Of a DNA stretch of 64,000 bases, positions 1 to 64,000 are shown piece by piece (within the stretch, counting starts at the first letter, position 1; every line of letters begins with the position of its first letter). The DNA lies in IMG/VR virus record IMGVR_UViG_3300032053_000019, positions 34,440 through 98,439 of that record; one strand, 5' to 3'. Origin of the DNA: a virus. Both the position numbers and the translations under genes were made by a program. Under the pieces are notes generated by a model. It did no database searches. It was given only the letters and a program-made list of their open reading frames with translations, and was not told where the DNA came from.

Positions 1-1
1 C

Positions 2-850
2 CACTTCGTAGTCGGTGATCTTCGCAGTCCAGCGATCTGCGAGAAGGTCACGAAGTATACGGAGTTCGACGAAGTGTATCAGTTGGCCGCTGACATGGGC
101 GGTGCAGGATTCGTCTTCACCGGGGCAAACGACGCAGACATTCTGCACAACAACGCGTTGATCAATCTCAACATGCTAGAGATCACGAGGAAGGCAGGCA
201 TTGGGAAGATTTTCTTTTCCTCGTCCGCCTGCATCTACCCCGAGTATAACCAGACAGATCCGGACAATCCGAAGTGCAACGAAGAGTCTGCTTATCCTGC
301 GGCACCGGACAGTGACTATGGATTCGAGAAACTCTTCTCCGAGCGCCTCTACCTGGCCTACCACAGGAACCACAAGATGGAGGTTCGGATCGCTCGCTAC
401 CATAATATATTCGGACCCGAAGGAACATGGCAGGGCGGGCGGGAGAAGGCGCCTGCGGCATTCTGTAGGAAGATTGCAATGGCTGATGAAGTCGGGACGA
501 TCGAGATGTGGGGGTCTGGCAAGCAGACCAGGTCCTTCCTCTACATTGATGACTGCATTGATGCCACTCGTCGCCTCATGGAATCCGACTTCATGGGTCC
601 CGTCAACATCGGCTCGGAGGAGATGGTTACGATCAGCCAACTCGCTGGCATGATCGCCGAGATCGCAAACAAGTCAGGCATCAATCTCAAGAGTATTCCT
701 GGTCCACTTGGAGTGAACGGACGAAACTCTGACAATGAACTGATCGAGGAGAAGTTGAACTGGCATCCCTTGTATACTTTGTATGCCGGGTTGGTTCCGA
801 CCTACCGTTGGATAGCGGAGCAGGTTCGGCAAGAGGCACTAAAAAAATAG
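2..850 (+). CDS. GDP-mannose 3,5-epimerase-like protein (5' end outside window)
   Basis: The frame is open from base 2, so the true start lies upstream. The protein is an extended short-chain dehydrogenase/reductase that closely resembles plant-type GDP-mannose 3,5-epimerase. It carries AADMGGAGF, the cysteine segment SSSACIYPE, the catalytic YGFEK (YxxxK), GGREKAPAAFCRK, a TRSF segment and a late GRNSDN motif. The family epimerises GDP-D-mannose to GDP-L-galactose or GDP-L-gulose in the cytosol. The Rossmann glycine motif would be in the missing N-terminus. In a phage it most likely supplies or remodels a nucleotide sugar, fitting the glycosyltransferase group at the far end of the window. 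Family assignment is firm; the phage role is inferred. Confidence 0.9.
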   Translation, partial: HFVVGDLRSPAICEKVTKYTEFDEVYQLAADMGGAGFVFTGANDADILHNNALINLNMLEITRKAGIGKIFFSSSACIYPEYNQTDPDNPKCNEESAYPAAPDSDYGFEKLFSERLYLAYHRNHKMEVRIARYHNIFGPEGTWQGGREKAPAAFCRKIAMADEVGTIEMWGSGKQTRSFLYIDDCIDATRRLMESDFMGPVNIGSEEMVTISQLAGMIAEIANKSGINLKSIPGPLGVNGRNSDNELIEEKLNWHPLYTLYAGLVPTYRWIAEQVRQEALKK

Positions 851-858
851 GAGGCAAT

Positions 859-1050
859 ATGCTTTATGAGATCACGGACGGTAAGAAAAAGAAGTGGATT
901 GAGGAGGTGCCCATGCACCTTCTCCGCCTCTCCCGTTGGAAAAAGATCGGTATCTTTTTCAGATTCATTATCGGACTAAAGGGGTACGTTGCAGTGCAGA
1001 CGACCAAGGGCCTGCGCTGGTTCCGCCCCATCCGAAGGAAGAAGAAATGA
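859..1050 (+). CDS. Small basic hypothetical protein (63 aa)
   Basis: The start is ATG 859, eight bases after the epimerase stop and behind a GAGG site. The product is strongly basic, with KKKKW near the start and an RRKKK end, and has a hydrophobic middle (IGIFFRFIIG) that could touch a membrane. It ends in an ATGA overlap with the next gene, so the two are probably translationally coupled. No family was recognised. Confidence 0.6.
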   Translation: MLYEITDGKKKKWIEEVPMHLLRLSRWKKIGIFFRFIIGLKGYVAVQTTKGLRWFRPIRRKKK

Positions 1051-1301
1051 AACTTACCAAGACCTGGGCACTCCGAACTTTGATCACCTATGCCGCAAAG
1101 TGGGCGGCGGGGTGTGGAGTTGGACTTCGTGAAACCCTCACTGAGGAAGATAGGAAAAAGATAGCGGTTGCAGTATTGCTTCTATACAAGGACGCTTATC
1201 GAAGGGATCCATGCCCCAGTGATCTATTCAATCTTGGCCTTTCTTCATGTGAGGAGTTTCTAGTTGGGGCAATAAAGGAACTGCGGGAAAAGGAGAAATG
1301 A
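1047..1301 (+). CDS. Hypothetical protein (84 aa)
   Basis: ATG 1047 overlaps the previous stop (ATGA). The protein looks mostly helical, with an Ala/Gly-rich N-terminal half and a charged C-terminus (KELREKEK). No motif was recognised. Codon use matches neighbouring phage genes. Confidence 0.6.
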   Translation: MKLTKTWALRTLITYAAKWAAGCGVGLRETLTEEDRKKIAVAVLLLYKDAYRRDPCPSDLFNLGLSSCEEFLVGAIKELREKEK

Positions 1302-1303
1302 TC

Positions 1304-1786
1304 ATGGGACGTAAAAGAAAGTGGGGCGTTCAGGAAGTAACTGAGACAGTTGCGGTTGCAACAACTAGTGCCTTTAGTTGGATAGATAAACTTCGTCAAG
1401 AGATGAAGGAGTGGCGAGACCGTATGACCAAAAAGTTTCCTGTCGATGATCCTCGTTATCATAATGTGAAGTGGATTCATCAGGTTTTGGAACACGAGTA
1501 TGACAATCTTCGCATGCTATCCTTTGACCATCTATCCCGGAGACTCAAAGAAAAGGAAATAACTTTTTCTGAAAATCGAAAGGCGGCACCGTCAAGACGG
1601 CAACAAGTACTTTATGCTGTTACTCGTTTGCAGAATGTCTTGCTGATGATCAAAAAGGACCGACAGGAAAAGCCAGTTAACTTTGAGGGACTTGATCGAG
1701 CGACAGAATGGATATTGAATGAACTCCCAAAAAGCATTCGTGCCTTGGATTCCATCGACTTTCCTAGGCGCTTTGAGGGAATATGA
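1304..1786 (+). CDS. Hypothetical protein (160 aa)
   Basis: Two in-frame ATGs exist, 1298 and 1304. ATG 1304 is preferred because it sits eight bases after AGGAG (1291-1295), while 1298 is only two bases away. The stop-start junction reads TGATCATG, a junction that recurs elsewhere in the window. The product is basic and helical, with a tryptophan-rich N-terminal third. No family was recognised. Confidence 0.6.
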   Translation: MGRKRKWGVQEVTETVAVATTSAFSWIDKLRQEMKEWRDRMTKKFPVDDPRYHNVKWIHQVLEHEYDNLRMLSFDHLSRRLKEKEITFSENRKAAPSRRQQVLYAVTRLQNVLLMIKKDRQEKPVNFEGLDRATEWILNELPKSIRALDSIDFPRRFEGI

Positions 1787-1812
1787 GATTCATCGAAAAA
1801 AAATATTTTCAG

Positions 1813-1848
1813 ATTTTCTATTCGTTTGGTATTAATAAGATAGAAAAT
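1813..1848. repeat. 9-bp inverted repeat in AT-rich leader
   Basis: ATTTTCTAT (1813-1821) and ATAGAAAAT (1840-1848) are perfect inverted copies separated by 18 bases. They lie in a 157-base AT-rich gap just upstream of the promoter at 1877. This could be a regulator binding site or a weak transcript-end hairpin. There is no adjacent T-run of terminator type. Confidence 0.4.
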
Positions 1849-1876
1849 GAAAAACCTCGTTTTTGAGTATACGGTA

Positions 1877-1905
1877 TTGACACTTAGAAAACAATGCTAT
1901 ATAAT
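1877..1905 (+). promoter_or_regulatory. Sigma-70-type promoter P1
   Basis: A perfect TTGACA (1877-1882) and a perfect TATAAT (1900-1905) are spaced by 17 bp. Transcription would begin near 1912, upstream of the gene at 1944. The first 12 bases (TTGACACTTAGA) and the block ATGCTATATAAT recur in the promoter at 52838. Confidence 0.85.
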
Positions 1906-1943
1906 AATGATGAGAATGAATGATTGCTCAGAGGAGGCAAAGT

Positions 1944-2384
1944 ATGAGCATCGTAGACAATGAGTTCGAAGCGGTACTTGATGAGTACCTCTTCAAAAAC
2001 TCAGGCGATCATTGGATCGCATCATTCGGATCGGATCTCCATCTCATCGTCAAAGTCGATGAGGTGAAGAAGGCAGTCATCCTTTTGAATGAGCGGTTCC
2101 AACTAACTGAGGTGATCAAGCACCCTCGGAGTAAGGACTTCGAGCGGCGCTTCTCCAACAAACTCAACCGAATGAAGAACAAGATCACCAAACTTCTTCG
2201 GGCGGAAAAGAAAGCGAAGCACATTGAGGCCAGACAGATCGTGTTGAGTACGAAGTATCAAAGCAACACTGAACGTTGTTCCCGGTGCAACCATACCTTC
2301 CCGTACGATGAGTTGACGATTGATCATAGTCGTACAGCGCAGTTGATCTGCGAACCATGTTATGCCAAGGAGTATAAGAAGTGA
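1944..2384 (+). CDS. Zinc-ribbon/HNH-like hypothetical protein (146 aa)
   Basis: ATG 1944 is chosen over ATG 1920 because a strong GAGGAGG lies just upstream of it. It is the first gene behind promoter P1. The C-terminal third has CSRC, then a DH pair (TIDHS), then CEPC. This is the layout of a zinc-bound HNH-like fold, but the central catalytic histidines are not clear, so nuclease activity is uncertain. The middle is a basic helical stretch. It could equally be a zinc-ribbon DNA-binding protein. Confidence 0.65.
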   Translation: MSIVDNEFEAVLDEYLFKNSGDHWIASFGSDLHLIVKVDEVKKAVILLNERFQLTEVIKHPRSKDFERRFSNKLNRMKNKITKLLRAEKKAKHIEARQIVLSTKYQSNTERCSRCNHTFPYDELTIDHSRTAQLICEPCYAKEYKK

Positions 2385-2890
2385 TCGTCCACAACGCTAC
2401 CAGGATTCCCACCAAGATCCTATTGCCTGTCCTCCGAGCCGCCAAGACGGCAGTGGGATCAGTACCTACCAAAGTGGCCGTACTGATCAAGTGGGGCGCT
2501 CACGTTCACGGACTTGCCAATGACTATTCCATGGTGCGTGAGAACGTGATGGGCAAAAAGTGGGACGAGACAAAGCCACACAAGTATATTCCGTGTCAGG
2601 GCTTCATCACTCTCTACCTTCCTTATGACTGGGATCCATTGTTTACAGCACGCAGTTTCTTTTCTACAGCGTCTCATGAGTTCAAGCATGTTAAGGACTT
2701 CAAGGAGCATAAGTACTTTGGTAAATACAATCGTAACTGGAGGAACCGCCCTCATGAGAAACGAGCGATCCGAACTGCCAAGGGGGTCATGGCCAAGTTT
2801 GATCAAGGCCGCCGGCCTGACTGGCAAGATGCGGTGATCAATTTGGGAATAGCATTAGAAGAGTTGCAAAAAATAAGGAGGCAACCATGA
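2381..2890 (+). CDS. Putative zinc metallopeptidase-like protein (HEFKH)
   Basis: It starts in a four-base overlap with the previous stop. Residues near 103-107 read HEFKH, matching the HExxH zinc-protease signature, and a downstream glutamate in RPHEKRA could be the third ligand. The rest has no recognised domain and no signal peptide, so it would act in the cytosol. A second unrelated HExxH protein is encoded at 50378. The peptidase assignment rests on the motif alone. Confidence 0.55.
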   Translation: MIVHNATRIPTKILLPVLRAAKTAVGSVPTKVAVLIKWGAHVHGLANDYSMVRENVMGKKWDETKPHKYIPCQGFITLYLPYDWDPLFTARSFFSTASHEFKHVKDFKEHKYFGKYNRNWRNRPHEKRAIRTAKGVMAKFDQGRRPDWQDAVINLGIALEELQKIRRQP

Positions 2891-3174
2891 TCATTGAACT
2901 TCGTAAGACGTACAGGATCAAAGGAAACTCGTCGTACTTCAAGGAGAAGTACGCGACTTCCAATCCTTTGATCATCATTGAGGGACCAGCCGAAACCGTC
3001 TTCGGCAGTGGTATACATCTGGCCTCAATGAGTGGCAACTGGGCCGCCCGCCTCTTCCTGGAGCGGGTGGTGGCCGAAGATCCCCCAGGCAAGACAGCCT
3101 ACTACGGTCACGAGGTGGTTACGGGCCTGGGGGAGTGCGTGTTCGATGAGGAACTAGAGGAGGTGACTCAGTGA
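2887..3174 (+). CDS. Hypothetical protein (95 aa)
   Basis: ATG 2887 follows AGGAGG closely and overlaps the previous stop. The product is mixed alpha/beta in appearance with an acidic C-terminus (FDEELEEVTQ). No family was recognised. The next gene begins inside its stop codon, consistent with one coupled transcript. Confidence 0.6.
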   Translation: MIIELRKTYRIKGNSSYFKEKYATSNPLIIIEGPAETVFGSGIHLASMSGNWAARLFLERVVAEDPPGKTAYYGHEVVTGLGECVFDEELEEVTQ

Positions 3175-3473
3175 GAACCTGGAAGAAAAAGTTTCAGCAG
3201 TATTGCTGGGATCTGATCATCTATCGGATCTATCGGGAGGGACTCAAGTTCAAAGCAGACAATGTAAAGAAGGTAGCATCGAAGGTTAGTCTGACCACCG
3301 GCTACCTGCACATGATCATTCGTTCCGGACGAGATGGATTCAAGCCAGATTGCTCTACTATCCATCAGATTCTGGAGAAGTATGATCCTGTCGAAGATAC
3401 AAGGTTCATGTTCCATCCGAAAAACATCTGGTCCCGAACCAGAGCACGGAAGGAAGGAGCTGGGCTCAGATGA
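3171..3473 (+). CDS. Hypothetical basic protein, HTH-like (100 aa)
   Basis: The GTG start at 3171 overlaps the previous stop. The protein is basic, and its middle (NVKKVASKVSLTTGYLHMII) has the spacing of a helix-turn-helix. A DNA-binding role is possible but not shown. Confidence 0.5.
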   Translation: MRTWKKKFQQYCWDLIIYRIYREGLKFKADNVKKVASKVSLTTGYLHMIIRSGRDGFKPDCSTIHQILEKYDPVEDTRFMFHPKNIWSRTRARKEGAGLR

Positions 3474-3862
3474 AAACCATCCCGATCAGTAAGTTCGGAA
3501 AGGACCACTGGTCACTCCTGGCCTACATCGGGTGCCGGTGCGTGGACAATGAAGGCACCTTGAACAAGGAGCATCTTCGGGTCAATATCAAGACCCATCC
3601 TCAGCACAGTCACCGGGGAACCCAGAATTTCCTTGATGTGTTTCCCTATCCCACACGTCTTGCTGAAGGAAAGATCGCCGCTAAGGGGCATGACGATTGG
3701 GATTGCTTGGACGATCTCGAGAAGGCTGGCTTGATCAAGCTACATGGTACGGGACTCAATCCCGTTTATGCCATGACAGTCAAGGGGTGGGAGGTGGATA
3801 GTCAGATCCGCCAATTCAAAGCCACCGGTGGTACCTTCGCGACCTTCAAGTATGAGGAGTGA
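3470..3862 (+). CDS. Hypothetical protein, possible winged-helix (130 aa)
   Basis: ATG 3470 overlaps the previous stop. The C-terminal part (LDDLEKAGLIKLHG, then VYAMTVKGWEV) resembles the wing region of small winged-helix proteins. A His-rich segment (HPQHSHRG) lies in the middle. Function is unknown. Confidence 0.6.
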   Translation: MKTIPISKFGKDHWSLLAYIGCRCVDNEGTLNKEHLRVNIKTHPQHSHRGTQNFLDVFPYPTRLAEGKIAAKGHDDWDCLDDLEKAGLIKLHGTGLNPVYAMTVKGWEVDSQIRQFKATGGTFATFKYEE

Positions 3863-3864
3863 TC

Positions 3865-4068
3865 ATGCTCCCCGTTGATCAATTAGGCGGACTGGCCGGG
3901 ATCCCACAAGGGTCACGATGGGAGTTCCTGGGCGATCTCAAGACTCGGCAGATGAGCTATCCTATACATCCTCTCTGCCGCGCCTGCGCCAGCGACTGCA
4001 AGGTTCACGACGCCAAGGGGCTGATCGTGTTCGTCTGCCATGCCTTTAAGAAACCTAACCATAGATAA
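3865..4068 (+). CDS. Small Cys-containing hypothetical protein (67 aa)
   Basis: ATG 3865 is preferred over GTG 3859 because GAGGAG sits five bases upstream, and the junction is again TGATCATG. Four cysteines (CRACASDC and a later C) could bind a metal. No family was recognised. Confidence 0.55.
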   Translation: MLPVDQLGGLAGIPQGSRWEFLGDLKTRQMSYPIHPLCRACASDCKVHDAKGLIVFVCHAFKKPNHR

Positions 4069-4164
4069 AGGGGAATGGTGGAGAAGTGACAAAGGCAAAG
4101 ACATCCGAAAGGATAATCAACTCATCATCACCAATCCACCATTCCTATTTTTTAAAGAAATCTC

Positions 4165-4193
4165 TTGATTTTTGTTTTGAGTTGACTTATAAT
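4165..4193 (+). promoter_or_regulatory. Sigma-70-type promoter P2
   Basis: TTGATT (4165-4170) and TATAAT (4188-4193) are separated by 17 bp in an AT-rich gap. Transcription would start near 4200, just ahead of the short reading frame at 4220 and the helicase gene. The rest of the gap 4069-4164 shows nothing convincing. Confidence 0.7.
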
Positions 4194-4219
4194 TATGACT
4201 CAATGAGGAAGGAGGCACG

Positions 4220-4330
4220 ATGTCAGTCCTATTAAGTATCACCGCTAATGCGGAATTGACTTTCTCATCTTTGCCTCCTCAGGGATTGCTCGTGCCTCCT
4301 ATCCTTCCTTTTCTTCGGAGTATAGTGTGA
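4220..4330 (+). CDS. Short leader-type peptide (36 aa) upstream of helicase
   Basis: ATG 4220 has a strong AAGGAGG site and follows promoter P2. The peptide is hydrophobic and Leu/Pro-rich. Its TGA stop overlaps the GTG start of the helicase (GTGA at 4327-4330), so translating this peptide would bring ribosomes to a helicase start that has no good site of its own. A leader role is inferred. Confidence 0.5.
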   Translation: MSVLLSITANAELTFSSLPPQGLLVPPILPFLRSIV

Positions 4331-5736
4331 CCTATAAGATCACTCTCGGCAACGTCTTCTCAGAAATGAATGACTACCCAACGGAACTGGAGCAAAGACT
4401 TGCTATTGCCCATCCCAATTTTTGGTTTAGTCCACAATACAAAATGCATGTATGGGACGGGAAAACCCACTTCCTTAAACTAACTCCGACAGTTCACTTC
4501 CCCACGGGTCTCCTTTTCATCGTGGAGGAGTTCCTCAAAGAGAAGGGTCTGGACTATGAACTCATTGATCCTCGCATGCCGATCAAGTATTCCGATGGCA
4601 TGTTAGCTCCAGTTTCCCCCGATCTACTGAATGGTATTACCCTCCGGGAGTATCAGATTACCGCGATTGAGGAAGCAATCCGAAAAAGGCGGGGCGTTCT
4701 TGAACTGCCCACCGGGTCAGGCAAGACCGAAGTAGCCGCAGGTATCATTAAACTCCTTAATCGGCCCACACTCTTTTTGGTACACACGCAGGACCTCTTA
4801 CATCAGACCGCCGAACGATTCACCAACCGCCTTGACATTCCGATTGGCAAGATCGGGGATGGTGAATACGATATAGAAAAACGATGCGTTGTTGCGACCA
4901 TTCAATCTTGCCATGCCCGCCTCAAGTCGAAGGAACAAGACAAGCGAACTGAGATAAAACAATTACTGGAGCGGGCCGAAGTAGTCTTCCAGGACGAAGT
5001 GCACCACGCCAGCGCGAGTACGTGGTACAGCATCGGTCAGAAAACCTTGTCGGCAAGGTTCCGATTCGGATTGTCCGGAACTGTCCTTCGCCGAGACGAA
5101 CTTTCAAACATGAAGATGTTAGCTCTCTTCGGTGAACCGATCTATACTAAACGGACAATGGACTTAGTTGACGATGGATATCTAAGCAAGATTCAGATCA
5201 CTATGATTGATAATCCTGAAGTGGTAGAGGGTACTTCCTGGTCGGACATTTACTTAAACGGTATTGTCAAGTCTGAGTCCCGGAATAAGATGATAGTTGA
5301 TCAAGCCGAGACGGCTTTCCGAGAGAATAAACGAGTTCTACTACTGATTAGGTATATTGATCATGGAAAGACCCTAACTCGTCTGCTTAACGAGCAGAGG
5401 AGTATTCCTACCGTATTCTTGAGTGGACAAAGTGGACGTGATGATCGTAAGGAGCGAAAAGAAGAGTTTAATGAGAATGGAAACTTCATTTTAATTGCCA
5501 GTACAATTTATGATGAAGGGATTGATCTCCCCGAAGTGAATGTCTTAATCATAGCCTCTGGTGGATTAAGTGAAGTCAAAACAATACAAAGAGTAGGACG
5601 TGGTTTGAGAAAGAAGAAGGATGGTTCAACTCTTCAAGTCTTTGACTTTGAGGATAGTTCGGATTATTTGATCAAGCATTCGAAGGAGCGCAAACAAGTT
5701 TATATTCAGGAAGGATTCTTAGGTGTGGACGAGTAA
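4327..5736 (+). CDS. UvsW-like SF2 DNA helicase
   Basis: This is a 469-residue superfamily 2 helicase. Walker A is PTGSGKT at 128-134, motif II DEVHH at 223-227, motif III SGT at 250-252 and motif VI QRVGRGLR at 421-428. The N-terminal ~100 residues resemble the DNA-binding part of phage UvsW/RadD-type helicases. The family unwinds branched DNA (R-loops, stalled forks) and helps switch from origin- to recombination-dependent replication. The start is GTG 4327, coupled to the leader peptide. Its last codons form the left arm of the first hairpin of the array at 5722. Confidence 0.92.
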   Translation: MTYKITLGNVFSEMNDYPTELEQRLAIAHPNFWFSPQYKMHVWDGKTHFLKLTPTVHFPTGLLFIVEEFLKEKGLDYELIDPRMPIKYSDGMLAPVSPDLLNGITLREYQITAIEEAIRKRRGVLELPTGSGKTEVAAGIIKLLNRPTLFLVHTQDLLHQTAERFTNRLDIPIGKIGDGEYDIEKRCVVATIQSCHARLKSKEQDKRTEIKQLLERAEVVFQDEVHHASASTWYSIGQKTLSARFRFGLSGTVLRRDELSNMKMLALFGEPIYTKRTMDLVDDGYLSKIQITMIDNPEVVEGTSWSDIYLNGIVKSESRNKMIVDQAETAFRENKRVLLLIRYIDHGKTLTRLLNEQRSIPTVFLSGQSGRDDRKERKEEFNENGNFILIASTIYDEGIDLPEVNVLIIASGGLSEVKTIQRVGRGLRKKKDGSTLQVFDFEDSSDYLIKHSKERKQVYIQEGFLGVDE

Positions 5737-5792
5737 GATACTGGCAAGAGCGTCCTTAAGGACCAAGGTAGATTCGTCTGCTCGTCCACTTC
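5722..5792 (+). repeat. Array hairpin unit A (71 nt)
   Basis: The left arm 5722-5735 pairs with 5779-5792 at 13 of 14 positions. The core GTGGACGAG/CTCGTCCAC is perfect. The arms enclose exactly 43 bases (5736-5778) that begin AGA and end GTC. The left arm overlaps the helicase stop codon. Inside the loop GTCC TTAA GGAC can form a small hairpin. This is the first of seven like-sized units around the IS110 recombinase. Confidence 0.7.
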
Positions 5793-5803
5793 CTTTGTAT
5801 AAT

Positions 5804-5880
5804 CAAAGACGAGTTAATGATCAAGGGAATGAACACCCCCAGTGGCATGAGTCGGACCAGTCGTTAACTCGTCCGCTTTG
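5804..5880 (+). repeat. Array hairpin unit B
   Basis: GACGAGTTAA (5808-5817) pairs perfectly with TTAACTCGTC (5864-5873). The stem extends outward as CAAA/TTTG (5804-5807/5877-5880) past a three-base bulge. The loop is 44 bases if closed at the T-G pair 5818/5863, or 38 if three further inner pairs form. A TTTGTATAAT-like spacer precedes it. Confidence 0.65.
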
Positions 5881-5892
5881 CATACGAGAACG

Positions 5893-5963
5893 AAGAGGGG
5901 TTGGTAAGTCAAATAGAGCATCAGCTTTTGCGTTAAAGACTGGAACAACTACTAATCCTTTCT
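5893..5963 (+). repeat. Array hairpin unit C (71 nt)
   Basis: Arms 5893-5906 and 5950-5963 pair at 13 of 14 positions, several as G-T wobbles. The loop (5907-5949) is exactly 43 bases and starts AGTCAA, as in unit D. It ends just before the ribosome binding site (AAGGA, 5976-5980) of the recombinase. Confidence 0.6.
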
Positions 5964-5986
5964 CTTCCATTTTATAAGGAGTTACT

Positions 5987-7105
5987 ATGAGTATCTATGC
6001 CATTGATTGGCACACGAAGAAAGAGATTCCAATTTATGACGGGAAGAAGATCAAGAAGATTCCGAACTCCCCTTTCTCTATTGCCGAATGGGCAAAGGGA
6101 CTTGAAAAGAGAAAGCATATCTTTCTCTTTGAGGCTGGTGGCGGTGACTTCATGAAGATTCTTCTTCACCGTCAAGGGCATACTGTCCTCACCATGCCTG
6201 GTATACATACGAAGCAGTTTCGTGATCGCATTGATGTTGAGAAGACAGACGATACGGACGTGTCACTGATCTACGAATTATATACAAAGTGGGTGGAGGA
6301 GACAGTGGGTCGAGCATCTTCGGGGACAACCGTCCGGTCATCTTCCCACCCACTTTCCTTTTACCCCTTCTCCGAACTGGACTGCACCATCTCATCACTT
6401 CGACTTTTTGTTCGTCGACGCGACTTGGTTCAGGAAGAACGGATACGAGAGAACAACCGGGCTCTGATCTTCAACCTGACCTACTCTCTAACGAACACAC
6501 CAAAGAAAGAAATTGATAAAGTTCAGGAACTTCAAAAGACACGAGTTGAGGATTATAAAAAGGAAGAGGCAAGTCTGACCAAGCAGGTCAATCGTATGCT
6601 AGGCACTCTACCAATCTGGACTGACAAGTGGAAAAAGATCAAGGGGTTTGGCCCTAACATTGTTGGGGGTTTGATCGCCGAACTTGGTAGATGCCAAGCT
6701 CAGACCAGGGCCCAGGTGCGAATGTTCACCAGTATGGTTCCTCGTGAAGCGAATCTTACTGAGAGTGGAAAGCGTCGGCGCAACTCGAATCGTATTCGTG
6801 GGTTGCTATATGATGCAGTTGAGCAGATCATCAAGCAGAAGACTCCGGGGTGGAATGAATGGTACTACAGGTTAAAGGAAAAGTATGCCTCACTTCATCC
6901 TGACTGGTCCAAGGGCAAGGTGGATAACTATGCCCGTCGTGTGCTGAAGACACAACTGGCCATTGAATTCTGGTCTGATCTTCGGCACTATGGTATGTTG
7001 CCAAACAGTGGGGGAGTTAGTGTGACAAACAAACTTACGGTTTCAAAACTAAGAGTTTCCTCATCCGCCTCCTCCTCCCTTTCTTCTACCGAGGCACAAG
7101 TATGA
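5987..7105 (+). CDS. IS110-family (DEDD) transposase/recombinase
   Basis: This 372-residue protein has both IS110 domains. The N-terminal RuvC-like DEDD domain shows D7 (AIDWH), E49 (FEAGGG), D88 and D91 (KTDDTD). The C-terminal Transposase_20 domain shows IKGFGPNIVGGLIAELG (218-234) followed by ESG, whose S260 aligns with the catalytic serine of IS621. All five expected catalytic residues are therefore present. IS110 enzymes recombine DNA guided by a bridge RNA encoded at the element's end. The linker after D91 is longer than in IS621 and contains a Ser-rich stretch (RASSGTTVRSSS) encoded by hairpin unit G. The C-terminal 30 residues are a Ser-rich tail. It has ATG 5987 with AAGGA upstream. 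Three hairpins precede and three follow the gene. Confidence 0.88.
   Translation: MSIYAIDWHTKKEIPIYDGKKIKKIPNSPFSIAEWAKGLEKRKHIFLFEAGGGDFMKILLHRQGHTVLTMPGIHTKQFRDRIDVEKTDDTDVSLIYELYTKWVEETVGRASSGTTVRSSSHPLSFYPFSELDCTISSLRLFVRRRDLVQEERIRENNRALIFNLTYSLTNTPKKEIDKVQELQKTRVEDYKKEEASLTKQVNRMLGTLPIWTDKWKKIKGFGPNIVGGLIAELGRCQAQTRAQVRMFTSMVPREANLTESGKRRRNSNRIRGLLYDAVEQIIKQKTPGWNEWYYRLKEKYASLHPDWSKGKVDNYARRVLKTQLAIEFWSDLRHYGMLPNSGGVSVTNKLTVSKLRVSSSASSSLSSTEAQV
6286..6356 (+). repeat. Array hairpin unit G inside the IS110 gene (71 nt)
   Basis: AAAGTGGGTGG (6286-6296) is perfectly complementary to CCACCCACTTT (6346-6356). With two further G-T pairs and one A-C mismatch the arms are 14 nt and the loop 6300-6342 is exactly 43 nt, starting AGACA and ending ATC like units E and F. 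It encodes the extra linker of the recombinase, so it appears to be a unit inserted in frame. Confidence 0.6.
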
Positions 7106-7174
7106 TCAAGATTGGTAAGTCAATGACACTTTCGTCCTACGAGATAGACGCAGTATCGGCTACCAATCTTGATC
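7104..7174 (+). repeat. Array hairpin unit D (71 nt)
   Basis: GATCAAGATTGGTA (7104-7117) and TACCAATCTTGATC (7161-7174) form a perfect 14-bp stem around exactly 43 bases (AGTCAA...GGC). The left arm begins within the recombinase stop codon. Confidence 0.8.
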
Positions 7175-7186
7175 TCTTTTGTAAAC

Positions 7187-7257
7187 AAGATGGGTTGGAA
7201 AGACAAGGGAGTTTCCATTTCTTTAAACATGGTGTAGCGCATCTTCTAATCCATCTT
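7187..7257 (+). repeat. Array hairpin unit E (71 nt)
   Basis: Arms 7187-7200 and 7244-7257 pair at all 14 positions, two as G-T wobbles, around exactly 43 bases (AGACAA...ATC). It starts 83 bases after unit D, with a 12-base spacer TCTTTTGTAAAC. Confidence 0.78.
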
Positions 7258-7269
7258 TTCTCTGCTAAC

Positions 7270-7342
7270 AATCTTGAACCAGTAAGACCAGTTCACCTGC
7301 ACCACCATAGGCAATGTCAAAGCCATCTACTGGTTCAAGATT
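7270..7342 (+). repeat. Array hairpin unit F (73 nt)
   Basis: AATCTTGAACCAGTA (7270-7284) and TACTGGTTCAAGATT (7328-7342) form a perfect 15-bp stem around exactly 43 bases (AGACCA...ATC). It starts 83 bases after unit E, with a 12-base spacer TTCTCTGCTAAC. The ribosome binding site of the next gene follows directly. Confidence 0.8.
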
Positions 7343-7360
7343 TTTCTATTAGGAGACACC

Positions 7361-8239
7361 ATGAGTTATGAGTCAGCAAGAAAACTATTGGGAAAAGTAC
7401 TTGATCGTGCCTGGTTGGTTGAGGTCCCAGGAGCAAGCTATAGGATACTGATTGCCTCTACTACCAATCTTCTCGAACGATTCGCTAGAGAGATTGGTAT
7501 TCCAATATCCTTTGCTGGAGGTTCCGAACGTTACCCCATGTCACCATCTATTCGTGTTTGGAAACAAACCCTCTATGACGCCTTGCAAGGAGGCGCTGAG
7601 CTGATCTCACAAAAGGACTTTGATCATATCTTTTGTGATCAGTGGGGATGCGGTATTAGTATTAACGGAAAGTATTATAGTCCAAAAGAGAGACCGGGCA
7701 TGGATGAGTGCCCGATTGATCAATTAAAAGAGGAGGTCCAAAAAATGGACAACACACCGGTTGATCTGAAGTTGGTTCATCGGTTCCAACTTCGGCCACA
7801 ACTTCGAAAGCTTTTGAGTGACCGAGCAAGGGAGGAGGTGGCAAAGTACCTTATGCCCTTCCGTGAAGGACGAGCCTCAGCAAAAATGTTTCAGGTATTG
7901 TTTGGTCGAAAGAGGAAGAAGGCAGACATAGGTGACGAAGCTGAAAAGGTTGCTCTCTTGGCTAGGGTTACTACAGGAACCGTTGATCGAGCAAAGAGTG
8001 GGCAACGTTGCTATACCAAGAACGGAGTGAAAGTATACTATGACATGGAAGTCACCGCTTCGGTGGGCCTTCTTTACGCGATTGGTATTCTCGAAAATCG
8101 TTCCATACTTAAAAAGTATGAGGACATGCTTTCCCCCACTCGTCGCCCCAAAGTTACTACTGACCGACTCTATACCAAAGCTGAGGTCGAAGAGGCAGTT
8201 GCGATTGCTTTAAAACAACTTCACGAGGGAAAAAAGTAA
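7361..8239 (+). CDS. Hypothetical protein (292 aa)
   Basis: ATG 7361 follows AGGAG and the last hairpin of the array. No domain was recognised. The middle is Cys/Gly-containing (CDQWGCGISI), the second half is helical and basic (FGRKRKKAD), and the C-terminus is a predicted coiled helix. A 9-bp inverted repeat, TACCAATCT/AGATTGGTA (7462-7470/7491-7499), sits inside the gene and repeats the arm sequence of unit D. Its position beside the IS110 array makes it a possible partner, with no direct evidence. Confidence 0.7.
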   Translation: MSYESARKLLGKVLDRAWLVEVPGASYRILIASTTNLLERFAREIGIPISFAGGSERYPMSPSIRVWKQTLYDALQGGAELISQKDFDHIFCDQWGCGISINGKYYSPKERPGMDECPIDQLKEEVQKMDNTPVDLKLVHRFQLRPQLRKLLSDRAREEVAKYLMPFREGRASAKMFQVLFGRKRKKADIGDEAEKVALLARVTTGTVDRAKSGQRCYTKNGVKVYYDMEVTASVGLLYAIGILENRSILKKYEDMLSPTRRPKVTTDRLYTKAEVEEAVAIALKQLHEGKK

Positions 8240-8242
8240 CGG

Positions 8243-8812
8243 ATGAACTTCTTTACCGCCGACCCACACTTCAACCACGGGAACATCATCCGGCATTGTA
8301 ATCGTCCCTTCCGAAATGTCGAGGAGATGAACTCGACGATGATCATGAACTGGAATTCCAAAGTTCGTCCTGGTGATGTTGTCTATGTGATAGGTGACTT
8401 CGTGTGGGAGGGGTTTGGTGAGATCATTCCCAAACTCACTGGGGAGATTCATCTGATCCCAGGCGGGCATGACGAGCGACTACTCCAGTTCTTGAAACGA
8501 AACCCAGGACAGTCAAACCGGGATTGGCAGGAAAGACTAATTATACATCCTCCGATTCTGGAGAAAAGTTTTCCGATGGGAGGTCAGAATGAAAAAGTAA
8601 GAATCATTATGTGCCATTACAGCATGCGAGTTTGGTCGGCGAGTCATTATAACTCATGGCATTTGTATGGCCATAGTCACGGACGCCTTGCCGGTCAAGG
8701 TAAATCCTTTGACGTAGGGGTAGATGCCAATAACTTTTTCCCCTTGTCATTGGTTGAGGTTGCTGATATAATGAATCAACGACCTGATAATTTTAATCTC
8801 GTCCACAGATGA
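8243..8812 (+). CDS. Calcineurin-like metallophosphoesterase
   Basis: This 189-residue phosphoesterase shows the family's metal-binding motifs in order: DPHF near residue 7, GDF near 51, GGHDE near 74 (in place of the usual GNHDE), a CHY histidine, and GHSH near 143. Members hydrolyse phosphodiesters or phosphomonoesters on nucleotides or nucleic acids. The length is normal for the short phage and prophage form. The substrate is unknown. Confidence 0.85.
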   Translation: MNFFTADPHFNHGNIIRHCNRPFRNVEEMNSTMIMNWNSKVRPGDVVYVIGDFVWEGFGEIIPKLTGEIHLIPGGHDERLLQFLKRNPGQSNRDWQERLIIHPPILEKSFPMGGQNEKVRIIMCHYSMRVWSASHYNSWHLYGHSHGRLAGQGKSFDVGVDANNFFPLSLVEVADIMNQRPDNFNLVHR

Positions 8813-8821
8813 GGAGGAACA

Positions 8822-9142
8822 ATGCCCAAAGCAAAAAAGGTAACCAAAGTAAAAGTACCAAAGCAATTGGTACAAGGAAAGAGAAGTACCGAGCGGCAGG
8901 AGTTTTTCAATAAACATGCCCTTACGATCGGATCCGTCTATGCCGAAGTCAAGTCGTGGAAGGCGACCTCGGCAAAAACAAAACTCCCCCAGTTAATGGT
9001 TGGTTATGTCTTGGCCCGCCTGCTTCCCGATCTGATCAAAGACAAGTATATCCAACGTATGGTCAGTTGTGACTGCTCGCCTGAAGCGGTGATCGCCCCG
9101 ACTCCTCCTGTAGAGGAACAGCCAAAGGCAGAGTCAGTCTGA
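8822..9142 (+). CDS. Hypothetical Lys-rich protein (106 aa)
   Basis: ATG 8822 follows GAGGAGG. The N-terminus is Lys/Val-rich and basic, the middle is helical, and the C-terminus is a Pro/Glu/Ala tail. A CDC cysteine pair lies near residue 81. It overlaps the queD start. No family was recognised. Confidence 0.6.
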   Translation: MPKAKKVTKVKVPKQLVQGKRSTERQEFFNKHALTIGSVYAEVKSWKATSAKTKLPQLMVGYVLARLLPDLIKDKYIQRMVSCDCSPEAVIAPTPPVEEQPKAESV

Positions 9143-9561
9143 TGGTTGAACTCTTCTATGAAGCAAAGTTCGATGCGGCCCACCGGTTAATGCACCACGA
9201 AGGCAAGTGCAAGAATCTTCATGGTCATACTTGGAGGGTCTCAATCGGAGTAGCAGGGAATCCAGATCCCAAGACGGGAATGGTAGTGGACTTCGCTATC
9301 CTAAAACTCTCGGCGATCAGTTTGGTCATGCACTACTTTGATCATGCTACCATCCTAAACTCCGCAGATCGTGAGTTGTGGATGGCTCTTGAGAAATACA
9401 AGTTGTTTCTCATTGATGGTGAACCCACCTGCGAGAATCTGGCCCGGATGATCTTCGATAAGATCAAAGAAAAACTTGACTGTTCACTTTTCACTTTCGT
9501 CCTGTCGTCAGTTACTGTGTGGGAATCAGAGACTTCCTCGGCCCGTTACTGCGGGCTCTAG
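9142..9561 (+). CDS. queD: 6-carboxy-5,6,7,8-tetrahydropterin synthase QueD
   Basis: The 139-residue protein matches the QueD/PTPS-I family. Zinc ligands are H14, H27 and H29 (LHGH), the nucleophile is C23 (CKNLHGH), and D67-H68 and E98 complete the active site. It turns dihydroneopterin triphosphate into 6-carboxytetrahydropterin, step two from GTP to preQ0. FolE (12259), QueE (32554) and QueC (17487) supply the other steps. ATG 9142 overlaps the previous stop. Confidence 0.93.
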   Translation: MVELFYEAKFDAAHRLMHHEGKCKNLHGHTWRVSIGVAGNPDPKTGMVVDFAILKLSAISLVMHYFDHATILNSADRELWMALEKYKLFLIDGEPTCENLARMIFDKIKEKLDCSLFTFVLSSVTVWESETSSARYCGL

Positions 9562-9589
9562 TATAAAATCTCGAACAAGGAGTAAACAG

Positions 9590-9805
9590 ATGAGTAAGGT
9601 ACTGACACCAAGTCAACTGGTGGAGGAACGAGTGGGGCTTCTTGAAGGCGACTCACTCCCAACAAAGGTCATGAAGGAAAACTTAGTGGCTTTCCTTCAT
9701 GAGTTTTCCTACTTCACTGTCGCGGAGAAGCAAGCAGTTTTTGAGCATCTTGAGCTGGTCTCCCCCAATGCTAGAAGGGCCTTAGTAAGAGTATTCTCGA
9801 TCTGA
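9590..9805 (+). CDS. Hypothetical protein (71 aa)
   Basis: ATG 9590 follows an AAGGAG. The product is acidic and helical with no recognised motif. Upstream in-frame codons overlap queD and lack a ribosome binding site, so this start is preferred. Confidence 0.55.
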   Translation: MSKVLTPSQLVEERVGLLEGDSLPTKVMKENLVAFLHEFSYFTVAEKQAVFEHLELVSPNARRALVRVFSI

Positions 9806-9807
9806 TC

Positions 9808-9978
9808 GTGAAGGAATACAAAGACACTCTCGGCATTATTAACGAGATTCCTGGTGAGTGCATTGATACCAGAAACCGAATCAAGGCCTGCCGAGAGTTC
9901 CTTTTTCGCAAGTTACAGGAACAGGAAAAAGGTACTAGTGATAAAAAAGTTCCTATGGAAAATTGTGATGGTCAATAA
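9808..9978 (+). CDS. Small hypothetical protein (56 aa, GTG start)
   Basis: GTG 9808 begins two bases after the previous stop. The product is charged (KEYKDTLG, RNRIKACREF, KLQEQEKG) and looks like a genuine helical phage peptide, but the ribosome binding site is weak. Confidence 0.4.
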   Translation: MKEYKDTLGIINEIPGECIDTRNRIKACREFLFRKLQEQEKGTSDKKVPMENCDGQ

Positions 9979-10150
9979 CAAGGTGGTGTTTAATTATAAT
10001 AAGGCCTCATTGGGCCCTGATGGGCTCATCTTGTTTATAGGGATTCTATATTTTCTATTTTCTCAATGGGACACGATAGAGCGCTTTAGCGCTCTAGCGG
10101 GACCCAGTCCGAAACGGACCACGCGGCAAGGCCGCGTACAGGAACTTTAG
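9968..10150 (+). CDS. Possible small membrane protein (60 aa)
   Basis: The frame from ATG 9968 has one hydrophobic segment (LILFIGILYFLFS) followed by a basic tail. Its 3' half is made of the three tight hairpins at 10077-10137, so the frame may be incidental to a structured RNA. The ribosome binding site is weak. Confidence 0.25.
   Translation: MVNNKVVFNYNKASLGPDGLILFIGILYFLFSQWDTIERFSALAGPSPKRTTRQGRVQEL
10077..10137 (+). other. Three consecutive tight hairpins
   Basis: Three perfect stems follow one another. TAGAGCGC/GCGCTCTA is 8 bp with loop TTTA (10077-10096). GTCCG/CGGAC has loop AAA (10107-10119). ACGCGGC/GCCGCGT is 7 bp with loop AAG (10121-10137). They are GC-rich in an AT-rich surround and end 12 bases before the next start codon. 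No T-run follows, so they are not an intrinsic terminator. They could be a structured 5' leader, a protein-binding site or an origin element. Confidence 0.6.
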
Positions 10151-10899
10151 TGACAGAAAAAAGATTTGCTCCTGCTGACCTCTCAGGAACTGAGATGGTA
10201 GGGTTCCTTTCAACCGAAAGTATTTACAAGCAAATTGCCACCCAGTTCAATGAGTTTTGTTGGTACTACCAAAAGCGTCCTAGTTGGTTTTACAAAGGCA
10301 CTATGTTGAGATCAGCCAGTTCGCGAGCAAAGGTCGAGGAGCAAATGCGAAAGTTGATTCTCCTATCAGTTGCCCTTGAAGCGGAGATTACGATCTTCAT
10401 GAAGGCCCAGTTCGAAATGTTGGTGCCTTATTTTTCAGCTAGGAAGATTCCGGTTCGTTTCGAAATGATGATTACTGACAAAGCCATTGATCGGTTCCTT
10501 CGGTACAAAGAAAGGATCAAGGCTCAGTTCAAACTCGAGTCAGATCGTGATCGGGAGTTCTACAAGGTTCCGAAGAAGGATCTGGTCACGGCGATCTTCA
10601 ACTCGGGAGAGGTATACCATTCGGTCCTGATCAAGAAACAGGAGCGACTGGGACGACTGCCGGAACCGGAGGAGGCATTGGAAATACTGGAGGTCATGGC
10701 ACGGGCAGGTATGGTAACCCGCCTTTACGTTGCCACCTCCCCGTTACTAAAGATGGTTGATGGGTGGTCGGAATTCTTAACCAAGCATATTTCGGACACC
10801 TGGGGGATGCTAACAAAAGAGGAATCATACGAACTGCAGAAAGTTCGGGATGAGTTAACCAAGACGATTGAAGAAAGTGAGGTAGGAAAGTATGTCTGA
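10150..10899 (+). CDS. Hypothetical protein upstream of helicase (249 aa)
   Basis: The GTG start at 10150 follows AGGA. The protein is largely helical and charged, without recognised motifs. Its position immediately before, and overlapping, the DnaB-like helicase would suit a replication accessory or helicase-loader role, but no AAA+ or known loader signature is visible. Confidence 0.65.
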   Translation: MTEKRFAPADLSGTEMVGFLSTESIYKQIATQFNEFCWYYQKRPSWFYKGTMLRSASSRAKVEEQMRKLILLSVALEAEITIFMKAQFEMLVPYFSARKIPVRFEMMITDKAIDRFLRYKERIKAQFKLESDRDREFYKVPKKDLVTAIFNSGEVYHSVLIKKQERLGRLPEPEEALEILEVMARAGMVTRLYVATSPLLKMVDGWSEFLTKHISDTWGMLTKEESYELQKVRDELTKTIEESEVGKYV

Positions 10900-12256
10900 T
10901 CAAGAGACCTATACAAAAGATTTTACAGAAGAAATACAACAGCGTATTGTTGCTATGATGTTTTATGATCATGAGGCCTTCCTCATGGTGAAGGAGATAG
11001 TTAAGCCGGAATACTTTGAGAATCCTGTACTGGCTGATCTGGTTCGTCTCATGCTGAAGTACCATGATAAGTACAGTCGATGTATAGACATGGAAGAGTT
11101 GACTCAGGAACTCCTGACGTTTCTTGATAATTCAAAGCGTCCTCTTCCAAAGGAAGTTTATGTGGAGCAGTTTATTGCTCTTCTTACCGATGGTGCTGAC
11201 AAAAGTTATAGATACGTTCTAGATCAGGTGGTCGCATGGACTCAGTACCAGTTGGTCAAGATCGCAATCCTGAAAAGTATCAACCTACTGCAAAAGAAAA
11301 GGGACTATCCGGGGATACTTAAGGAAATTAAGGATGCGGTGTCCATCGGGGAGTCGACGCATGAGATGGGTTCGTTTTACTTTGAGGAACTGGAACAACG
11401 ATTGGCAGATCGGAAAGGTGGTTGGTGCAGGGGGGAAATTTCTATTCCGACAGGAATACCAATTCTTGATCGGCATCTAGGTGGTGGTTTGGCAAAGGGG
11501 GAGTTGGGTATTATTATGGGCCCAACGAAGAGAGGCAAGACAATTACTCTGGTAAACTTTGCCCGAGGTGCTTTACTTAAAGGCAAAAACGTCCTGCACA
11601 TCGGAATGGAAAGTAGTGCACGACGAACGATGGTCCTTTACGACGCCCACTTTTCGGGAGTGTCAAAAGAGAACTTGAAAGATAACGAGGATGTGATCCG
11701 AGAAAAGCTGGCGGAGACTCTGTCCACGATGCAGTGTGGTGTTCTTGTGGTAAAGAACTTTCCTCCTTTGAAGTGCTCCGCCGCTACGATTGAGGCCCAT
11801 CTTCAAAAACTTCGGAACTTGAAGAACCTCCAGGTAGACGTATTACTGCTAGACTACCTGGGATTGATGACCACGGCAGGCAAGCTACTTGATCGTGATG
11901 GAGGCCTATACTCGAAGTTGGGCCAGATCACGAAGGAGTTGTTGGCAGTTGCACAAGAGTATGATGTTGCGATCTGGTTAATACATCAGGCCAACCGGGG
12001 CACTTTGAGCAGAGGTGGTGAGAAGGAAGCGATTGGAATGGTGGACTCTGGGGACTCTATCGAACCCATGCGAGATGCCGATATTATCCTAACATTCAAT
12101 CAGTCGGAGGAAGAGGCGAAGATGGAGGCCGATAATGGGTACCAAGACTGCAGGATCTTTTCGGCTGGTGGTCGAGAAGTTGCTGACAAGTGGAGCATTC
12201 CATTAAAGATAAACAAGGGCAAGTGCCTGATCGTTGAGCCTGGAATGGAGATGTAG
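10892..12256 (+). CDS. DnaB-like replicative helicase
   Basis: The 454-residue protein has an N-terminal helical domain and a RecA-fold core. Walker A is GPTKRGKT (210-217), the Walker B strand is VDVLLLDYLGL, and a late arginine-bearing loop follows. It matches T4 gp41/DnaB hexameric 5'-3' helicases, which unwind the fork and recruit primase. The primase is encoded separately at 34220. It overlaps the previous gene by eight bases. Confidence 0.9.
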   Translation: MSDQETYTKDFTEEIQQRIVAMMFYDHEAFLMVKEIVKPEYFENPVLADLVRLMLKYHDKYSRCIDMEELTQELLTFLDNSKRPLPKEVYVEQFIALLTDGADKSYRYVLDQVVAWTQYQLVKIAILKSINLLQKKRDYPGILKEIKDAVSIGESTHEMGSFYFEELEQRLADRKGGWCRGEISIPTGIPILDRHLGGGLAKGELGIIMGPTKRGKTITLVNFARGALLKGKNVLHIGMESSARRTMVLYDAHFSGVSKENLKDNEDVIREKLAETLSTMQCGVLVVKNFPPLKCSAATIEAHLQKLRNLKNLQVDVLLLDYLGLMTTAGKLLDRDGGLYSKLGQITKELLAVAQEYDVAIWLIHQANRGTLSRGGEKEAIGMVDSGDSIEPMRDADIILTFNQSEEEAKMEADNGYQDCRIFSAGGREVADKWSIPLKINKGKCLIVEPGMEM

Positions 12257-12258
12257 TC

Positions 12259-13212
12259 ATGCAGAAAGAAATATTGACCACTGAGCAGGTTTGGAGAATG
12301 GCCAAAGGTATCGTTGAAGATAATGTTTGCTTTCCTCCTGACATGATCATCGGCATCTCGCGGGGAGGAATCTACCCAGCCATGCTGGTTCAACGAATGC
12401 TATCGGAACGAACCTCTCAGAAATTTGACTTTCGTATTGTTGACCCATTCACTTCGGGCTGGATGGATGAGTTCATGGGAAAAAGAATTCTCCTCGTTGA
12501 TGACATTTGGGATACAGGCGCCACGATGCGATACTTTATAGATGAGGCAAAGAAGAAGGGACTTGCTGTTATACCAGCGGCCCTTGTTGTTAAGACGGAG
12601 GGGGAGAGAAAGCAGGAAGTTTGGTTTACCTTTCCCTGGGAAACGGAATCCGACGAACCCGGTGGACGGAAGCAGGCGACCATCACCTTACTCCGATCAA
12701 TCGGGGAGGACCCTCTGCGTGAGGGGCTTCGTGACACTCCTCGACGTGTTGCTAAAATGTGGGACGAACTGACCTGTGGTTATACCCAGGATCCGAAGAC
12801 CCTGTTAGATACCTCCTTCTCTTCTGAGTTGTATGATGAGATGGTCGTTCTGAAAGACATCAAGTTCTACTCAACTTGTGAGCATCACATGCTTCCCTTT
12901 TATGGTAAGGTTCACTTCGCCTACCTGCCCGATAAAAAAGTCGTGGGAGTTTCAAAGATTGCCCGTCTGGTCGAATGTTTCTCTAGGCGCCTTCAGATTC
13001 AGGAACGGATGACCGTGCAGATCGGGAAGGCGTTTGAGGCGGCGGTTGCTCCACTGGGGGTTGGTGTCTTGGTGGAGGGCGTGCACTTGTGCATGATGAT
13101 CAGGGGGGTGGAAAAGGAAAATGCCAAGATGGTCACCAACTATCTTAGTGGTAGTTTCCGTGATCGTCCGGAGGCTCGGGCGGAGTTCCTGAAGATCGTG
13201 GAGGCGACGTGA
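12259..13212 (+). CDS. folE: Phosphoribosyltransferase-GTP cyclohydrolase I fusion (FolE)
   Basis: Residues 1-130 form a type I phosphoribosyltransferase with the PRPP loop RILLVDDIWDTGAT (76-89). Residues ~135-317 are GTP cyclohydrolase I, with zinc ligands C207 and H210 (STCEHHMLPF) and C278 (VHLCMMIRG). FolE converts GTP to dihydroneopterin triphosphate, the entry to preQ0. The fused domain could act in purine or deazapurine base salvage. The fusion is unbroken, with no internal start or frameshift. It precedes the radical SAM gene, whose GTG start overlaps its stop. Confidence 0.9.
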   Translation: MQKEILTTEQVWRMAKGIVEDNVCFPPDMIIGISRGGIYPAMLVQRMLSERTSQKFDFRIVDPFTSGWMDEFMGKRILLVDDIWDTGATMRYFIDEAKKKGLAVIPAALVVKTEGERKQEVWFTFPWETESDEPGGRKQATITLLRSIGEDPLREGLRDTPRRVAKMWDELTCGYTQDPKTLLDTSFSSELYDEMVVLKDIKFYSTCEHHMLPFYGKVHFAYLPDKKVVGVSKIARLVECFSRRLQIQERMTVQIGKAFEAAVAPLGVGVLVEGVHLCMMIRGVEKENAKMVTNYLSGSFRDRPEARAEFLKIVEAT

Positions 13213-14216
13213 AAAACCAGTACCTGATGTCCAGCGTCTTTCTCACCAGACGGTGTCCCATGCACTGTGCCTACTGCAGTCTGCGGGACTCAAAGTTGGT
13301 CGACAAAGAATTGACTGCCAAGCAATGGGCCACCGCGTTTGAGGAACTTGACAAGGTGGGTTGTTCCTTTCATCTGATCCTGGGGAACGAACCCCTCCTT
13401 CTGAAAGGTCTGGTTGATCTGGTATGGTGGATGCGTGGACGAACCCCTTACGCAATCTATACAAGTGGCTATCCCTTGCTGATTGATAAGCACCTTCCGG
13501 CTCTGGTCGAAGCTGGTCTCCCGAATCTTAGTGGTGGGTGTGATAAGTTGATTACTGACCGCTCGCCTGCAACGGATATCGAGAGGAAGTCCAACTATGT
13601 CTTTAACGCACTTCAAAGGGCACGGGGTCTGGGGGTGAAGGATCTTCAGGGAACCATCACCCTATCAAAGTTGAATCTTGATAGTGTGGTTGATACTATC
13701 ACTACCCTCCATGAGGCGGGAATCTGGAGTGGGTTCAATATTATCCATTACAATACGGATGGGCAGTTCGATTTCTTCCCTGAGAAAGAGGCGATCAAGG
13801 ATCTCCTCTTTACTGAGGAGGACTGGCCGAAACTTCGTGAGGTGATGGGTCAGATTGTTTCAATGATAAAGTCAGGTGACTATATGATTCACCCACCTGC
13901 CGAATACTTCCAAGGGATTCTTGATCAGGGAGTTAATCTATCCTGGCACTGCACTCATCCTCTGGTCCTGTCGGTTGACTCGGATGGGAAGATGCGGTGT
14001 TGTGGTTATAGGCGCGGCACACGGTCACCTAACTATAGTGTCTTGAAGTTGAGCAAAAACTATGAGAAGTTTTTGGCGGACAATGCCCAGGATCGGAAGG
14101 AGTGCCCAGGATGCTATTGGTCATGCTACTGGATGGCTGAGTATTATTTTGCTAAGGATCCTGACTTCGGTATAAAAGTTTTCCAGTCTCACGCGACTAG
14201 GAGGAATGATGAGTAA
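13209..14216 (+). CDS. Radical SAM protein of unknown substrate
   Basis: The CxxxCxxC cluster motif is at C16, C20 and C23 (RRCPMHCAYCS). A second Cys-rich region near the C-terminus (CCGYRRG, then CPGCYWSC) suggests a SPASM-like auxiliary cluster. At 335 residues it is longer than QueE and clearly distinct from the QueE at 32554. The gene lies between folE and two SDR genes that lead to Gat-QueC, so a role in DNA base hypermodification or cofactor chemistry is inferred. Its start, GTG 13209, overlaps the folE stop. Confidence 0.82.
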   Translation: MKNQYLMSSVFLTRRCPMHCAYCSLRDSKLVDKELTAKQWATAFEELDKVGCSFHLILGNEPLLLKGLVDLVWWMRGRTPYAIYTSGYPLLIDKHLPALVEAGLPNLSGGCDKLITDRSPATDIERKSNYVFNALQRARGLGVKDLQGTITLSKLNLDSVVDTITTLHEAGIWSGFNIIHYNTDGQFDFFPEKEAIKDLLFTEEDWPKLREVMGQIVSMIKSGDYMIHPPAEYFQGILDQGVNLSWHCTHPLVLSVDSDGKMRCCGYRRGTRSPNYSVLKLSKNYEKFLADNAQDRKECPGCYWSCYWMAEYYFAKDPDFGIKVFQSHATRRNDE

Positions 14217-14928
14217 AGAAACAATCGTCATCACTGGTGCATCCACTGGTATCGGGCGGGCGGTCCTACTTCATTTGTTCGAGAAGTTTCCGGACGCCCG
14301 GTTCATAACAGCAAACCGGAAAATAATTTCTAAGGAGGAGTTGCCTGGGGATATCAAACTTATACAGTTTCCGATTGACCTGGGGGAGTGGGATAAGCTG
14401 TCTACATTGTGTAGATGGTTAGATGGATTGATTATTGATATTCTGGTGAACAATGCAGGGACGATGCCTTTTGCCGCTATAGGTTCAGTGGGTGTGGATG
14501 ATTATAACCAGACTCTGGATGTTAATCTACGAGCTCCCTTCTTCCTATCTCAGGCGTGCATTAGGCACATGCCGGGTGGTGGTCGAATCATCAATGTTGC
14601 TTCAATCGCCGGCGGGCCTTGGGTAGATCCGGATAGTTCAATCATACCTTATAGCATCAGTAAGGCCGGTGTGATCATGTTGACGAGACAGTTGGCAAAG
14701 GCCTTTCCCACACTGCGGATCAACTCAGTTTCACCTGGGTTGGTGGCAGGTACTAACATTGTTGGAGGTGAGCCCACACCGCAGTCCCTGATTGACACGG
14801 TCCCGATAAAGCGGGAGGTGACCACACAGGAGGTTGCCCGTCTGATCGGATTCCTATGCTCAAAGGATGCCGATTACATCACGGGTCAAGATATTGTCAT
14901 AGATGGTGGTAAGACTCTTTGGGGATGA
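14206..14928 (+). CDS. Short-chain dehydrogenase/reductase, copy 1
   Basis: The 240-residue classical SDR has the cofactor motif TGASTGIG (near 10-17), NNAG (near 82), catalytic Ser, YSISK (YxxxK) and the C-terminal DYITGQDIVIDGG typical of FabG-like enzymes. The family oxidises or reduces alcohol/carbonyl pairs with NAD(P). It overlaps the radical SAM gene and is followed immediately by a paralogue. The start is one of two adjacent ATGs behind GGAGG. Confidence 0.9.
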   Translation: MMSKETIVITGASTGIGRAVLLHLFEKFPDARFITANRKIISKEELPGDIKLIQFPIDLGEWDKLSTLCRWLDGLIIDILVNNAGTMPFAAIGSVGVDDYNQTLDVNLRAPFFLSQACIRHMPGGGRIINVASIAGGPWVDPDSSIIPYSISKAGVIMLTRQLAKAFPTLRINSVSPGLVAGTNIVGGEPTPQSLIDTVPIKREVTTQEVARLIGFLCSKDADYITGQDIVIDGGKTLWG

Positions 14929-15656
14929 AGATGCTAAAACTAACACGAAACCTTATTGTTATCACCGGAGCGACTAGTGGTATTGGGTATGCTATCTTGA
15001 GAAGATTATATCATCAGTTTCCAGTTGCCCACTTTGTCAATATTGACAAGATACCCCTAGATATCCATGACCTTCCTATCGGATGTAATCTTTTACAATT
15101 AACTGCTGATCTCCGACTTGCCGGCGATCTGGTTTGGGCGTGTGATCAGATAGGCCTTGTCTCCCGACCGGTGGACCTCTTGGTGAATAATGCAGGGATA
15201 TGTCCCTTCCGAAGATTTGAGGAACTGAGTCCTAAGGAGTATGCGGAAACCATGGATGTTAATCTTCGCGCACCATTCTTCCTTTCACAAGTGTGTATTG
15301 CTCAGATGCCCGATGATGGACGGATCATTAACATAGCGTCAACCTCTGGGCATCGTCCGGAGACGGAACCCGAGTTGGTTGACTATAGTCTAAGTAAGGC
15401 CGGTGTGATCATGTTGACAAAGTCCCTGGCGAAACTTTATCCTCGACTTCGTATTAACTCTATCTCTCCGGGGTTTGTGGCGGGAACTGGACTATCTGGT
15501 GTTGCTGGTCTCCCTCCAGAATTGGCAAGTTTGGTTCCACTGAAAAGGTTTTGTCGTCCGGAGGAGGTTGCTGAAGTAGTTGCGTTTTTATGCTCTGACC
15601 AGGCTGATTATATCACTGGACATGACCTGGTGATTGATGGTGGGAAGATCCTTTAG
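14925..15656 (+). CDS. Short-chain dehydrogenase/reductase, copy 2
   Basis: A second classical SDR has TGATSGIG, NNAG, YSLSK and DYITGHDLVIDGG. It shares blocks such as VNLRAPFFLSQ and SKAGVIMLT with copy 1, so the pair looks like a tandem duplication that has diverged. ATG 14925 overlaps the preceding stop (ATGA) and is preferred over TTG 14919. Catalytic residues are intact in both. Confidence 0.9.
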   Translation: MKMLKLTRNLIVITGATSGIGYAILRRLYHQFPVAHFVNIDKIPLDIHDLPIGCNLLQLTADLRLAGDLVWACDQIGLVSRPVDLLVNNAGICPFRRFEELSPKEYAETMDVNLRAPFFLSQVCIAQMPDDGRIINIASTSGHRPETEPELVDYSLSKAGVIMLTKSLAKLYPRLRINSISPGFVAGTGLSGVAGLPPELASLVPLKRFCRPEEVAEVVAFLCSDQADYITGHDLVIDGGKIL

Positions 15657-15665
15657 GAGGAAACC

Positions 15666-15860
15666 ATGATACAACTTATTTATCTTGAGCAGGCACCCCA
15701 AACAAAACGACACTATCCCTGTTTTTATTATGTAGACGGGAAGGGAACTTATCATGCAGTTGCTCATGTTATAAAGGCACGGGGAGCTGACAAAGCAATG
15801 CGAGGGGCATTCGAATCGTTAGTGGGTTCTTTGTCAAAGTTAATACCAGAGGGGAAGTAG
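15666..15860 (+). CDS. Small hypothetical protein (64 aa)
   Basis: ATG 15666 follows GGAGGAAACC, a strong site. The product is basic with an aromatic middle (HYPCFYYVDGKGTYH). It sits between the SDR pair and Gat-QueC in the same transcript. No family was recognised. Confidence 0.6.
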   Translation: MIQLIYLEQAPQTKRHYPCFYYVDGKGTYHAVAHVIKARGADKAMRGAFESLVGSLSKLIPEGK

Positions 15861-15861
15861 G

Positions 15862-17484
15862 ATGTGCGGCATAGTGGGTGTTTGGAATCGGGATGGAGCC
15901 TTTGATTGGGATACATACGATGAGTTGTTCTCTGCGGCGGAGAACCGAGGACAGGATGGATTTGGGATCACTTTGGTTCCTGATATCCGAAAGAAGGAGA
16001 TACTGACCTTCAAGTCCACTAAGACATACTCTGTCGACAAGTGGGCTGTCAAGAATTGGTTAATGGATCCTGCCCCGGTAAAGGGCAGTTTGATCATTGC
16101 GAACTTCCGCGCCCAACCAGAGACGGAAGTTGAAAGTTCCGAGAAGAATCTTCAGCCGATTGTATGTACAAAGGAGGGACTGATCCTTTCCCATAATGGT
16201 TCAGTGGCAAATTTCGTGGTGAACAAATACTCCGACTATCAAACAAAGATTGATAGTGAAGTCATTCTCAAGTCCTATCAAACGAGTCGTAATATGGGGA
16301 AAGTTATGGAGGAGATGGTGGGTGGGTTTGCTTTTCTTCTCTATGATCAAGAAGTCAATCGTCTGTTCTGTGTCAATGACTTTAAGCCGCTGGCGATCTG
16401 TTGTATCAGAGGAAAGGGAGTTATACTCCACTCATGTCTTGATGTAATTGAATCAGTAACCAGGAAGATCACTGATGCTCCCCGGTGCGGCATGAACGTG
16501 TGGGAGGACTGGTATTATCATTGGCAGGATGGCAACACCATTCGGGAGATTGATCTTGATAGTGGAATGGAAAGAATCACGACCTTCCAACCCAACCGAT
16601 ACCATCCGGTGTGGAAGCCTTCGCCGAAGATCAATAGCGAGTCCGTCCTGGTCTCTTCATCGGGTGGGATTGACAGCGGCCTGTCTGCGTTCGTCATGAG
16701 GCGTCTGGGATACCGAGTGACTCTGGTGAACTTCAACTATGGTCAGCGGGGCTGGGAGGCAGAGAGTTTGGCCTCCAGGCGCCTTGCTGATTACATGGGT
16801 TCGGAGTGGGTTGGCATTGATCTACAGAACATCTTCAAGGGAGATCCTTCGTCATTGATTAGACCGACCATTCCTATCGAGACAGGGACGGAGAGTTACA
16901 TCAAGACAACGACTGCGTGGGTTAGCAATCGCAACGCAATTTTCCTATCCATCCTTGCCTCGTTGGCGGAACAGCAGATCCTGAGTAACAAGTCGGATCG
17001 AGTTCACCTCGTTACCGGAATGAGTAATCTCACCGAGGAGGGCTTCTATCCTGACAACTCAGAGTACTTCGTTCGTGCCTTCCTGGAGATGACTAAATAC
17101 TCAACACTAGTCGGTGATCGTATCACTTACGTTTCGGTTATGCAACAGATTATGAAGTCCGAGGAGTGGATCCTCGGTAAGGAGCTAGACTTTCCCTTTG
17201 GGATGACAGTGAGTTGTGACCAGCCCTACGTGAACGAGAAAAAGGAAATACTTTTGTGTCGGCAGTGCGGTTCAACTCTTCTTAGCATCTGGGCCGCCGA
17301 GATGGCTGGTGTTGAGGATCCCAGACAGTTTTATGACTTAGAGGGACTACCCGTCATGGAAAAGAGGATTACTAAAGGAAGTAAAAATAAGGTTGACTAT
17401 GCGGACCTGGTCCGGCGAATCAAACTGCCTAGTAAAAAGGACTATGATAGACTGGCTGATCTTTTGATGGGTCCGAGGAATTGA
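15862..17484 (+). CDS. Gat-QueC: glutamine amidotransferase-QueC fusion
   Basis: Residues 1-~245 are a class II glutamine amidotransferase. The N-terminal MCGIVGV gives catalytic C2, followed by NRGQDGFG and the HNGSVAN loop. Residues ~260-540 are QueC-like, with PP-loop SSGGIDSG (266-273), a VNFNYGQRG strand and a reduced cysteine motif (CDQPY, then CRQCG). Crenarchaeal Gat-QueC forms the amidine of archaeosine from the preQ0 nitrile in tRNA, and the same fusion occurs in phages with dG+ DNA. It overlaps the start region of the stand-alone QueC gene. Confidence 0.9.
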   Translation: MCGIVGVWNRDGAFDWDTYDELFSAAENRGQDGFGITLVPDIRKKEILTFKSTKTYSVDKWAVKNWLMDPAPVKGSLIIANFRAQPETEVESSEKNLQPIVCTKEGLILSHNGSVANFVVNKYSDYQTKIDSEVILKSYQTSRNMGKVMEEMVGGFAFLLYDQEVNRLFCVNDFKPLAICCIRGKGVILHSCLDVIESVTRKITDAPRCGMNVWEDWYYHWQDGNTIREIDLDSGMERITTFQPNRYHPVWKPSPKINSESVLVSSSGGIDSGLSAFVMRRLGYRVTLVNFNYGQRGWEAESLASRRLADYMGSEWVGIDLQNIFKGDPSSLIRPTIPIETGTESYIKTTTAWVSNRNAIFLSILASLAEQQILSNKSDRVHLVTGMSNLTEEGFYPDNSEYFVRAFLEMTKYSTLVGDRITYVSVMQQIMKSEEWILGKELDFPFGMTVSCDQPYVNEKKEILLCRQCGSTLLSIWAAEMAGVEDPRQFYDLEGLPVMEKRITKGSKNKVDYADLVRRIKLPSKKDYDRLADLLMGPRN

Positions 17485-17486
17485 TC

Positions 17487-18200
17487 ATGGTAAAAAGTAG
17501 ACGTCCCGTCCTGATGTTCAGTGGGGGGCTTGACTCATTGATTGCCTGGTTTGCTTTGGGCAAGCCAAAGGCAGTTCATGTTCACTTGGGTCATCGCTAC
17601 GGAGCATCGGAATACTTTACGTCTATGAGCATTGCGAAGCGATTAGGCATGGACTTGATCATTGAGAAACGATTGTACCTCGGTGATCAGGAAGCACCTG
17701 ATGCCTATATCCCAATGCGTAATCTTTTTCTTGCCATGATTGGTGCACTTTACGGGGACGATATTTACTTGGTATTCCAAAAAGGTGAGCAGTCCATTCC
17801 TGATCGTTCGCCTGAGTTCCTGGATAAGGCGTCAGAGATGCTATCGTTCCTTAATGAACGAAGGATCGTGGTGGACAGTCCCTTTCATAATATGACGAAG
17901 TCAGGCATGATCAGGTGGTACCTTGATCAAGGCAACGAAAAGTGTCCGGTTGATGTTCTCTATAAGTCATTCTCCTGCTTTGGATCGGACTCAACAAAGG
18001 TTCCTTGCGGAGAGTGTGCCGCCTGTTTCAGGCGATGGGTAGCCTTTGAGAATAATGGACTGAGTCTTGCCCTTCGTGCAGATATCAAAGAGTGGGCAGG
18101 AATTCCTGGTTACATTAAACGGGTGAAGGCCGGAGAGTATGATCTTGATCGTGCTAGGGAAATTGAGGGGGTCTTAAGGAGGCATGGATTATGGAAGTAA
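17487..18200 (+). CDS. queC: 7-cyano-7-deazaguanine (preQ0) synthase QueC
   Basis: The PP-loop is SGGLDS (12-17), YIPMRNLFL is family-typical, and the zinc site is C164, C174, C177 and C180 (CGECAACFRR). QueC uses ATP and ammonia to convert 7-carboxy-7-deazaguanine to preQ0. ATG 17487 is chosen over TTG 17481 because GAGGAA lies six bases upstream and the junction is again TGATCATG. Having both this enzyme and Gat-QueC separates preQ0 synthesis from amidine formation. Confidence 0.92.
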   Translation: MVKSRRPVLMFSGGLDSLIAWFALGKPKAVHVHLGHRYGASEYFTSMSIAKRLGMDLIIEKRLYLGDQEAPDAYIPMRNLFLAMIGALYGDDIYLVFQKGEQSIPDRSPEFLDKASEMLSFLNERRIVVDSPFHNMTKSGMIRWYLDQGNEKCPVDVLYKSFSCFGSDSTKVPCGECAACFRRWVAFENNGLSLALRADIKEWAGIPGYIKRVKAGEYDLDRAREIEGVLRRHGLWK

Positions 18201-19282
18201 AAGTTTCCGGAGTGGAAGTTGAACGAGTCTTGAGTGCGGTATTGAGGTTTACTGAACCAAACAATTTTCTTCCAGCAAGTGATTTGGTAATTTTTGATCG
18301 TATATACATAATTACCACCATGGTTTGGGGGGGATGCGTTCACCTCAGTAGTTTCTTCAAAACGGAGAAGCCGCTAGGTCTTCCTGTCGACTTGCTAAAG
18401 AGGGTTCGTGCGGGTCTTGAGGGTAGGTTAGACAAGGAGGTAACTATCATTCTGGACGAGGTAGCGGAAGACATTTCCTTTAGGGTGGGACGTGATCGTA
18501 GTGTGGTTCGTGCCCAAACAGCACTGAAGTATACAACCCCCGATCGTATAAAGTCGGATGATGTCGTCTTGTATGAGGCCACTGGTGATGTAGTTGGTGA
18601 TCTTCAGAAGTTGTTGTTTTCCTGTTCTGACAATCCCTATGATGTGAAGTTTAATGGTGTCTGGTGGTCGGAGAATGATCATGCCTGGTATGCGTCGGAT
18701 AACTTTAGGATAACTCGTTTTCCATCGAAATGTAAGTTGGGTCTTGAGGGGAACTTTTTTGTGCCCTCAACCTTTATTGAAAAGTCCGGTGGTTCAACGG
18801 ATAAACTTGAGTTTGTGGGACTTGATGAAAACTCTTGTTTGTTTTTCTTCAAGGACTATATTACATCGTTCCTGGTGATGGAACACAAGATGCCTCCCTT
18901 TGCCTCAGCCTTTGCGGGTGCAAGGGAGGAGGCATTATCCTCAGAACAAAGATTTACAATTAACATGCCGAAAGAGGATGTTGCACGATATCGAAAAACA
19001 TTCCGAGAGGCAGGATCTGCTCCGGATATCAACATATACAAACGAGACGATGGGGTCTATATGCTGGACGCCCAGTATAAGCATACCCAAACGGGTAGTT
19101 TTGAGACGGAGGTTGATCTAGTCGATGTTTCGGGGGAGATCGCCTTTACGATTGATGGTACCTTCCTGTTGGATGCTCTTGAGCGGTTTAGTACTTTTTA
19201 CCTGGTGGAGAAAAAGCACATCTACGCAAAGAACGAGGAGTCAGGAATGGAGCAACTTATTGCATGGAAGATAAGAGGATAA
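18191..19282 (+). CDS. Putative DNA sliding clamp (DnaN-like)
   Basis: The 363-residue length fits bacterial DnaN. Features compatible with the clamp fold are three repeated alpha/beta blocks and late IDGTFLLDALERF and LIAWKIRG segments like the third clamp domain. Similarity is weak and no single diagnostic motif exists. A clamp would fit the adjacent DNA polymerase. ATG 18191 lies seven bases after AAGGAGG. Confidence 0.5.
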   Translation: MEVKVSGVEVERVLSAVLRFTEPNNFLPASDLVIFDRIYIITTMVWGGCVHLSSFFKTEKPLGLPVDLLKRVRAGLEGRLDKEVTIILDEVAEDISFRVGRDRSVVRAQTALKYTTPDRIKSDDVVLYEATGDVVGDLQKLLFSCSDNPYDVKFNGVWWSENDHAWYASDNFRITRFPSKCKLGLEGNFFVPSTFIEKSGGSTDKLEFVGLDENSCLFFFKDYITSFLVMEHKMPPFASAFAGAREEALSSEQRFTINMPKEDVARYRKTFREAGSAPDINIYKRDDGVYMLDAQYKHTQTGSFETEVDLVDVSGEIAFTIDGTFLLDALERFSTFYLVEKKHIYAKNEESGMEQLIAWKIRG

Positions 19283-19284
19283 CT

Positions 19285-20313
19285 ATGGAAGAGATCCGAG
19301 ACTTCAAGGTCTTCTTCGTTATGACTTCGGGGGCACTGGAGCGCATGACCCGATTTGTTCAGCAGGGAATACTTCGTCGTATCCTATCCAGTTTTGTATA
19401 CAAGGATCTCATTGATAAGTTGGCGAAGAATCTTGGTCCAGAGCACACAAAGAAAATGGACATCTTGATTGACTCCGGTGCCTTTACTGTTATGACTCAA
19501 GGGAAGGTAATAAACATTAGTGAGTATGTAGATTATCTGCGGGCCTTTACTGCGGAGGATCGGTGGGCCAGTGTCTATGCCTTCAACCTTGACGTAATTC
19601 CGGAGTTGGATAAGTTTGGCCATCTTAGTCACGAGACAGAGGAGAAAGCCGCCGAGGCGTCATTCAAGAATTATCTTTACTTAACTGAACAAGCAAAGTT
19701 GGACTTCATCATTCCCGTTTATCATTATCGAGAAAATCTTAAGTGGTTGAAGAAAATAGTGGAGTCAGGTTGTCAGTACTTTGCTTTCGGTGGAATGTCC
19801 GGGAAGGTCAAGAGTTCGGCGGTAAAGAAAAAGGCCTTTTCAGAATTGTTCCTCCGTCTTGAGGAGTATGGATATAAGGGCAAGGTTCACATGTTGGGCC
19901 TTTGTATGCCGGAGGTCCTTTGTTCAAATGCCTGGTATTCAGTGGATGCCACTATTACGAAGTCGGCTGGGTATGGTCATATCTATTTGTTTGACGAAAA
20001 GTCAAAGAACAAAGTTTCAGTATGCCCGGTTTCGCCGATTAGGGGAAGGCATGAGTCAGTCATGGGCGCTCACTCCTCAGACTCCTATCTTGCTGATCAA
20101 CTAAAAGTGATTGGTATGGGTGATATCACTATTGAGGAAATGACCACAAGTTTCTGGGCAAGAGTTGAGGCCTGTTTCCGATCATGGTCAATGTTTGAAG
20201 ATTTCGTAAATCGTCGACGAAAGGAACTTGGACGGAACTGCGTTTATGATATCGGGATACAACGTGATGTTCATAGTTTTTGGAATGGGTTTGGTCATGA
20301 CGATAAAGCGTAG
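19285..20313 (+). CDS. dpdA: DpdA-type DNA 7-deazaguanine transglycosylase
   Basis: The 342-residue protein belongs to the tRNA-guanine transglycosylase superfamily in its phage DpdA form. Residues 63-68 read DSGAFT (nucleophile/substrate Asp region). FAFGGMSGK forms the base-binding loop, and a late segment has HMLGL and SVDAT. DpdA replaces guanine in DNA with a 7-deazaguanine such as preQ0. ATG 19285 is chosen over ATG 19264 because AAGAGGA lies six bases upstream. Gat-QueC, QueC, the clamp candidate and DNA polymerase flank it. Confidence 0.85.
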   Translation: MEEIRDFKVFFVMTSGALERMTRFVQQGILRRILSSFVYKDLIDKLAKNLGPEHTKKMDILIDSGAFTVMTQGKVINISEYVDYLRAFTAEDRWASVYAFNLDVIPELDKFGHLSHETEEKAAEASFKNYLYLTEQAKLDFIIPVYHYRENLKWLKKIVESGCQYFAFGGMSGKVKSSAVKKKAFSELFLRLEEYGYKGKVHMLGLCMPEVLCSNAWYSVDATITKSAGYGHIYLFDEKSKNKVSVCPVSPIRGRHESVMGAHSSDSYLADQLKVIGMGDITIEEMTTSFWARVEACFRSWSMFEDFVNRRRKELGRNCVYDIGIQRDVHSFWNGFGHDDKA

Positions 20314-22897
20314 TAATACCAACGTCTTTTTCGATTCCGAGGAGATGCTGAGTCCTCGTGAGATAAAGGACGAGTTTGGACTTGCTATCTCTAGAAATCG
20401 GAAGTACGAGTATAGGTTGTATTCCCTGGAGGAAGTCAAACAAATGCTGACTGAGCAGGCGTTGCATCCGGTCCAGAAAACGTCGCGCACTCGGTCGGCG
20501 ACCAATGGGATGGATCCCTGTTTGAAGTGTCCTCTGTACCAAGGCCCTGAGAAGATGGTAAAGGCAACTGCCAACATTGAAACTGCAAGTGTTTTGTTTG
20601 TCGGTGAGGCGCCTGGTGAGGAGGAGGTCAAGCAGGGCACTCCGTTTGTTGGTCCGGCTGGTCGGCGTCTTCGTTGGTTCATTACTGAGGCGGGGTTGAT
20701 TGAGGAGGAGTGTGCCTTTGTCAATACCTGTCGGTGCCGGCCTCCAGTCAAGGATCGGCCCTACGAGGCAGTGGAGTCGAACCGTCGGCCAGAACCTATT
20801 GAAGTTGCCCATTGCTCCCGGTATCTTGAGGATGATCTACAGCGGTTCAAGGGAAAGTTGATCGTGTTGCTTGGTAATACTCCACTTGATGCTATACTGG
20901 GAAGGTGGAGAGTGGGCACCGCCCACGGTTATGGTTTCTTAAAGGAAGGTCGTCGTTATTATGTTATGTATCATCCTTCCTATATCATGCGTGCTAAGCC
21001 ACCGTTTGCTTTAGATCCCATGTATCATGAGGAGATGCGGAAGATAAAAGTATTCCTTGAATCTGATCACAAGATCCCTTATAATATAGTTGATAATTGT
21101 GATAAGACAGAAACGATGGTCCAGTCAATTCTGTACGAGGCGGAGCAACGAGATGAGGGAGCAGTTGTGAATTTCGATATTGAGTCATCGGGATTCGACC
21201 CACTTGCTGAAGGGGCTCAGGTGGTGTCGATGTCCTTTACTCTTCGTGATGGTCCGACTTGGTGGGTGCCAATGAATCATCGCGAGAGTCCCAATCTTGA
21301 TCATCATGTCGAGATTGCGGAGATAGTTAAGCCACTATTCACTGATCCTAGAGTCAAGATGGTGGCTCAGAACGCTAAGTTCGACTTAAAGTTCATGCAG
21401 GCCATCTATGGGGTTAGATCAACAAACCTTTGGTTGGATACTCAACTAGCTGTCTTCCTGTTAGAGGGAAAGTATAGTCCTCAGGGCTTGCACCAGTGCG
21501 CGTGGAAGTTCACGGACTATGGTGGATGGGATATTGATGCTAGTAACTTTGTTGAGGAAAGTTTGGCGAAGATTGCTGACTATAATACGATGGATACTTT
21601 TGTCGGCGATGCTTTGGCGAAGGTATATGAGGCGAAGTTATCCCCCACTGCCTTTGAGTTCCTCATTACAATCCTGACGAAGGCGGTCTATACTCTCATT
21701 GAGATGGAGTTGGAGGGAGTGACCCTGGATCTCAAGGTACTTGAGGAAACCTATAAGAAATACAACGAAGAGGCGTGCACCCTATTTAATAAGTTAGCCT
21801 CCTACGAAGAGGTGAAGGTGGTTGCCCAGAAACTTCAGAGGGATGTAAACTTTAATTCAAGTCCCCATCTTCGTGCCATCCTGGAGGAGTTGAAACTTGT
21901 TCCAGAAAAGAAAACCAAAAAGACACACGCAGTGTCAGTGGATGAGGAGGCGTTGGAAACAATCAAGGGGAAGCACCCCTTCGTAACCGACCTGTTAAAG
22001 TACCGAACGACAGCAAAGATCCTTGGTACCTATCTCATGCCTTATACCGAACGTAATACTGCTGGTGTGGTTCGTGGTGAGTATATGCTGACCAGGACGG
22101 CAACCGGTCGTCCCGCCTGCCAAAAGCCAAACTTCCAGAACATACCGAAAGAGATCCGTCCGGTGTTTCGATCAAAGAGGGGATTGTTTGTTGAGGTTGA
22201 CTATTCCCAAATGGAACTTCGAGTGTTGGCCATGTACTCGCATGATCAGGCCTTGATTGATGCCTTTCATACGGGGGAGGATATTCACGAGGTGACTCGG
22301 ATGGCGATCTTCGGTCCGAATGATCATCTGTCTGAGTTGGCGCAAGCAAAGCAGAGGGTTGAGGCAAAGAGTGTAAACTTCGGAATAGTTTATGGTGAGT
22401 CTGCACATGGTCTGTCTAAGCAGTTAAAGATATCAATGCGGGAAGCGGACAAAAAGATTGAGGCCTTCTATACCAAGTATACCGGAGTCAAGGGATACGT
22501 TGACACGATACGGAAGCAGATTCGTAACCGGGGATATGTTGAAACCTTTTTCGGAAGGCGTAGATACTTTGCCATTGAGAATGCCCGTGAGCAGTCTGAT
22601 TGGGAAGCACTTTTTCGTGAGGGGGTTAATGCACCCATTCAAGGCACCGCCAGTGATCTGGTATTAGATGCGGCGAGTCGTGTATGGATGCTCATGAGAA
22701 AGCGGGATATGGAGTCTCGTATGGTCATGAATGTTCATGACATGATTCTTTTTGACTGCCCAGAGAATGAAGTTCCTGAGATGCTACTTATGATCTATGA
22801 TCAGATGGAGAAGTTTGACTATTCATGGATCAATGTTCCGATCAAAGTTGACGTAGCCATCGGGACAAACTGGGGAGCATTGGCGGTAATTGAATAG
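20297..22897 (+). CDS. Uracil-DNA glycosylase-DNA polymerase I fusion
   Basis: Residues ~70-260 are a family 4-like uracil-DNA glycosylase with iron-sulfur cysteines (CLKC, CRC), GEAPGEEE and YHPSY. Residues ~290-470 form a DEDD 3'-5' exonuclease (VNFDIESSG). The remainder is a family A polymerase with motif A (VDYSQMELR), motif B (KSVNFGIVYG) and motif C as VHDM, where the usual VHDE has Glu changed to Met. It replicates phage DNA. ATG 20297 or 20285 is the likely start; an earlier codon at 20228 runs deep into dpdA. Confidence 0.9.
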   Translation: MTIKRSNTNVFFDSEEMLSPREIKDEFGLAISRNRKYEYRLYSLEEVKQMLTEQALHPVQKTSRTRSATNGMDPCLKCPLYQGPEKMVKATANIETASVLFVGEAPGEEEVKQGTPFVGPAGRRLRWFITEAGLIEEECAFVNTCRCRPPVKDRPYEAVESNRRPEPIEVAHCSRYLEDDLQRFKGKLIVLLGNTPLDAILGRWRVGTAHGYGFLKEGRRYYVMYHPSYIMRAKPPFALDPMYHEEMRKIKVFLESDHKIPYNIVDNCDKTETMVQSILYEAEQRDEGAVVNFDIESSGFDPLAEGAQVVSMSFTLRDGPTWWVPMNHRESPNLDHHVEIAEIVKPLFTDPRVKMVAQNAKFDLKFMQAIYGVRSTNLWLDTQLAVFLLEGKYSPQGLHQCAWKFTDYGGWDIDASNFVEESLAKIADYNTMDTFVGDALAKVYEAKLSPTAFEFLITILTKAVYTLIEMELEGVTLDLKVLEETYKKYNEEACTLFNKLASYEEVKVVAQKLQRDVNFNSSPHLRAILEELKLVPEKKTKKTHAVSVDEEALETIKGKHPFVTDLLKYRTTAKILGTYLMPYTERNTAGVVRGEYMLTRTATGRPACQKPNFQNIPKEIRPVFRSKRGLFVEVDYSQMELRVLAMYSHDQALIDAFHTGEDIHEVTRMAIFGPNDHLSELAQAKQRVEAKSVNFGIVYGESAHGLSKQLKISMREADKKIEAFYTKYTGVKGYVDTIRKQIRNRGYVETFFGRRRYFAIENAREQSDWEALFREGVNAPIQGTASDLVLDAASRVWMLMRKRDMESRMVMNVHDMILFDCPENEVPEMLLMIYDQMEKFDYSWINVPIKVDVAIGTNWGALAVIE

Positions 22898-22906
22898 GAG
22901 GAAAGT

Positions 22907-23209
22907 ATGCACATCAAGGCAAGTCAGATCAGGCAACTGGCGGTCTCACTGGACAAGGAGATCTCGATGAAGGTGATCTTCCCTGCGGCCTACCGGTGGG
23001 AGAAGTTGACGGAAGAGCGGGTGCGCTTCAAGGCACACTCGTTCGCTGGTAACGAGTTCGGTATTGATGTCTACGACGGCAACGATCTCGTCGGAGTCTG
23101 GAGGCCGGGCAAAGGTGATGAGCAAGAGTTCATTGGCGGTGACTTTATGTACCAAGTCATCGGTAATACGAAGACAGCATCGCTATCCGTTTATCGGTGC
23201 AAGGAGTAA
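22907..23209 (+). CDS. Hypothetical protein (100 aa)
   Basis: ATG 22907 follows AGGAGG. A compact alpha/beta protein without recognised motifs, it sits between the polymerase and the single-strand-binding gene group. Confidence 0.65.
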   Translation: MHIKASQIRQLAVSLDKEISMKVIFPAAYRWEKLTEERVRFKAHSFAGNEFGIDVYDGNDLVGVWRPGKGDEQEFIGGDFMYQVIGNTKTASLSVYRCKE

Positions 23210-23212
23210 AGC

Positions 23213-23680
23213 ATGGATAAAGAATTTTTCCCGGTTGAGTTGGTAATCGGAGGCAAGGTTCATGTACTCGACTATCGTAAGGAACTCAAGTGTAGTGAGG
23301 AAACAATTAATGATGATCTCAAAGACCAGCCAAGTTACTTCGCTTGGTATGCCGTCCTTTCTGAGGTCGCCCAGGCCGAGCTTGCTGAGGCTAAAACTAC
23401 GCTTGAACTTGCTGAGGCATCGTTGGATGAGCAGATCCGCACCGAAGGCAAGGATGGAAAGATGACCGAGACGATGGTCAAGAACAGGATTCGATTGGAT
23501 CCTACCTATCAAGCGGCCCAGGACAACTATAGCATCCTTCGGAAGAACGTGGGCATCTTGGGTGCAATCAAGGAATCCTTTTATCATCGTAAGGACGTCC
23601 TTATCTCGTTGGCTTCAAATATGCGGGTGCAGGCAGACCCGTCTATTTATATAAAGAAGCAAGAATTAGCCAAACCTTAA
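23213..23680 (+). CDS. Hypothetical helical protein next to SSB (155 aa)
   Basis: The ATG lies directly after the previous gene. Residues ~45-85 are a long Ala/Glu-rich helix (AQAELAEAKTTLELAEA) likely to form a coiled coil. Position before SSB and near RecA/UvsX would suit a recombination mediator (UvsY role), but no sequence signature supports this. Confidence 0.6.
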   Translation: MDKEFFPVELVIGGKVHVLDYRKELKCSEETINDDLKDQPSYFAWYAVLSEVAQAELAEAKTTLELAEASLDEQIRTEGKDGKMTETMVKNRIRLDPTYQAAQDNYSILRKNVGILGAIKESFYHRKDVLISLASNMRVQADPSIYIKKQELAKP

Positions 23681-23694
23681 AGGAGGTACAAACA

Positions 23695-24825
23695 ATGGCA
23701 AAACTTTTTGGTGAGACTGAGACCGAATCAGCTCAACGCGTGGTTGACCAGGAGAAAAAGCGCTCTCAGGGCTTTGACTGGTCAGAGAAGCACTGGAGAC
23801 CCAAGAGTGGGCCCGATGGAAACCAGATCCGACTCCTCCCCGCCCGGGCAGGAGCGAAGGTTTCCTATCACCTGTACGCGGCTGTGCACTTCATCAAGCA
23901 CGCCGAGGATGACAAGACCGAGCGGTTCGTCTGTAACCGGGAGACCTACGGGACAAAGTGTCCTGCCTGCGAAGAAATGTTCCGTCTGATCAAACTGAAA
24001 CAGCCGGACGAGGCCAACAAGTTCCGGCCGAAGAGGTTTGGTGTCTTCAACATGATTGACCGGGCGAAGCCGGAGGATGGTGTCAAGTTATACGAGGCAC
24101 CGGTGCAGGGCATCTATCAAAAGATTATGCAGATCATCTCGTCCAAGGGTCGCATGTCAAACCTGTTCGATAAGTTTGACAAGTCGGGCAAACTTGAAAC
24201 CCCTGGTCGGGATCTTGTGCTGACCTTCGACAAGACCGCCCAACCGCAGGCCATGTACAACATTTATCCTACCGACCCCATTCCGTTGGGCACTGAGGAA
24301 GAGATGACCGCCTGGGCTGAGCAGATCGTCGACCTGGATGTGAAGGCATTATATCCGGAGGCGGACTTCGATCTGGCGGCGATCAAGACATTCGGTAATG
24401 CGGAGGAGAGAGATCTTCTTCGTGATGAGATGAGGAAGCAACGCGAGGCTGAGGCACCTGCCGAAGAGGCGGTTGCTGAGGAACAAGCGGTTGCCGAAGA
24501 GACTCCTGCTGAAGAGACTCCTGTTGAGGTTGAGGTTGAGGATACGGACGACACCATGGCCAAACTTGAGGCCCAGATGAAGGAACTTCAAGAACGAAAG
24601 GCCACCGCCGCCAAGCAGGCAAAGGAAGAGGCGGAGAAAAAGGCGAAGGTTGAGAAGCCCAAGGAAGAGGCACCCAAGCCTAAACCTGCGGCTCCCAAAC
24701 CCGCCCCGGTAGCCACCACGAAGGCTCCTACGGAGAAGGCAACTAGTGCCCCTCCGCCGCAGGAAAAGCTGGACGATATCCGAAAGAAGATCGAGGCCGC
24801 CAAGGCTCGATTGGGCAAGAAGTAA
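23695..24825 (+). CDS. Single-stranded DNA-binding protein (gp32-like)
   Basis: The 376-residue protein begins with a basic segment and an OB-type core carrying the gp32-like zinc motif (FVCNRETYGTKCPACEEM). From ~residue 240 it runs into a long low-complexity tail. The tail has an acidic Ala/Glu/Val part, then a Lys/Ala/Pro part, and ends in a short helix. T4 gp32 coats single strands and uses its acidic tail to bind partners. The extra Lys/Pro-rich end is unusual. AAGGAGG precedes ATG 23695. Confidence 0.82.
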   Translation: MAKLFGETETESAQRVVDQEKKRSQGFDWSEKHWRPKSGPDGNQIRLLPARAGAKVSYHLYAAVHFIKHAEDDKTERFVCNRETYGTKCPACEEMFRLIKLKQPDEANKFRPKRFGVFNMIDRAKPEDGVKLYEAPVQGIYQKIMQIISSKGRMSNLFDKFDKSGKLETPGRDLVLTFDKTAQPQAMYNIYPTDPIPLGTEEEMTAWAEQIVDLDVKALYPEADFDLAAIKTFGNAEERDLLRDEMRKQREAEAPAEEAVAEEQAVAEETPAEETPVEVEVEDTDDTMAKLEAQMKELQERKATAAKQAKEEAEKKAKVEKPKEEAPKPKPAAPKPAPVATTKAPTEKATSAPPPQEKLDDIRKKIEAAKARLGKK

Positions 24826-24830
24826 TGTAT

Positions 24831-24921
24831 AAGGGTCGTGGTGTAGAGTCGTCCCGAACACGGCTGTTGTGCCCCTCCACTGGCCTTCAGCAGACGCAGG
24901 CGAGCGCCCCTGCCGACCCTT
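24831..24921 (+). ncRNA. Possible structured RNA between SSB and RecA genes
   Basis: The 113-base gap is closed by an 8-bp stem, AAGGGTCG (24831-24838) with CGACCCTT (24914-24921). Directly inside its right arm is GCAGG/CCTGC (24896-24913) with an 8-base loop, and GTGG/CCAC can form a third branch. This is a branched fold, GC-rich, ending just before the next ribosome binding site. A short TCTTTT follows, so it might also act as a weak terminator. Confidence 0.4.
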
Positions 24922-24938
24922 TCTTTTAAGGAGAAAGT

Positions 24939-25892
24939 ATGACTAAGACAGGCGACCTTCATAACAAACTGGGGACGATTAATCTGGCCGATCGCATAAG
25001 TGAGTTGGTAAAGTTTAGAGTGCCCACCGGCATTCTGGCAATCGACCGCGTTATCGGAGGCGGTATCCCCGCAGGAAAGTTGACTGAACTTTTCGGCGAC
25101 TTCAATACTGGGAAGAGTCGAGTTGCCTGTCATGTCATGGCTGAAACCCAGCGACTAGGTGGTCGAGCTATGTTTGTTGATACAGAGAGATCGCTTGATC
25201 AAGGACTGGTCAATCTAACTGGACTGAAGTTGGACGATACCTTCTTTTACCCAGATCCTGATACCGAACTAAAGTCAATTGAGGATGTCTTTAAGGTCAT
25301 TGAGAATGGTATAAAACTTTTTCGTGCGGATAGTCCTGATCAACTCTTGACCATTGTTTGGGATTCAGTTGCCGCCACTCCAGGTATGGAGGATCTTGAA
25401 AATGAACTGGGCGCTCCTGTAGCCGCCATGCGTCGAGCGAAAGTTATCTCCGATGGACTTAAGAAGATTATGTCGCAAGTTTATACAAGTAAGATTTGTC
25501 TAATCTTCATTAACCAGATCCGAGATAAGATGAATGTAATGTATGGTGAGAAGTATGAGACGGTGGGGGGTAAATCCATAAAGTTTACTGCAACCATGCG
25601 TTTACATGTTCATCTTTCTGGAGCGATTCCAAATGCTACAACAAAGGAAATTGATGGATACAAAGGACGATTCGTGGTTGAGAAGTCCAAAGTCTGCCGA
25701 CCCTTCGGGGTGGTGAACTTTGAGATGCTAACTGACAAACCGATTGACACCTACTCAGGATTGCTTGATTACATGGTCAGACATGGTGAGTTGGAAAGTA
25801 TTGCCGGCTGGTACAAGTTTCCTGAACAGACTAAGAAGTTTCGGAGTGAGGACTTTCCTAAGAATTACGAAGAGTTCGTGGGCAAGAAATGA
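24939..25892 (+). CDS. RecA/UvsX-like recombinase
   Basis: The 317-residue protein has Walker A GDFNTGKS, the Walker B strand LTIVWDSVAA, and the INQIRDK loop of RecA-family proteins. It forms filaments on single-stranded DNA for strand exchange. With SSB, UvsW-like helicase and SbcCD-like nuclease it makes a T4-style recombination-dependent replication set. AAGGAG precedes ATG 24939. Confidence 0.9.
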   Translation: MTKTGDLHNKLGTINLADRISELVKFRVPTGILAIDRVIGGGIPAGKLTELFGDFNTGKSRVACHVMAETQRLGGRAMFVDTERSLDQGLVNLTGLKLDDTFFYPDPDTELKSIEDVFKVIENGIKLFRADSPDQLLTIVWDSVAATPGMEDLENELGAPVAAMRRAKVISDGLKKIMSQVYTSKICLIFINQIRDKMNVMYGEKYETVGGKSIKFTATMRLHVHLSGAIPNATTKEIDGYKGRFVVEKSKVCRPFGVVNFEMLTDKPIDTYSGLLDYMVRHGELESIAGWYKFPEQTKKFRSEDFPKNYEEFVGKK

Positions 25893-26155
25893 ATAAGTGC
25901 ATACTCTTGAAAATGTATCTGCGTCGTAGTGATCGTACTTTGGTCAGTCAGCTTGTCTATCAACTCTCAGGTCAGCGGCCGAAAGGTTTTGTGGTGGCAG
26001 GGGATAGTGCATTTCTCAGAACTCATGTGGTTCGGATGAAGGCACATAGTGGTGATGAGTTTGCGGTGACTGATGCCGATATCGGAGAGTCCTATAAAGG
26101 CGTGCCTGTCTTTTCCTCCTCCGACTTGAGGAAGGTAGGAGAGTTATGCCAATAA
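25889..26155 (+). CDS. Hypothetical protein (88 aa)
   Basis: It overlaps the recombinase stop by four bases. The product is basic in the first half with no recognised motif. It is coupled upstream to recA/uvsX and overlaps the zinc-ribbon peptide downstream. Confidence 0.6.
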   Translation: MNKCILLKMYLRRSDRTLVSQLVYQLSGQRPKGFVVAGDSAFLRTHVVRMKAHSGDEFAVTDADIGESYKGVPVFSSSDLRKVGELCQ

Positions 26156-26277
26156 TGATCTGTGACGAGTGCGGAAAAAAGACTCGTAAACCAAAACTCC
26201 GAAAGGGCCGTGTTTACTGTCCAAGATGCTTTAGGGCTTTTCTAAAAAGATTTGTCGAGATGATTCGGAGAGCATGA
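26146..26277 (+). CDS. Small zinc-ribbon protein (43 aa)
   Basis: ATG 26146 is behind GGAGAG. The product has CDEC near the start and CPRC 19 residues on, a minimal zinc ribbon, between Lys/Arg-rich arms. Such small ribbons bind nucleic acid or polymerases. It overlaps both neighbours by a few bases, as expected for a coupled gene. Confidence 0.65.
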   Translation: MPIMICDECGKKTRKPKLRKGRVYCPRCFRAFLKRFVEMIRRA

Positions 26278-27191
26278 TGGATACCATTACTTCACTGCTA
26301 TTGATTGACGGAAACAATCTAGGCTGGATGGCATACGGGCGGTCCCCTCTATCCTATAAGGATCAGCGAACTGAGGTGATCAAGATAGGTCTGATGATGT
26401 TACGGAACTACCTTGAACTTTTCAGTCCTGACCGACTAGTGGTGGTATGGGATGGTGGGCATGATCAATCCCGTACTTCCATATATCCTGAGTATAAGAA
26501 GCGGGATAAGGAATTGACAGAGGCGGAGAAAAAGGAACGCGACCTTTTCTTTGATCAGTTGAACCGACTTAAGGATAGCATTACCAAGTTGGGAATTGAT
26601 CAAGTTCGTGTACGAAGGCGGGAGGCAGATGATGTTATCTTTAGTCTACTGAATCCCGCACTACGAAGTGAGGAGCAGGCCTTCATCATCTCGACGGACG
26701 AGGATATGTTTCAGTTGGTTGCTCACTATCCTGAGGTAGCTATCTACTCACCGATCAAGCAGATACTCTATACCAAGGAGGAGATCGAAACAAAACTAGG
26801 CTTCCCGGTTGGGTACTACCTTTATTATAAAGCCTTAGTTGGGGACTCCAGTGATAACCTTCCTGGAGTTTATGGTATTGGACCGAAGAAGGCAAAGGTT
26901 GTCATTGAGTATTTACAAAGCGGAGCCCCCACTGCCTGGGATGAGAAGCATAAAAAACTAAAGGAAACTTTGGATAGTCAATACGAAACTTATAAAAAGA
27001 TGATTGATCTTATTGAGTTTCGTTCTATTCCGAAGGAGGAGATCGCTGAGGGAGTTACCCCTGGAACGGATGAGGATATCCTGACAAACATTTACGAGAT
27101 CGCCAACCAGTATGGCTTTGATCGTGTGCTTGAAAATGTTGGAGGATTCATGGGTCCCTTCCTGGCCTTTCAGAATCGGAGAAAAGCATGA
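26274..27191 (+). CDS. 5'-3' exonuclease / flap endonuclease (FEN)
   Basis: The 305-residue protein has the PIN-like active site. IDGNNLG sits at the start, VVWDGG near 60, RREADDVI near 115, and STDEDMFQL with GDSSDNLPG provides the second acid cluster. A helix-hairpin-helix follows (GIGPKKAKVV). The family removes RNA primers and flaps during lagging-strand synthesis, compensating for a polymerase that lacks the 5' nuclease domain. Confidence 0.9.
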   Translation: MMDTITSLLLIDGNNLGWMAYGRSPLSYKDQRTEVIKIGLMMLRNYLELFSPDRLVVVWDGGHDQSRTSIYPEYKKRDKELTEAEKKERDLFFDQLNRLKDSITKLGIDQVRVRRREADDVIFSLLNPALRSEEQAFIISTDEDMFQLVAHYPEVAIYSPIKQILYTKEEIETKLGFPVGYYLYYKALVGDSSDNLPGVYGIGPKKAKVVIEYLQSGAPTAWDEKHKKLKETLDSQYETYKKMIDLIEFRSIPKEEIAEGVTPGTDEDILTNIYEIANQYGFDRVLENVGGFMGPFLAFQNRRKA

Positions 27192-27832
27192 AAGTCATCA
27201 AGCAAAGTTATGCCTTTATTGCTCCCCCCTGGGCCACCACTATTCTGAGACAGTTGGAAACGATTGGTCGTACCTGCTATAAGTCAGAGGATAAGATTAC
27301 TAATACCTCAGCAGAATTCTTCGTGACCAAGTTGATCAAGAATGGGCACACTTCCGTACTTGAGCACATTACGATCACGGTTCGGATCATCACCAATCGT
27401 GGCGTAACTCACGAGTTGGTGCGCCATCGCATCGCTTCCTACTCTCAGGAGTCCACTCGTTGGTGTGACTATGGTAAGGAAGGGGAAATTACCGTTATAC
27501 TTCCTGTGTGGCTTGATGAAGATAAGGTTGGGACTGAAAGGTTGGCATGGGGAAGGGCAATGTTGAACGCTGAGGCGGCATACTTTGAGATGAGGCGTTT
27601 GGGTTGGGGACCAGAGAAGGCTCGTGGTGTCCTTCCTAATGATCTCAAGACAGAGATTGTTATGACTGCCAATCTGCGGGAGTGGCGATTGGTATTTGGT
27701 CAGAGATGCAGTGACCGAGCCCACCCTCAGATGAGAGCACTCATGCGAGATATGCTAACTGACTTCAAGGCGATGTTTCCTATTGTCTTTGACGATCTCA
27801 ATGAGAAAGGGGAAGTGGTATGCGAACCTTGA
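27188..27832 (+). CDS. thyX: Flavin-dependent thymidylate synthase ThyX
   Basis: The signature RHRX7S is present as RHRIASYSQES (79-89). At 214 residues it has normal length. ThyX methylates dUMP to dTMP with methylenetetrahydrofolate and reduced flavin. It supplies dTMP for phage DNA synthesis, alongside a deaminase-like protein at 48927. Its ATG overlaps the FEN stop. Confidence 0.93.
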   Translation: MKVIKQSYAFIAPPWATTILRQLETIGRTCYKSEDKITNTSAEFFVTKLIKNGHTSVLEHITITVRIITNRGVTHELVRHRIASYSQESTRWCDYGKEGEITVILPVWLDEDKVGTERLAWGRAMLNAEAAYFEMRRLGWGPEKARGVLPNDLKTEIVMTANLREWRLVFGQRCSDRAHPQMRALMRDMLTDFKAMFPIVFDDLNEKGEVVCEP

Positions 27833-28839
27833 TCTTCTCCGATCTTCACGATCACAACTACCAAGAGTTTTCGACAATCAACGAGGGGGTCAACTCCCGG
27901 TTGTTGGAGCATCTGCTATGCCTTGATCTGATTGCCGAGGATGCTTTGAAACTCAAGGTAGACGTAATTGTTTTTGGTGGTGATATCTTTCATCTGAAAA
28001 ACTTTGTGGACTCTCAAGTGATCAAACTTACCATGAAGAAGATGGAGGAACTTTCGGAGATAGCCCCAATCGTGATCTGTCCAGGCAACCATGACTATCG
28101 TGGGTGGGGAAGTGATCCTATTCTTTTGGAAATACTGTCGGAGTTTTCAGGAAACATTTATCTGCCTACTATCGGATGTCACAATGAGGTTACTGTGGCG
28201 GGTTGGACGATTAAGATTTTTCCCTTTACTCGGGACATTGATTCACTCAATGATCAATTGAAAACTCATGCCAGAACCTCAAAAACAATTGCCATCCTTC
28301 ATCAAGATATGATAGGATCAATGTATGGAAAGTTCCTGGTGGAGAAGGGATTGTTTACAGAGTTACTGGCGGATAGATTTCCATTCTCTTTCGTAGGTCA
28401 TTTCCACGATCAGAAGGCTATGCAACCCACTGTCTGGTCGATCGGATCGCCGCTAATGCTTTCGTATGGGGAGCAGGATCAAACCAAGGGCTGGTTATTT
28501 CTAGACACGGATGAAGGAGTGGTAAAGCCACTGGTAAATAATGTTTCACCAAGGTTCCGAACGATTACCACCAGTGATGGTAGTGAGGTGGTCGCCTTAA
28601 CTGATGAAGAGGCCTCCCGGGATTTCTTTCGGTTCATCATTCAGGGGTCAGTTGTGCCTGATTTATCGCGAGTTCGATGGAAGAGAGTGAAGGTTGACTC
28701 AGTTTCGGACAAGAAAAAACGGACCTCAATAAGTTTTTCGGATTCAACTCTGGACTTGATAACTAAATATGTCAAGTCACGGAATGTTGATCTTGATGAA
28801 GGTTTGCTAATTGAAACAGGAAGGCGGTACCTGGTATGA
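27820..28839 (+). CDS. SbcD/gp47-like exonuclease subunit
   Basis: Phosphoesterase motifs appear in order: SDLHDH, GGDIFH, PGNHD, HQD and GHFHD. The next gene encodes the SbcC-like partner. T4 gp46/gp47 resects DNA ends to produce 3' tails for UvsX. The start overlaps thyX by 13 bases. Confidence 0.9.
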   Translation: MRTLIFSDLHDHNYQEFSTINEGVNSRLLEHLLCLDLIAEDALKLKVDVIVFGGDIFHLKNFVDSQVIKLTMKKMEELSEIAPIVICPGNHDYRGWGSDPILLEILSEFSGNIYLPTIGCHNEVTVAGWTIKIFPFTRDIDSLNDQLKTHARTSKTIAILHQDMIGSMYGKFLVEKGLFTELLADRFPFSFVGHFHDQKAMQPTVWSIGSPLMLSYGEQDQTKGWLFLDTDEGVVKPLVNNVSPRFRTITTSDGSEVVALTDEEASRDFFRFIIQGSVVPDLSRVRWKRVKVDSVSDKKKRTSISFSDSTLDLITKYVKSRNVDLDEGLLIETGRRYLV

Positions 28840-30776
28840 GATTCCTTCAACTTCAAGCAAAAAACTTTATGAGTTTCAAGGCGTTTACGCTTAGTTTTCC
28901 TTCCAACGGTTTGGTATTTGTTGGAGGGGAGATTGAAGATGGGAAGATCAGTTCAAGCAATGGAGCGGGCAAGTCGGCAGTCTTCGAGGCTCTGTGTTGG
29001 GGCCTTTATGGACAGACCCTTCGCAATACCGGTAAGGGGGATGTGGTCAATCGTTCAGTGGGAAAGGATTGTATGGTGGAGATCATCTTCGAGGATGATC
29101 ATGGTGAGGCGTGCATGATCGCCCGTTATCGAAATGACAAGAAACTCCAGCACTCCCTTTTGTTTTATAAGGGGGACAAGGAACTTACATCGTCTGAGGC
29201 GAAGGAAACTCAGGTGATCATTGACTCCATACTCGGGATGAACTGGTTGGTGTTCTCAACGGCGGTCGTCTTTGGTGAGAAGGCCCAGCGGTTTACTGAG
29301 GCACGAGACTCCGAGAAGAAGCAAATCTTTGATGAGATCCTGATGCTTCAAAAGTATCAGGATGCTCAAAAGCAAGTGCGTGAGGATCTTAGAAAATTGA
29401 AGGAGTCTTCCTCTGGCTATGATACCCAGCACAAGGCCGCTGAGGAAGGCTTGAAGGCGGTTAGTGAAACTCTGGCTAAACGTGAGGAAGAGTTAACTCA
29501 GTTGGATCTTCAAAAGGCAGAGGCGGAAGAGCACATCGGCTGGTTGAGGTCTGGTCTTGGTGATACCAGGGCAAAGATGGAGGAAAAGCAAAAGTATGCA
29601 GAGGAGGGACGTAAAGAGTATGCCGCCCTTGATGCTGAGAATAAGAATATCTTTACCATGGTGCAGAAACTGGAACGTGAAAAGCAATCTGCACTTAGTG
29701 AGGTCACGAACTCTGGGATGGGGAAGAAGGTTTTGCTGGCATCAACTGCGGGATCCATTCGTGATTTGGAGACCAAGAAAAGCAATGCCTCACGGATGAA
29801 GGCAGGGGCTTTGTGCCCGACCTGCGGACAGAACATTACGGCGGATTCATTGACCGGGGTCACGTCACACTTTGACATAGAGATCAGCAAGTTAAAAGTT
29901 CAGCAGATAGAGTTGGCCGCTGAAGTTTCTGTGTTTGAAGTAAAGGAGAAAGAGGTTCGATCAAAGTATGACAAGGAGGTCGCCAGCATTGTCGCAACAA
30001 AGACCTCGATGGATGATACCTTGTCGGCTCTACTGAAGTCATATACCGAAAAGGCCCTTGAGGCGAAGCGCCTTGAGGGTGAAGTTCGGGCTGTGGAGCA
30101 GGAGATCACGAACCTCCAGAAAAACCTATCGGAAAAGGAAGAGGCACTTCGTAAAAGCATAGAGTATGAAGGGGAGAGAATTTCTGCATATGAGAAAACG
30201 ATTCGTGATCTTGATCAGCAACTCCTCGGTCTTGTTCAGGAGGAAAGTCTTCTTCGGTTTTGGGAGGAGGGGTTTGGGAATACTGGAATTAAAAGTCTCC
30301 TCCTTGATGAAGTCATCCCGCAGTTAAATGCTCGGGTAGCGTTTTATGCGAATGCCTTGATGGATGAGGAGATTACCATTGACTTTGATACTGAGTCAAC
30401 TCTTAAAAGTGGGGATACCCGGGATAAGTTCGATGTGAAGATCATCAAGGGTGGTGAGCGGGTTGACTATGCCGCCTGCTCGAGTGGGGAGAAGCGGAGG
30501 ATTGATGTTGCTATTCTATTGGCACTTCAATCGCTGGTCTATGAACGAGGTGCCTCAAACTCAAACTTGATCGTCCTGGATGAGGTGTTTGACTCCCTTG
30601 ATCGTGTTGGCATCGAACGGGCAGTTGCCCTTTTGGCAGAGGAGTCTAGGGAAAAATTGATCTACGTGATCAGTCATCTAAGTGAGTTCAGAGATTACTT
30701 CCAGCAGGAATTGATTATAACGAAAGTGAATGGGTTCTCAAACTTGATTGACCAGCAGGAAGGAGGCATGTCATGA
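28836..30776 (+). CDS. SbcC/Rad50-like ATPase (gp46-like)
   Basis: The 646-residue SMC-like protein has Walker A SNGAGKS (41-47), long coiled-coil arms around the zinc hook CPTC (327-330), and a C-terminal signature and Walker B (LIVLDEVFDSLD). It pairs with the SbcD-like protein just upstream, which it overlaps by four bases. Length is like T4 gp46 rather than the longer bacterial SbcC. Confidence 0.92.
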   Translation: MRFLQLQAKNFMSFKAFTLSFPSNGLVFVGGEIEDGKISSSNGAGKSAVFEALCWGLYGQTLRNTGKGDVVNRSVGKDCMVEIIFEDDHGEACMIARYRNDKKLQHSLLFYKGDKELTSSEAKETQVIIDSILGMNWLVFSTAVVFGEKAQRFTEARDSEKKQIFDEILMLQKYQDAQKQVREDLRKLKESSSGYDTQHKAAEEGLKAVSETLAKREEELTQLDLQKAEAEEHIGWLRSGLGDTRAKMEEKQKYAEEGRKEYAALDAENKNIFTMVQKLEREKQSALSEVTNSGMGKKVLLASTAGSIRDLETKKSNASRMKAGALCPTCGQNITADSLTGVTSHFDIEISKLKVQQIELAAEVSVFEVKEKEVRSKYDKEVASIVATKTSMDDTLSALLKSYTEKALEAKRLEGEVRAVEQEITNLQKNLSEKEEALRKSIEYEGERISAYEKTIRDLDQQLLGLVQEESLLRFWEEGFGNTGIKSLLLDEVIPQLNARVAFYANALMDEEITIDFDTESTLKSGDTRDKFDVKIIKGGERVDYAACSSGEKRRIDVAILLALQSLVYERGASNSNLIVLDEVFDSLDRVGIERAVALLAEESREKLIYVISHLSEFRDYFQQELIITKVNGFSNLIDQQEGGMS

Positions 30777-31396
30777 AGGCAGGCGGCGGCAAGTCAAAGG
30801 GAAGTGCATACGAACGACGGATACGAGACATCTTAACAGCCTCCTACTATCCCGATGGTGGTGGAGAGTTTCAAAGGATCTACTCCCATCCTATTCCCAA
30901 AAAGGGAGAGGTACGAGGTGATCTCAAGGCGCTGAAGTATATTGTTACAGGTAGTCCGCTTGATCGTGAAGAGGAGAGGGCACTGGTATTGGATAGTAGT
31001 TTTCCCTTTGCGGTTGAGTGTAAAAACTATACTAAAGTCAAGCCCCTGTTTTGTGGACTCTACGCCTCCGAGTGTGAGTTGTGGGGATGGATGAGGCAGG
31101 CGGTGGAAGCCTCTGAAGGGAAGATGCCTCTGGTGGTTTACCGTCTCTTCCGAACTGCTGACATTGCGGTTTTGAGATCAACTGACTTCGCCAAGTTCAA
31201 GGAGTTGTTCGGAGTCTATCGTCATGAGTGCTATGCCTTGACGCATTATAGCGGTGAGTCGGGAGAGATTGAGTCCTCCCTTTTCCTATTCCTCCTCAAG
31301 GACTTTTTGGAATGGGTTGACTGGGGGGTGTTTAGGTTGTCATCATCAACAAGATATATTCGTAGCCTTATACCGAAGGAGGATTCCAGTGGCTGA
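30773..31396 (+). CDS. Putative PD-(D/E)xK nuclease, Holliday junction resolvase-like
   Basis: The N-terminus KGSAYERRIRDIL resembles Hjc-type resolvases. GD (residues ~43-44, RGDLK) and ECK (FAVECKN) provide the D...ExK metal site. Position after SbcCD and near recombination genes supports a junction resolvase or endonuclease role. The C-terminal half has no match. It overlaps the previous stop. Confidence 0.6.
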   Translation: MKAGGGKSKGSAYERRIRDILTASYYPDGGGEFQRIYSHPIPKKGEVRGDLKALKYIVTGSPLDREEERALVLDSSFPFAVECKNYTKVKPLFCGLYASECELWGWMRQAVEASEGKMPLVVYRLFRTADIAVLRSTDFAKFKELFGVYRHECYALTHYSGESGEIESSLFLFLLKDFLEWVDWGVFRLSSSTRYIRSLIPKEDSSG

Positions 31397-31778
31397 GGAT
31401 AAGTTCGGCATGAAGGACGAAGGGAAAAGGAAGACATACAACACCGGTGCCATTGAGGAAGTGAAGATCGGTAAGGGAAAGTATGTCCTGATCTCTCCCT
31501 ATATGGAACAGCGTCTGGCCCGTATCATGGAGAAGGGGGAGATTAAGTACGCCGCCAGGAACTGGGAGAAGGGGATGCCATTCTCTCGTTTCATTGATTC
31601 TGCCCAGAGACACATCACGCAGTTCAAGATGGGCATGACTGATGAGGACCACCTGGGACAGGCGATCTTCAACCTCATGGCGATCATGCACTTTGAGGAC
31701 CTGGGGAGAAAGGATCTTGATGATATGCCACATTACGAGGAAAGGAAACACGATGGCACACAAAGTAAGAGTGACTGA
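31389..31778 (+). CDS. dATP/dGTP diphosphohydrolase N-terminal-domain-like protein
   Basis: The 129-residue protein contains AARNWEKGMPFSRFIDS, then RHITQF, then a helix with LGQAIFNLMAIMHFE. This matches the DUF5664 / dATP-dGTP diphosphohydrolase N-terminal family of all-alpha NTP pyrophosphatases. Such enzymes trim purine dNTP pools. GTG 31389 is preferred because AAGGAGG lies seven bases upstream; an ATG at 31410 is the alternative. Confidence 0.6.
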   Translation: MAEDKFGMKDEGKRKTYNTGAIEEVKIGKGKYVLISPYMEQRLARIMEKGEIKYAARNWEKGMPFSRFIDSAQRHITQFKMGMTDEDHLGQAIFNLMAIMHFEDLGRKDLDDMPHYEERKHDGTQSKSD

Positions 31779-31977
31779 CGAACTGATCCTTAAAGTTCAG
31801 CAGGCCTTTCAGATCATGGGTACGAAGTTTATTCACAATGGTGATGCAGGCATGACTAGGAATGAACTTCGGGCACTAGATAGGAAGGGTATAGTGGAGA
31901 GGATGAGGACGGCAACTAAGAAATGGGCTGATACCACCGGCACTATTGAATATGTCTATCGTTTGAAGAGAGGTTGA
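31753..31977 (+). CDS. Hypothetical basic protein (74 aa)
   Basis: ATG 31753 overlaps the end of the previous gene. The middle (MTRNELRALDRKGIVERM) could be a winged-helix recognition region. It ends in the TGATCATG junction with the next gene. Confidence 0.55.
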   Translation: MAHKVRVTDELILKVQQAFQIMGTKFIHNGDAGMTRNELRALDRKGIVERMRTATKKWADTTGTIEYVYRLKRG

Positions 31978-31979
31978 TC

Positions 31980-32171
31980 ATGCACTGGTTGCCGTTACGA
32001 GAACGGGAAGAGAGAGATGATCATATAGTTGACCTCTATCGGCGGGGGTTTACTCAGCGGCAGATAGGTGAACGAGTGGGCTTGAGACAGGGGTCAATAT
32101 ACTATATACTGAAGAAGAGAGGAATCAAGAAAATACATGATTATCCCAGGATTAGGAAGGAGGCGTTATGA
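31980..32171 (+). CDS. Small helix-turn-helix protein (63 aa)
   Basis: ATG 31980 is chosen over TTG 31974. The central segment YRRGFTQRQIGERVGLRQG, followed by SIYYILKKRG, is a clear helix-turn-helix of the resolvase/sigma-region-4 kind. It is probably a small DNA-binding regulator. The target is unknown. Confidence 0.7.
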   Translation: MHWLPLREREERDDHIVDLYRRGFTQRQIGERVGLRQGSIYYILKKRGIKKIHDYPRIRKEAL

Positions 32172-32557
32172 ATAAACCTGGTATTCCTCAAACTCTCATT
32201 AAAAAAAAGATAGATCCTTTTGATCAGGTGGTCGGTCATCTGGTATCCTATATGGAACTTGCCCGGGCAACAAAGTTTCTTTTGGGAACTACTAAACGAT
32301 TGACTCCTCCTTTGGATCTTCGGTTAACTACGGAGATAAACTTCTGCCATTTAACATTAACAAGAGTTTGTAATCTCTCGTCAGAGGCAATACTGGACAT
32401 AGTCAAGAGATTGGTTTCCCAACCAGACTTTGCCGAGGAAGTGAAGAGTATGGCAGATTGGTTGTCTCCTAGTAAGGGTCGTGTTCTTATCACTGTGGAT
32501 GAGTTTAGTAGAATGCGTCCGCCTCTTCCCAGTAAGTCCTTATTCGGAGGTAGATGA
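32168..32557 (+). CDS. Hypothetical protein (129 aa)
   Basis: It overlaps the previous stop and the queE start. The product is helical with no recognised motif. Confidence 0.6.
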   Translation: MNKPGIPQTLIKKKIDPFDQVVGHLVSYMELARATKFLLGTTKRLTPPLDLRLTTEINFCHLTLTRVCNLSSEAILDIVKRLVSQPDFAEEVKSMADWLSPSKGRVLITVDEFSRMRPPLPSKSLFGGR

Positions 32558-33180
32558 TGTTAACAGTCAACGAAATCTTTGAGTCAGTGCAGGGTGAGGG
32601 TAACCATGCCGGACGAGTAGCGATCTTTATCAGATTCACTGGGTGTAACTTGAGTTGCTCGTTCTGCGATACCAAGTATTCCTGGAAGGATGGGACGGAA
32701 CTTTCAATCAAGGAGATCATGGACAAGGTTCGAGAGTTCAAGTCTATGTTTGTTATCCTCACCGGAGGCGAGCCAACTATCCAGCCTTTCGAGGATCTTC
32801 AGCATCTGGTATCATGTCTTCACCATTACGGCTATCAGGTAGCGATAGAGACTAACGGAACCAATTTTATCCATCCTTTCCATCTGCCTATTGATTGGAT
32901 AACAGTCTCACCCAAGACACGAGACTTTATTATGAGAGAGGGAGATGAGTTAAAGTTGCTGTTCGATGGCACTCAGGATCTGCTGGAGTATGAGGATACC
33001 AAATTCCGATTCTACTATCTCCAGCCCATCCTGCCCGAGAAGGATCTCATCCACACCGAGAACGTGGCTCAGTTCATGATGTTGGTCCGCTCGTCGGTGA
33101 TCTTGTGCGTTGAGGCGGCGAAGAAGTTCCCCAAGTGGCGCGTTTCCTTCCAGGCACACAAGATCGTGGGGATAAGATAA
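32554..33180 (+). CDS. queE: 7-carboxy-7-deazaguanine synthase QueE
   Basis: The 208-residue radical SAM enzyme has FESVQGEG and the CX3CX2C motif at C31, C35 and C38 (GCNLSCSFCDT), then LTGGEPT and a conserved VSPK segment. QueE ring-contracts 6-carboxytetrahydropterin to 7-carboxy-7-deazaguanine. It lies about 14 kb from the other preQ0 genes, so the pathway is split between two gene groups. Confidence 0.92.
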   Translation: MMLTVNEIFESVQGEGNHAGRVAIFIRFTGCNLSCSFCDTKYSWKDGTELSIKEIMDKVREFKSMFVILTGGEPTIQPFEDLQHLVSCLHHYGYQVAIETNGTNFIHPFHLPIDWITVSPKTRDFIMREGDELKLLFDGTQDLLEYEDTKFRFYYLQPILPEKDLIHTENVAQFMMLVRSSVILCVEAAKKFPKWRVSFQAHKIVGIR

Positions 33181-33380
33181 TGAGTCCAGATATTTGTATG
33201 TGCACTGGGGTTTCCTGTCCGATGGCGGTCGAGTGTTATCGTCATCTTGCAATTGCGGATAGTTACCAATCATACTTTGGCCAACCACCAGTGGTTAAGG
33301 ATGAGGAAAACAAACTTGCCACTTGTGAGTATTTCTGGCCAGTTAAGGGGAGGAAAAAATGCAAGCACGATTCCAAGTAA
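33180..33380 (+). CDS. Cys-rich small protein (66 aa)
   Basis: ATG 33180 overlaps the queE stop (TAATG). Six cysteines, CMCTGVSC, a following C, and a C-terminal CEYF...CKH, suggest a small metal-binding protein. It ends where the small membrane protein begins. No family was recognised. Confidence 0.6.
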   Translation: MSPDICMCTGVSCPMAVECYRHLAIADSYQSYFGQPPVVKDEENKLATCEYFWPVKGRKKCKHDSK

Positions 33381-33472
33381 CGACAGGTGATGTGGTGGTA
33401 TTCTGCGTGATCGGATTTGTCTGTGGATTCTGTTGTGCATGGGCACTTATACACTTTGGATGTATAAAGTGA
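33359..33472 (+). CDS. Small membrane protein (37 aa)
   Basis: ATG 33359 follows GGGGAGG. The peptide has a single strongly hydrophobic, Cys-containing segment (VVVFCVIGFVCGFCCAWALI). Its stop overlaps the next start (TGATG). A role in the host membrane is inferred. Confidence 0.55.
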   Translation: MQARFQVTTGDVVVFCVIGFVCGFCCAWALIHFGCIK

Positions 33473-34227
33473 TGGAAGATAAAAACAGCATGCTTTATTG
33501 GTGGCCTAAAGTCAAGGATCTTTCTATTCCTCAGCCCAAGACAATTATGTTGAAGGTGGATCCTAAAATGGCGTACGAAGTTGAGGATGGTGGAAAGTAT
33601 CCCCAGATGGATGAGTTTAAGGAGGCAGTTACAATACTTGGTCTTCCCGTCTTTATCCGAACTGATCAATTGTCAGGGAAGCACGAGTGGTCAAAGACTT
33701 GTTTTCTGAACAGTTATGCCGAGAAGGATCTTCAGCAACACATCTGGGCTCTTACCGATGCAACTTTGGGATGTGATGTGATGGGTCGTCCAGTCAATGC
33801 TTTCGCTTTTCGAGAATACATTCCTATGGCCTCCAAGTATACCGCCTTCTTCGGACAGATGCCGGTTAATCCGGAACGAAGATATTTTATAGAAAATGGA
33901 AAGGTCCTTTGTCATCATCCATATTGGATAAAAGAGGCTATTGTCAATCCCAGTGTGAAGAACTGGTCCAAATTGTCCGATAAAATGAATGAGGAGACAA
34001 CTGGTGAGATAGTCTTACTTATGGGATATGCTCTCCGAGTGGCGGATGTGATGAATGGGTTTTGGTCCGTTGACTTTTGTAAGGCTCGAGATGGTCGATG
34101 GATTCTTATTGATATGGCACTCGGCGAGTCGTCCTGGCATCCTGAGGAGTGCCAAAACAATAGGACAGTTGAGATAGACTATATGAAGATGTTTGCTGAA
34201 AAGTTAGCAAGGGTAAGTAATGCTTGA
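33472..34227 (+). CDS. Putative ATP-grasp domain protein (251 aa)
   Basis: The layout resembles compact ATP-grasp ligases. FIRTDQLSGKHEW sits near residue 64, REYIP lies in the middle, and WSVDFCKARDGRWILIDMA near the C-terminus matches the metal-binding D/E strand. The family couples carboxylates to amines or other nucleophiles. The substrate is unknown. ATG 33472 is coupled to the previous stop. Confidence 0.55.
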   Translation: MEDKNSMLYWWPKVKDLSIPQPKTIMLKVDPKMAYEVEDGGKYPQMDEFKEAVTILGLPVFIRTDQLSGKHEWSKTCFLNSYAEKDLQQHIWALTDATLGCDVMGRPVNAFAFREYIPMASKYTAFFGQMPVNPERRYFIENGKVLCHHPYWIKEAIVNPSVKNWSKLSDKMNEETTGEIVLLMGYALRVADVMNGFWSVDFCKARDGRWILIDMALGESSWHPEECQNNRTVEIDYMKMFAEKLARVSNA

Positions 34228-35167
34228 TCAATTGTTCCCAAAAGGACAGTGGGCGAACTCTGACGAGTTTGTCATTCCATGTCCCTACTGTCCTGACGGA
34301 GATCATCCAACTCATAGTCACTGCTTCCTAAATCCTGAGAAAGAGGTATACCATTGCTTTCGTTGTGGTGCTAGTGGATCACTTCGTGCACTACTTCGGG
34401 ACTCTGGTGTTGACGAAACTATCATTGAGGAAATGCGATTAGGTGCTCCGAAGCCGGATGCTTTTCTTCACCAGCCCATTCCGTTTGACTTCAAGCCGAT
34501 CGGCCTTTCTGGTTTGTTTTCAGAAAGGAAAGCAGTTGAGTATTTGAAGGCACGGGATCTTGACGAAAGTGCCTTTACCAAGTACGACATACGATATACG
34601 AATACGGGCAGGTATGGTGGGCGTGTGATCATTCCCATCTATGAATCAAGACGGATGGTTTGTTTCGTTGCCCGTGCGGTATTCAAGTCCCTTTACCCAA
34701 AGTATCTTTACCCTCATCGTGGGGAAACTATACTGACAGCCGGAGAGGCGATCTTTGGTTACGAGGGGTACTCAACAAAGAAGGTGCTATTGGTCGAGGG
34801 CGTTTTCGATGCGATCTCGGTCAGGAAGAAACTAGGTACGGATGAGTTCAATATTATGGCAATCTTGGGCAAGTCACTGAGTAACTATCAGGCGGCGAAG
34901 TTGTGGCGATTACCAACTAGTGCCTTTTATATCATGTTGGACAAGGATGCCCGGGTGGATGCCATTACCCTGGCAACGAAGTTACTGAGGACAAGACGTA
35001 ATGAGAAGATCGAAATTCGTATCTGTTTTATACGTTCAAAAGACCCTGCTGAGGCGTCCGTAGCGGACTTGACCAAAGCAGTGGTGGAGGCAGAGTCGGG
35101 GTTTGATGATCTAGCCGCTGGGAAATTGTTATTGGAGACTTTTTGTGTACGACAAAGAAACGATTGA
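34220..35167 (+). CDS. DnaG-like DNA primase
   Basis: The 315-residue primase has an N-terminal zinc-binding domain (C21, C24, C46, C49; CPYC...CFRCG). A toprim domain follows with LLVEGVFDAI and the metal-binding MLDKDA. It is shorter than bacterial DnaG, like phage primases, and would work with the DnaB-like helicase at 10892. It overlaps both neighbours. Confidence 0.87.
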   Translation: MLDQLFPKGQWANSDEFVIPCPYCPDGDHPTHSHCFLNPEKEVYHCFRCGASGSLRALLRDSGVDETIIEEMRLGAPKPDAFLHQPIPFDFKPIGLSGLFSERKAVEYLKARDLDESAFTKYDIRYTNTGRYGGRVIIPIYESRRMVCFVARAVFKSLYPKYLYPHRGETILTAGEAIFGYEGYSTKKVLLVEGVFDAISVRKKLGTDEFNIMAILGKSLSNYQAAKLWRLPTSAFYIMLDKDARVDAITLATKLLRTRRNEKIEIRICFIRSKDPAEASVADLTKAVVEAESGFDDLAAGKLLLETFCVRQRND

Positions 35168-35825
35168 TCGCTTGTTCAGGAAGTATTGTGAGACCGGAGA
35201 TCCCAAAGTCTTTGAGGAACTGATCGGAGCCTGCCGACCTCTCGTTGCCGTGATACTTTCAAAGTACCCATCCCACATGCCCTGGTTTGAGGATATCTCG
35301 CAAGATGTGCTACTCAAGATGTGGAAGAACCTAAGTAATCCTGATCAATTGAAACGGCACCTGGTGGCACCCACGAACTTCCTTTACTCTAGGATCTGGC
35401 CTTATATTTACTATAGCCTTGAGGGAGTATCTAAGCAGAATGGGATACCAATGGCCCTGAGTGAGAAAGAAAGGCTTATTATTAAATTAAAAGAGGAGGG
35501 GGAACTATCCTTTGACAGGATTGCTGAAGCAACTGAGTTGGCACCCTCTACGGTAAAGTGTCTTTTTTATATCGGACGACAGAAACGAGATCGGATGATC
35601 AGGATGGATCCTGATGATCAAAGAGGAACTGGTGAGGTGATTGGTGAGTTTCTAGATCCTGCAAAGCAACTAGAGGTTCGTGAGACTAGGAAGGAGTGGT
35701 GTCTAAAGGTTCTTGATCGTCTCTCGTCACACCTGTATTACAAGAACAACCGAAAGGCACTGGCTAGAGTAAAGAAACTTTTACAGGAAGTATTGGAAGA
35801 GAGTGGAGTCGATGACCAAAGCTGA
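35145..35825 (+). CDS. Phage sigma-factor-like protein
   Basis: GTG 35145 starts 23 bases inside the primase gene. Residues ~17-65 (FEELIGACRPLVAVIL, DISQDVLLKMWKNL) match region 2 of ECF/sigma-70 factors. Residues ~108-140 (ELSFDRIAEATELAPSTVKC) are a region 4-type helix-turn-helix. It probably redirects host RNA polymerase to late genes, which begin just downstream with the terminase. It could instead be a sigma-like recombination or packaging protein. Confidence 0.7.
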   Translation: MYDKETIDRLFRKYCETGDPKVFEELIGACRPLVAVILSKYPSHMPWFEDISQDVLLKMWKNLSNPDQLKRHLVAPTNFLYSRIWPYIYYSLEGVSKQNGIPMALSEKERLIIKLKEEGELSFDRIAEATELAPSTVKCLFYIGRQKRDRMIRMDPDDQRGTGEVIGEFLDPAKQLEVRETRKEWCLKVLDRLSSHLYYKNNRKALARVKKLLQEVLEESGVDDQS

Positions 35826-36225
35826 AAAGATATTCCTTGAGGCCATGGTATCTGTGGCGGAAACTTATCCAACTTCGGTACTGGGGGATCTACTCATGCT
35901 ATTTCCTCCGGAAGTTTCGGTCAAGTTGGTAGTCACCTTTGCAGGCGATACGGTCTCGTTTCCAAAGTTAGATACTATTTGGAAGACGTACCGATCAAAA
36001 GTGATTCGTAACTCACTGGTTTCCAAGAATGATTCGGTAACAAGAACCCGGTTGGCCCATTACTTTGGGGTCTCAACTAGAAAAGTTTCAGAGATCTTCC
36101 ATGCCGAAAAGGATAAGGAGAAGAAAGTCACTGACACTCTCCTTGCCAAGTCGGCTCGTCGAGTTTATCGGCACGAGTTGGATAATCTTTTAAAGGATGT
36201 AAAGGACGCTTTAGGTTCTAAGTAA
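35812..36225 (+). CDS. Hypothetical helical protein with possible HTH (137 aa)
   Basis: ATG 35812 is chosen; GTG 35803 is the alternative. The middle (RTRLAHYFGVSTRKVSEIF) has helix-turn-helix spacing. It overlaps the sigma-like gene end, so a regulatory partner role is possible but unproven. Confidence 0.55.
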   Translation: MTKAEKIFLEAMVSVAETYPTSVLGDLLMLFPPEVSVKLVVTFAGDTVSFPKLDTIWKTYRSKVIRNSLVSKNDSVTRTRLAHYFGVSTRKVSEIFHAEKDKEKKVTDTLLAKSARRVYRHELDNLLKDVKDALGSK

Positions 36226-36226
36226 C

Positions 36227-36262
36227 TTGTGATACCAATAGAAACTTATAATATATTATAAT
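36227..36262 (+). promoter_or_regulatory. AT-rich region with doubled TATAAT, possible promoter
   Basis: The 68-base gap before 36294 contains TATAAT at 36247 and again at 36257. No well-spaced -35 box exists: TTGTGA at 36227 is 14 or 24 bp away. It may be a promoter for the phage-encoded sigma factor or simply the AT-rich leader of the packaging genes. Confidence 0.3.
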
Positions 36263-36293
36263 GAAAAGTAGTTGTAGTGAGTAAGGAGTAATA

Positions 36294-36770
36294 ATGGTTA
36301 AAGAAGAATCACTTGCCGTTGCTCAAGCAGAGATCGCCGCTGAGACAGCCGCAGTTCAAGTTTTACGTGGTGAGGTGGTTGATGTTACTTATCGTACGGT
36401 AGCTCGTGCACAGGCAAGACTCAAAGCATACAATAGTGTTTACGATAACTATGAGAAGTTCATAGTTGATCAAGCCGAGAAACTTGCTAAGGGAACTTTT
36501 GCCGCATCTACCTATAAGGAACTTGGTGTTGCCCGACTGATCTCTTTGTGGGTCATTGAGTCGGAGCAGTTCCTTGATGCTGTTGCTCCTCTCCTTGGTG
36601 AATCGGAACGGAACATCCGAAAAGGTTTTGTTGAGCAGAGTTTTGAGAAACTGCCTGAACCTTTTAAGACGCAACTCTTAGATGAGTTCAATAAACGGAA
36701 GCAGGAATTGCTGGTATGGGTCGTGCAGGAGATTCAGAAAGCGCAGGTGTTAGCGAAGGTGGTTGCATAA
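36294..36770 (+). CDS. Hypothetical helical protein, possible small terminase (158 aa)
   Basis: ATG 36294 is behind AAGGAG. The product is Ala/Glu-rich and helical throughout. Its position just ahead of the large terminase is where a small terminase subunit is often encoded, but no DNA-binding motif is recognisable. Confidence 0.55.
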   Translation: MVKEESLAVAQAEIAAETAAVQVLRGEVVDVTYRTVARAQARLKAYNSVYDNYEKFIVDQAEKLAKGTFAASTYKELGVARLISLWVIESEQFLDAVAPLLGESERNIRKGFVEQSFEKLPEPFKTQLLDEFNKRKQELLVWVVQEIQKAQVLAKVVA

Positions 36771-37207
36771 TGAACAGAAAGCGAGTAGACTATTCATTCA
36801 TTGAGGAAGGTCAAGACAGAGAAAGTATTGTTCCTCCAGCATTCGTCAATGAGATCAGGAACTCGTGGAGTAAGGATACTGCCTATCCAAAGTGTGCTGA
36901 TCAGTGGAATAAATGTAATCCATCTCTCGGTCAGTGTGCAGTGACGGCGCTTGTAGTTCAGGATCGCCTGGGCGGAATCATTAAGTTCAATCGTTACAAC
37001 AATCACTTCTTCAATGAGATCAGAGGGAAGGTGGTCGATCTGGCGTTCGACCAGTTCCTTCGGCAGGGAGTTGAGATTGATTTTAGTGATGCTACGGAAG
37101 TCACTCGTGATTGGATTCTTCATGGTGAGGGTAGTGAACGAAGCAGAACCTGGGAGCGATACATTCGTCTGACTATCTCAGTGAAGATGCAGAAAGAAAA
37201 GAAGTAG
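36770..37207 (+). CDS. YunG-like protein (145 aa)
   Basis: The segment WNKCNPSLGQCAVTALVVQD, then GGIIKF, then HFFNEIRGKVVDLAFDQF matches the YunG family found in Bacillus and phages. No activity is established for the family. A conserved Cys with a later His recalls papain-like folds, which is speculative. ATG 36770 overlaps the preceding stop. Confidence 0.65.
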   Translation: MNRKRVDYSFIEEGQDRESIVPPAFVNEIRNSWSKDTAYPKCADQWNKCNPSLGQCAVTALVVQDRLGGIIKFNRYNNHFFNEIRGKVVDLAFDQFLRQGVEIDFSDATEVTRDWILHGEGSERSRTWERYIRLTISVKMQKEKK

Positions 37208-39187
37208 ATGGAACTCGATCTCTTGAAGATAGTTGAGTCAGTGAATCGTAACTCACTATCCCTTGACACAATAGATTTGGATATGGCTTCGATTTACCGA
37301 GACGGAAGTCCACCAGTGGACATTGAGCGGTTCCTTGAGGACGATTACTTCATGGGCAAGGTAGCGAAGGATCTCTATCCAGACAATAGACCGGATCTGA
37401 TAGACATTTTCAATCCCAACAAGACATATATTGAAGTGATCCTTACTGGGGCAACCAGTATCGGCAAGACGTTCATGGCCGCGTTGGGAATGTGTTACAT
37501 GGTCTATAAGATAGGATCCTTCAACTCTCCCCATCGGTGGTTGGGTGGGTCAGAGGCTTCCCCCATTGTCCTGATCAACATGTCCGTGAATGCTCAGAAA
37601 GCACGTGAAGTCATTTTTACGAGAGTTAAAACTATGGTTGACATGTCTCCGTACTTTCGTGAAAGATTTCCACGGGACCTCCGGTTGGGCGACACTTTGG
37701 TTTGGCGAACCTCTCGTGATCAAGAGGACCTGCGGAATAGGACGGGCTCGCAGATCATGTTCAAGCCTGGTACAGGAGATTCGTTGTCAGCCTTGGGCGA
37801 CGATATCTACGCTGGGATAGGTGACGAGTTGAACTTCTTCCGTGTCATTGAAAAATCTAAGCGCACCTATGGTGAATCCTTTGATCCTGCCCAACGTTTA
37901 TACGATGTTATCTCACGAAGAATGAAGGGCCGGTTTTCGGCTGGGGGCTTGCCTCTGGGGAAGTTCTTCCTCCTATCGTCTGCTCAGTATCCGGACGACT
38001 TCATTGAACGCAGAATAGCCGAAGCAGAGGCGTCTGGGGAACTGGGAAAGACAGTCAAAGTCATCCGAAAGTCAATTTGGGAAGCAAAGAAGGGGCATTA
38101 CGTTCAGGGTAGTGAAGTATATAGTGGCAAATCTTTCCGAGTGGAGGTGGGTTCCTCTCGTCGGGGTTCACGCCTCTTGGATTCCTATATAAAGAAAACG
38201 GGAGAGGTGATCAGCAAAGAGTTGACTGACATGGAAGGCAAGATCATCAATCCGCCCGTTGAGTTTTGGGATGACTTTGTCCGGGATGTTGAAGGAGCTG
38301 TCCGAGACTTCGGTGGTGAAGTAACTCGGGCAATCTCGCCTTTCTTCCAGGATACTGATGTGATCTGGGCCGCCTGTGATCCGACTGGTGTGATCAATCA
38401 TCCTTGGACAGTCGAACAAACCACACTTGAGGATGGATCGGAGTTGATGTTGGACAAAGTATTCCTCTATGATGAAAAGGAAAAGAGGAAACGACCGCGA
38501 CGACATCCCAACAAACCCCGCTATGCTCACATCGACTCATCGAAGTCAGGGGATTCAACAGGATTGGTTGTGGTGCATCTGTCGGGATGGAAGAACGTGA
38601 TGCATGCTGGACGACAGATTGAAGAGCCGATGTTTGAGGTTGATCTGACTTTGAGAATCAATCCCCCCTATGGTGGTGAGATCCGATTCAAGAAAGTTCG
38701 TGAGATCCTTTATCTTCTGCGGAACAATGGAATGGGATTCGGCCGAGTGACCTATGACTCCTGGAACTCAACTGAGGCAATTCAGGAATTGAACTCAAAG
38801 GGATTCCGAGCTGAGGAACTCTCGGTTGATCGGGACATTGCTCCGTACCAGTACCTGAAGGATTGCTTCTTTGACTCACGAATCATTATCTATCATTACG
38901 AACATTTGATCACCGAACTTTCCCGTCTGGAGAAAAAGGGAGATAAGGTTGATCATCCTGCCAATGGATCAAAGGATGTTTCCGATGCCCTCGCTGGTGC
39001 GGTATGGGGATGCTACATGAACTCCTCAACTCTATCGGATGCTGAGCAAGAGGCCAGGCTTCCTCAATCCGGCGGTCATCAGAATCCTTTGAGGAATGAA
39101 AAGGCAGAACGCATGAAAGTAGAGAAGTCAAATATGGAAGAGGATCTTAGGCACTTCATGGGTGGAAGCAAGATCATAAGGAGATAG
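37208..39187 (+). CDS. terL: Large terminase subunit (packaging ATPase/nuclease)
   Basis: The 659-residue terminase has Walker A GATSIGKT (81-88) in the ATPase domain and an RNase H-like nuclease. The nuclease shows HIDSSKSGDSTG (~residue 442) as first acid and SKDVSDALAGA near the end as last acid. It drives DNA into proheads and cuts concatemers. Its start directly follows the previous stop. The portal gene is 1 kb downstream. Confidence 0.9.
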   Translation: MELDLLKIVESVNRNSLSLDTIDLDMASIYRDGSPPVDIERFLEDDYFMGKVAKDLYPDNRPDLIDIFNPNKTYIEVILTGATSIGKTFMAALGMCYMVYKIGSFNSPHRWLGGSEASPIVLINMSVNAQKAREVIFTRVKTMVDMSPYFRERFPRDLRLGDTLVWRTSRDQEDLRNRTGSQIMFKPGTGDSLSALGDDIYAGIGDELNFFRVIEKSKRTYGESFDPAQRLYDVISRRMKGRFSAGGLPLGKFFLLSSAQYPDDFIERRIAEAEASGELGKTVKVIRKSIWEAKKGHYVQGSEVYSGKSFRVEVGSSRRGSRLLDSYIKKTGEVISKELTDMEGKIINPPVEFWDDFVRDVEGAVRDFGGEVTRAISPFFQDTDVIWAACDPTGVINHPWTVEQTTLEDGSELMLDKVFLYDEKEKRKRPRRHPNKPRYAHIDSSKSGDSTGLVVVHLSGWKNVMHAGRQIEEPMFEVDLTLRINPPYGGEIRFKKVREILYLLRNNGMGFGRVTYDSWNSTEAIQELNSKGFRAEELSVDRDIAPYQYLKDCFFDSRIIIYHYEHLITELSRLEKKGDKVDHPANGSKDVSDALAGAVWGCYMNSSTLSDAEQEARLPQSGGHQNPLRNEKAERMKVEKSNMEEDLRHFMGGSKIIRR

Positions 39188-39189
39188 AG

Positions 39190-39492
39190 ATGCGAGACAT
39201 CATTGTTTGGGTACTTATCATCTTGACACTGGCTCTGGTCGGTTGGTTTTGGGTAAAGCCAACACTGGTACCTTCAACTCCACAATTCGCTGAGATGTAT
39301 AAACTCTCAAAGGCTCTTCCTGAGTATGTTCTTCCACCTGAGCATTACACTCCAGCTACCCCACCTCCTCCGTCAACATTCTATGAAAAGTTAAAGACGG
39401 AGTTAGTAGAGTGGGGGAAGATCCTGGGGCCGTTCAGTCCCTTCGTTACGATCATCCTTACATTTGCGGTTAAACGAAGGAAGAGGAGATAG
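39190..39492 (+). CDS. Membrane protein with N-terminal anchor (100 aa)
   Basis: One transmembrane helix lies at residues ~5-23 (VWVLIILTLALVGWFWV). A Pro-rich linker (TPATPPPPSTF) follows, then a second hydrophobic stretch near the basic C-terminus (KRRKRR). It lies between terminase and portal. It might be a holin or anti-holin-like protein, but this is uncertain. Confidence 0.6.
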   Translation: MRDIIVWVLIILTLALVGWFWVKPTLVPSTPQFAEMYKLSKALPEYVLPPEHYTPATPPPPSTFYEKLKTELVEWGKILGPFSPFVTIILTFAVKRRKRR

Positions 39493-39771
39493 ATGATGGA
39501 ATGGCGATTCTTTCCCTTTGGTAAGTACCGAGAGGCCCGAGCCTGGGTACGAGAGGGAAACATTGCTGTCTATCCCAACACGGTGCAATATAAAGGCAAA
39601 GAAACGATGCACTTGATGATCGGTGGGCTTTCGTTGACCCAGTTGGGTCAAGTGATGCGGGAACTCGGTCTTAAAACTGAGTGGTTACATCATAAGCATT
39701 ACCAACCCCACTTTGATCTGTTTGGAATACCATTGAAAAAGGCACTGAGTAAGTGTGGAGTGAAACCATGA
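39493..39771 (+). CDS. Hypothetical protein (92 aa)
   Basis: The start follows AAGAGGAG and the previous stop directly. Alpha/beta composition with a His-rich segment (WLHHKHYQPHF). No family was recognised. Confidence 0.6.
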   Translation: MMEWRFFPFGKYREARAWVREGNIAVYPNTVQYKGKETMHLMIGGLSLTQLGQVMRELGLKTEWLHHKHYQPHFDLFGIPLKKALSKCGVKP

Positions 39772-40199
39772 GAAAAGTAAGAGTCTTTATAGCAGGGCCT
39801 ATCACCCCAACCGGACGGGTAACGCCTTCCTCAAACGTTGGGCAGAATCAGGTAGCCGAATATCTGGACAATGTTCGGCAAGGAATAGATGCGGCGACCA
39901 AACTAATCACCAAGGGGTTTGCCGCCTATTGCCCTTTTGTGGACTTTATGTACTTTATTGCACGGGCACCAGAGGAGATGTTATTAACGGGTGCCACTAT
40001 GCAATCGGCTGACCTAGCATGGTTGGAAGTTGCTGACGCCTTGTTGGTGTTACCAGGATGGGAAACGTCCTCGGGAGTAAAAGGAGAACTGGCTCGAGCA
40101 AAAGAACTCGGGATACCAGTGTGTTATTCAATAGCTGAACTCATCGCATACTTTGGTGATTCGGCATTGATAGATGGAGAAAGAAATGGCCGAAGATAA
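39768..40199 (+). CDS. Nucleoside 2-deoxyribosyltransferase-like protein (DUF4406)
   Basis: The 143-residue protein begins FIAGPIT and has a central DLAWLEVADALLVLPGWETS followed by G..GEL..A, the DUF4406 / nucleoside deoxyribosyltransferase pattern. Related enzymes exchange bases on deoxyribose or cleave nucleotide N-glycosidic bonds. In this phage it could handle deazapurine or nucleotide salvage. It overlaps the portal gene's first ATG. Confidence 0.72.
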   Translation: MRKVRVFIAGPITPTGRVTPSSNVGQNQVAEYLDNVRQGIDAATKLITKGFAAYCPFVDFMYFIARAPEEMLLTGATMQSADLAWLEVADALLVLPGWETSSGVKGELARAKELGIPVCYSIAELIAYFGDSALIDGERNGRR

Positions 40200-41787
40200 A
40201 TTCGTAGACACAGTAAGGAAGGGACTTTCCCGTTTCTTTTTCGGTCCCACTGATCCCAAGTTCTCGACGGAGTTTCGTCCGGATGCCGGACTTGGTTTTT
40301 CCTCTTTGATGAGGTCCTGGCGTGATCAGTATTCGGAGTTGATGGGAATATCAGGTTCCCGTTCGGACAAGTATGACCAGTACAACTACCTGGATAAGAA
40401 CCTGGCCGAAGCGGCCGCGTCCCTCAATGTCTACGCTGACAATGTGGTCTCCGGGACAGTTGGTGGTGAGGATAGTTACTATGTCATGATTGATGAAGAT
40501 GAGCCCAACATTGAGGAGTTGGAAGAGATCACTGAAGATGCTGAAGATCGTACCTTGATCAAAGACATGATCTGGAGTATTGCCAGGGCCCTGAACCGAG
40601 ATGGTGATGTCTTTGGTGAAGTGGTCATCGGCAAGGATCCTGGTGAAGAGTTACGGTTGGAAAAACTGAAGATGCTTCCGACGAAGGAGATGATTGCCGT
40701 TGTTGATGAACGAGGCGCCTTTAAAGATCCCAAGATGCCTTATGCTCAGATAGTAGCGGGAACAACCCAGCCGATTCCTTTTGACTGGTGGAGGATCATT
40801 CACTTTAAGGTCGGTAACGATATCTACGGAGTTGACAATTCGTTGTTTGCCAATGCGGCCCTTCGGATAGGGCGACAGTTGATCTGGGTTGATGAGGCGT
40901 TGGTCTTAGCCCGCCTGAGTCGTGCATGGCAACGGTTTGCCTATTTCGTTGACACAGGGAAGTTAGGCCCTGATGAGGCCCTGACTTTCGTTGAGAAGTT
41001 CATGGCACGCCTGCGGACTCAGCGGACAATTTCTAATAAAACAACCGGACAAACCACGATCATGGACGCCCCATTGCTTCCGGATGAGGACGTGGGCATT
41101 CCGGTGGGTGACGGATCTAAGGCTGATGTTCGGCCACTATCTGGTGATACAAATATAGGAAATATCAAGGACGTTGAGTATCTGCAGACAAAGTTCCTGA
41201 TGGCCACCACCACACCGAAGGCGTATGTCTCGCTGGAGGAGGGCGTCAATGCCAAGGCCACTCTTGGTCAGATTGACATTCAGTTCGCTCGTCAGGTCCG
41301 TCGGCGCCAGCAGTCACTCATTCCTGGACTTCGTCAATTCTATAAGCTGGTTTTTATTCTATCTGGTAAGGATCCTGATGCCTTCAAGTGGGAGATCGTA
41401 TTCCCCGAACTCGCCACCACGGATGAGATGATCAAGTGGGAGATCTTGAGCATTAAGGCAACTATCGCAAAGACGTTGGCAGTTGATGTTGGGGTTGTCA
41501 ATAACCTGTACATCATGAAGGAACTACTGGGATTCGATGACGATGAGATTCAGAAGTATGCCGCCATGACGGATGGTGATAATGATGGTAGTGATGGCGA
41601 CCTGGGCATGGGAGCAGTTCAGATTCCTCCGCAGTTGGCCGCCTTGGTCAGGAAGGATCCTGAGGTCCGTGCTATGCTTCATGACTTGAAGGATCTAGTC
41701 GCCGCACGTGCCATGCGAGATACACTAGTCGCTGGAAAGAGGAAGGTTGGTATTGATCGTAAGGATGCTTTGATCAAGAAGGATTAG
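40186..41787 (+). CDS. Portal protein (T4 gp20-like)
   Basis: The ~533-residue protein matches T4-type portals. It has a conserved N-terminal YDQYNYLDKNLAEAA region, WWRIIHFKVGND, and a long helical crown. The portal ring forms the DNA channel at one vertex. ATG 40186 is favoured because GGAG lies upstream; ATG 40174 is an alternative lying inside the preceding gene. Confidence 0.85.
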   Translation: MAEDKFVDTVRKGLSRFFFGPTDPKFSTEFRPDAGLGFSSLMRSWRDQYSELMGISGSRSDKYDQYNYLDKNLAEAAASLNVYADNVVSGTVGGEDSYYVMIDEDEPNIEELEEITEDAEDRTLIKDMIWSIARALNRDGDVFGEVVIGKDPGEELRLEKLKMLPTKEMIAVVDERGAFKDPKMPYAQIVAGTTQPIPFDWWRIIHFKVGNDIYGVDNSLFANAALRIGRQLIWVDEALVLARLSRAWQRFAYFVDTGKLGPDEALTFVEKFMARLRTQRTISNKTTGQTTIMDAPLLPDEDVGIPVGDGSKADVRPLSGDTNIGNIKDVEYLQTKFLMATTTPKAYVSLEEGVNAKATLGQIDIQFARQVRRRQQSLIPGLRQFYKLVFILSGKDPDAFKWEIVFPELATTDEMIKWEILSIKATIAKTLAVDVGVVNNLYIMKELLGFDDDEIQKYAAMTDGDNDGSDGDLGMGAVQIPPQLAALVRKDPEVRAMLHDLKDLVAARAMRDTLVAGKRKVGIDRKDALIKKD

Positions 41788-41791
41788 GCCG

Positions 41792-43510
41792 ATGTTTCTC
41801 AAACTAGAGAATATCAACTATATTATAAACCGACTCGAGGAGTCGGACAAAGCAATTAGTGGTGCAACTGCACGAGACCAACTCATGTGGGGCCAAACCA
41901 CGATGTTTGCCAATCTGGGAATTGCTAATAAGGAACTGATGAAGAAGGGCATGGAATTGTATGCCCAGACTATGGCAACACTCAAGACAGACATGATGTC
42001 CCTAATCTCAGATTATCAGAAGGGGTCACTGGACTATGCAGGGGCCATCACAAAGTTCAAGTCGGTCACTGGTGGTCATTACCAAACATTGTTCAAGGCG
42101 GGAGCAATCGCCATGGGCAATCCCTACTATGATGATCCTGCTATCGGATTGACCAAGCGGGATCTGTCGTTCATTCAAAAGGCACGGAACTTTGAAGGAA
42201 AGTTTTTCCGAAAGTTCCTGTTGGATATCAAGAACCCGGACTTCAAGCCCCGGTATGACTTTCAGACACGGGCTGGGTTCTATGCGGATTCGGGCAAGGC
42301 ACAATTCTTCAACGGAATGGTCAACGGGGCAGGAGACAATGTTGAGATTCACTGGGTGATGTCAGAGGCGGTCGAGGAACATTGTGATATCTGCCCAATC
42401 CTGGCCTCGAAGGTTTATACCTGGAAAACTTTGCCCACCACTCCCCGGGCGGGTGATACTCCTTGTCTATTCAATTGTAAGTGTGAACTCGAGATCGTCC
42501 CGAAGCAAGCCTCGGCGCCCACCGGGCAGAGTTTCAATCCATATACTCCAGGCTCAGGCACTCCGAAGGCGATGGAAGTACCTGGTCGATGGGCTCAGGT
42601 GACACGCGGTGGTGAAACGATGGTCGGGCAGTTATCAAAGGATATTGAGGACCTGTACCAGCAGATGTACAAGGCTCGGCAGATGATCACAGTGACCCAT
42701 GGAACGCCTGAAGCGAAGGAGTGGATTGCTTTACGTCGTGATCTCAATGCCCAGATCATTCAGAAGGCCGGATCGGCGAAAGTTCGAGTCACCCCTACAG
42801 TATCCGTCTTTCAACTGCAGAAGGCTTTGGAGACTGCAGTAGGCAAGAGTACCGGTAATCTTTTATCATTGGGAAACTTGGAGAATGAGATGGAGGTTGT
42901 TCTTCTTCGTGGTAATGTGTGGACAGTAGGAATGATAAAACTACAAGGTGCTAAGGCAACTGTGGTTACAGCTAAGGGAACTTCCTTTGTGGTAGATAAT
43001 CGTATCGACATTCTTTACAAGGTACGGGGACGATTGGATCCCAATGAAGGTGAGCAGGCCATCTTAACTAGGATGACAAAAGGAACTGGATTGACTGATG
43101 CCAAACCAGTCGGTGATGAGGCCCTGACGATACAGAAATTTCTAAACAAACAGAAGGCGTTTGAGAAGCCAGTTTACCGAGTTATCTGGCTAGAAACGGA
43201 AGCTGATGCTACAAAGTTTTTTGAACGGTACTTGGATCCGAATGGCCCAAAGGAACCAATTTCTATTCCTGCTTTGTCATCTTGGTCAGTAGACCCAACT
43301 AGAGTTTATGCGTATGGCAAAGGGGGATATACCACAGTTCGTTTTTCGATGACTGGGACAAGTCAGGGACAGAAAAAATTTGTTGATGTTTCTAGATGGT
43401 CCGTTTACCCCCAAGAGCAGGAAGTTCGAAATCTTTCTTCTTTCTCTGTTCCGATTGTGAAATCTTCGTATAATCCTGCCTTGGGATGGCAGATTGATTT
43501 AGGAGTTTAA
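41792..43510 (+). CDS. MuF-like head protein with C-terminal ADP-ribosyltransferase-like domain
   Basis: Residues ~1-240 are a Mu gpF / SPP1 gp7-type head morphogenesis domain ending in the cysteine pattern HCDICP...CLFNCKC. A middle domain (~330-420) is unassigned. The C-terminus (~440-572) carries the ART triad order: R463 (YRVIW), S497-W498-S499 in place of S-T-S, and E542-Q543-E544 as the ExE pair. MuF proteins with toxin tails are known in phages and can be injected with DNA. Target modification here is inferred. It lies directly downstream of the portal, as usual for MuF. Confidence 0.78.
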   Translation: MFLKLENINYIINRLEESDKAISGATARDQLMWGQTTMFANLGIANKELMKKGMELYAQTMATLKTDMMSLISDYQKGSLDYAGAITKFKSVTGGHYQTLFKAGAIAMGNPYYDDPAIGLTKRDLSFIQKARNFEGKFFRKFLLDIKNPDFKPRYDFQTRAGFYADSGKAQFFNGMVNGAGDNVEIHWVMSEAVEEHCDICPILASKVYTWKTLPTTPRAGDTPCLFNCKCELEIVPKQASAPTGQSFNPYTPGSGTPKAMEVPGRWAQVTRGGETMVGQLSKDIEDLYQQMYKARQMITVTHGTPEAKEWIALRRDLNAQIIQKAGSAKVRVTPTVSVFQLQKALETAVGKSTGNLLSLGNLENEMEVVLLRGNVWTVGMIKLQGAKATVVTAKGTSFVVDNRIDILYKVRGRLDPNEGEQAILTRMTKGTGLTDAKPVGDEALTIQKFLNKQKAFEKPVYRVIWLETEADATKFFERYLDPNGPKEPISIPALSSWSVDPTRVYAYGKGGYTTVRFSMTGTSQGQKKFVDVSRWSVYPQEQEVRNLSSFSVPIVKSSYNPALGWQIDLGV

Positions 43511-43512
43511 GA

Positions 43513-43719
43513 ATGAGTGGAACTATCTTCACTTTAAGTCCAAAGACAAAGCGCCTCCTGTTGAAGTCAATCTTCTTTGACCATCAGGAATTGTTGGATG
43601 TCTATCTGAAGTTTTACCAGGATGCACGTTCTAAGAATTCGGCAATTCCCCATGAAGTTGCCATGATCAAGTTTAGGGAACTCTATGATGAGACACCTAC
43701 TGGTTGGGTGAAGAAATGA
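43513..43719 (+). CDS. Hypothetical protein (68 aa)
   Basis: It starts two bases after the MuF gene stop, behind AGGAG. The protein is helical, with no recognised motif. Confidence 0.6.
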   Translation: MSGTIFTLSPKTKRLLLKSIFFDHQELLDVYLKFYQDARSKNSAIPHEVAMIKFRELYDETPTGWVKK

Positions 43720-43952
43720 AACAAGGTCGTCCAGTCAGAAGGTTTTGGGATCCCATCTTGGGTGGTGAACGAAAGTATCTGCGGATGTGTGCCCACTGTT
43801 CGGGCGAATGTAAAGTATCCATTCCTTATGATCAAAAGGAAGAGAACCTGAAAGGTTCAGTACAATGTGAACGGACGGGTTTTCAGTATACTCCTGGGTT
43901 GACCAATTCCCCTGAGAAAAAACTTGATTCTTTGGGGGCGTTTGCCTTATAA
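43716..43952 (+). CDS. Small Cys-rich protein (78 aa)
   Basis: ATG 43716 overlaps the previous stop. CAHCSGEC and a later C suggest a zinc knuckle. Its end overlaps promoter P3. Confidence 0.6.
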   Translation: MKQGRPVRRFWDPILGGERKYLRMCAHCSGECKVSIPYDQKEENLKGSVQCERTGFQYTPGLTNSPEKKLDSLGAFAL

Positions 43953-43953
43953 T
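43924..43953 (+). promoter_or_regulatory. Sigma-70-type promoter P3
   Basis: TTGATT (43924-43929) and TATAAT (43948-43953) are separated by 18 bp. Transcription would begin near 43960, immediately before the ribosome binding site of the gene at 43970, so the leader would be very short. Confidence 0.55.
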
Positions 43954-43969
43954 AAGTGTAGAGGTTGCG

Positions 43970-44380
43970 ATGCGATATTTCTTTGATGAACCAGTAGTGG
44001 TAATGACAAAGAAATCTCTCTACGATATCTACTTGGAAATGGAAGAGGCGAAGGCGGAGTGGTATCAGAAGGCCTTCGAACTTTTCCATGTGCCTTTCGT
44101 CACCGATGTTTATATGCCCCCAGTCACCTTCATGTTGGCCTACTGCATTGATCGTGCACGAGGAACTATGGCCTGGGGTAACTGGTTGAGGATTCCTTTT
44201 AACTATCACGTCGGCCCCGATCTGAGGGATGATCAAGTTCTCCTGTCGGGTCCGATTGTGGACTTTGGTTGGGGACTCCTTGCAGGGACTACTCCGATCA
44301 AACCGCCGCGCTTCAAACTAATCGAGGAAGCCGTGTTGGAGAAGATTAATGAGATGCCACCTTTGCCGCCCGTATCGTAA
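43970..44380 (+). CDS. Hypothetical protein (136 aa)
   Basis: ATG 43970 follows GAGG. The N-terminal half is helical, then a Gly/Trp/Pro-rich second half. No motif was recognised. It is first behind promoter P3. Confidence 0.6.
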   Translation: MRYFFDEPVVVMTKKSLYDIYLEMEEAKAEWYQKAFELFHVPFVTDVYMPPVTFMLAYCIDRARGTMAWGNWLRIPFNYHVGPDLRDDQVLLSGPIVDFGWGLLAGTTPIKPPRFKLIEEAVLEKINEMPPLPPVS

Positions 44381-44428
44381 AGCATGTAAAACCTCCTTGA
44401 AAACCTATCCCGCCGCGGCCCATGGCAT

Positions 44429-44469
44429 CCAGACAATCTGGCCCACCTTCAACACGGCTTCCGTTTTTA
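44429..44469 (+). terminator. Weak hairpins with T-run, possible terminator
   Basis: The 105-base gap 44381-44485 contains CCAGA/TCTGG (44429-44441, loop CAA) and ACGG/CCGT (44454-44464, loop CTT), the latter followed by TTTTTA. The stems are short, so termination would be partial. Nothing else is recognisable in this gap. Confidence 0.3.
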
Positions 44470-44485
44470 TCTATGAGGAGTGAAC

Positions 44486-44569
44486 ATGGTCAAGCGTTTT
44501 CTTCAATGGATTTGGAAATGCCTGAGTATGGCACTAGATACTCCCGACGACGGATGTGGTTGGGGATGA
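44486..44569 (+). CDS. Very small protein (27 aa)
   Basis: ATG 44486 has GAGGAG at a good distance. The N-terminal half is amphipathic and Trp-rich (RFLQWIWKCL), the tail Gly/Asp-rich. It may be a small membrane-associated peptide; only the start signal supports it. Confidence 0.4.
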   Translation: MVKRFLQWIWKCLSMALDTPDDGCGWG

Positions 44570-44582
44570 AGGAGGAGTATAA

Positions 44583-44831
44583 GTGAGCAATGGTAAGTGG
44601 GTCTATCGTGTCACTATTCTTAACAACCAACATCTTGGACCAATGGGTCTTGAGGCGTCGGTGATCAGGACACGAGTGCATGAGACACACCGCTTAGCAA
44701 TGGCCTGGGCGAAGGAACAGCAAGATATCCACTGCAGTCGATCGTATCGTTACTATGAGATCAGAGGCAGTGGTCTGACCGATCTGGGACCTATAGGCAT
44801 TGAAGTCCAACGAGAAAGGATTCACCAGTGA
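44583..44831 (+). CDS. Hypothetical protein (82 aa, GTG start)
   Basis: GTG 44583 lies behind AAGGAGG. Alpha/beta in composition with no recognised family. It overlaps the start of the next gene. Confidence 0.6.
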   Translation: MSNGKWVYRVTILNNQHLGPMGLEASVIRTRVHETHRLAMAWAKEQQDIHCSRSYRYYEIRGSGLTDLGPIGIEVQRERIHQ

Positions 44832-45133
44832 AAGAAAAGAAAAGACCGCTGACTGATCGTCAGGCTGATCTTAAGGCTCGGATGGAACGACTGAGGAGTA
44901 AGAATTATCCAACTTCGGCCCAGTCGTCCTTCAAGAGTCTTGATCAGCAAGCACAGGAAGTGACTGAGAAGGTTGAAGTCGTCCTGACCTTCCCGGATCT
45001 TATGATGATCCTGACCGGAGCAATGTCTCCCTTCATCAATCAACTCAACCGTATGACCAAAGAGGTGGAGGAGTTGAAGGAGATCACTGTCCGGTATGCC
45101 GATGAAGTTCGTAAGTTAAGAAAGAAACACTGA
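44828..45133 (+). CDS. Hypothetical coiled-coil protein (101 aa)
   Basis: GTG 44828 overlaps the preceding stop. The N-terminus is basic and the C-terminal 35 residues (MTKEVEELKEITVRYADEVRKL in part) form a heptad-type helix. Function is unknown. A structured noncoding region follows. Confidence 0.6.
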   Translation: MKEKKRPLTDRQADLKARMERLRSKNYPTSAQSSFKSLDQQAQEVTEKVEVVLTFPDLMMILTGAMSPFINQLNRMTKEVEELKEITVRYADEVRKLRKKH

Positions 45134-45141
45134 TGTATATA

Positions 45142-45393
45142 AACCCATTCTTACGTCGCGAATCTCCGAACCGCCGGGGAGTACGGAGTGGGTTATTCTG
45201 CCACGCATCTGCGGCCACTTCTCAGCAATGGGGAGATGGGTGTCGTGGTAATTATATTGTTGTGGCATCATCGCTGGGTGTGGTGAGCCAGGAGGTTTCC
45301 TGGTGCGGTAAAAGCCCAGAGGGGTCCGGACCTCAATGGGGGCCGCTTCCTTTCGGTCCTCACGTAGTCCGGATAGGTTCGGACCCCGTTTTT
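45142..45393 (+). ncRNA. Candidate structured noncoding RNA
   Basis: The 336-base gap 45134-45469 has no convincing gene but many nested stems. AACCCATTC (45142-45150) pairs with GAGTGGGTT (45186-45194), enclosing a smaller CTCC/GGAG stem. CCACG (45201) pairs with CGTGG (45244), enclosing CATCT/AGATG. CTGGG (45274) pairs with CCCAG (45315), enclosing the perfect CCAGGA-GGTT-TCCTGG. The run ends with a terminator hairpin at 45321-45387 and a T-run. Stem order, GC richness and the terminator suggest a discrete RNA of about 250 nt. No known class was recognised; there is no tRNA-like T-loop. Confidence 0.5.
45321..45393 (+). terminator. Intrinsic terminator of the structured RNA
   Basis: GGGGTCCGGA (45321-45330) pairs with TTCGGACCCC (45378-45387) over 10 bp including one G-T, followed by GTTTTT. 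The 47-base loop is long, but CCGGAC palindromes inside allow a compact fold. Confidence 0.5.
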
Positions 45394-45469
45394 GATCACG
45401 ATGGCTGGCCAGACGAAGGGGTTAGTCCCAAGGTAATGCCAGCTTTTAATATCTTACAAGGAGTATGAG

Positions 45470-45712
45470 ATGAAAAGAAAGTTTGTGAATGGTGACAAAG
45501 TTTTCGTGACCATGGCCTACGATGGCAACACAGCGATTAAAGGCAAGGTGGGTACGATCTGCAATGACAAGGCTGACTATCATATGGATCGTAGTGACCA
45601 TGCCATCTATGGGGTGAAGTTCAGAGTGAATGTTGGTGGACATGATTGTGGTAAAACTTGTACGGATGGGCATGGATGGAAAATTCCCACGACCCATCTT
45701 CAGTTTGCTTGA
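45470..45712 (+). CDS. Hypothetical beta-rich protein (80 aa)
   Basis: ATG 45470 is behind AAGGAG. The sequence (KFVNGDKVFV...GKVGTIC) looks like a small SH3-like barrel. A later CGKTCTDGHGW could bind metal. No family was recognised. Confidence 0.6.
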   Translation: MKRKFVNGDKVFVTMAYDGNTAIKGKVGTICNDKADYHMDRSDHAIYGVKFRVNVGGHDCGKTCTDGHGWKIPTTHLQFA

Positions 45713-45714
45713 TC

Positions 45715-45945
45715 ATGCGGTACCAACTTAGAGAGCGAACCAAGATCGGGACAATACGATTAGTCTTCCGATTCGTTTGGTTCCCACGTAAACTCAATGG
45801 TGAATGGCGTTGGTTCGAATGGGCCTGGATCAAGCAGGAGTGGATTTCTGTTGACGCACCATTCATTCGTAGTGAGTATTGGGACTGGGTTGCCTGGGTT
45901 AACATGGGGGTTCCTGGGAATGAACTTCGCGTAGATGAATACTGA
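45715..45945 (+). CDS. Trp-rich hypothetical protein (76 aa)
   Basis: ATG 45715 is part of a TGATCATG junction with the previous stop. Eight or more tryptophans (EWRWFEWAW, EYWDWVAW) make it unusual. Function is unknown. Confidence 0.55.
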   Translation: MRYQLRERTKIGTIRLVFRFVWFPRKLNGEWRWFEWAWIKQEWISVDAPFIRSEYWDWVAWVNMGVPGNELRVDEY

Positions 45946-46150
45946 TCGTGACTACCGAACTTGTGGTTGGGCAAAGGAAGGAACAACCTATTGTGCACTT
46001 CATAAGGGACCAGTGGATGTGGCCCATTGCTATCACTGCGGTACCTGGGGAAAGTACTTCGTTAAACGATCGGAGTTGAACAATGACAGTCGACGAGATG
46101 ATCGAAGTTCTGAAGGATCAGATGGTCAAGGCAACGGGAGTTCCTGCTGA
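45935..46150 (+). CDS. Small Cys-rich protein (71 aa)
   Basis: The start overlaps the previous gene. TCGWAKEGTTYC and CYHCG suggest a zinc site. The C-terminal ~22 residues are low-complexity and overlap the next gene in another frame, so the tail may be incidental. Confidence 0.5.
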   Translation: MNTDRDYRTCGWAKEGTTYCALHKGPVDVAHCYHCGTWGKYFVKRSELNNDSRRDDRSSEGSDGQGNGSSC

Positions 46151-46292
46151 ACGATTGATCCTGATCTCAAAGTGTCACGAGGCGGCAGTCTTGAAGTTGA
46201 AAAGTCAGAACGAACAAGGATACATATATGTCTGCGGTCTGTGTATGGAACCGATCTCAGCAATTGTATGTAAGATAGGGAGAGTGAATTGA
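46083..46292 (+). CDS. Hypothetical protein (69 aa)
   Basis: ATG 46083 is behind GGAG and overlaps the previous gene by 68 bases. The N-terminus is helical and acidic, with a C-terminal CGLCMEP cysteine pair. Its stop overlaps the TTG start of the next gene. Confidence 0.5.
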   Translation: MTVDEMIEVLKDQMVKATGVPAERLILISKCHEAAVLKLKSQNEQGYIYVCGLCMEPISAIVCKIGRVN

Positions 46293-46819
46293 ACAAGATA
46301 CTTATCGGGGCGTTATGTGCCTTTATGATCATAGCGGCTATTGTGGGGTACCAGTCAGGAGTGAAGTCGGGGGAGGCGAAGCAGGTCGCCGTGTTCAAGA
46401 CTCTGTCTCCATTGTTTCTGACTGCACGGGCAGGGGGCGCGAATGACTTCACCGTCTATAAGGGCGCGAAGTATGAGATGCTTCGGGTCGTATTCAAGGA
46501 TGGTGCGTGGTATCAGGTGACCTCTCTGCACCCGGTCAAGATCCGAACCTCTGCGGAAGACATCAACCAGACAGTGCGGGTAGTGTTTCTTCGTACGCTG
46601 GGCGATGTAACTCGGATCGTGCACAATCATTTTCTTAAGGAGGAATTGCCGCACTCCTTTACCGAAGGCAATCAGACATACGAGATAGTTGATGCTGACC
46701 CGTATGTCTTTTCCAAAGCTGACAAGGATGAACTTGCCAACCTCCGGGCTCTTGGGTTCACTGGGGAGTGGTGCATCTTCGTCGGTGGTAAGTTGATCAA
46801 GTATGAGGAGGAGAAATGA
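46289..46819 (+). CDS. Membrane-anchored hypothetical protein (176 aa)
   Basis: TTG 46289 is the only start giving the full hydrophobic N-terminus (ILIGALCAFMIIAAIVG), an uncleaved anchor or signal. The rest is soluble and probably periplasmic or extracytoplasmic. It overlaps the amidase gene, so the two may act together in lysis. No domain was recognised. Confidence 0.6.
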   Translation: MNKILIGALCAFMIIAAIVGYQSGVKSGEAKQVAVFKTLSPLFLTARAGGANDFTVYKGAKYEMLRVVFKDGAWYQVTSLHPVKIRTSAEDINQTVRVVFLRTLGDVTRIVHNHFLKEELPHSFTEGNQTYEIVDADPYVFSKADKDELANLRALGFTGEWCIFVGGKLIKYEEEK

Positions 46820-47388
46820 AAAAGATAGTGATTGATCCTGGGCATGGTGGAGTGGACTCTGGGGCGGTGAGTGATGATCTGCCTGGTGTCTATGAGAAGA
46901 CGTTTGCGCTGGATATCTCAAGACGCCTGAAGTGCCTGTTGGAACTGACTGGAAGGTTTGAGATCCGACTAACTAGGATAGCGGATGCTTTCGTTTCGTT
47001 GGATGACCGGTGCAAGATCGCGAACGATTGGGGGGCAGACCTTTTTGTCTCCATCCATCACAACGCACGCTTCAGTGAGCAACCGGGCATCGAGATCGAG
47101 ACCTGGTACCTCACCGGACTTCCTCCTTCTGCCTTTTCGTTCAGGGCCGCTGATCTGATTCAGAAGGGTCTGATCTTTGGCCTGAAGAAGCAAGGCGAGG
47201 CGGTGATTGATCGTGGTATCAAGCAGGCAAACTTCGCCGTCCTTCGGAGAACGAAGATGCCAGCCGTACTAACGGAACTCGGCTTTATAACGGACAAAGC
47301 AGAGGGGGAATGGTTATCTGAATCATTGAATAGGGGAGTCCTCGCAGAACTCCTGATGACCAGCATAGACGAAGCATTCGTAGTTTGA
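46816..47388 (+). CDS. N-acetylmuramoyl-L-alanine amidase (endolysin)
   Basis: The 190-residue Amidase_3 protein shows the zinc ligands in order: DPGHGG (H10), a Glu after the first helix (YEKTFALDI), and SIHHNA. The catalytic Glu is in LTELGF. The enzyme cuts the amide between muramic acid and the stem peptide. It has no signal peptide or cell-wall-binding domain, so it would need a holin for release. Confidence 0.9.
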   Translation: MKKIVIDPGHGGVDSGAVSDDLPGVYEKTFALDISRRLKCLLELTGRFEIRLTRIADAFVSLDDRCKIANDWGADLFVSIHHNARFSEQPGIEIETWYLTGLPPSAFSFRAADLIQKGLIFGLKKQGEAVIDRGIKQANFAVLRRTKMPAVLTELGFITDKAEGEWLSESLNRGVLAELLMTSIDEAFVV

Positions 47389-47393
47389 TCGGT

Positions 47394-47606
47394 ATGAGTC
47401 TCACCGAGAAGGAGCGCAAGATTGCCGAAGGCATACTTTATTATCTTGAGATCGGCTCGTCGTGGTGCTTCATCACGAAACAATATCATCCAATTGACCG
47501 CCGCGAACTAGAGCGGTTGGTCGCACTTTATAAGGAGGAGCAACAGAATGTCAGGAACAGCATGGTCGGAAGCGGAACTAGCATATCTTCTGAAAAGGGC
47601 GGTTGA
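47394..47606 (+). CDS. Hypothetical protein (70 aa)
   Basis: ATG 47394 is chosen over TTG 47385. The first 50 residues are charged and helical. The last 20 overlap the next gene by 59 bases and are low-complexity. Confidence 0.45.
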   Translation: MSLTEKERKIAEGILYYLEIGSSWCFITKQYHPIDRRELERLVALYKEEQQNVRNSMVGSGTSISSEKGG

Positions 47607-48675
47607 TGATAACCAACCTATTCGGACGGTAGTTGACGAGATTAACCAAAAGTTTGCAGGTGCTCATCGTACCTACCATGGTGCCAAGTCAGTCTTGTGG
47701 GCCCATAGTGTGTGCCTTGAAGAACTAAGAGGCAACCGCATGAAGAAACGTGAGTCAATGATCATGGAGTCAAGGGAGAAAGCAAAGTTGAGAAACGAAG
47801 GACAACATGCCCTGCCTGTGCCCGATTCTCCTCCACCGAAACTTTCGGAAGCCGAGCTTCGCAAGCAACTGAGTGAGAAGGGATATAAGGTTGAGAAACT
47901 CTCGCCTGACAAGATGGACTTGAAGATTGATGTCAGTCACCTCTTCTCCGGGAACAAGATGAAGTTCGCCGTGATCAGTTGTACTCAACTCGGATCGAAG
48001 TATCAGCAGATAACTCACCTTCGGAGTTTCTACCGATACATTCAGGATCAAGGCATCAAGGTGGTCTTCCACTGCGGTGATATGGTCGATGGAATCAATG
48101 TTTACACCGGACAGGAATACGAACTATTTCTTCATGGTGAGAAGGCTCAAGGTGACTACTGCGTTGAGCATTATCCCAAGATGGAGGATGGTGGCAAGAC
48201 GTTGGTCATCGCTGGGAACCATGACTACTCGTTCATGAAGGAAGCCGGGTGTGACATCGTGGAGCGAATCTCTGAACGTCGGCCAGACATTGAGTATCTT
48301 GGAGCGTTCGGTGCCTTCCCGAAGACAGACTACTTGTCAATCTATCTTCAGCATGGTGGAGGCGGAATGGCCTATGCTCGATCCTATAAGATGCAGAAAC
48401 TCATTGAGCAGATGGCGCCTGAGATCAAACCTGATCTGTACTTCCTGGGGCATTGGCACACGACCTGTGCTTTGTTCGAGTACCGAAACGTCACGGCGTT
48501 CCTGATGGGATGTTTCCAATCGCAGACGCCGCACCTACGGCGGTTCGGATTGTATCCCGAGATCGGTGGCTTGATCATGGAAGTAACGATCAACGAGAAG
48601 ACACGAAAGCAAACCCTAGCGGACATGAAGTTCGAGTGGGTTCCGTTTTACATTCCCATTGAGAATGACTATTAG
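47548..48675 (+). CDS. Metallophosphoesterase with Myb-like N-terminus and altered metal motif
   Basis: Residues ~5-50 (WSEAELAYLLKRA) look like a SANT/Myb-type helical domain. Residues ~135-375 are a calcineurin-like fold with GD (CGDMVDG), GNHD and GHWH. The first motif, usually DxH, reads SCTQLGS, so both the expected Asp and His are changed. Activity may be lost or depend on one metal. AAGGAGG precedes ATG 47548. Confidence 0.8.
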   Translation: MSGTAWSEAELAYLLKRAVDDNQPIRTVVDEINQKFAGAHRTYHGAKSVLWAHSVCLEELRGNRMKKRESMIMESREKAKLRNEGQHALPVPDSPPPKLSEAELRKQLSEKGYKVEKLSPDKMDLKIDVSHLFSGNKMKFAVISCTQLGSKYQQITHLRSFYRYIQDQGIKVVFHCGDMVDGINVYTGQEYELFLHGEKAQGDYCVEHYPKMEDGGKTLVIAGNHDYSFMKEAGCDIVERISERRPDIEYLGAFGAFPKTDYLSIYLQHGGGGMAYARSYKMQKLIEQMAPEIKPDLYFLGHWHTTCALFEYRNVTAFLMGCFQSQTPHLRRFGLYPEIGGLIMEVTINEKTRKQTLADMKFEWVPFYIPIENDY

Positions 48676-48687
48676 AAAGGAGCAAAC

Positions 48688-48927
48688 ATGGCAAAGATTA
48701 TCGTGAAGTTTAACGATGGTACTCCCGACTATGAGTACCAGGATGACATCGAACTTGAGAAGGCGAAGACATACGCCCACTCCATGACGACAGGTCGAGG
48801 CATTCGGATCCCGGTCGATGGCAAGTTGGTTTACAAGACAGTGACCCAGATCGACAAAGTGGAAGTTATCCCAACTGCCGGAGAGCAGGAAACCCGCCCA
48901 CTGAATGAGCGCCGGCGGAGATCCTAA
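48688..48927 (+). CDS. Hypothetical protein (79 aa)
   Basis: ATG 48688 is behind AAAGGAG. Beta-rich, with an Arg-rich tail (NERRRRS). No family was recognised. Confidence 0.6.
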   Translation: MAKIIVKFNDGTPDYEYQDDIELEKAKTYAHSMTTGRGIRIPVDGKLVYKTVTQIDKVEVIPTAGEQETRPLNERRRRS

Positions 48928-49352
48928 TGCGTGGAGTCACCTTTGATCGTTGCGCCAAGCAACGAGTTGTCGCTTTGTTGATCAAGGGTGAGAAGGTCTG
49001 GTATGGCACTAACTGGTGTGAAAAGGAGCATGATTGTTGTCCACGAGGCAATCTGCCCACTGGTGTTGGATATGAACTTTGCCGAACTGAGTGTCGTCAG
49101 AGGTGCCATGCCGAAGTTGATGTCTTGATCAAGGCAGACGATCAGGCACGAGGTGGGGAACTGATCCTTTTTGGACATGACCACTTTTGTGAGCATTGTA
49201 TTGACATGATGAAACGGTACGGAGTTATCCATTGGGAAATCTTCGGAGGTAAACATGAGAACAACGAGTCAACAAAAATGGAGTCGGAAGTTCCAGAAAG
49301 AGCGGAGAAAGTGGAACCAGGAACATCCCAACGAGGCGTTGCTACTCCGTAA
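48927..49352 (+). CDS. Cytidine/deoxycytidylate deaminase-like protein
   Basis: H61-A-E63 and C88-x-x-C91 (CHAEVD, then FCEHC) form the zinc-dependent deaminase signature. An extra N-terminal CEKEHDCCPRG resembles the second zinc site of dCMP deaminases. Such enzymes make dUMP for thymidylate synthase, which would feed ThyX. The sequence is divergent and the C-terminal 30 residues overlap the next gene. ATG overlaps the previous stop. Confidence 0.65.
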   Translation: MRGVTFDRCAKQRVVALLIKGEKVWYGTNWCEKEHDCCPRGNLPTGVGYELCRTECRQRCHAEVDVLIKADDQARGGELILFGHDHFCEHCIDMMKRYGVIHWEIFGGKHENNESTKMESEVPERAEKVEPGTSQRGVATP

Positions 49353-49587
49353 CATTCGAGAGGCCAAACGAAAGGAACGCGCCAACGCCAAGGAACTTCG
49401 TGCAAAGGTCCGAGTGGAAAAGAAAAAGTTGAGAGCACTGAAGGCGAAGGAACGAAAGTTAGAAGAGTACCGAAACAATCCGAGGAAGTTTCTGCGGCGT
49501 ATGGCACCTTGGTTGAAGTTACCAGAAAAGTCAAAGACGAAGGCCGATCTGGTAAAGGCACTGGAGAAGGAGACGAAGGATGCCTAA
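49255..49587 (+). CDS. Highly basic helical protein (110 aa)
   Basis: ATG 49255 has GGAGG upstream, although it lies 98 bases inside the previous gene. The product is mostly Lys/Arg/Glu/Ala in a long helix (KVRVEKKKLRALKAKERKLEE) and likely binds nucleic acid or forms a coiled coil. It ends with a SAP-like KSKTKADLVKAL. Confidence 0.6.
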   Translation: MRTTSQQKWSRKFQKERRKWNQEHPNEALLLRNIREAKRKERANAKELRAKVRVEKKKLRALKAKERKLEEYRNNPRKFLRRMAPWLKLPEKSKTKADLVKALEKETKDA

Positions 49588-49909
49588 CGAAAAACCAATC
49601 GTTATGGATGATGAGCCCATCCACCTATACTTCGGCCTGTCGTATGCTCACTATCTAGTTCTACCACGGACGGCTCTGCAGTCAATGCCTATTGAATGGC
49701 AACGACGTTTTGTGGACTGCCTTCGAGAACTGGGTGACGAGATTGAGATCGGACCTGAGTGGCCACTTGCTTATTGGGTAACTCTGAAACATTTGGGTAC
49801 TAGGCGGTATGCCTCACTGGCAAAGAATGAACCTCTGCCTGCCTATGATAAAGGACGGGCACGAGTTGAACTGAATAGTGAAAGGAAGAAACGTGAGAAC
49901 AAGAAGTGA
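49580..49909 (+). CDS. Hypothetical protein (109 aa)
   Basis: The start overlaps the previous stop region. Alpha/beta with a basic tail (RKKRENKK). No family was recognised. Confidence 0.6.
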   Translation: MPNEKPIVMDDEPIHLYFGLSYAHYLVLPRTALQSMPIEWQRRFVDCLRELGDEIEIGPEWPLAYWVTLKHLGTRRYASLAKNEPLPAYDKGRARVELNSERKKRENKK

Positions 49910-50093
49910 GATTGAGTTGGCGGGAAACCCTGTGAATATGAACGAGCAGTGGAAACCGGAGTCGCAGGCGGTCGTACTTCAGCAACTTCAGTTGGAGACT
50001 CTCTTGGATATACGGGATCTATTGACTTTACTTCAACCAACGATGGTGGATATGTTAAGGAAACATCATATGGTGGGGGTGTTTCCACTATGA
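49893..50093 (+). CDS. Hypothetical protein (66 aa, GTG start)
   Basis: GTG 49893 follows AAGGAAG. ATG 49938 is the alternative. The central part is a Leu/Gln-rich helix (VVLQQLQLETLLDIRDLLTL). It overlaps both neighbours. Confidence 0.45.
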   Translation: MRTRSEIELAGNPVNMNEQWKPESQAVVLQQLQLETLLDIRDLLTLLQPTMVDMLRKHHMVGVFPL

Positions 50094-50347
50094 GGAAACA
50101 AAAGTTCCCTGTTGATCAAAAGATCACTATGGTCAACAAGTGGCGCCATCGGTGCGACCTCTTGATCAAGAAAGGCGTGCCTGTCTGTCCTACCATATGT
50201 AAGTCATGTGACGAACTCGCAAAGGAGATTTGCGAAGATATAAAGGAGTGCCATGCTCAGCGGGGATTCATGGGGCCGTCGTCTAGTGGCAGGATACCTG
50301 CCTGTGACGCAGGAGAGGGCGGTTCGAATCCGTCAGGTCCCTTATAA
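50090..50347 (+). CDS. Cys-containing protein whose 3' end reads through a tRNA gene (85 aa)
   Basis: ATG 50090 overlaps the previous stop. Four cysteines (CPTICKSC and others) suggest a metal site. The last ~25 residues (GPSSSGRIPACDAGEGG) are encoded by the tRNA at 50272-50342, so the natural tail is probably replaced by tRNA sequence. Confidence 0.5.
   Translation: MRKQKFPVDQKITMVNKWRHRCDLLIKKGVPVCPTICKSCDELAKEICEDIKECHAQRGFMGPSSSGRIPACDAGEGGSNPSGPL
50272..50342 (+). tRNA. tRNA-His(GTG)-like, Asp-type body
   Basis: The sequence folds as a cloverleaf. The acceptor GGGGCCG/AGGTCCC pairs at six of seven positions (one G-T, last pair G-A mismatched). The D-arm is GTC/GAT. The anticodon arm is CCTGC/GCAGG with loop CTGTGAC, giving anticodon GTG. 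The T-arm is GGCGG/CCGTC around TTCGAAT. CCA is not encoded. The body resembles tRNA-Asp and differs at one anticodon base (GTC to GTG). It overlaps the reading frame above. Confidence 0.8.
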
Positions 50348-50377
50348 TGCTCCAGGCTTATAATAGGCGGTTATAAA

Positions 50378-50809
50378 GTGTCAGGCTTATATTGGTTACA
50401 GCGCAAGGCGAAGGATCTGATCAAACCAAGAGTACTTGTGGTACCTGGTTATGCCTTCGAGAAGTACCCAGGTTGCTATTACCATCCGAGGAAGGAGGGT
50501 TATGGGGTATACTTTGAGGGGCGCTTCATTCTATTGGATAGGGGCTTGATCATCGTTTCGGAATCAGTGGACCGAGATAAGGACTTTCTTGCTAGTACGC
50601 TAGCCCATGAGTGGCGGCATCATTGGCAGTGGTTCAACTTCAAGTATAGGAAACCAGTAGTTGGGTTTGACTATGCGATTCCTTACCCTGAGGCCATAGT
50701 TAAGTTTTATCGGAATCGCAAGGAACTGGATGCCTTACTCTTCTCCCATGAAGTAGCGCCTTGTGATCTGACAAGACTCTGGAAAAGTTGGGTGGACAAA
50801 AATGCTTGA
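50378..50809 (+). CDS. Putative zinc-dependent protein (HEWRHH)
   Basis: GTG 50378 begins a 143-residue protein with LAHEWRHHWQ near residue 77, an HExxH signature with extra His. A later Glu (NRKELDALLF) could be the third ligand. There is no signal peptide. It resembles small phage peptidase-like proteins of unknown substrate. Its end overlaps promoter P4. Confidence 0.55.
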   Translation: MSGLYWLQRKAKDLIKPRVLVVPGYAFEKYPGCYYHPRKEGYGVYFEGRFILLDRGLIIVSESVDRDKDFLASTLAHEWRHHWQWFNFKYRKPVVGFDYAIPYPEAIVKFYRNRKELDALLFSHEVAPCDLTRLWKSWVDKNA

Positions 50810-50834
50810 TTCGTGGAAACGAATCTCATATAAT
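50806..50834 (+). promoter_or_regulatory. Sigma-70-type promoter P4 with operator-like palindrome
   Basis: TTGATT (50806-50811) and TATAAT (50829-50834) are spaced 17 bp. GATTCGT/ACGAATC (50808-50814/50819-50825) is a perfect 7-bp inverted repeat overlapping the -35 box and spacer, as expected of a repressor site. The gene at 50857 follows. Confidence 0.7.
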
Positions 50835-50856
50835 ATAAACATGAGAGGAGTAACAT

Positions 50857-51099
50857 ATGAGCAATGAGCAAAGTGAGGAATTCGAAGTCCTCCCGGTAAC
50901 AGAGGAGCCCAAGGCGAAGGAAGAGGAAACATCCAAGCCTCTCGTCGCCCAAAGGGCCCGCCCACGACACTCCCCGCCTTCAATGGTTGAGAATCGGTTG
51001 GCCCATCGGCAGGCGGGATACAAGCATGCAGTAGATGAGTATCGCCTGGACACCAGAGCCTATCACAAGCCGGGTTCTCGGAACCGGCATAAGATGTAA
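50857..51099 (+). CDS. Hypothetical disordered protein (80 aa)
   Basis: First gene behind P4, with AGAGGAG upstream. The N-terminus is acidic (EEFEVLPVTEEPKAKEEE) and the C-terminus is basic and His/Arg-rich, suggesting a disordered protein. No motif. Confidence 0.55.
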   Translation: MSNEQSEEFEVLPVTEEPKAKEEETSKPLVAQRARPRHSPPSMVENRLAHRQAGYKHAVDEYRLDTRAYHKPGSRNRHKM

Positions 51100-51109
51100 G
51101 GAGGTTGTT

Positions 51110-51226
51110 ATGAGAAAAAAGGAAAAGTTCGGTTTGATCATCGGACTCGTTGCTATCCTCTGGGCGTTTTGGAAACTCATTACCAGGCAAGAGTTTGGTA
51201 AGTGGCATCGGGGACTTTATAGGTGA
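51110..51226 (+). CDS. Small membrane protein (38 aa)
   Basis: ATG 51110 lies behind AAGGAGG. One transmembrane helix (FGLIIGLVAILWAFWKLI) is flanked by basic residues, giving an N-in or hairpin topology. It is the size of a small phage membrane regulator. Confidence 0.6.
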   Translation: MRKKEKFGLIIGLVAILWAFWKLITRQEFGKWHRGLYR

Positions 51227-51230
51227 TACC

Positions 51231-51476
51231 ATGGGCAAACCAAGATACCAATGGGCCTTAGTTCATCGGTACATCGCTCATGACGATGTTGATCCTGTTT
51301 GTTGTAGTGAGCGATGCCCATCCTTCCATAAGAGGGATGGAGAGTCTCTCTGCTCACTTTCAGGAGTTGATCGTGCACTTCGGCAATCAATATATAAGAA
51401 GTTCCACCGGACTCCTGTCTGCCTAAGGGGTGAGGCGTTACACGAACAAGCAAATTTCTATAAGTTGGAGAAGTAA
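51231..51476 (+). CDS. Small Cys-rich protein (81 aa)
   Basis: ATG 51231 follows GGTGATACC. Six cysteines (CCSERC, CSL, VCL) suggest a zinc-binding fold. It ends directly before the RNA ligase. Unrecognised. Confidence 0.55.
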   Translation: MGKPRYQWALVHRYIAHDDVDPVCCSERCPSFHKRDGESLCSLSGVDRALRQSIYKKFHRTPVCLRGEALHEQANFYKLEK

Positions 51477-52439
51477 ATGTCATACATGCACATTGACAAT
51501 CTTTACAAAAACCAAGACATCCTTGACTTCAAGGAATGCTATGCCATGGAGAAGATTCATGGTACCTCAGCGCACGTTCGGTTTACTCGGGAGATTAAGA
51601 TCCCATCCTGCGTGGGTGAGGAGCATCTGAGTGACTATCCCGTGCCTCTCGTTACGGAGAAAGTGACTTTCTTCTCCGGAGGCGAGAAACACGAGACGTT
51701 CGTTGCCCTCTTTGATCAAGAAGCCCTGTTGGCAAAGTTCAAAGAGATCTTGCCTGGTCCCCCTCAGGGAGACGTGGAGATCTATGTCTATGGTGAGGCC
51801 TACGGAGGCAAGTGTCAAGGTATGAGCAAGACCTATGGAAAGGAACTTCGCTTCGTTGCCTTTGAAGTCAAGATCGGGCACTCCTGGTTGAAGGTACCTG
51901 ATGCTGAGGAAGTGGTGAGGAAGTTGGGTCTGGAGTTTGTCTTTTACAATAAGATTCCAGCGGTGATGTCAGCAATTGATTCGGTACGGGATGCCGACTC
52001 AGTACAGGCGATCAGGAACGGTATGGGTTTTGGGCACATTCGAGAAGGCATTGTCCTTCGCCCCCTATTTGAAGTCAAGAAGAATAGTGGTGAACGGGTG
52101 ATCGCAAAACACAAGCGCCCTGAGTTCACCGAAACTATGACAAAGAGGGAAGTCGATCCCACCAAACGGCAGGCACTTGAAGATGCTCAGGCAATCGCTA
52201 CAGAGTGGGTCACACCGATGCGACTCATCCATATACTTGATCAATTCCCGGGAGCCGATATAACAAAGACTGGTGAAGTGATCAAGACCATGGTTGCCGA
52301 TGTAGTCCGTGAGGCCGGCGAGGAGATCATGGACTCGAAGGAGGCGCGGAAAGCGATTGGTGCAAGAGCGGCCAAGTTATTCAAGATTCATCTACAGGAG
52401 AGTGCCTTTAAGGAGGCATCGTGTGTACTGACTGAATAG
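51477..52439 (+). CDS. RNA ligase (Rnl2-like nucleotidyltransferase)
   Basis: The adenylation motif is KIHGT (26-30, K26 nucleophile). Motif III-like VYGEAYGG, motif IV EGIVLRP and motif V IAKHKR follow. Rnl2-type enzymes seal nicks in RNA, for example in tRNAs cut by host defences. A C-terminal ~90-residue helical part resembles the Rnl2 C-domain. The start follows the previous stop directly. Confidence 0.85.
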   Translation: MSYMHIDNLYKNQDILDFKECYAMEKIHGTSAHVRFTREIKIPSCVGEEHLSDYPVPLVTEKVTFFSGGEKHETFVALFDQEALLAKFKEILPGPPQGDVEIYVYGEAYGGKCQGMSKTYGKELRFVAFEVKIGHSWLKVPDAEEVVRKLGLEFVFYNKIPAVMSAIDSVRDADSVQAIRNGMGFGHIREGIVLRPLFEVKKNSGERVIAKHKRPEFTETMTKREVDPTKRQALEDAQAIATEWVTPMRLIHILDQFPGADITKTGEVIKTMVADVVREAGEEIMDSKEARKAIGARAAKLFKIHLQESAFKEASCVLTE

Positions 52440-52454
52440 ATGGAGGTGGAACCC

Positions 52455-52823
52455 ATGAAGATCATATTTGTGAAGCAGTGCAACTGTACTTCCTGCGTAC
52501 TGGATCGTCTCTTGTTCCCGGCCTATGCCAAGGCTATGATTGAGGCGACGGATAAGATGATCATGGGCCCATTAAAAAGAAAGGAACGAAAAATGCCAGG
52601 AAAGATCATTGAGTATCGGCATCACGGAGTCCTAGTCAAGGCTGATGAGGAACTAGCAGGAAAGCATAGAGACCACTGCCTATGCTTTAGGAACTGTGCA
52701 AGGTTCAAGCCAGAGGAACGGGAGAAGAACTGTCACATCGCAAATGTTCTCTTCGCCGTTGATCAGGCCTTCGGTCTTGTTACTCCTGTCTATGAATGCC
52801 CATTATATGGGCCAGAACAGTAA
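52455..52823 (+). CDS. Cys-rich hypothetical protein (122 aa)
   Basis: ATG 52455 is chosen over ATG 52440 because GGAGG lies just upstream. Eight cysteines fall in two groups (CNCTSC; HCLCFRNC...NC...C), suggesting a metal or Fe-S site. No family was recognised. Confidence 0.6.
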   Translation: MKIIFVKQCNCTSCVLDRLLFPAYAKAMIEATDKMIMGPLKRKERKMPGKIIEYRHHGVLVKADEELAGKHRDHCLCFRNCARFKPEEREKNCHIANVLFAVDQAFGLVTPVYECPLYGPEQ

Positions 52824-52837
52824 GTGTAAAGTAATGC

Positions 52838-52867
52838 TTGACACTTAGATTTCTTATGCTATATAAT
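52838..52867 (+). promoter_or_regulatory. Sigma-70-type promoter P5
   Basis: A perfect TTGACA (52838-52843) and TATAAT (52862-52867) are spaced 18 bp. The first 12 bases and ATGCTATATAAT match promoter P1, 51 kb away. It would drive the lysis-like gene group from 52916. Confidence 0.8.
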
Positions 52868-52915
52868 ATCAGCATGGGCGAGAAACTCGACTCCCTAATC
52901 TTAGTGAGGTGACCA

Positions 52916-53431
52916 ATGAAGAGAACTGGACTTTTCTTTGCGGTCGCTTTCCTCTTGATCCTGTCCTTAGGCATGTTCCTCGGGAACTCAGCCATGAGGC
53001 AGATCAGTCAAGATGTTAGCGAGAACAAGGACAGGCTCGGTACGATCAAGGCCACTCTTGAGGAACTTCAACAGCGCGTTGAGACGTTAGAGCAGTCGTT
53101 CCCCGTTCCTATGGTCGGTGTGGCATCGTGGTATGGTGACTGGGAAGAGCGGGCTGGAAACCGCACCGCTAACGGAGAGATCTTCCGAAAGGATGGCTTT
53201 ACCGTTGCCCATCGTACCTTACCATTCGGGACCGTCTTGATCATCGAAAACACCATGAACGGACGCATGGTCCCGGCTGTCGTCAATGATCGTGGTCCCT
53301 ATATTGACGGACGATCAATTGACTTGACTGAAGGATTAGCAAAACGTTTGGGTTTCATTGAACGAGGATTGGTGGAGGTGCGGTACTATGCACTGTACAC
53401 ACCAGTATCGGTTTCAGCAAGGAGGCCGTAG
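52916..53431 (+). CDS. RlpA-like double-psi barrel protein (cell wall)
   Basis: An N-terminal hydrophobic helix (LFFAVAFLLILSLGMFL) anchors or exports the protein. A short coiled coil follows, then the RlpA domain: GVASWYG, TANGE, AHRTLPFGT, and NDRGPYIDGRSIDL. RlpA proteins are lytic transglycosylases acting on denuded glycan strands. It probably contributes to host wall degradation. It is first behind P5. Confidence 0.85.
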   Translation: MKRTGLFFAVAFLLILSLGMFLGNSAMRQISQDVSENKDRLGTIKATLEELQQRVETLEQSFPVPMVGVASWYGDWEERAGNRTANGEIFRKDGFTVAHRTLPFGTVLIIENTMNGRMVPAVVNDRGPYIDGRSIDLTEGLAKRLGFIERGLVEVRYYALYTPVSVSARRP

Positions 53432-53722
53432 GTGAAGAAATTCTTTAAGTTACTCGGCAACATCGGTTTGGGTTTGTTTATCCTTGTTGTCGGCGGGTTC
53501 TTCATTATCTTCTTGGTAGTCATCCGAGTTGTCTTCCATGTCTTGGAACGGATCCTGTACTATCCCCACCTGGTGGTCAGGGCCATCGCTAATGGAAGTT
53601 CTAGTCTCCTCAAGCTTTTCGTGACCGGCTATGAAACGGAAGCCGCCAAAAAACGGAAGGAGAAAAGGGGAGTGATTGTTGGTGGGGTTGGCCCCTGGAC
53701 TAAGAAGGGGAGGCAGGTATGA
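53432..53722 (+). CDS. Membrane protein, possible holin (96 aa)
   Basis: GTG 53432 is behind AAGGAGG. A long hydrophobic region (residues ~8-38, IGLGLFILVVGGFFIIFLVV) is followed by an amphipathic basic C-terminus. Topology and position after RlpA fit a holin-type protein, but no holin family is recognisable. Confidence 0.6.
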   Translation: MKKFFKLLGNIGLGLFILVVGGFFIIFLVVIRVVFHVLERILYYPHLVVRAIANGSSSLLKLFVTGYETEAAKKRKEKRGVIVGGVGPWTKKGRQV

Positions 53723-54465
53723 CTATTCAAATAACGAAGGCGTCATCCGTGGAGAAGTTCCTTATTATGATCATGGTAGTCCTCCTATTGGTAGTGGGTG
53801 GGGTAGCCTATTACGTAGGCACTGGCCATGCCAATTCGGGACTTCAGAAGCAAGTGAATGATCTGATCGCCAAGATTAACGACCTGGTCAGTCGTGTGGT
53901 AAAGGATGACATTCAGATTGCTGGCCTCCAGACTGAGAGAGATTCGGAGAAGGCCCAGCGTCTTGTCCTCTCCGCAAAGAATCAGATACTTGAGAAGTCA
54001 AACCAGGGATTGATAGTTGAGAACGTCGAATACAAAAAGCAGATTAAGTTAATGTCTGACATTCAGGTTGCCGAGCAGATGGGCAAGTGGATTGGGCAGG
54101 CAGAGGTTCAGGCGTTCATCAATAGTCAGTGGCATTTTTCTTTGACCCGCCCGGGCGGAGAGAAGACGTTAGAAATCTTTAAGGATCGTGACACGTACTT
54201 CTCTCTAGCCACCAATCGTTTGGAGCAGATCACTACTAAGGACTCCACCATCAAGTCATTGGAAACGGACCTGACTCTATCAGGAGATCAGACAAAGATT
54301 GCCATCGCTGGTCGTGATGAGGCGGTCAAGTACCTAGTTGAAGCGAAGGTCACGATCAAGGACTTGAATAAGAAGTTGAGGTTGTCCTTCCTGAAGAACA
54401 CGGGCATTGGTTTGGGAGTAGGAACTCTCGTGACAGTGGTCGTGTTTAGTCTGGTGAAGAAATGA
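53719..54465 (+). CDS. Membrane-anchored coiled-coil protein, spanin-like (248 aa)
   Basis: An N-terminal transmembrane helix (FLIMIMVVLLLVVGGVAYYV) leads into long coiled-coil stretches (~50-120 and 180-230) and a second hydrophobic segment at the C-terminus. An inner-membrane spanin has the first two features; the C-terminal helix is unusual. It overlaps the previous gene. Confidence 0.6.
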   Translation: MTIQITKASSVEKFLIMIMVVLLLVVGGVAYYVGTGHANSGLQKQVNDLIAKINDLVSRVVKDDIQIAGLQTERDSEKAQRLVLSAKNQILEKSNQGLIVENVEYKKQIKLMSDIQVAEQMGKWIGQAEVQAFINSQWHFSLTRPGGEKTLEIFKDRDTYFSLATNRLEQITTKDSTIKSLETDLTLSGDQTKIAIAGRDEAVKYLVEAKVTIKDLNKKLRLSFLKNTGIGLGVGTLVTVVVFSLVKK

Positions 54466-54623
54466 CAACGACAAAGATCCTCGGCGCCATGTCTGCAGTG
54501 GGAACGATTCTGTTCCTCGTGCAAGGCAAGTTGGTTGAGTGCGGTCTTTGGGGTATCATCACTATCTTGTGCATGATTCTAAGTGAGTTGGAAGAACTCA
54601 ACCAGACCCTAAAGAAAAAGTGA
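54462..54623 (+). CDS. Small membrane protein (53 aa)
   Basis: ATG 54462 overlaps the previous stop. Two hydrophobic stretches (AVGTILFLV, GIITILCMIL) are joined by a short polar turn, like a two-helix holin. It ends in a charged tail (ELEELNQTLKKK). Confidence 0.6.
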   Translation: MTTTKILGAMSAVGTILFLVQGKLVECGLWGIITILCMILSELEELNQTLKKK

Positions 54624-54634
54624 CAGGTTGAAAT

Positions 54635-54727
54635 ATGATCAACTCAGTCAATCAGTACAGTATATATGAGCCCGGCGAAGGCAACGAGTGTGCCTGTAGC
54701 CAGGTCGTAGGTTGTGCAGTGGCATAA
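54635..54727 (+). CDS. Possible very small Cys-rich peptide (30 aa)
   Basis: The frame from ATG 54635 encodes a peptide ending CACSQVVGCAVA. The ribosome binding site is weak and it overlaps the next gene by 14 bases, so it is doubtful. Confidence 0.25.
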   Translation: MINSVNQYSIYEPGEGNECACSQVVGCAVA

Positions 54728-54986
54728 TCTTAACATTGGTTTCAAAGTTTCAATAAACTCTGGTGCCTCCCTCGTCATCTATCTTATTAACTTCCATATC
54801 CTGACTCTTGAGGCCGCCATGTGGCCGGCCATTGAACGAATCTACCCAGTTGCCATCGGTGCCCTAACTGGCGCCTTTGCTGGTTTCCTTGTGAAGAGGG
54901 CCGCCAACAACAAATTGGAATCTACCGCCATTCTTGAAAAGATCAAGAAGGGTGTTGTCGAAGAAAGTAAAGAAGGAGAAAAGTAA
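54714..54986 (+). CDS. Membrane protein, holin-like (90 aa)
   Basis: GTG 54714. One or two transmembrane segments (SLVIYLINFHILTL; VAIGALTGAFAGFLV) are followed by a charged tail (KKGVVEESKEGEK). The ribosome binding site is weak. The next gene starts at its stop. Confidence 0.5.
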   Translation: MQWHNLNIGFKVSINSGASLVIYLINFHILTLEAAMWPAIERIYPVAIGALTGAFAGFLVKRAANNKLESTAILEKIKKGVVEESKEGEK

Positions 54987-55588
54987 TGCCCTATCCCAAT
55001 CAACATTCACTCCGCCTTCAGGACCCGGGCAAGTTCGACGAGTTTCGGACAACCGCAGGCGGTAAGCTTTTTAACAAGGTCGATGTGCCCAAGACGATCA
55101 GCATTATCTGGGGGCACTTGAAGGGTGAAGACAAAGGTACCTTTGTCCCCCAGGCTCTTCGCTTCCCGATCAAGTCCTGGACTGAAGAGAAGGCGAAGGC
55201 ATGGATCAAAGACAACGAAGTCAAAGGATCCTTTGAGGCGGCAACGGAAGAGGCACTGTCTGGTCTCTTTACTCGCTACCAGGAACTCAAGACGCTTTCG
55301 GAACAGGCGTTCCAGTCCCTTCGTGATCGTCTGTATCGTGTGGTTCAGACAAAGTTTCCTGACTTCTGGTTGGATGACTGGTCGGAGAATGCTGTCCTCC
55401 TCCGTAAGAGGGAGAAGTATGATGCGGCCACCCACATGGTTGCGGTTAGTCAGGATCCTCCTAACATTTACCACCAGGTCAAGTACGTGATTGATTCTGA
55501 TGGCGAGATCGTGTTCGATGGTGAGCCCAAGAAGGTTCGGCAAGTTATCAATTACGTTCCTATTGAGGAACCGGCGGGAGGCAAATAA
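54986..55588 (+). CDS. Hypothetical protein upstream of prohead protease (200 aa)
   Basis: ATG 54986 is behind AAGGAG. The N-terminus YPNQHSLRLQDPGKFD resembles a segment found in phage/prophage head-related proteins. The middle is helical. It overlaps the protease start, so it belongs to the head module. Exact role unknown. Confidence 0.65.
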   Translation: MPYPNQHSLRLQDPGKFDEFRTTAGGKLFNKVDVPKTISIIWGHLKGEDKGTFVPQALRFPIKSWTEEKAKAWIKDNEVKGSFEAATEEALSGLFTRYQELKTLSEQAFQSLRDRLYRVVQTKFPDFWLDDWSENAVLLRKREKYDAATHMVAVSQDPPNIYHQVKYVIDSDGEIVFDGEPKKVRQVINYVPIEEPAGGK

Positions 55589-56958
55589 TGAAGAAAGCAC
55601 TTTTGGAATTCTCGGCTCCCAAGTGCACCATTCTTGATGAGCAGGTTGACGAGGTCACCAAAGAGCGTGTAATGCGAGTTGAGGTCAAGTGGCAACACGC
55701 TGGGATCATCAATGGAAACAAGAGGCGTTACTCCAAGGAGATCCTTCTTCGAGAGATGAACCGCCTCGGTCCACTTATGGATAAGGGCTCTGTTTATGGT
55801 GCTTCCTATCATCCGCAGAACGATGCCGAGATTGATGATGTCAGTCATCTTTGGGAATCGGCCAGGATGGAAGAGGATGGGAGCTGTGTTGGTGTCGTCA
55901 AGGTATTGCCGACCGAACGCGGTCGCAATGCTCAGGCGATCATAAAGTATGGTGGGCACATCGGAATGAGCTCCCGTGGTTTCGGAACCACCACCAGAAA
56001 GGAAGAGGTAGTCGATGGCAAGAAAATTCAAGTTGATGAGATCAACGATGACTTTCAACTTAAGTCACCCGGTGACTTTGTACTTACGCCCAGCGTCCCC
56101 GATGCCGGGGTTCGCCGGATGATGGAATCGCGTCTAAAAGACGACGAGGATTCCAACGATGACAAAGGAGATACCATGTTATTTAAAACATTGGATGAAC
56201 TTCGAACTGCACAACCTGAACTCCTCAAACCTCTCGACGAAGAGCTTGTCGCTCTAAGAGAGGAGGTCAAAACTCTGAAGGAAAAGCTCGCTGTCTTGGA
56301 GGCAGAGAATGCTAGCCTGAAGGAGAAGATCGTGGCCTATGAGAAAGAGGTGCAGGCAGTTTCCGAGGGTATTCGCAATGCCATCTCCGTCCTTGGCGAA
56401 CTTAAGGGCGTTGTTCCCGAAACGGTCAAGGAAAAGGATCCTGATCCTCCGGTGGTTGCGGATCCTCCTGTAGGAGTGGCAGATCCGCCTAAAGTGGAAC
56501 CACCTCCGGTCGTCCCTGCGGAACTTGAGGCTCTCAAGGCTGAGAATGCCGCACTGAAGTCCGAGAAGGAAAAGAGAGAAGCCGCTGAGGCGAAGGCGGT
56601 CAACGAGAAAGCGGTCACGGATGCCCTGAAAATTGCACTGGAAAAGGAAACCCCTGAGTACAGGAAGATGATTGAGGCAGAGTTGATCAAAGAGGGCCAT
56701 ACTTTGATCGAGAAGGTTGAGGATGTTGCGGCTAAGGTTGCCTCCACGAAGGAAGCGATCAGTGCCCGGATAGCGGAGGCGGAGAAATCCAAGATCCGTG
56801 CGTCCGGGCTGGACGACAAGGGACACATCACTGACCCCGAAGGAAAGGCTTCTGGCCTTACTGAGGATCAAGTGAAGAGCCGATGGGTAGCCGCCCTGAA
56901 GGCTGGATACAAGGGCGAGTTGGAGCAATACTCCAAAGACGTCCTTAAGATCAAGTAA
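55588..56958 (+). CDS. Prohead protease-scaffold fusion (gp21-like protease plus core)
   Basis: Residues ~1-190 are a T4 gp21-type serine protease. H75 (SYHP) and the serine in GHIGMSSRGFG (S128/S129) lie in the expected order. Residues ~200-456 are a helical scaffold with two coiled coils split by a Pro-rich linker (DPDPPVVADPPVG). A single reading frame carries both activities. An in-frame start at 56176 would release the scaffold alone. Confidence 0.85.
   Translation: MKKALLEFSAPKCTILDEQVDEVTKERVMRVEVKWQHAGIINGNKRRYSKEILLREMNRLGPLMDKGSVYGASYHPQNDAEIDDVSHLWESARMEEDGSCVGVVKVLPTERGRNAQAIIKYGGHIGMSSRGFGTTTRKEEVVDGKKIQVDEINDDFQLKSPGDFVLTPSVPDAGVRRMMESRLKDDEDSNDDKGDTMLFKTLDELRTAQPELLKPLDEELVALREEVKTLKEKLAVLEAENASLKEKIVAYEKEVQAVSEGIRNAISVLGELKGVVPETVKEKDPDPPVVADPPVGVADPPKVEPPPVVPAELEALKAENAALKSEKEKREAAEAKAVNEKAVTDALKIALEKETPEYRKMIEAELIKEGHTLIEKVEDVAAKVASTKEAISARIAEAEKSKIRASGLDDKGHITDPEGKASGLTEDQVKSRWVAALKAGYKGELEQYSKDVLKIK
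56176..56958 (+). CDS. Nested scaffold protein from internal start
   Basis: ATG 56176 lies in frame inside the protease gene with AAAGGAG six bases upstream, a better signal than that of many independent genes here. It begins MLFKTLDELR and would give the 260-residue coiled-coil scaffold without the protease, as in lambda C/Nu3. The sequence shows the signal; use is inferred. Confidence 0.65.
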   Translation: MLFKTLDELRTAQPELLKPLDEELVALREEVKTLKEKLAVLEAENASLKEKIVAYEKEVQAVSEGIRNAISVLGELKGVVPETVKEKDPDPPVVADPPVGVADPPKVEPPPVVPAELEALKAENAALKSEKEKREAAEAKAVNEKAVTDALKIALEKETPEYRKMIEAELIKEGHTLIEKVEDVAAKVASTKEAISARIAEAEKSKIRASGLDDKGHITDPEGKASGLTEDQVKSRWVAALKAGYKGELEQYSKDVLKIK

Positions 56959-56973
56959 CGAACGGAGTACAAC

Positions 56974-58203
56974 ATGTTCGAAAACATCAAGAAATTCCTG
57001 CTTGCACAAAAGGCAGAATTGATGAGGCTCGATGAAGCCGAGGGTTTTAAGAGGCGGGAGGATCGTGGCTTCGACTTTTCACTAACCGATAAGGACACAG
57101 GTGTCCGTCGGGGCATGAGAGAGATCCTCTATGACAACACGATTGCGTGGATCGGTTCCGAGATGAAGGGCGTTCTCTTCAAAGAGGCATTGTCGCTTAA
57201 TCAGCCCGGTGTCCTTCATGAGGAAACTCTGACGACCGGCATCGCCACGTTCACCACGGCACTCCTGCCCGCGGTTCGACGGATTTATTCTCGCCTCTTG
57301 GCGATGGAACTTATTTCCGTCCAGCCCCTGTCGGGTCCTTCCGGGTATATGTATTGGTTGGATCACCTCTACGGCACCAATAAGGGTACCGTCCACATTG
57401 GTGATCGCCTGGACAAGGAACAGGAGAAGACCTTTGCTGACAGTTCCGAAAAGGGAGCGATCAGTGAAGTCAACTTCCAGCTGAAGAAAAAGTTGGTTGA
57501 GACGGAGATCAAAAAGCTAAAGGCTATCTGGACTCTGGAGTCCCAGCAGGATCTCAGTTCACAGTGGAAGTTGGATCTCTGGGGCGAGTTACAGCCTCAG
57601 GTAATTGATGAGATCGCTCGCGAGATTGACCAGAAGATCATGGTTGCCCTCCTGGCGGGCAACGGCGCTGGTAACACGGATTGGAACGCCAATGGTTACC
57701 TCGTTGATGACAAGACCACGATCGAGAAGAGAGCTTATCGTGAGACCCTTTATGAGGCGGTTGCCGAATCGGCTTCCAAGATCTTCAAGAAAAAGTACGT
57801 CTATCCCAACTGGCTCCTCATGGACGGGGACACCTTCACACGGATCGCCAAGCTCGAACGGTTCACCGCCGATCCCACCACCACCCCTGATCAGCAGAGC
57901 ATGATTGGTTGGCGGTATGAGGGCATTCTCGCCGGGAAGTACAAGGTTTACGTTGATCCGTGGTTCACGGCCAACAAGATCCTGATGGGCTTCCGTGGCG
58001 CCGATTGGAAGTATGCCGTCGGCTACTATGCTCCTTACATTCCTGTGTTCCTCTCGGAAGAGTACATCGTCAACGATGACTTCACGCAGAGAGCGCGGGG
58101 TGCGATGAGTCGGTATGCCTATGGTGTCATTCCTGAGTCGGAAGCTTCCGGCGCCGATGAGAAGAACAACGGTCTTGCAACCGTTACGATTACCCAGAGC
58201 TAA
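56974..58203 (+). CDS. Major capsid protein (T4 gp23-like, HK97 fold)
   Basis: The 409-residue protein follows the protease-scaffold gene, as in T4-like phages. Features of gp23-type capsids include a charged N-terminal helix, a central DEIAREIDQKIMVALL spine helix, and C-terminal APYIPVFLSEEY then RYAYGVI. It forms the shell. A strong terminator follows it directly. Confidence 0.87.
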   Translation: MFENIKKFLLAQKAELMRLDEAEGFKRREDRGFDFSLTDKDTGVRRGMREILYDNTIAWIGSEMKGVLFKEALSLNQPGVLHEETLTTGIATFTTALLPAVRRIYSRLLAMELISVQPLSGPSGYMYWLDHLYGTNKGTVHIGDRLDKEQEKTFADSSEKGAISEVNFQLKKKLVETEIKKLKAIWTLESQQDLSSQWKLDLWGELQPQVIDEIAREIDQKIMVALLAGNGAGNTDWNANGYLVDDKTTIEKRAYRETLYEAVAESASKIFKKKYVYPNWLLMDGDTFTRIAKLERFTADPTTTPDQQSMIGWRYEGILAGKYKVYVDPWFTANKILMGFRGADWKYAVGYYAPYIPVFLSEEYIVNDDFTQRARGAMSRYAYGVIPESEASGADEKNNGLATVTITQS

Positions 58204-58230
58204 TTAGGCTGGGCAATTTGAGTTCAACGG

Positions 58231-58273
58231 GGAAGGGCCATTCCGTCCTGGGATGGCCCTTCCTCTTTTTCTT
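58231..58273 (+). terminator. Strong intrinsic terminator after capsid gene
   Basis: GGAAGGGCCAT (58231-58241) pairs perfectly with ATGGCCCTTCC (58253-58263). Three more inner pairs give a ~14-bp stem with a five-base loop. TCTTTTTCTT follows. It ends the highly expressed capsid transcript. Confidence 0.9.
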
Positions 58274-58289
58274 ACGAGAGGAGTAAGCG

Positions 58290-59312
58290 ATGTTTAAGTT
58301 GGGCATGAACGTATCAGACATTTCGCAGAGTTTCGTCAATATGAATGGCGACTACGCCTCAGTCGAGCCGATGGGTGTGTTTGACTTTACCAGAGTGAAG
58401 GCGATGCCCAGCTACTTTGAACGAATCCCGAACTTCCTTGATGAGATGAAGAAGAGGGAACAAAAGCGATTTTACATTCAACGCACTTATGCTTTGGGTG
58501 ATGTATTAACTGGAGTGCCGGTAGTTCATTATTGTCGCGAGTTGGGATGGGATGCCGTCCTGAGGGTGGATGGTTATAACTCTCCCCTGATGAATATGCT
58601 GGACGTCCCACACTTAGTTACAAACCAGAGGTTGGAAATTCCCGGTTTGATCATGGACTGGGTCCTGGAGCGAGATCACACAGACCCTCAGTTGGGTCGT
58701 TTACATAGAACACATATTTACTTCAAGGCGCTAGGCATCAATGAGTTGCCAAAGAAGGTCGACTGGCGATGTGATATGTCGAAACTTCCGCCAACTCCTT
58801 TTAATCTGCCAAAGAAGTTTGTGGTGATGGTAGGTCAAGGAGCCAACTTTCGCAAACAATTACCGAAGACAACTATCGAGATGATCATAGATCGTTTGAA
58901 CAAGGAAGGTCGGAGAGTCTTTTACAATGGTGATCCTGATGATCTGAATGTTGACAAAGATATGACGATGTTGATGGGGAGGCAGTTAGGGGTGCCGGAA
59001 CTCTTCACCTTAATAGCACGGGCCGAGTGTCTCGTCACTGTAGATTCGGGTCCTCTTTGGATTGGTCACTTCACGCAGACGCCTACGATGGCCATCCTGG
59101 GTCCTTCCCATCCTGATCAGCGCCTTACTCTCCATCCTCTCTATCCGGAGGGGGCGGTTGGGATCAAGATGAACGATTGGATCAATTGCGAATCGTGCAC
59201 CGAGAACGGATGCCGGTGTGACAATACCATGCGATGCCTCCACGTCAACGGAGGCAGACTTGCCGAAACCGTGGCTAAAGAGGTCACAAAATTCTATCAG
59301 GAGCAGTCATAA
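58290..59312 (+). CDS. GT9/heptosyltransferase-like glycosyltransferase
   Basis: The 340-residue protein has GT-B features of family 9: GDVLTGVPV near residue 70 and VDSGPLWIGHFTQTPTMAIL followed by GPSHPDQR near the C-terminus, the nucleotide-sugar site. A Cys cluster (CESCTENGCRC) near the end is unusual. It may add sugar to phage DNA, capsid or host envelope. GAGGAG precedes ATG 58290. Confidence 0.8.
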   Translation: MFKLGMNVSDISQSFVNMNGDYASVEPMGVFDFTRVKAMPSYFERIPNFLDEMKKREQKRFYIQRTYALGDVLTGVPVVHYCRELGWDAVLRVDGYNSPLMNMLDVPHLVTNQRLEIPGLIMDWVLERDHTDPQLGRLHRTHIYFKALGINELPKKVDWRCDMSKLPPTPFNLPKKFVVMVGQGANFRKQLPKTTIEMIIDRLNKEGRRVFYNGDPDDLNVDKDMTMLMGRQLGVPELFTLIARAECLVTVDSGPLWIGHFTQTPTMAILGPSHPDQRLTLHPLYPEGAVGIKMNDWINCESCTENGCRCDNTMRCLHVNGGRLAETVAKEVTKFYQEQS

Positions 59313-62047
59313 TGTCAGTCAAATGCTATACAATGCCTTGCGGAGTTCTTCATGTAAACGAAGGGACTATTGAGGAAACCTTTTTCCATGAGGGTGAACC
59401 TATCACTTTGAAACCGAAACAAGCAAAGTTCCTCGGAGGATCCTCAAACGATCTGGTGCACTATTTGCTATATCCTGGATTCTGGGAAAGTCAGAAGTTA
59501 TTTGAGGAACTCAAAGCTAAAAACAAAAAGATGAATGTCCTGATTGATGTTTCGCGATCTGACCGGTGGGGTGATAACCTCATGCTAACCATCGTACCCA
59601 AGGCCTACAAGGAATCGTATGAGGAAAATGTAAGTATTGACGTCCTGATTAATCCTGCACTTGCCCAGGCATGGGAGAACAATCCACACATCCGGACAAT
59701 CCTTATTGAAAAGCCTACTGCAATCTATGATCTCATAGTTGACCTCAATGGTCTGGAGTTGAAGTTCCAGCCTAAGAGTGGGAAGAAGTGTTCGGATACT
59801 ATCCTGAAGAAATCCGGTTTGCATACGGTCAATAAGACCCCCGTGTACAAAGTAGCCGATCAGGAGAAAGAATGGGCGCAATCGTTCGCGGCTGGCCTCT
59901 CTAAGCCTATCATAGGGGTAGGTCGTGAGAGTTTTGCCAGAGTAAGAACCTATCCCCATATGGATCGTCTGATTGAACTCCTAAAAGAGTTTGATGGATC
60001 AGTGGTCATCCTGGATGAAAAGGATGCCGATGGAAAGTATAAGTTTACCTTCCGAGAGATGGGCGCTTTGATCAATGAGTGTGACTGGATTGTAGCGAAC
60101 GACTCAGGCGTCCTGCACCTGGCCGGTGCACTGAAGAAGCGAGTGATCGGAATCTTCGGACACACGGACGGGAAGGTAGTTTGCGAAAACTATGAAAAGG
60201 CAATTCCACTAAACGCGCCCAAGTGCGCTTTGCAAAAGAATCCGTGTTGGTGGGAAGTGCCCTGCATTGATGGCGCCGACTATCAGTGGAAGGAACCTTT
60301 GGGTCCACCTGCCTGCCTGCAGAAACTAGAGCCAGAAGAGGTGGTGAGCCAGATGTGTGACGAACTAGGCAAAGTGAAAAAGGTCTTGGTCGTTATGCTA
60401 ACCTTTGATCTCTTGCAGTGGACGAAGATGGCGGTGGAGTCAATTCGTTCCTTCCATGACTACGATCTATTTGTTGCTGATAATGAGTCAACCGACGGAA
60501 CTCAGGAATGGTTGAAGGCGAAAGGGATTGAGTTCGAGGCGAAACGATGCGGAGTCGCCGCCGCTCAGAATATAGGATTCCAAAAGTTCCTAGAAGGCGA
60601 CTATGATTACGTCCTCTTGGTGAACAACGATGTAGCTTTACATTACAACACAATAGACAGTCTGGTTGACATGATGGAGAAGACACCTGAACTCGGTGGT
60701 CTGACTTCAACGGAAGAGATGAAGATCGCTCCCTGGACGATTGATCTTGTTGAACCTAAAGGCAAGGGGTTTGAGGAGATTCAGGATATTCCGACTAGTG
60801 CCTATTCATGCACGATCTTCCGTCGGTCCATCGTAGAGAAGATCGGCCTGTTCGATGAACATTTCACTCCTCGGTATATTGAGGATAATGACTACACCTT
60901 GAGGCTGAGGATTGCTGGAGCAAAGTTCGGCAAGTCAAGGGAGTCAATCTTTTATCATGCAGTGGGGGCCGTCCTGGGTTCAAAGGAAGAGGAACGAAAA
61001 GGACGGAATCACCACTGGGATAAAAACATCGCCTACTACATTGAGAAATGGGGCATAGCACCTCATGAGCCTCAGGAGTTAGCCAAGGTCGGGCCGGAGC
61101 ATTACAAAGGCAAGTTGGTTCATGATCTGCGGGAGTACTTGGCGAATCCCAATGCCAAGGCGCCGACAGTTCGGATACGATGCTACCTAGCCGGCTTGGG
61201 CGATGTGATTTTCCGTTCGATCGTTGCCCGGGAATTGAAACGGCAGATCAGTGACAAGATCAAAGTTATCTATACTGTCTCGTTTGATCCTAAGGACACC
61301 ATGTCTGATAAAAGCCAAGAGAGGCGGGCGATTCTGTCCACCTATCCCTATATTGACAAGGTTGAGGAAAGGGAACTGGCTGGTGCAGACTTCACACTTG
61401 ACCTCACTGAGACAGAGTTTCGTGAGGAATGGCAGGAGGTCGCCAAGTATGGTCAGATTATGTCCGCCCGGACAGAGATCTACCTGGACATTGCTGGGTT
61501 GGATACCGATCAATTGAAACCGGACTTTTTCAATTCCGGACTTGAGAGGGACTTAGCCACTAAATACTGGAGTAGACATCCGGGAAAGAAAAAGATCGTG
61601 ATGGCAAAGGAAGGTTCCAATAAGTTGAAGTGCTGGCATGGTATGGACGAACTCGAGCGCCTCTTGATCGCCGAAGGGCACGCAGTGGTATGCCCGAACA
61701 AGGAAGACATGGACTTCAGGCATCTGGGAGCAGTCATCGCCCAGGCTGATCTGGTGATCTCCCCCGACTCAGGTCCTTCAAACCTTGCCGGTGCATTGAA
61801 TATTCCCGCTTTGACATTGTTCTCTAATCGGAATGGTGCAAGGTTTGAGAAGATGTTTCCTTCAATGATAGCGGTTCAGGGGTCATGCCCGCACGCGCCT
61901 GAGACTAACTATTGTGATTACAAAATGCTATGTTCAAAGACAGAGGGCCCATACCGCACGAAGGAGAATGGATTGGGCGAGCCAGAATGTTTCAAGGCAT
62001 TGAATGTCGAGTTGGTCATGGAGATTGCGAAGGAGATGCTGGGATGA
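59312..62047 (+). CDS. Three-domain glycosyltransferase (GT9-like, GT2, GT9-like)
   Basis: Residues ~75-350 are GT9-like, with VANDSGVLHLAGALKK and GIFGHTDG. Residues ~355-600 are a family 2 glycosyltransferase, with ADNESTDGTQEW, the metal-binding VLLVNNDVAL and EDNDYTLRLR. Residues ~625-911 are a second GT9-like domain, with GLGDVIFRSI and ISPDSGPSNLAGALN. One 911-residue chain thus could perform several transfers. It overlaps the previous gene by one base. Confidence 0.85.
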   Translation: MSVKCYTMPCGVLHVNEGTIEETFFHEGEPITLKPKQAKFLGGSSNDLVHYLLYPGFWESQKLFEELKAKNKKMNVLIDVSRSDRWGDNLMLTIVPKAYKESYEENVSIDVLINPALAQAWENNPHIRTILIEKPTAIYDLIVDLNGLELKFQPKSGKKCSDTILKKSGLHTVNKTPVYKVADQEKEWAQSFAAGLSKPIIGVGRESFARVRTYPHMDRLIELLKEFDGSVVILDEKDADGKYKFTFREMGALINECDWIVANDSGVLHLAGALKKRVIGIFGHTDGKVVCENYEKAIPLNAPKCALQKNPCWWEVPCIDGADYQWKEPLGPPACLQKLEPEEVVSQMCDELGKVKKVLVVMLTFDLLQWTKMAVESIRSFHDYDLFVADNESTDGTQEWLKAKGIEFEAKRCGVAAAQNIGFQKFLEGDYDYVLLVNNDVALHYNTIDSLVDMMEKTPELGGLTSTEEMKIAPWTIDLVEPKGKGFEEIQDIPTSAYSCTIFRRSIVEKIGLFDEHFTPRYIEDNDYTLRLRIAGAKFGKSRESIFYHAVGAVLGSKEEERKGRNHHWDKNIAYYIEKWGIAPHEPQELAKVGPEHYKGKLVHDLREYLANPNAKAPTVRIRCYLAGLGDVIFRSIVARELKRQISDKIKVIYTVSFDPKDTMSDKSQERRAILSTYPYIDKVEERELAGADFTLDLTETEFREEWQEVAKYGQIMSARTEIYLDIAGLDTDQLKPDFFNSGLERDLATKYWSRHPGKKKIVMAKEGSNKLKCWHGMDELERLLIAEGHAVVCPNKEDMDFRHLGAVIAQADLVISPDSGPSNLAGALNIPALTLFSNRNGARFEKMFPSMIAVQGSCPHAPETNYCDYKMLCSKTEGPYRTKENGLGEPECFKALNVELVMEIAKEMLG

Positions 62048-63336
62048 TAGACCTAGAAGTCATCGCAGAGAAGGTACTGGCTAATACGTGCTCCGTGGAC
62101 TTCCCAGGACGGAAGCATTACTGTGGTGATTATGAAGGTCATATGTATCGTGTAGTGGTCGACGAAGATTCCATTAAGTTATACAAGGAACTCTTTGATG
62201 ATCCTGTATGGTTATTGGAATTGTTCCAAGTGGGGATGGTTTCAACCAGACTCCTCGGGCAAACCGTTTCAGGCAGTCTTGTCCTTGAGCATAAAAAGTT
62301 CGCCTTTCAGTCGATGTTTCATGAGTGGACCTGGACGCAGAAGAAGGATCTTGCTTCAATGATCATCAGGATACAAAAGAAGTTATCTGAAAAGGATCTC
62401 TTCCTTTCAGATCCTCACGTGTTCAATGTAGCCTTTGATGATTCAGTACCGGTGTACTTTGACTTTGGTTCAATCACGAGAGGGCCTTATCCGATCAAGG
62501 AGTGGATTCGAAACTTTTGGTTGGGTCAGAATTGGATGGAGAGTTGGATGGCTCGTTTGAACATCACCTATACAGAGTTGCAGGACTTTCTTGAGCATCC
62601 TGAACATGCTACACTTGAGAATCAATTGAGAAACATCGAGCGCCTAACCAGTGAGATCAAGATGCTGGAGTGGAGTCAATACGATAAGCAAACCTTTAAT
62701 GTGAACGATCCCACCACGTGGCAGGAAAAGCATAACGCAGTAAAGAACCTGATGGAACTATTACCTGAACTGCCCAAGAAAGCGTTGGATGTGGGGAGCA
62801 ACACAGGTGACTTTTGCCACATACTTTTAAGTCAGGGGGTAGAGAAGGTTTGTGGATTCGATATTGATGAGGCGGCAGTAGAGATTCTCTATAAGATGGC
62901 CAAGGAAGGAAAACTTCCGATCACTGCAGTAGTGGGGAACATTACTGATCTTTATGGATGGCACGCAGTCGACTTCGGAGAGGTCACTTGGAATTCGTTA
63001 TACCAGCCAAACCTTCGATACGCCTCCGAGTTGGTTCTCTGTGTGGCGTTGATTCACCATGTATGCTATTTCCGAGAGTTCCCTATGACTACTTTGGCAG
63101 AGATCCTGGCGAATTACTCGACTAAGTATCTGATCATTGAATGGATCCCATACGATGACCGCCATCTTGAGGGACCGGTCAATAGGTTCGGGAAAGATCG
63201 CAGTGAATATACTGAGGAGGAATTCGTGACGACCTTTACGAAGTACTTTCCTACAGTGGTGGGGATTCAAAACTCTACCGATCAAGTTCGTAAGATGTAT
63301 CTCTTTTCTAAGGAGACAAAAAATGCTATCGAATAA
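62044..63336 (+). CDS. Kinase-like plus SAM-dependent methyltransferase protein
   Basis: ATG 62044 overlaps the previous stop. Residues ~1-200 include FLSDPHVFNVAFDDSVPVY followed by FDFGSI, which recalls the HRD..N / DFG core of kinase-like phosphotransferases. Residues ~255-430 are a class I methyltransferase with motif I LDVGSNTGDF and GFDIDEA. Its place beside glycosyltransferases suggests it phosphorylates or methylates a glycan. The kinase half is tentative. Confidence 0.7.
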   Translation: MIDLEVIAEKVLANTCSVDFPGRKHYCGDYEGHMYRVVVDEDSIKLYKELFDDPVWLLELFQVGMVSTRLLGQTVSGSLVLEHKKFAFQSMFHEWTWTQKKDLASMIIRIQKKLSEKDLFLSDPHVFNVAFDDSVPVYFDFGSITRGPYPIKEWIRNFWLGQNWMESWMARLNITYTELQDFLEHPEHATLENQLRNIERLTSEIKMLEWSQYDKQTFNVNDPTTWQEKHNAVKNLMELLPELPKKALDVGSNTGDFCHILLSQGVEKVCGFDIDEAAVEILYKMAKEGKLPITAVVGNITDLYGWHAVDFGEVTWNSLYQPNLRYASELVLCVALIHHVCYFREFPMTTLAEILANYSTKYLIIEWIPYDDRHLEGPVNRFGKDRSEYTEEEFVTTFTKYFPTVVGIQNSTDQVRKMYLFSKETKNAIE

Positions 63337-64000
63337 TGAGCAAGACGCATTGTTTCAGAACGCAAAGAACTATTGGCATGAGAAGGCCAAAGAGCATGGG
63401 GCCATCAACTGCCCATCGACCCAGTTTGAGGATGTGAAGATCAATGAGATCACAAAGGCCGATCTACTTCGGGGGTTTCCTGAAGAGAGGTTGAGTGAGG
63501 CAATAGTCCTCGACTTTGGGTGTGGTGAGGGACGAATGATCCCATACATTGCACCATTGGTAAAGAGATACATCGGAGTCGATGCCTCACTATCTTGCCT
63601 GGACTATGCAGAAAAGGTTGCTGAATCTTTCCCCAATGTATTCCTGCATGAACTAAAGCATCCTTACTCACTGTGGGATGATACTTTTCCAACTGCCCAG
63701 TTGACCGAGATTGATCTCTTCTTCAGTTGGACGGTATTCCAGCACATTCCCCACAAGTTGATGAAGTGCATGATCAAGTCAATTGCTGAGGGACTTCGTG
63801 AAGGGGCCTTCGCACACATTCAGTTTGACTGGCCAACTTTCGGAAAACTTCGTGAGTTAAAGTATCGCTTTGATCAGATGCCTGACTCAAGTTGTGATTG
63901 TCGCTGGTGGCCGGATTGGATGCTCTGGTCAATTCTAGAATCCTCTGGGTTTGACATTTCCGAAATACCAACTACTCAGTTCCAGTGTTGGCGTATGGTG
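63323..64000 (+). CDS. Class I SAM-dependent methyltransferase (3' end outside window)
   Basis: ATG 63323 lies behind AAGGAGA, 11 bases inside the previous gene, and the frame stays open to the window end. Motif I is LDFGCGEGRMI near residue 63, followed by IGVDAS and a catalytic-strand FFSWTVFQHI. This is the layout of small-molecule or sugar methyltransferases. It continues the glycosylation gene group. Confidence 0.85.
   Translation, partial: MLSNNEQDALFQNAKNYWHEKAKEHGAINCPSTQFEDVKINEITKADLLRGFPEERLSEAIVLDFGCGEGRMIPYIAPLVKRYIGVDASLSCLDYAEKVAESFPNVFLHELKHPYSLWDDTFPTAQLTEIDLFFSWTVFQHIPHKLMKCMIKSIAEGLREGAFAHIQFDWPTFGKLRELKYRFDQMPDSSCDCRWWPDWMLWSILESSGFDISEIPTTQFQCWRMV

What the first reader, a model, noticed from the sequence alone, without database searches (positions are those of the whole stretch)
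6286..6356. A hairpin unit inserted in frame inside the recombinase gene
AAAGTGGGTGG and CCACCCACTTT plus outer geometry give the same 14-43-14 layout as units C-F, with a loop starting AGACA and ending ATC. It lies exactly at the protein's extended linker between D91 and the helical region, where IS621 is about 16 residues shorter. The unit thus behaves like a mobile or duplicated module that tolerates translation.
Basis: seen in the sequence. Interest (0 to 1): 0.85.

Follow-up and report, generated by a model that had tools for sequence, protein, structure and literature searches.

The report
Guide-RNA hairpin inside its enzyme's gene
A phage gene for an RNA-guided DNA-binding enzyme carries, in frame within its own protein-coding sequence, a hairpin of the type that neighbouring DNA uses to encode the enzyme's guide RNAs, and related phages do the same at matching sites, so one stretch of DNA appears to code for both a protein linker and a guide RNA.

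Summary
The 71-nt unit at 6286-6356 lies in frame inside ORF 5987-7105. A covariance model built only from five hairpins outside this gene finds it at exactly these coordinates (E=2e-6 in 99 kb, both strands). With synonymous codons shuffled, 4 of 3000 versions score as well. The layout is stem 14 / box 5 / spacer 10 / loop 14 / spacer 10 / box 4 / stem 14.

The reading changes. The gene is best described not as an IS110 recombinase with a mobile hairpin but as a TasR-like protein (RuvC + Nop; best PDB match TIGR-TasR 9mty) with a TIGR stem-loop guide array. The unit is one array member placed inside the effector gene.

Two divergent relatives (L008, L009; about 34-37% identical to it) carry three in-frame units each, one in a RuvC loop and two in the same linker. 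These too were found by a held-out model. Three others (L014, L015, L023) have a short linker and none. The peptides encoded by the units are predicted disordered. A weaker second unit lies in the window gene's C-terminal tail (7008-7077).

The TIGR-Tas paper describes arrays beside the gene; I found no mention of units inside it. Guide maturation from the tas mRNA is inferred, not shown.

The parts
5987..7105 (+). TasR-like gene (372 aa): RuvC/DEDD domain (D7, E49, D88, D91), linker, coiled coil, Nop/Tnp-like domain, disordered tail
   Evidence: PDB sequence hit 9mty TasR E=2.5e-11; NCBIfam TIGR_Tas_endo 62.1 bits and IS110 61.1 bits; Foldseek 9mty best, E=6.7e-11
6286..6356 (+). U4, the finding: hairpin unit in frame in the RuvC/coiled-coil linker (codons 100-124); spacers GTGGGTCGAG and ACCGTCCGGT
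   Evidence: held-out model R1 E=2e-6; synonymous shuffles 4/3000; residues 111-122 predicted disordered
7008..7077 (+). U8, tentative second in-ORF unit, in the C-terminal tail absent from relatives (about codons 341-364)
   Evidence: held-out R1 15.8 bits, E=0.11 in 99 kb and 0.00086 in the rest of the ORF; geometry TGACA-10-14-10-CATC; stem has a mismatched middle
5722..5792 (+). U1, hairpin unit straddling the stop codon of the upstream helicase ORF (4327-5736)
   Evidence: part of model R1
5806..5875 (+). U2, hairpin unit, slightly irregular
   Evidence: held-out R1 E=0.013; RNA fold z=-2.77
5893..5963 (+). U3, hairpin unit just upstream of the tas start codon
7104..7174 (+). U5, hairpin unit beginning at the tas stop codon; perfect 14-bp stem
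7187..7257 (+). U6, hairpin unit
7271..7341 (+). U7, hairpin unit, last of the array; perfect 14-bp stem

Best explanation
The locus is a phage TIGR-type system: a TasR-like protein (RuvC plus Nop domain) surrounded by a stem-loop array of dual-spacer guide units. The unit at 6286-6356 is a member of that array placed in frame inside the tas gene, where it also encodes a disordered linker between RuvC and the coiled coil. Proposed working: the array and gene are transcribed together; a Tas dimer binds the two box C/D-like motif pairs of each hairpin; the two 10-nt spacers pair with opposite strands of a DNA target; the RuvC domains nick it. The in-gene unit is cut out of some tas transcripts, so a transcript serves either as message or as guide source. 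Shown by sequence: the unit, its match to its neighbours, recurrence in relatives, predicted disorder of the encoded peptide. Inferred: transcription, processing, DNA targeting and the message-or-guide trade-off.
For: Held-out model R1 hits U4 at E=2e-6; U4 is among the top six places of the whole genome. Stem covariation across six units. Recurrence: L008 and L009 each carry three in-ORF units. Held-out model R2, built only from units lying outside or across the end of the tas ORFs, finds them at E=7e-10, 9e-6, 9e-6, 5e-6, 1e-5 and 0.0045. Motif-constrained hairpins per ORF: 3 and 3, against 0.06 and 0.02 in synonymous shuffles, and 0 in the ORFs of L014, L015 and L023. In-ORF stems keep pairing through double changes (5 of 8 pairs; 0/500 shuffles reach the covariation score). 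U4 follows the box code of its own array (AGNCA / C-R-N-C), while L008 and L009 units follow theirs (GCTA / TG), as expected if each set serves its own Tas protein. AlphaFold2 gives pLDDT below 50 at window residues 111-122 and L009 residues 42-55 and 118-158, the unit-encoded stretches. Stem-loop TIGR arrays with two 8-12 nt spacers flanked by box C/D motifs, expressed and processed, are described in PMC12045711.
Against: No RNA data exist for this phage, so processing of the in-gene unit is unproven. Spacer targets were not found in the phage's own 98 kb above the shuffled-pair control. The window's box sequences differ from the UG/CCA of TasR, and model R2 does not hit the window. The U4 stem is the second weakest of the six 71-nt units by the score. 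The protein falls below the curated cut-off of the Tas family model (62 against 100 bits).
Confidence: 0.72

Rival explanations
1. Autoregulatory element: the in-gene hairpin is a decoy bound by Tas on its own mRNA, blocking translation or triggering decay, and its spacers are not used as guides.
For: Tas protein is required for tigRNA processing (PMC12045711), so any Tas-recognised unit in the mRNA would tie message fate to Tas level. Units also straddle the tas stop codon in L014, L015 and L023.
Against: U4 keeps both spacer slots and all four boxes rather than one binding site. L008 and L009 have three such units, more than a simple operator needs. Spacers differ between units, as in guides.
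Confidence: 0.15
2. The enzyme is an IS110-type serine recombinase using an array of single-loop guides instead of one two-loop bridge RNA; the in-gene unit is one of these guides.
For: DEDD residues are present. S260-G261 lies in a low-confidence loop that MAFFT and hhalign align with the invariant Ser-Gly of IS110 proteins, the catalytic serine loop of IS621 (PMC11208158). IS110 family model 61 bits.
Against: All five close relatives lack that loop. The window protein is far nearer to them than to IS110 (8.9e-51 against 7e-7). No element ends or donor/target loop pair was seen. An SG pair in a 15-residue loop is not rare.
Confidence: 0.12
3. Mobile hairpin element: a short insertion sequence or REP-like repeat that landed in frame in the gene.
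For: Presence varies (0, 1 or 3 in-gene units) among relatives.
Against: All units sit within the tas locus. A genome-wide scan finds no convincing copies elsewhere in 98 kb. Spacers and stems differ between units, so they are not recent copies; no target duplications were seen.
Confidence: 0.03
4. Chance or coding by-product: a G+C-rich, Ser/Pro-rich linker that happens to fold.
For: Linkers diverge freely, so secondary structure could arise there; synonymous shuffles reach the U4 score in 4 of 3000.
Against: Held-out E=2e-6 at exact coordinates, six in-ORF units in two relatives, compensatory changes.
Confidence: 0.02

Closest known systems
TIGR-Tas systems with stem-loop arrays (Faure et al. 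2025, PMC12045711)
   Same: Nop-domain protein next to tandem hairpin units; variable palindromic stems; two 8-12 nt spacers with box C/D-like motifs repeated twice in the loop; phage setting; the paper notes a TasR clade with stem arrays.
   Different: Here units also lie in frame inside the effector's coding sequence; [quoted passage not shown] Window boxes are AGNCA / C-R-N-C rather than UG / CCA.
TasR (PDB 9mty)
   Same: Same domain order (RuvC + Nop); best sequence and fold match in the PDB; RuvC acidic residues kept.
   Different: About 24% identity over the structural alignment; longer linker and tail, both coded by hairpin units; stem-loop rather than dual-repeat array; below the curated Tas model cut-off.
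IS110 / IS621 bridge-RNA recombinases
   Same: RuvC DEDD plus Nop-like Tnp domain; Foldseek E about 1e-9; a Ser-Gly aligned with the catalytic loop.
   Different: No single two-loop bridge RNA at one element end; an array of one-loop units on both sides and inside the gene; sequence much closer to TasR-like relatives.
Box C/D snoRNA / Nop5
   Same: Related Nop-domain logic and tandem guides between C and D motifs (PMC12045711).
   Different: No k-turn, L7 or fibrillarin seen; Rfam gives only a chance-level SNORD75 match (E=0.44).

Membership tests
TIGR-Tas, stem-loop branch | Effector with a Nop domain, here with an N-terminal RuvC | tested here: met
   9mty phmmer hit covers both domains (E=2.5e-11); Foldseek 9mty first, TM 0.65 on target
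TIGR-Tas, stem-loop branch | Tandem units with variable but palindromic stems | tested here: met
   12 of 14 pairs with both-side changes across six units; 8 of 8 across 19 units of relatives
TIGR-Tas, stem-loop branch | Two 8-12 nt spacers each flanked by box C- and D-like motifs | tested here: met
   10-nt spacers between AGNCA and C-R-N-C motifs, A15 G16 C30 C54 C57 invariant in all six units; relatives have 9-nt spacers between GCTA and TG
TIGR-Tas, stem-loop branch | Units transcribed and processed into Tas-bound RNAs | not testable with these tools
   no RNA data for this phage
TIGR-Tas, stem-loop branch | Guides direct binding or cleavage of DNA by tandem-spacer pairing | tested here: inconclusive
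   no self-genome target above control; external targets not searched
TasR as the NCBIfam equivalog NF052498 | Score at or above the curated cut-off (100 bits) | tested here: not met
   62.1 bits; relatives 70-78 bits. So 'TasR-like', not filed as that equivalog
IS110 transposase | RuvC DEDD active site | tested here: met
   D7, E49, D88, D91 align among the relatives and fit the IS621 DEDD pattern by position
IS110 transposase | Catalytic serine in the Tnp domain | tested here: inconclusive
   S260-G261 aligns with the invariant Ser-Gly of four IS110 proteins, with a 3-residue shift from the preceding proline; close relatives lack it
IS110 transposase | One bridge RNA with target and donor loops at an element end | tested here: not met
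   array of one-loop units upstream, inside and downstream of the gene
IS110 transposase | Family model cut-off (140 bits, NF033542) | tested here: not met
   61.1 bits

The most novel reading that the evidence does not exclude
An RNA-guided effector gene that is dual-coding: guide RNAs are stored in frame in its own coding sequence, translated as disordered linkers, and matured from its own mRNA by a process that needs the protein. Each transcript then becomes either message or guide, giving built-in feedback between effector and guide supply. Permissive sites (a RuvC loop, the RuvC/coiled-coil linker, the C terminus) are used repeatedly in diverged phages.
Probability: 0.4. Interest if true: 0.87.

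Novelty: new variant of a known kind. Interest (0 to 1): 0.74.

Why it matters
TIGR-Tas is a recently described RNA-guided family, and its paper leaves open how arrays grow, how guides mature and what they target. Guide units inside the effector gene show that units can settle where the protein tolerates a loop, which suggests that they spread as modules by some unknown route. They also raise a testable conflict between translation and guide maturation. In practice, arrays have been sought beside the gene; scanning inside effector genes may find more guides.

Tried and rejected
Close relatives by direct protein query: no hit in IMG/VR or in 50,697 phage records. Relatives came only through an alignment with a TasR fragment. 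Genome collections gave only distant Nop or IS110 proteins (L020, L021).

Rfam: chance-level only. Terminators in the array: none found; promoters at chance level.

Self-targets: best dual-spacer matches in the phage genome have 3 mismatches, the same as shuffled spacer pairings.

Tree: with 7-8 proteins the place of the window relative to L008/L009 is unresolved, so whether the linker unit arose once or more often is open.

Model R2 finds nothing in the window and R1 nothing in relatives: the two box codes are distinct.

Mobile-element reading rejected: no convincing copies outside the locus.

Full report
What is there. ORF 5987-7105 (372 aa, + strand) lies in a 98,439-base virus record. Around and inside it are hairpin units of 71 nt with one layout: stem 14, AGNCA 5, spacer A 10, loop 14, spacer B 10, C-R-N-C 4, stem 14. 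Units U1 (5722-5792), U3 (5893-5963), U5 (7104-7174), U6 (7187-7257) and U7 (7271-7341) lie outside the gene or only touch its end. U4 (6286-6356) lies inside the gene. U2 (5806-5875) is a slightly irregular member. All six 71-nt units align without a gap, and A15, G16, C30, C54, C57, T58 and C60 are invariant, U4 included.

Is it more than chance? I built a covariance model from U1, U3, U5, U6 and U7 only (R1) and searched the whole record. It returned U4 full length at exactly 6286-6356 with E=2e-6, U2 with E=0.013, and a further place inside the gene at 7008-7077 with E=0.11 (0.00086 when only the rest of the ORF is searched). A simple score of 14 fixed pairs plus five motif bases, run over the whole record on both strands, gives the five outside units and U4 as the top six places. 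When the ORF's synonymous codons are shuffled, keeping protein and codon usage, 4 of 3000 versions reach the U4 score anywhere in the ORF. Stem pairing across the six units is 96%, with both-side changes at 12 of 14 pairs.

What the protein is. Pfam matches to IS110 domains are below cut-off. NCBIfam gives TIGR_Tas_endo 62.1 bits and IS110 61.1 bits, both below cut-off. The best PDB sequence match is TIGR-TasR 9mty (E=2.5e-11, both domains), and the AlphaFold2 model (pLDDT 79.7) matches 9mty first and IS621 second. Profile comparison with five viral relatives gives 8.9e-51, against 7e-7 for four IS110 proteins. I therefore call it TasR-like. [quoted passage not shown]

Relatives. Alignment-based scans of IMG/VR gave L008, L009, L014 (= L016), L015, L023 and a fragment, L017. 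All have stem-loop units around a tas gene with boxes GCTA and TG and 9-nt spacers. L014, L015 and L023 have a short linker and no unit within the ORF, apart from one that straddles the stop codon. L008 and L009 (54% identical to each other, about 34-37% to the window) have three units in frame: one in a loop of the RuvC domain and two in the linker, at the site of U4. Model R2, built from 19 units lying outside or across the end of the tas ORFs, finds all six: L008 at 7e-10, 9e-6, 9e-6; L009 at 5e-6, 1e-5, 0.0045. Motif-constrained hairpins number 3 and 3 in these ORFs against 0.06 and 0.02 in synonymous shuffles, and 0 in the other three ORFs. Their stems keep pairing through double changes.

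What the coding side looks like. U4 spans codons 100-124. Against L014 and L015 the net insertion is about 18 residues; the stem arms reuse flanking codons, with the 3' arm giving Ser-His-Pro-Leu at the conserved P122. AlphaFold2 gives pLDDT below 50 for window residues 111-122 and 341-372 (U4 and the tail with U8) and for L009 residues 42-55 and 118-158 (its three units). So units sit where the protein tolerates a floppy loop.

How it most likely works. Following TasR (PMC12045711), a Tas dimer would hold one unit through its two box pairs, the spacers would pair with opposite DNA strands, and RuvC would nick each. RuvC acidic residues are kept in the window protein; L014 and L023 have lost the first (FVKW). 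The in-gene unit must be transcribed with the tas message. Since Tas protein is needed for tigRNA processing, maturing it would remove that message, which gives a possible feedback between effector and guide. This last step is inference.

A twist on the enzyme. The window protein has an extra loop with S260-G261 that aligns with the invariant Ser-Gly of IS110 proteins, the catalytic serine loop of IS621. The close relatives lack it. I rate this as suggestive only.

What is not shown. There is no expression data, no target for any spacer, no resolved history of the linker unit and no evidence of mobility. [quoted passage not shown] its supplements could not be read, so an unremarked example there is possible.

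Noticed in passing
window 7008-7077: Tentative second in-ORF unit in the tas C-terminal tail; boxes and spacing fit but the stem has a mismatched middle.
   Followed up: partly
window 6764-6769 (codons 260-261): Ser-Gly in a loop that aligns with the IS110 catalytic serine loop and is missing from the close TasR-like relatives.
   Followed up: partly
window 9142-20313: Set of preQ0-pathway-like genes: QueD-like (9142), GTP cyclohydrolase I (12259), radical SAM (13209), QueC (15862) and a queuine tRNA-ribosyltransferase-like gene (19264), which suggests 7-deazaguanine modification of the phage DNA.
   Followed up: partly
window 14516-15488: Two stretches about 735 bases apart are 71-73% identical, as from a tandem gene duplication.
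   Followed up: no
L034 3900-4550 (IMGVR_UViG_3300027888_000004): Dual-repeat-like TIGR array (AGTGAACC alternating with an AAACCC-like repeat) just upstream of a Nop-only TasA-like gene on large viral contigs (142-277 kb).
   Followed up: no
L014 3452-4384 and L023 3998-4927: TasR-like proteins with the first RuvC aspartate replaced (FVKW), so probably nuclease-dead, yet with long stem-loop arrays.
   Followed up: no
L014 4377-4431, L023 4923-4977, L015 1631-1691: A guide unit straddles the tas stop codon in all three relatives that lack internal units; in the window U1 straddles the stop of the upstream helicase gene.
   Followed up: partly
L003-L007 (Mycobacterium, Arthrobacter, Gordonia and Rhodococcus phages): Annotated as 'transposase' or hypothetical, these are Nop-only Tas-like proteins found with a TasR query; about 120 phage records match.
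   Followed up: no
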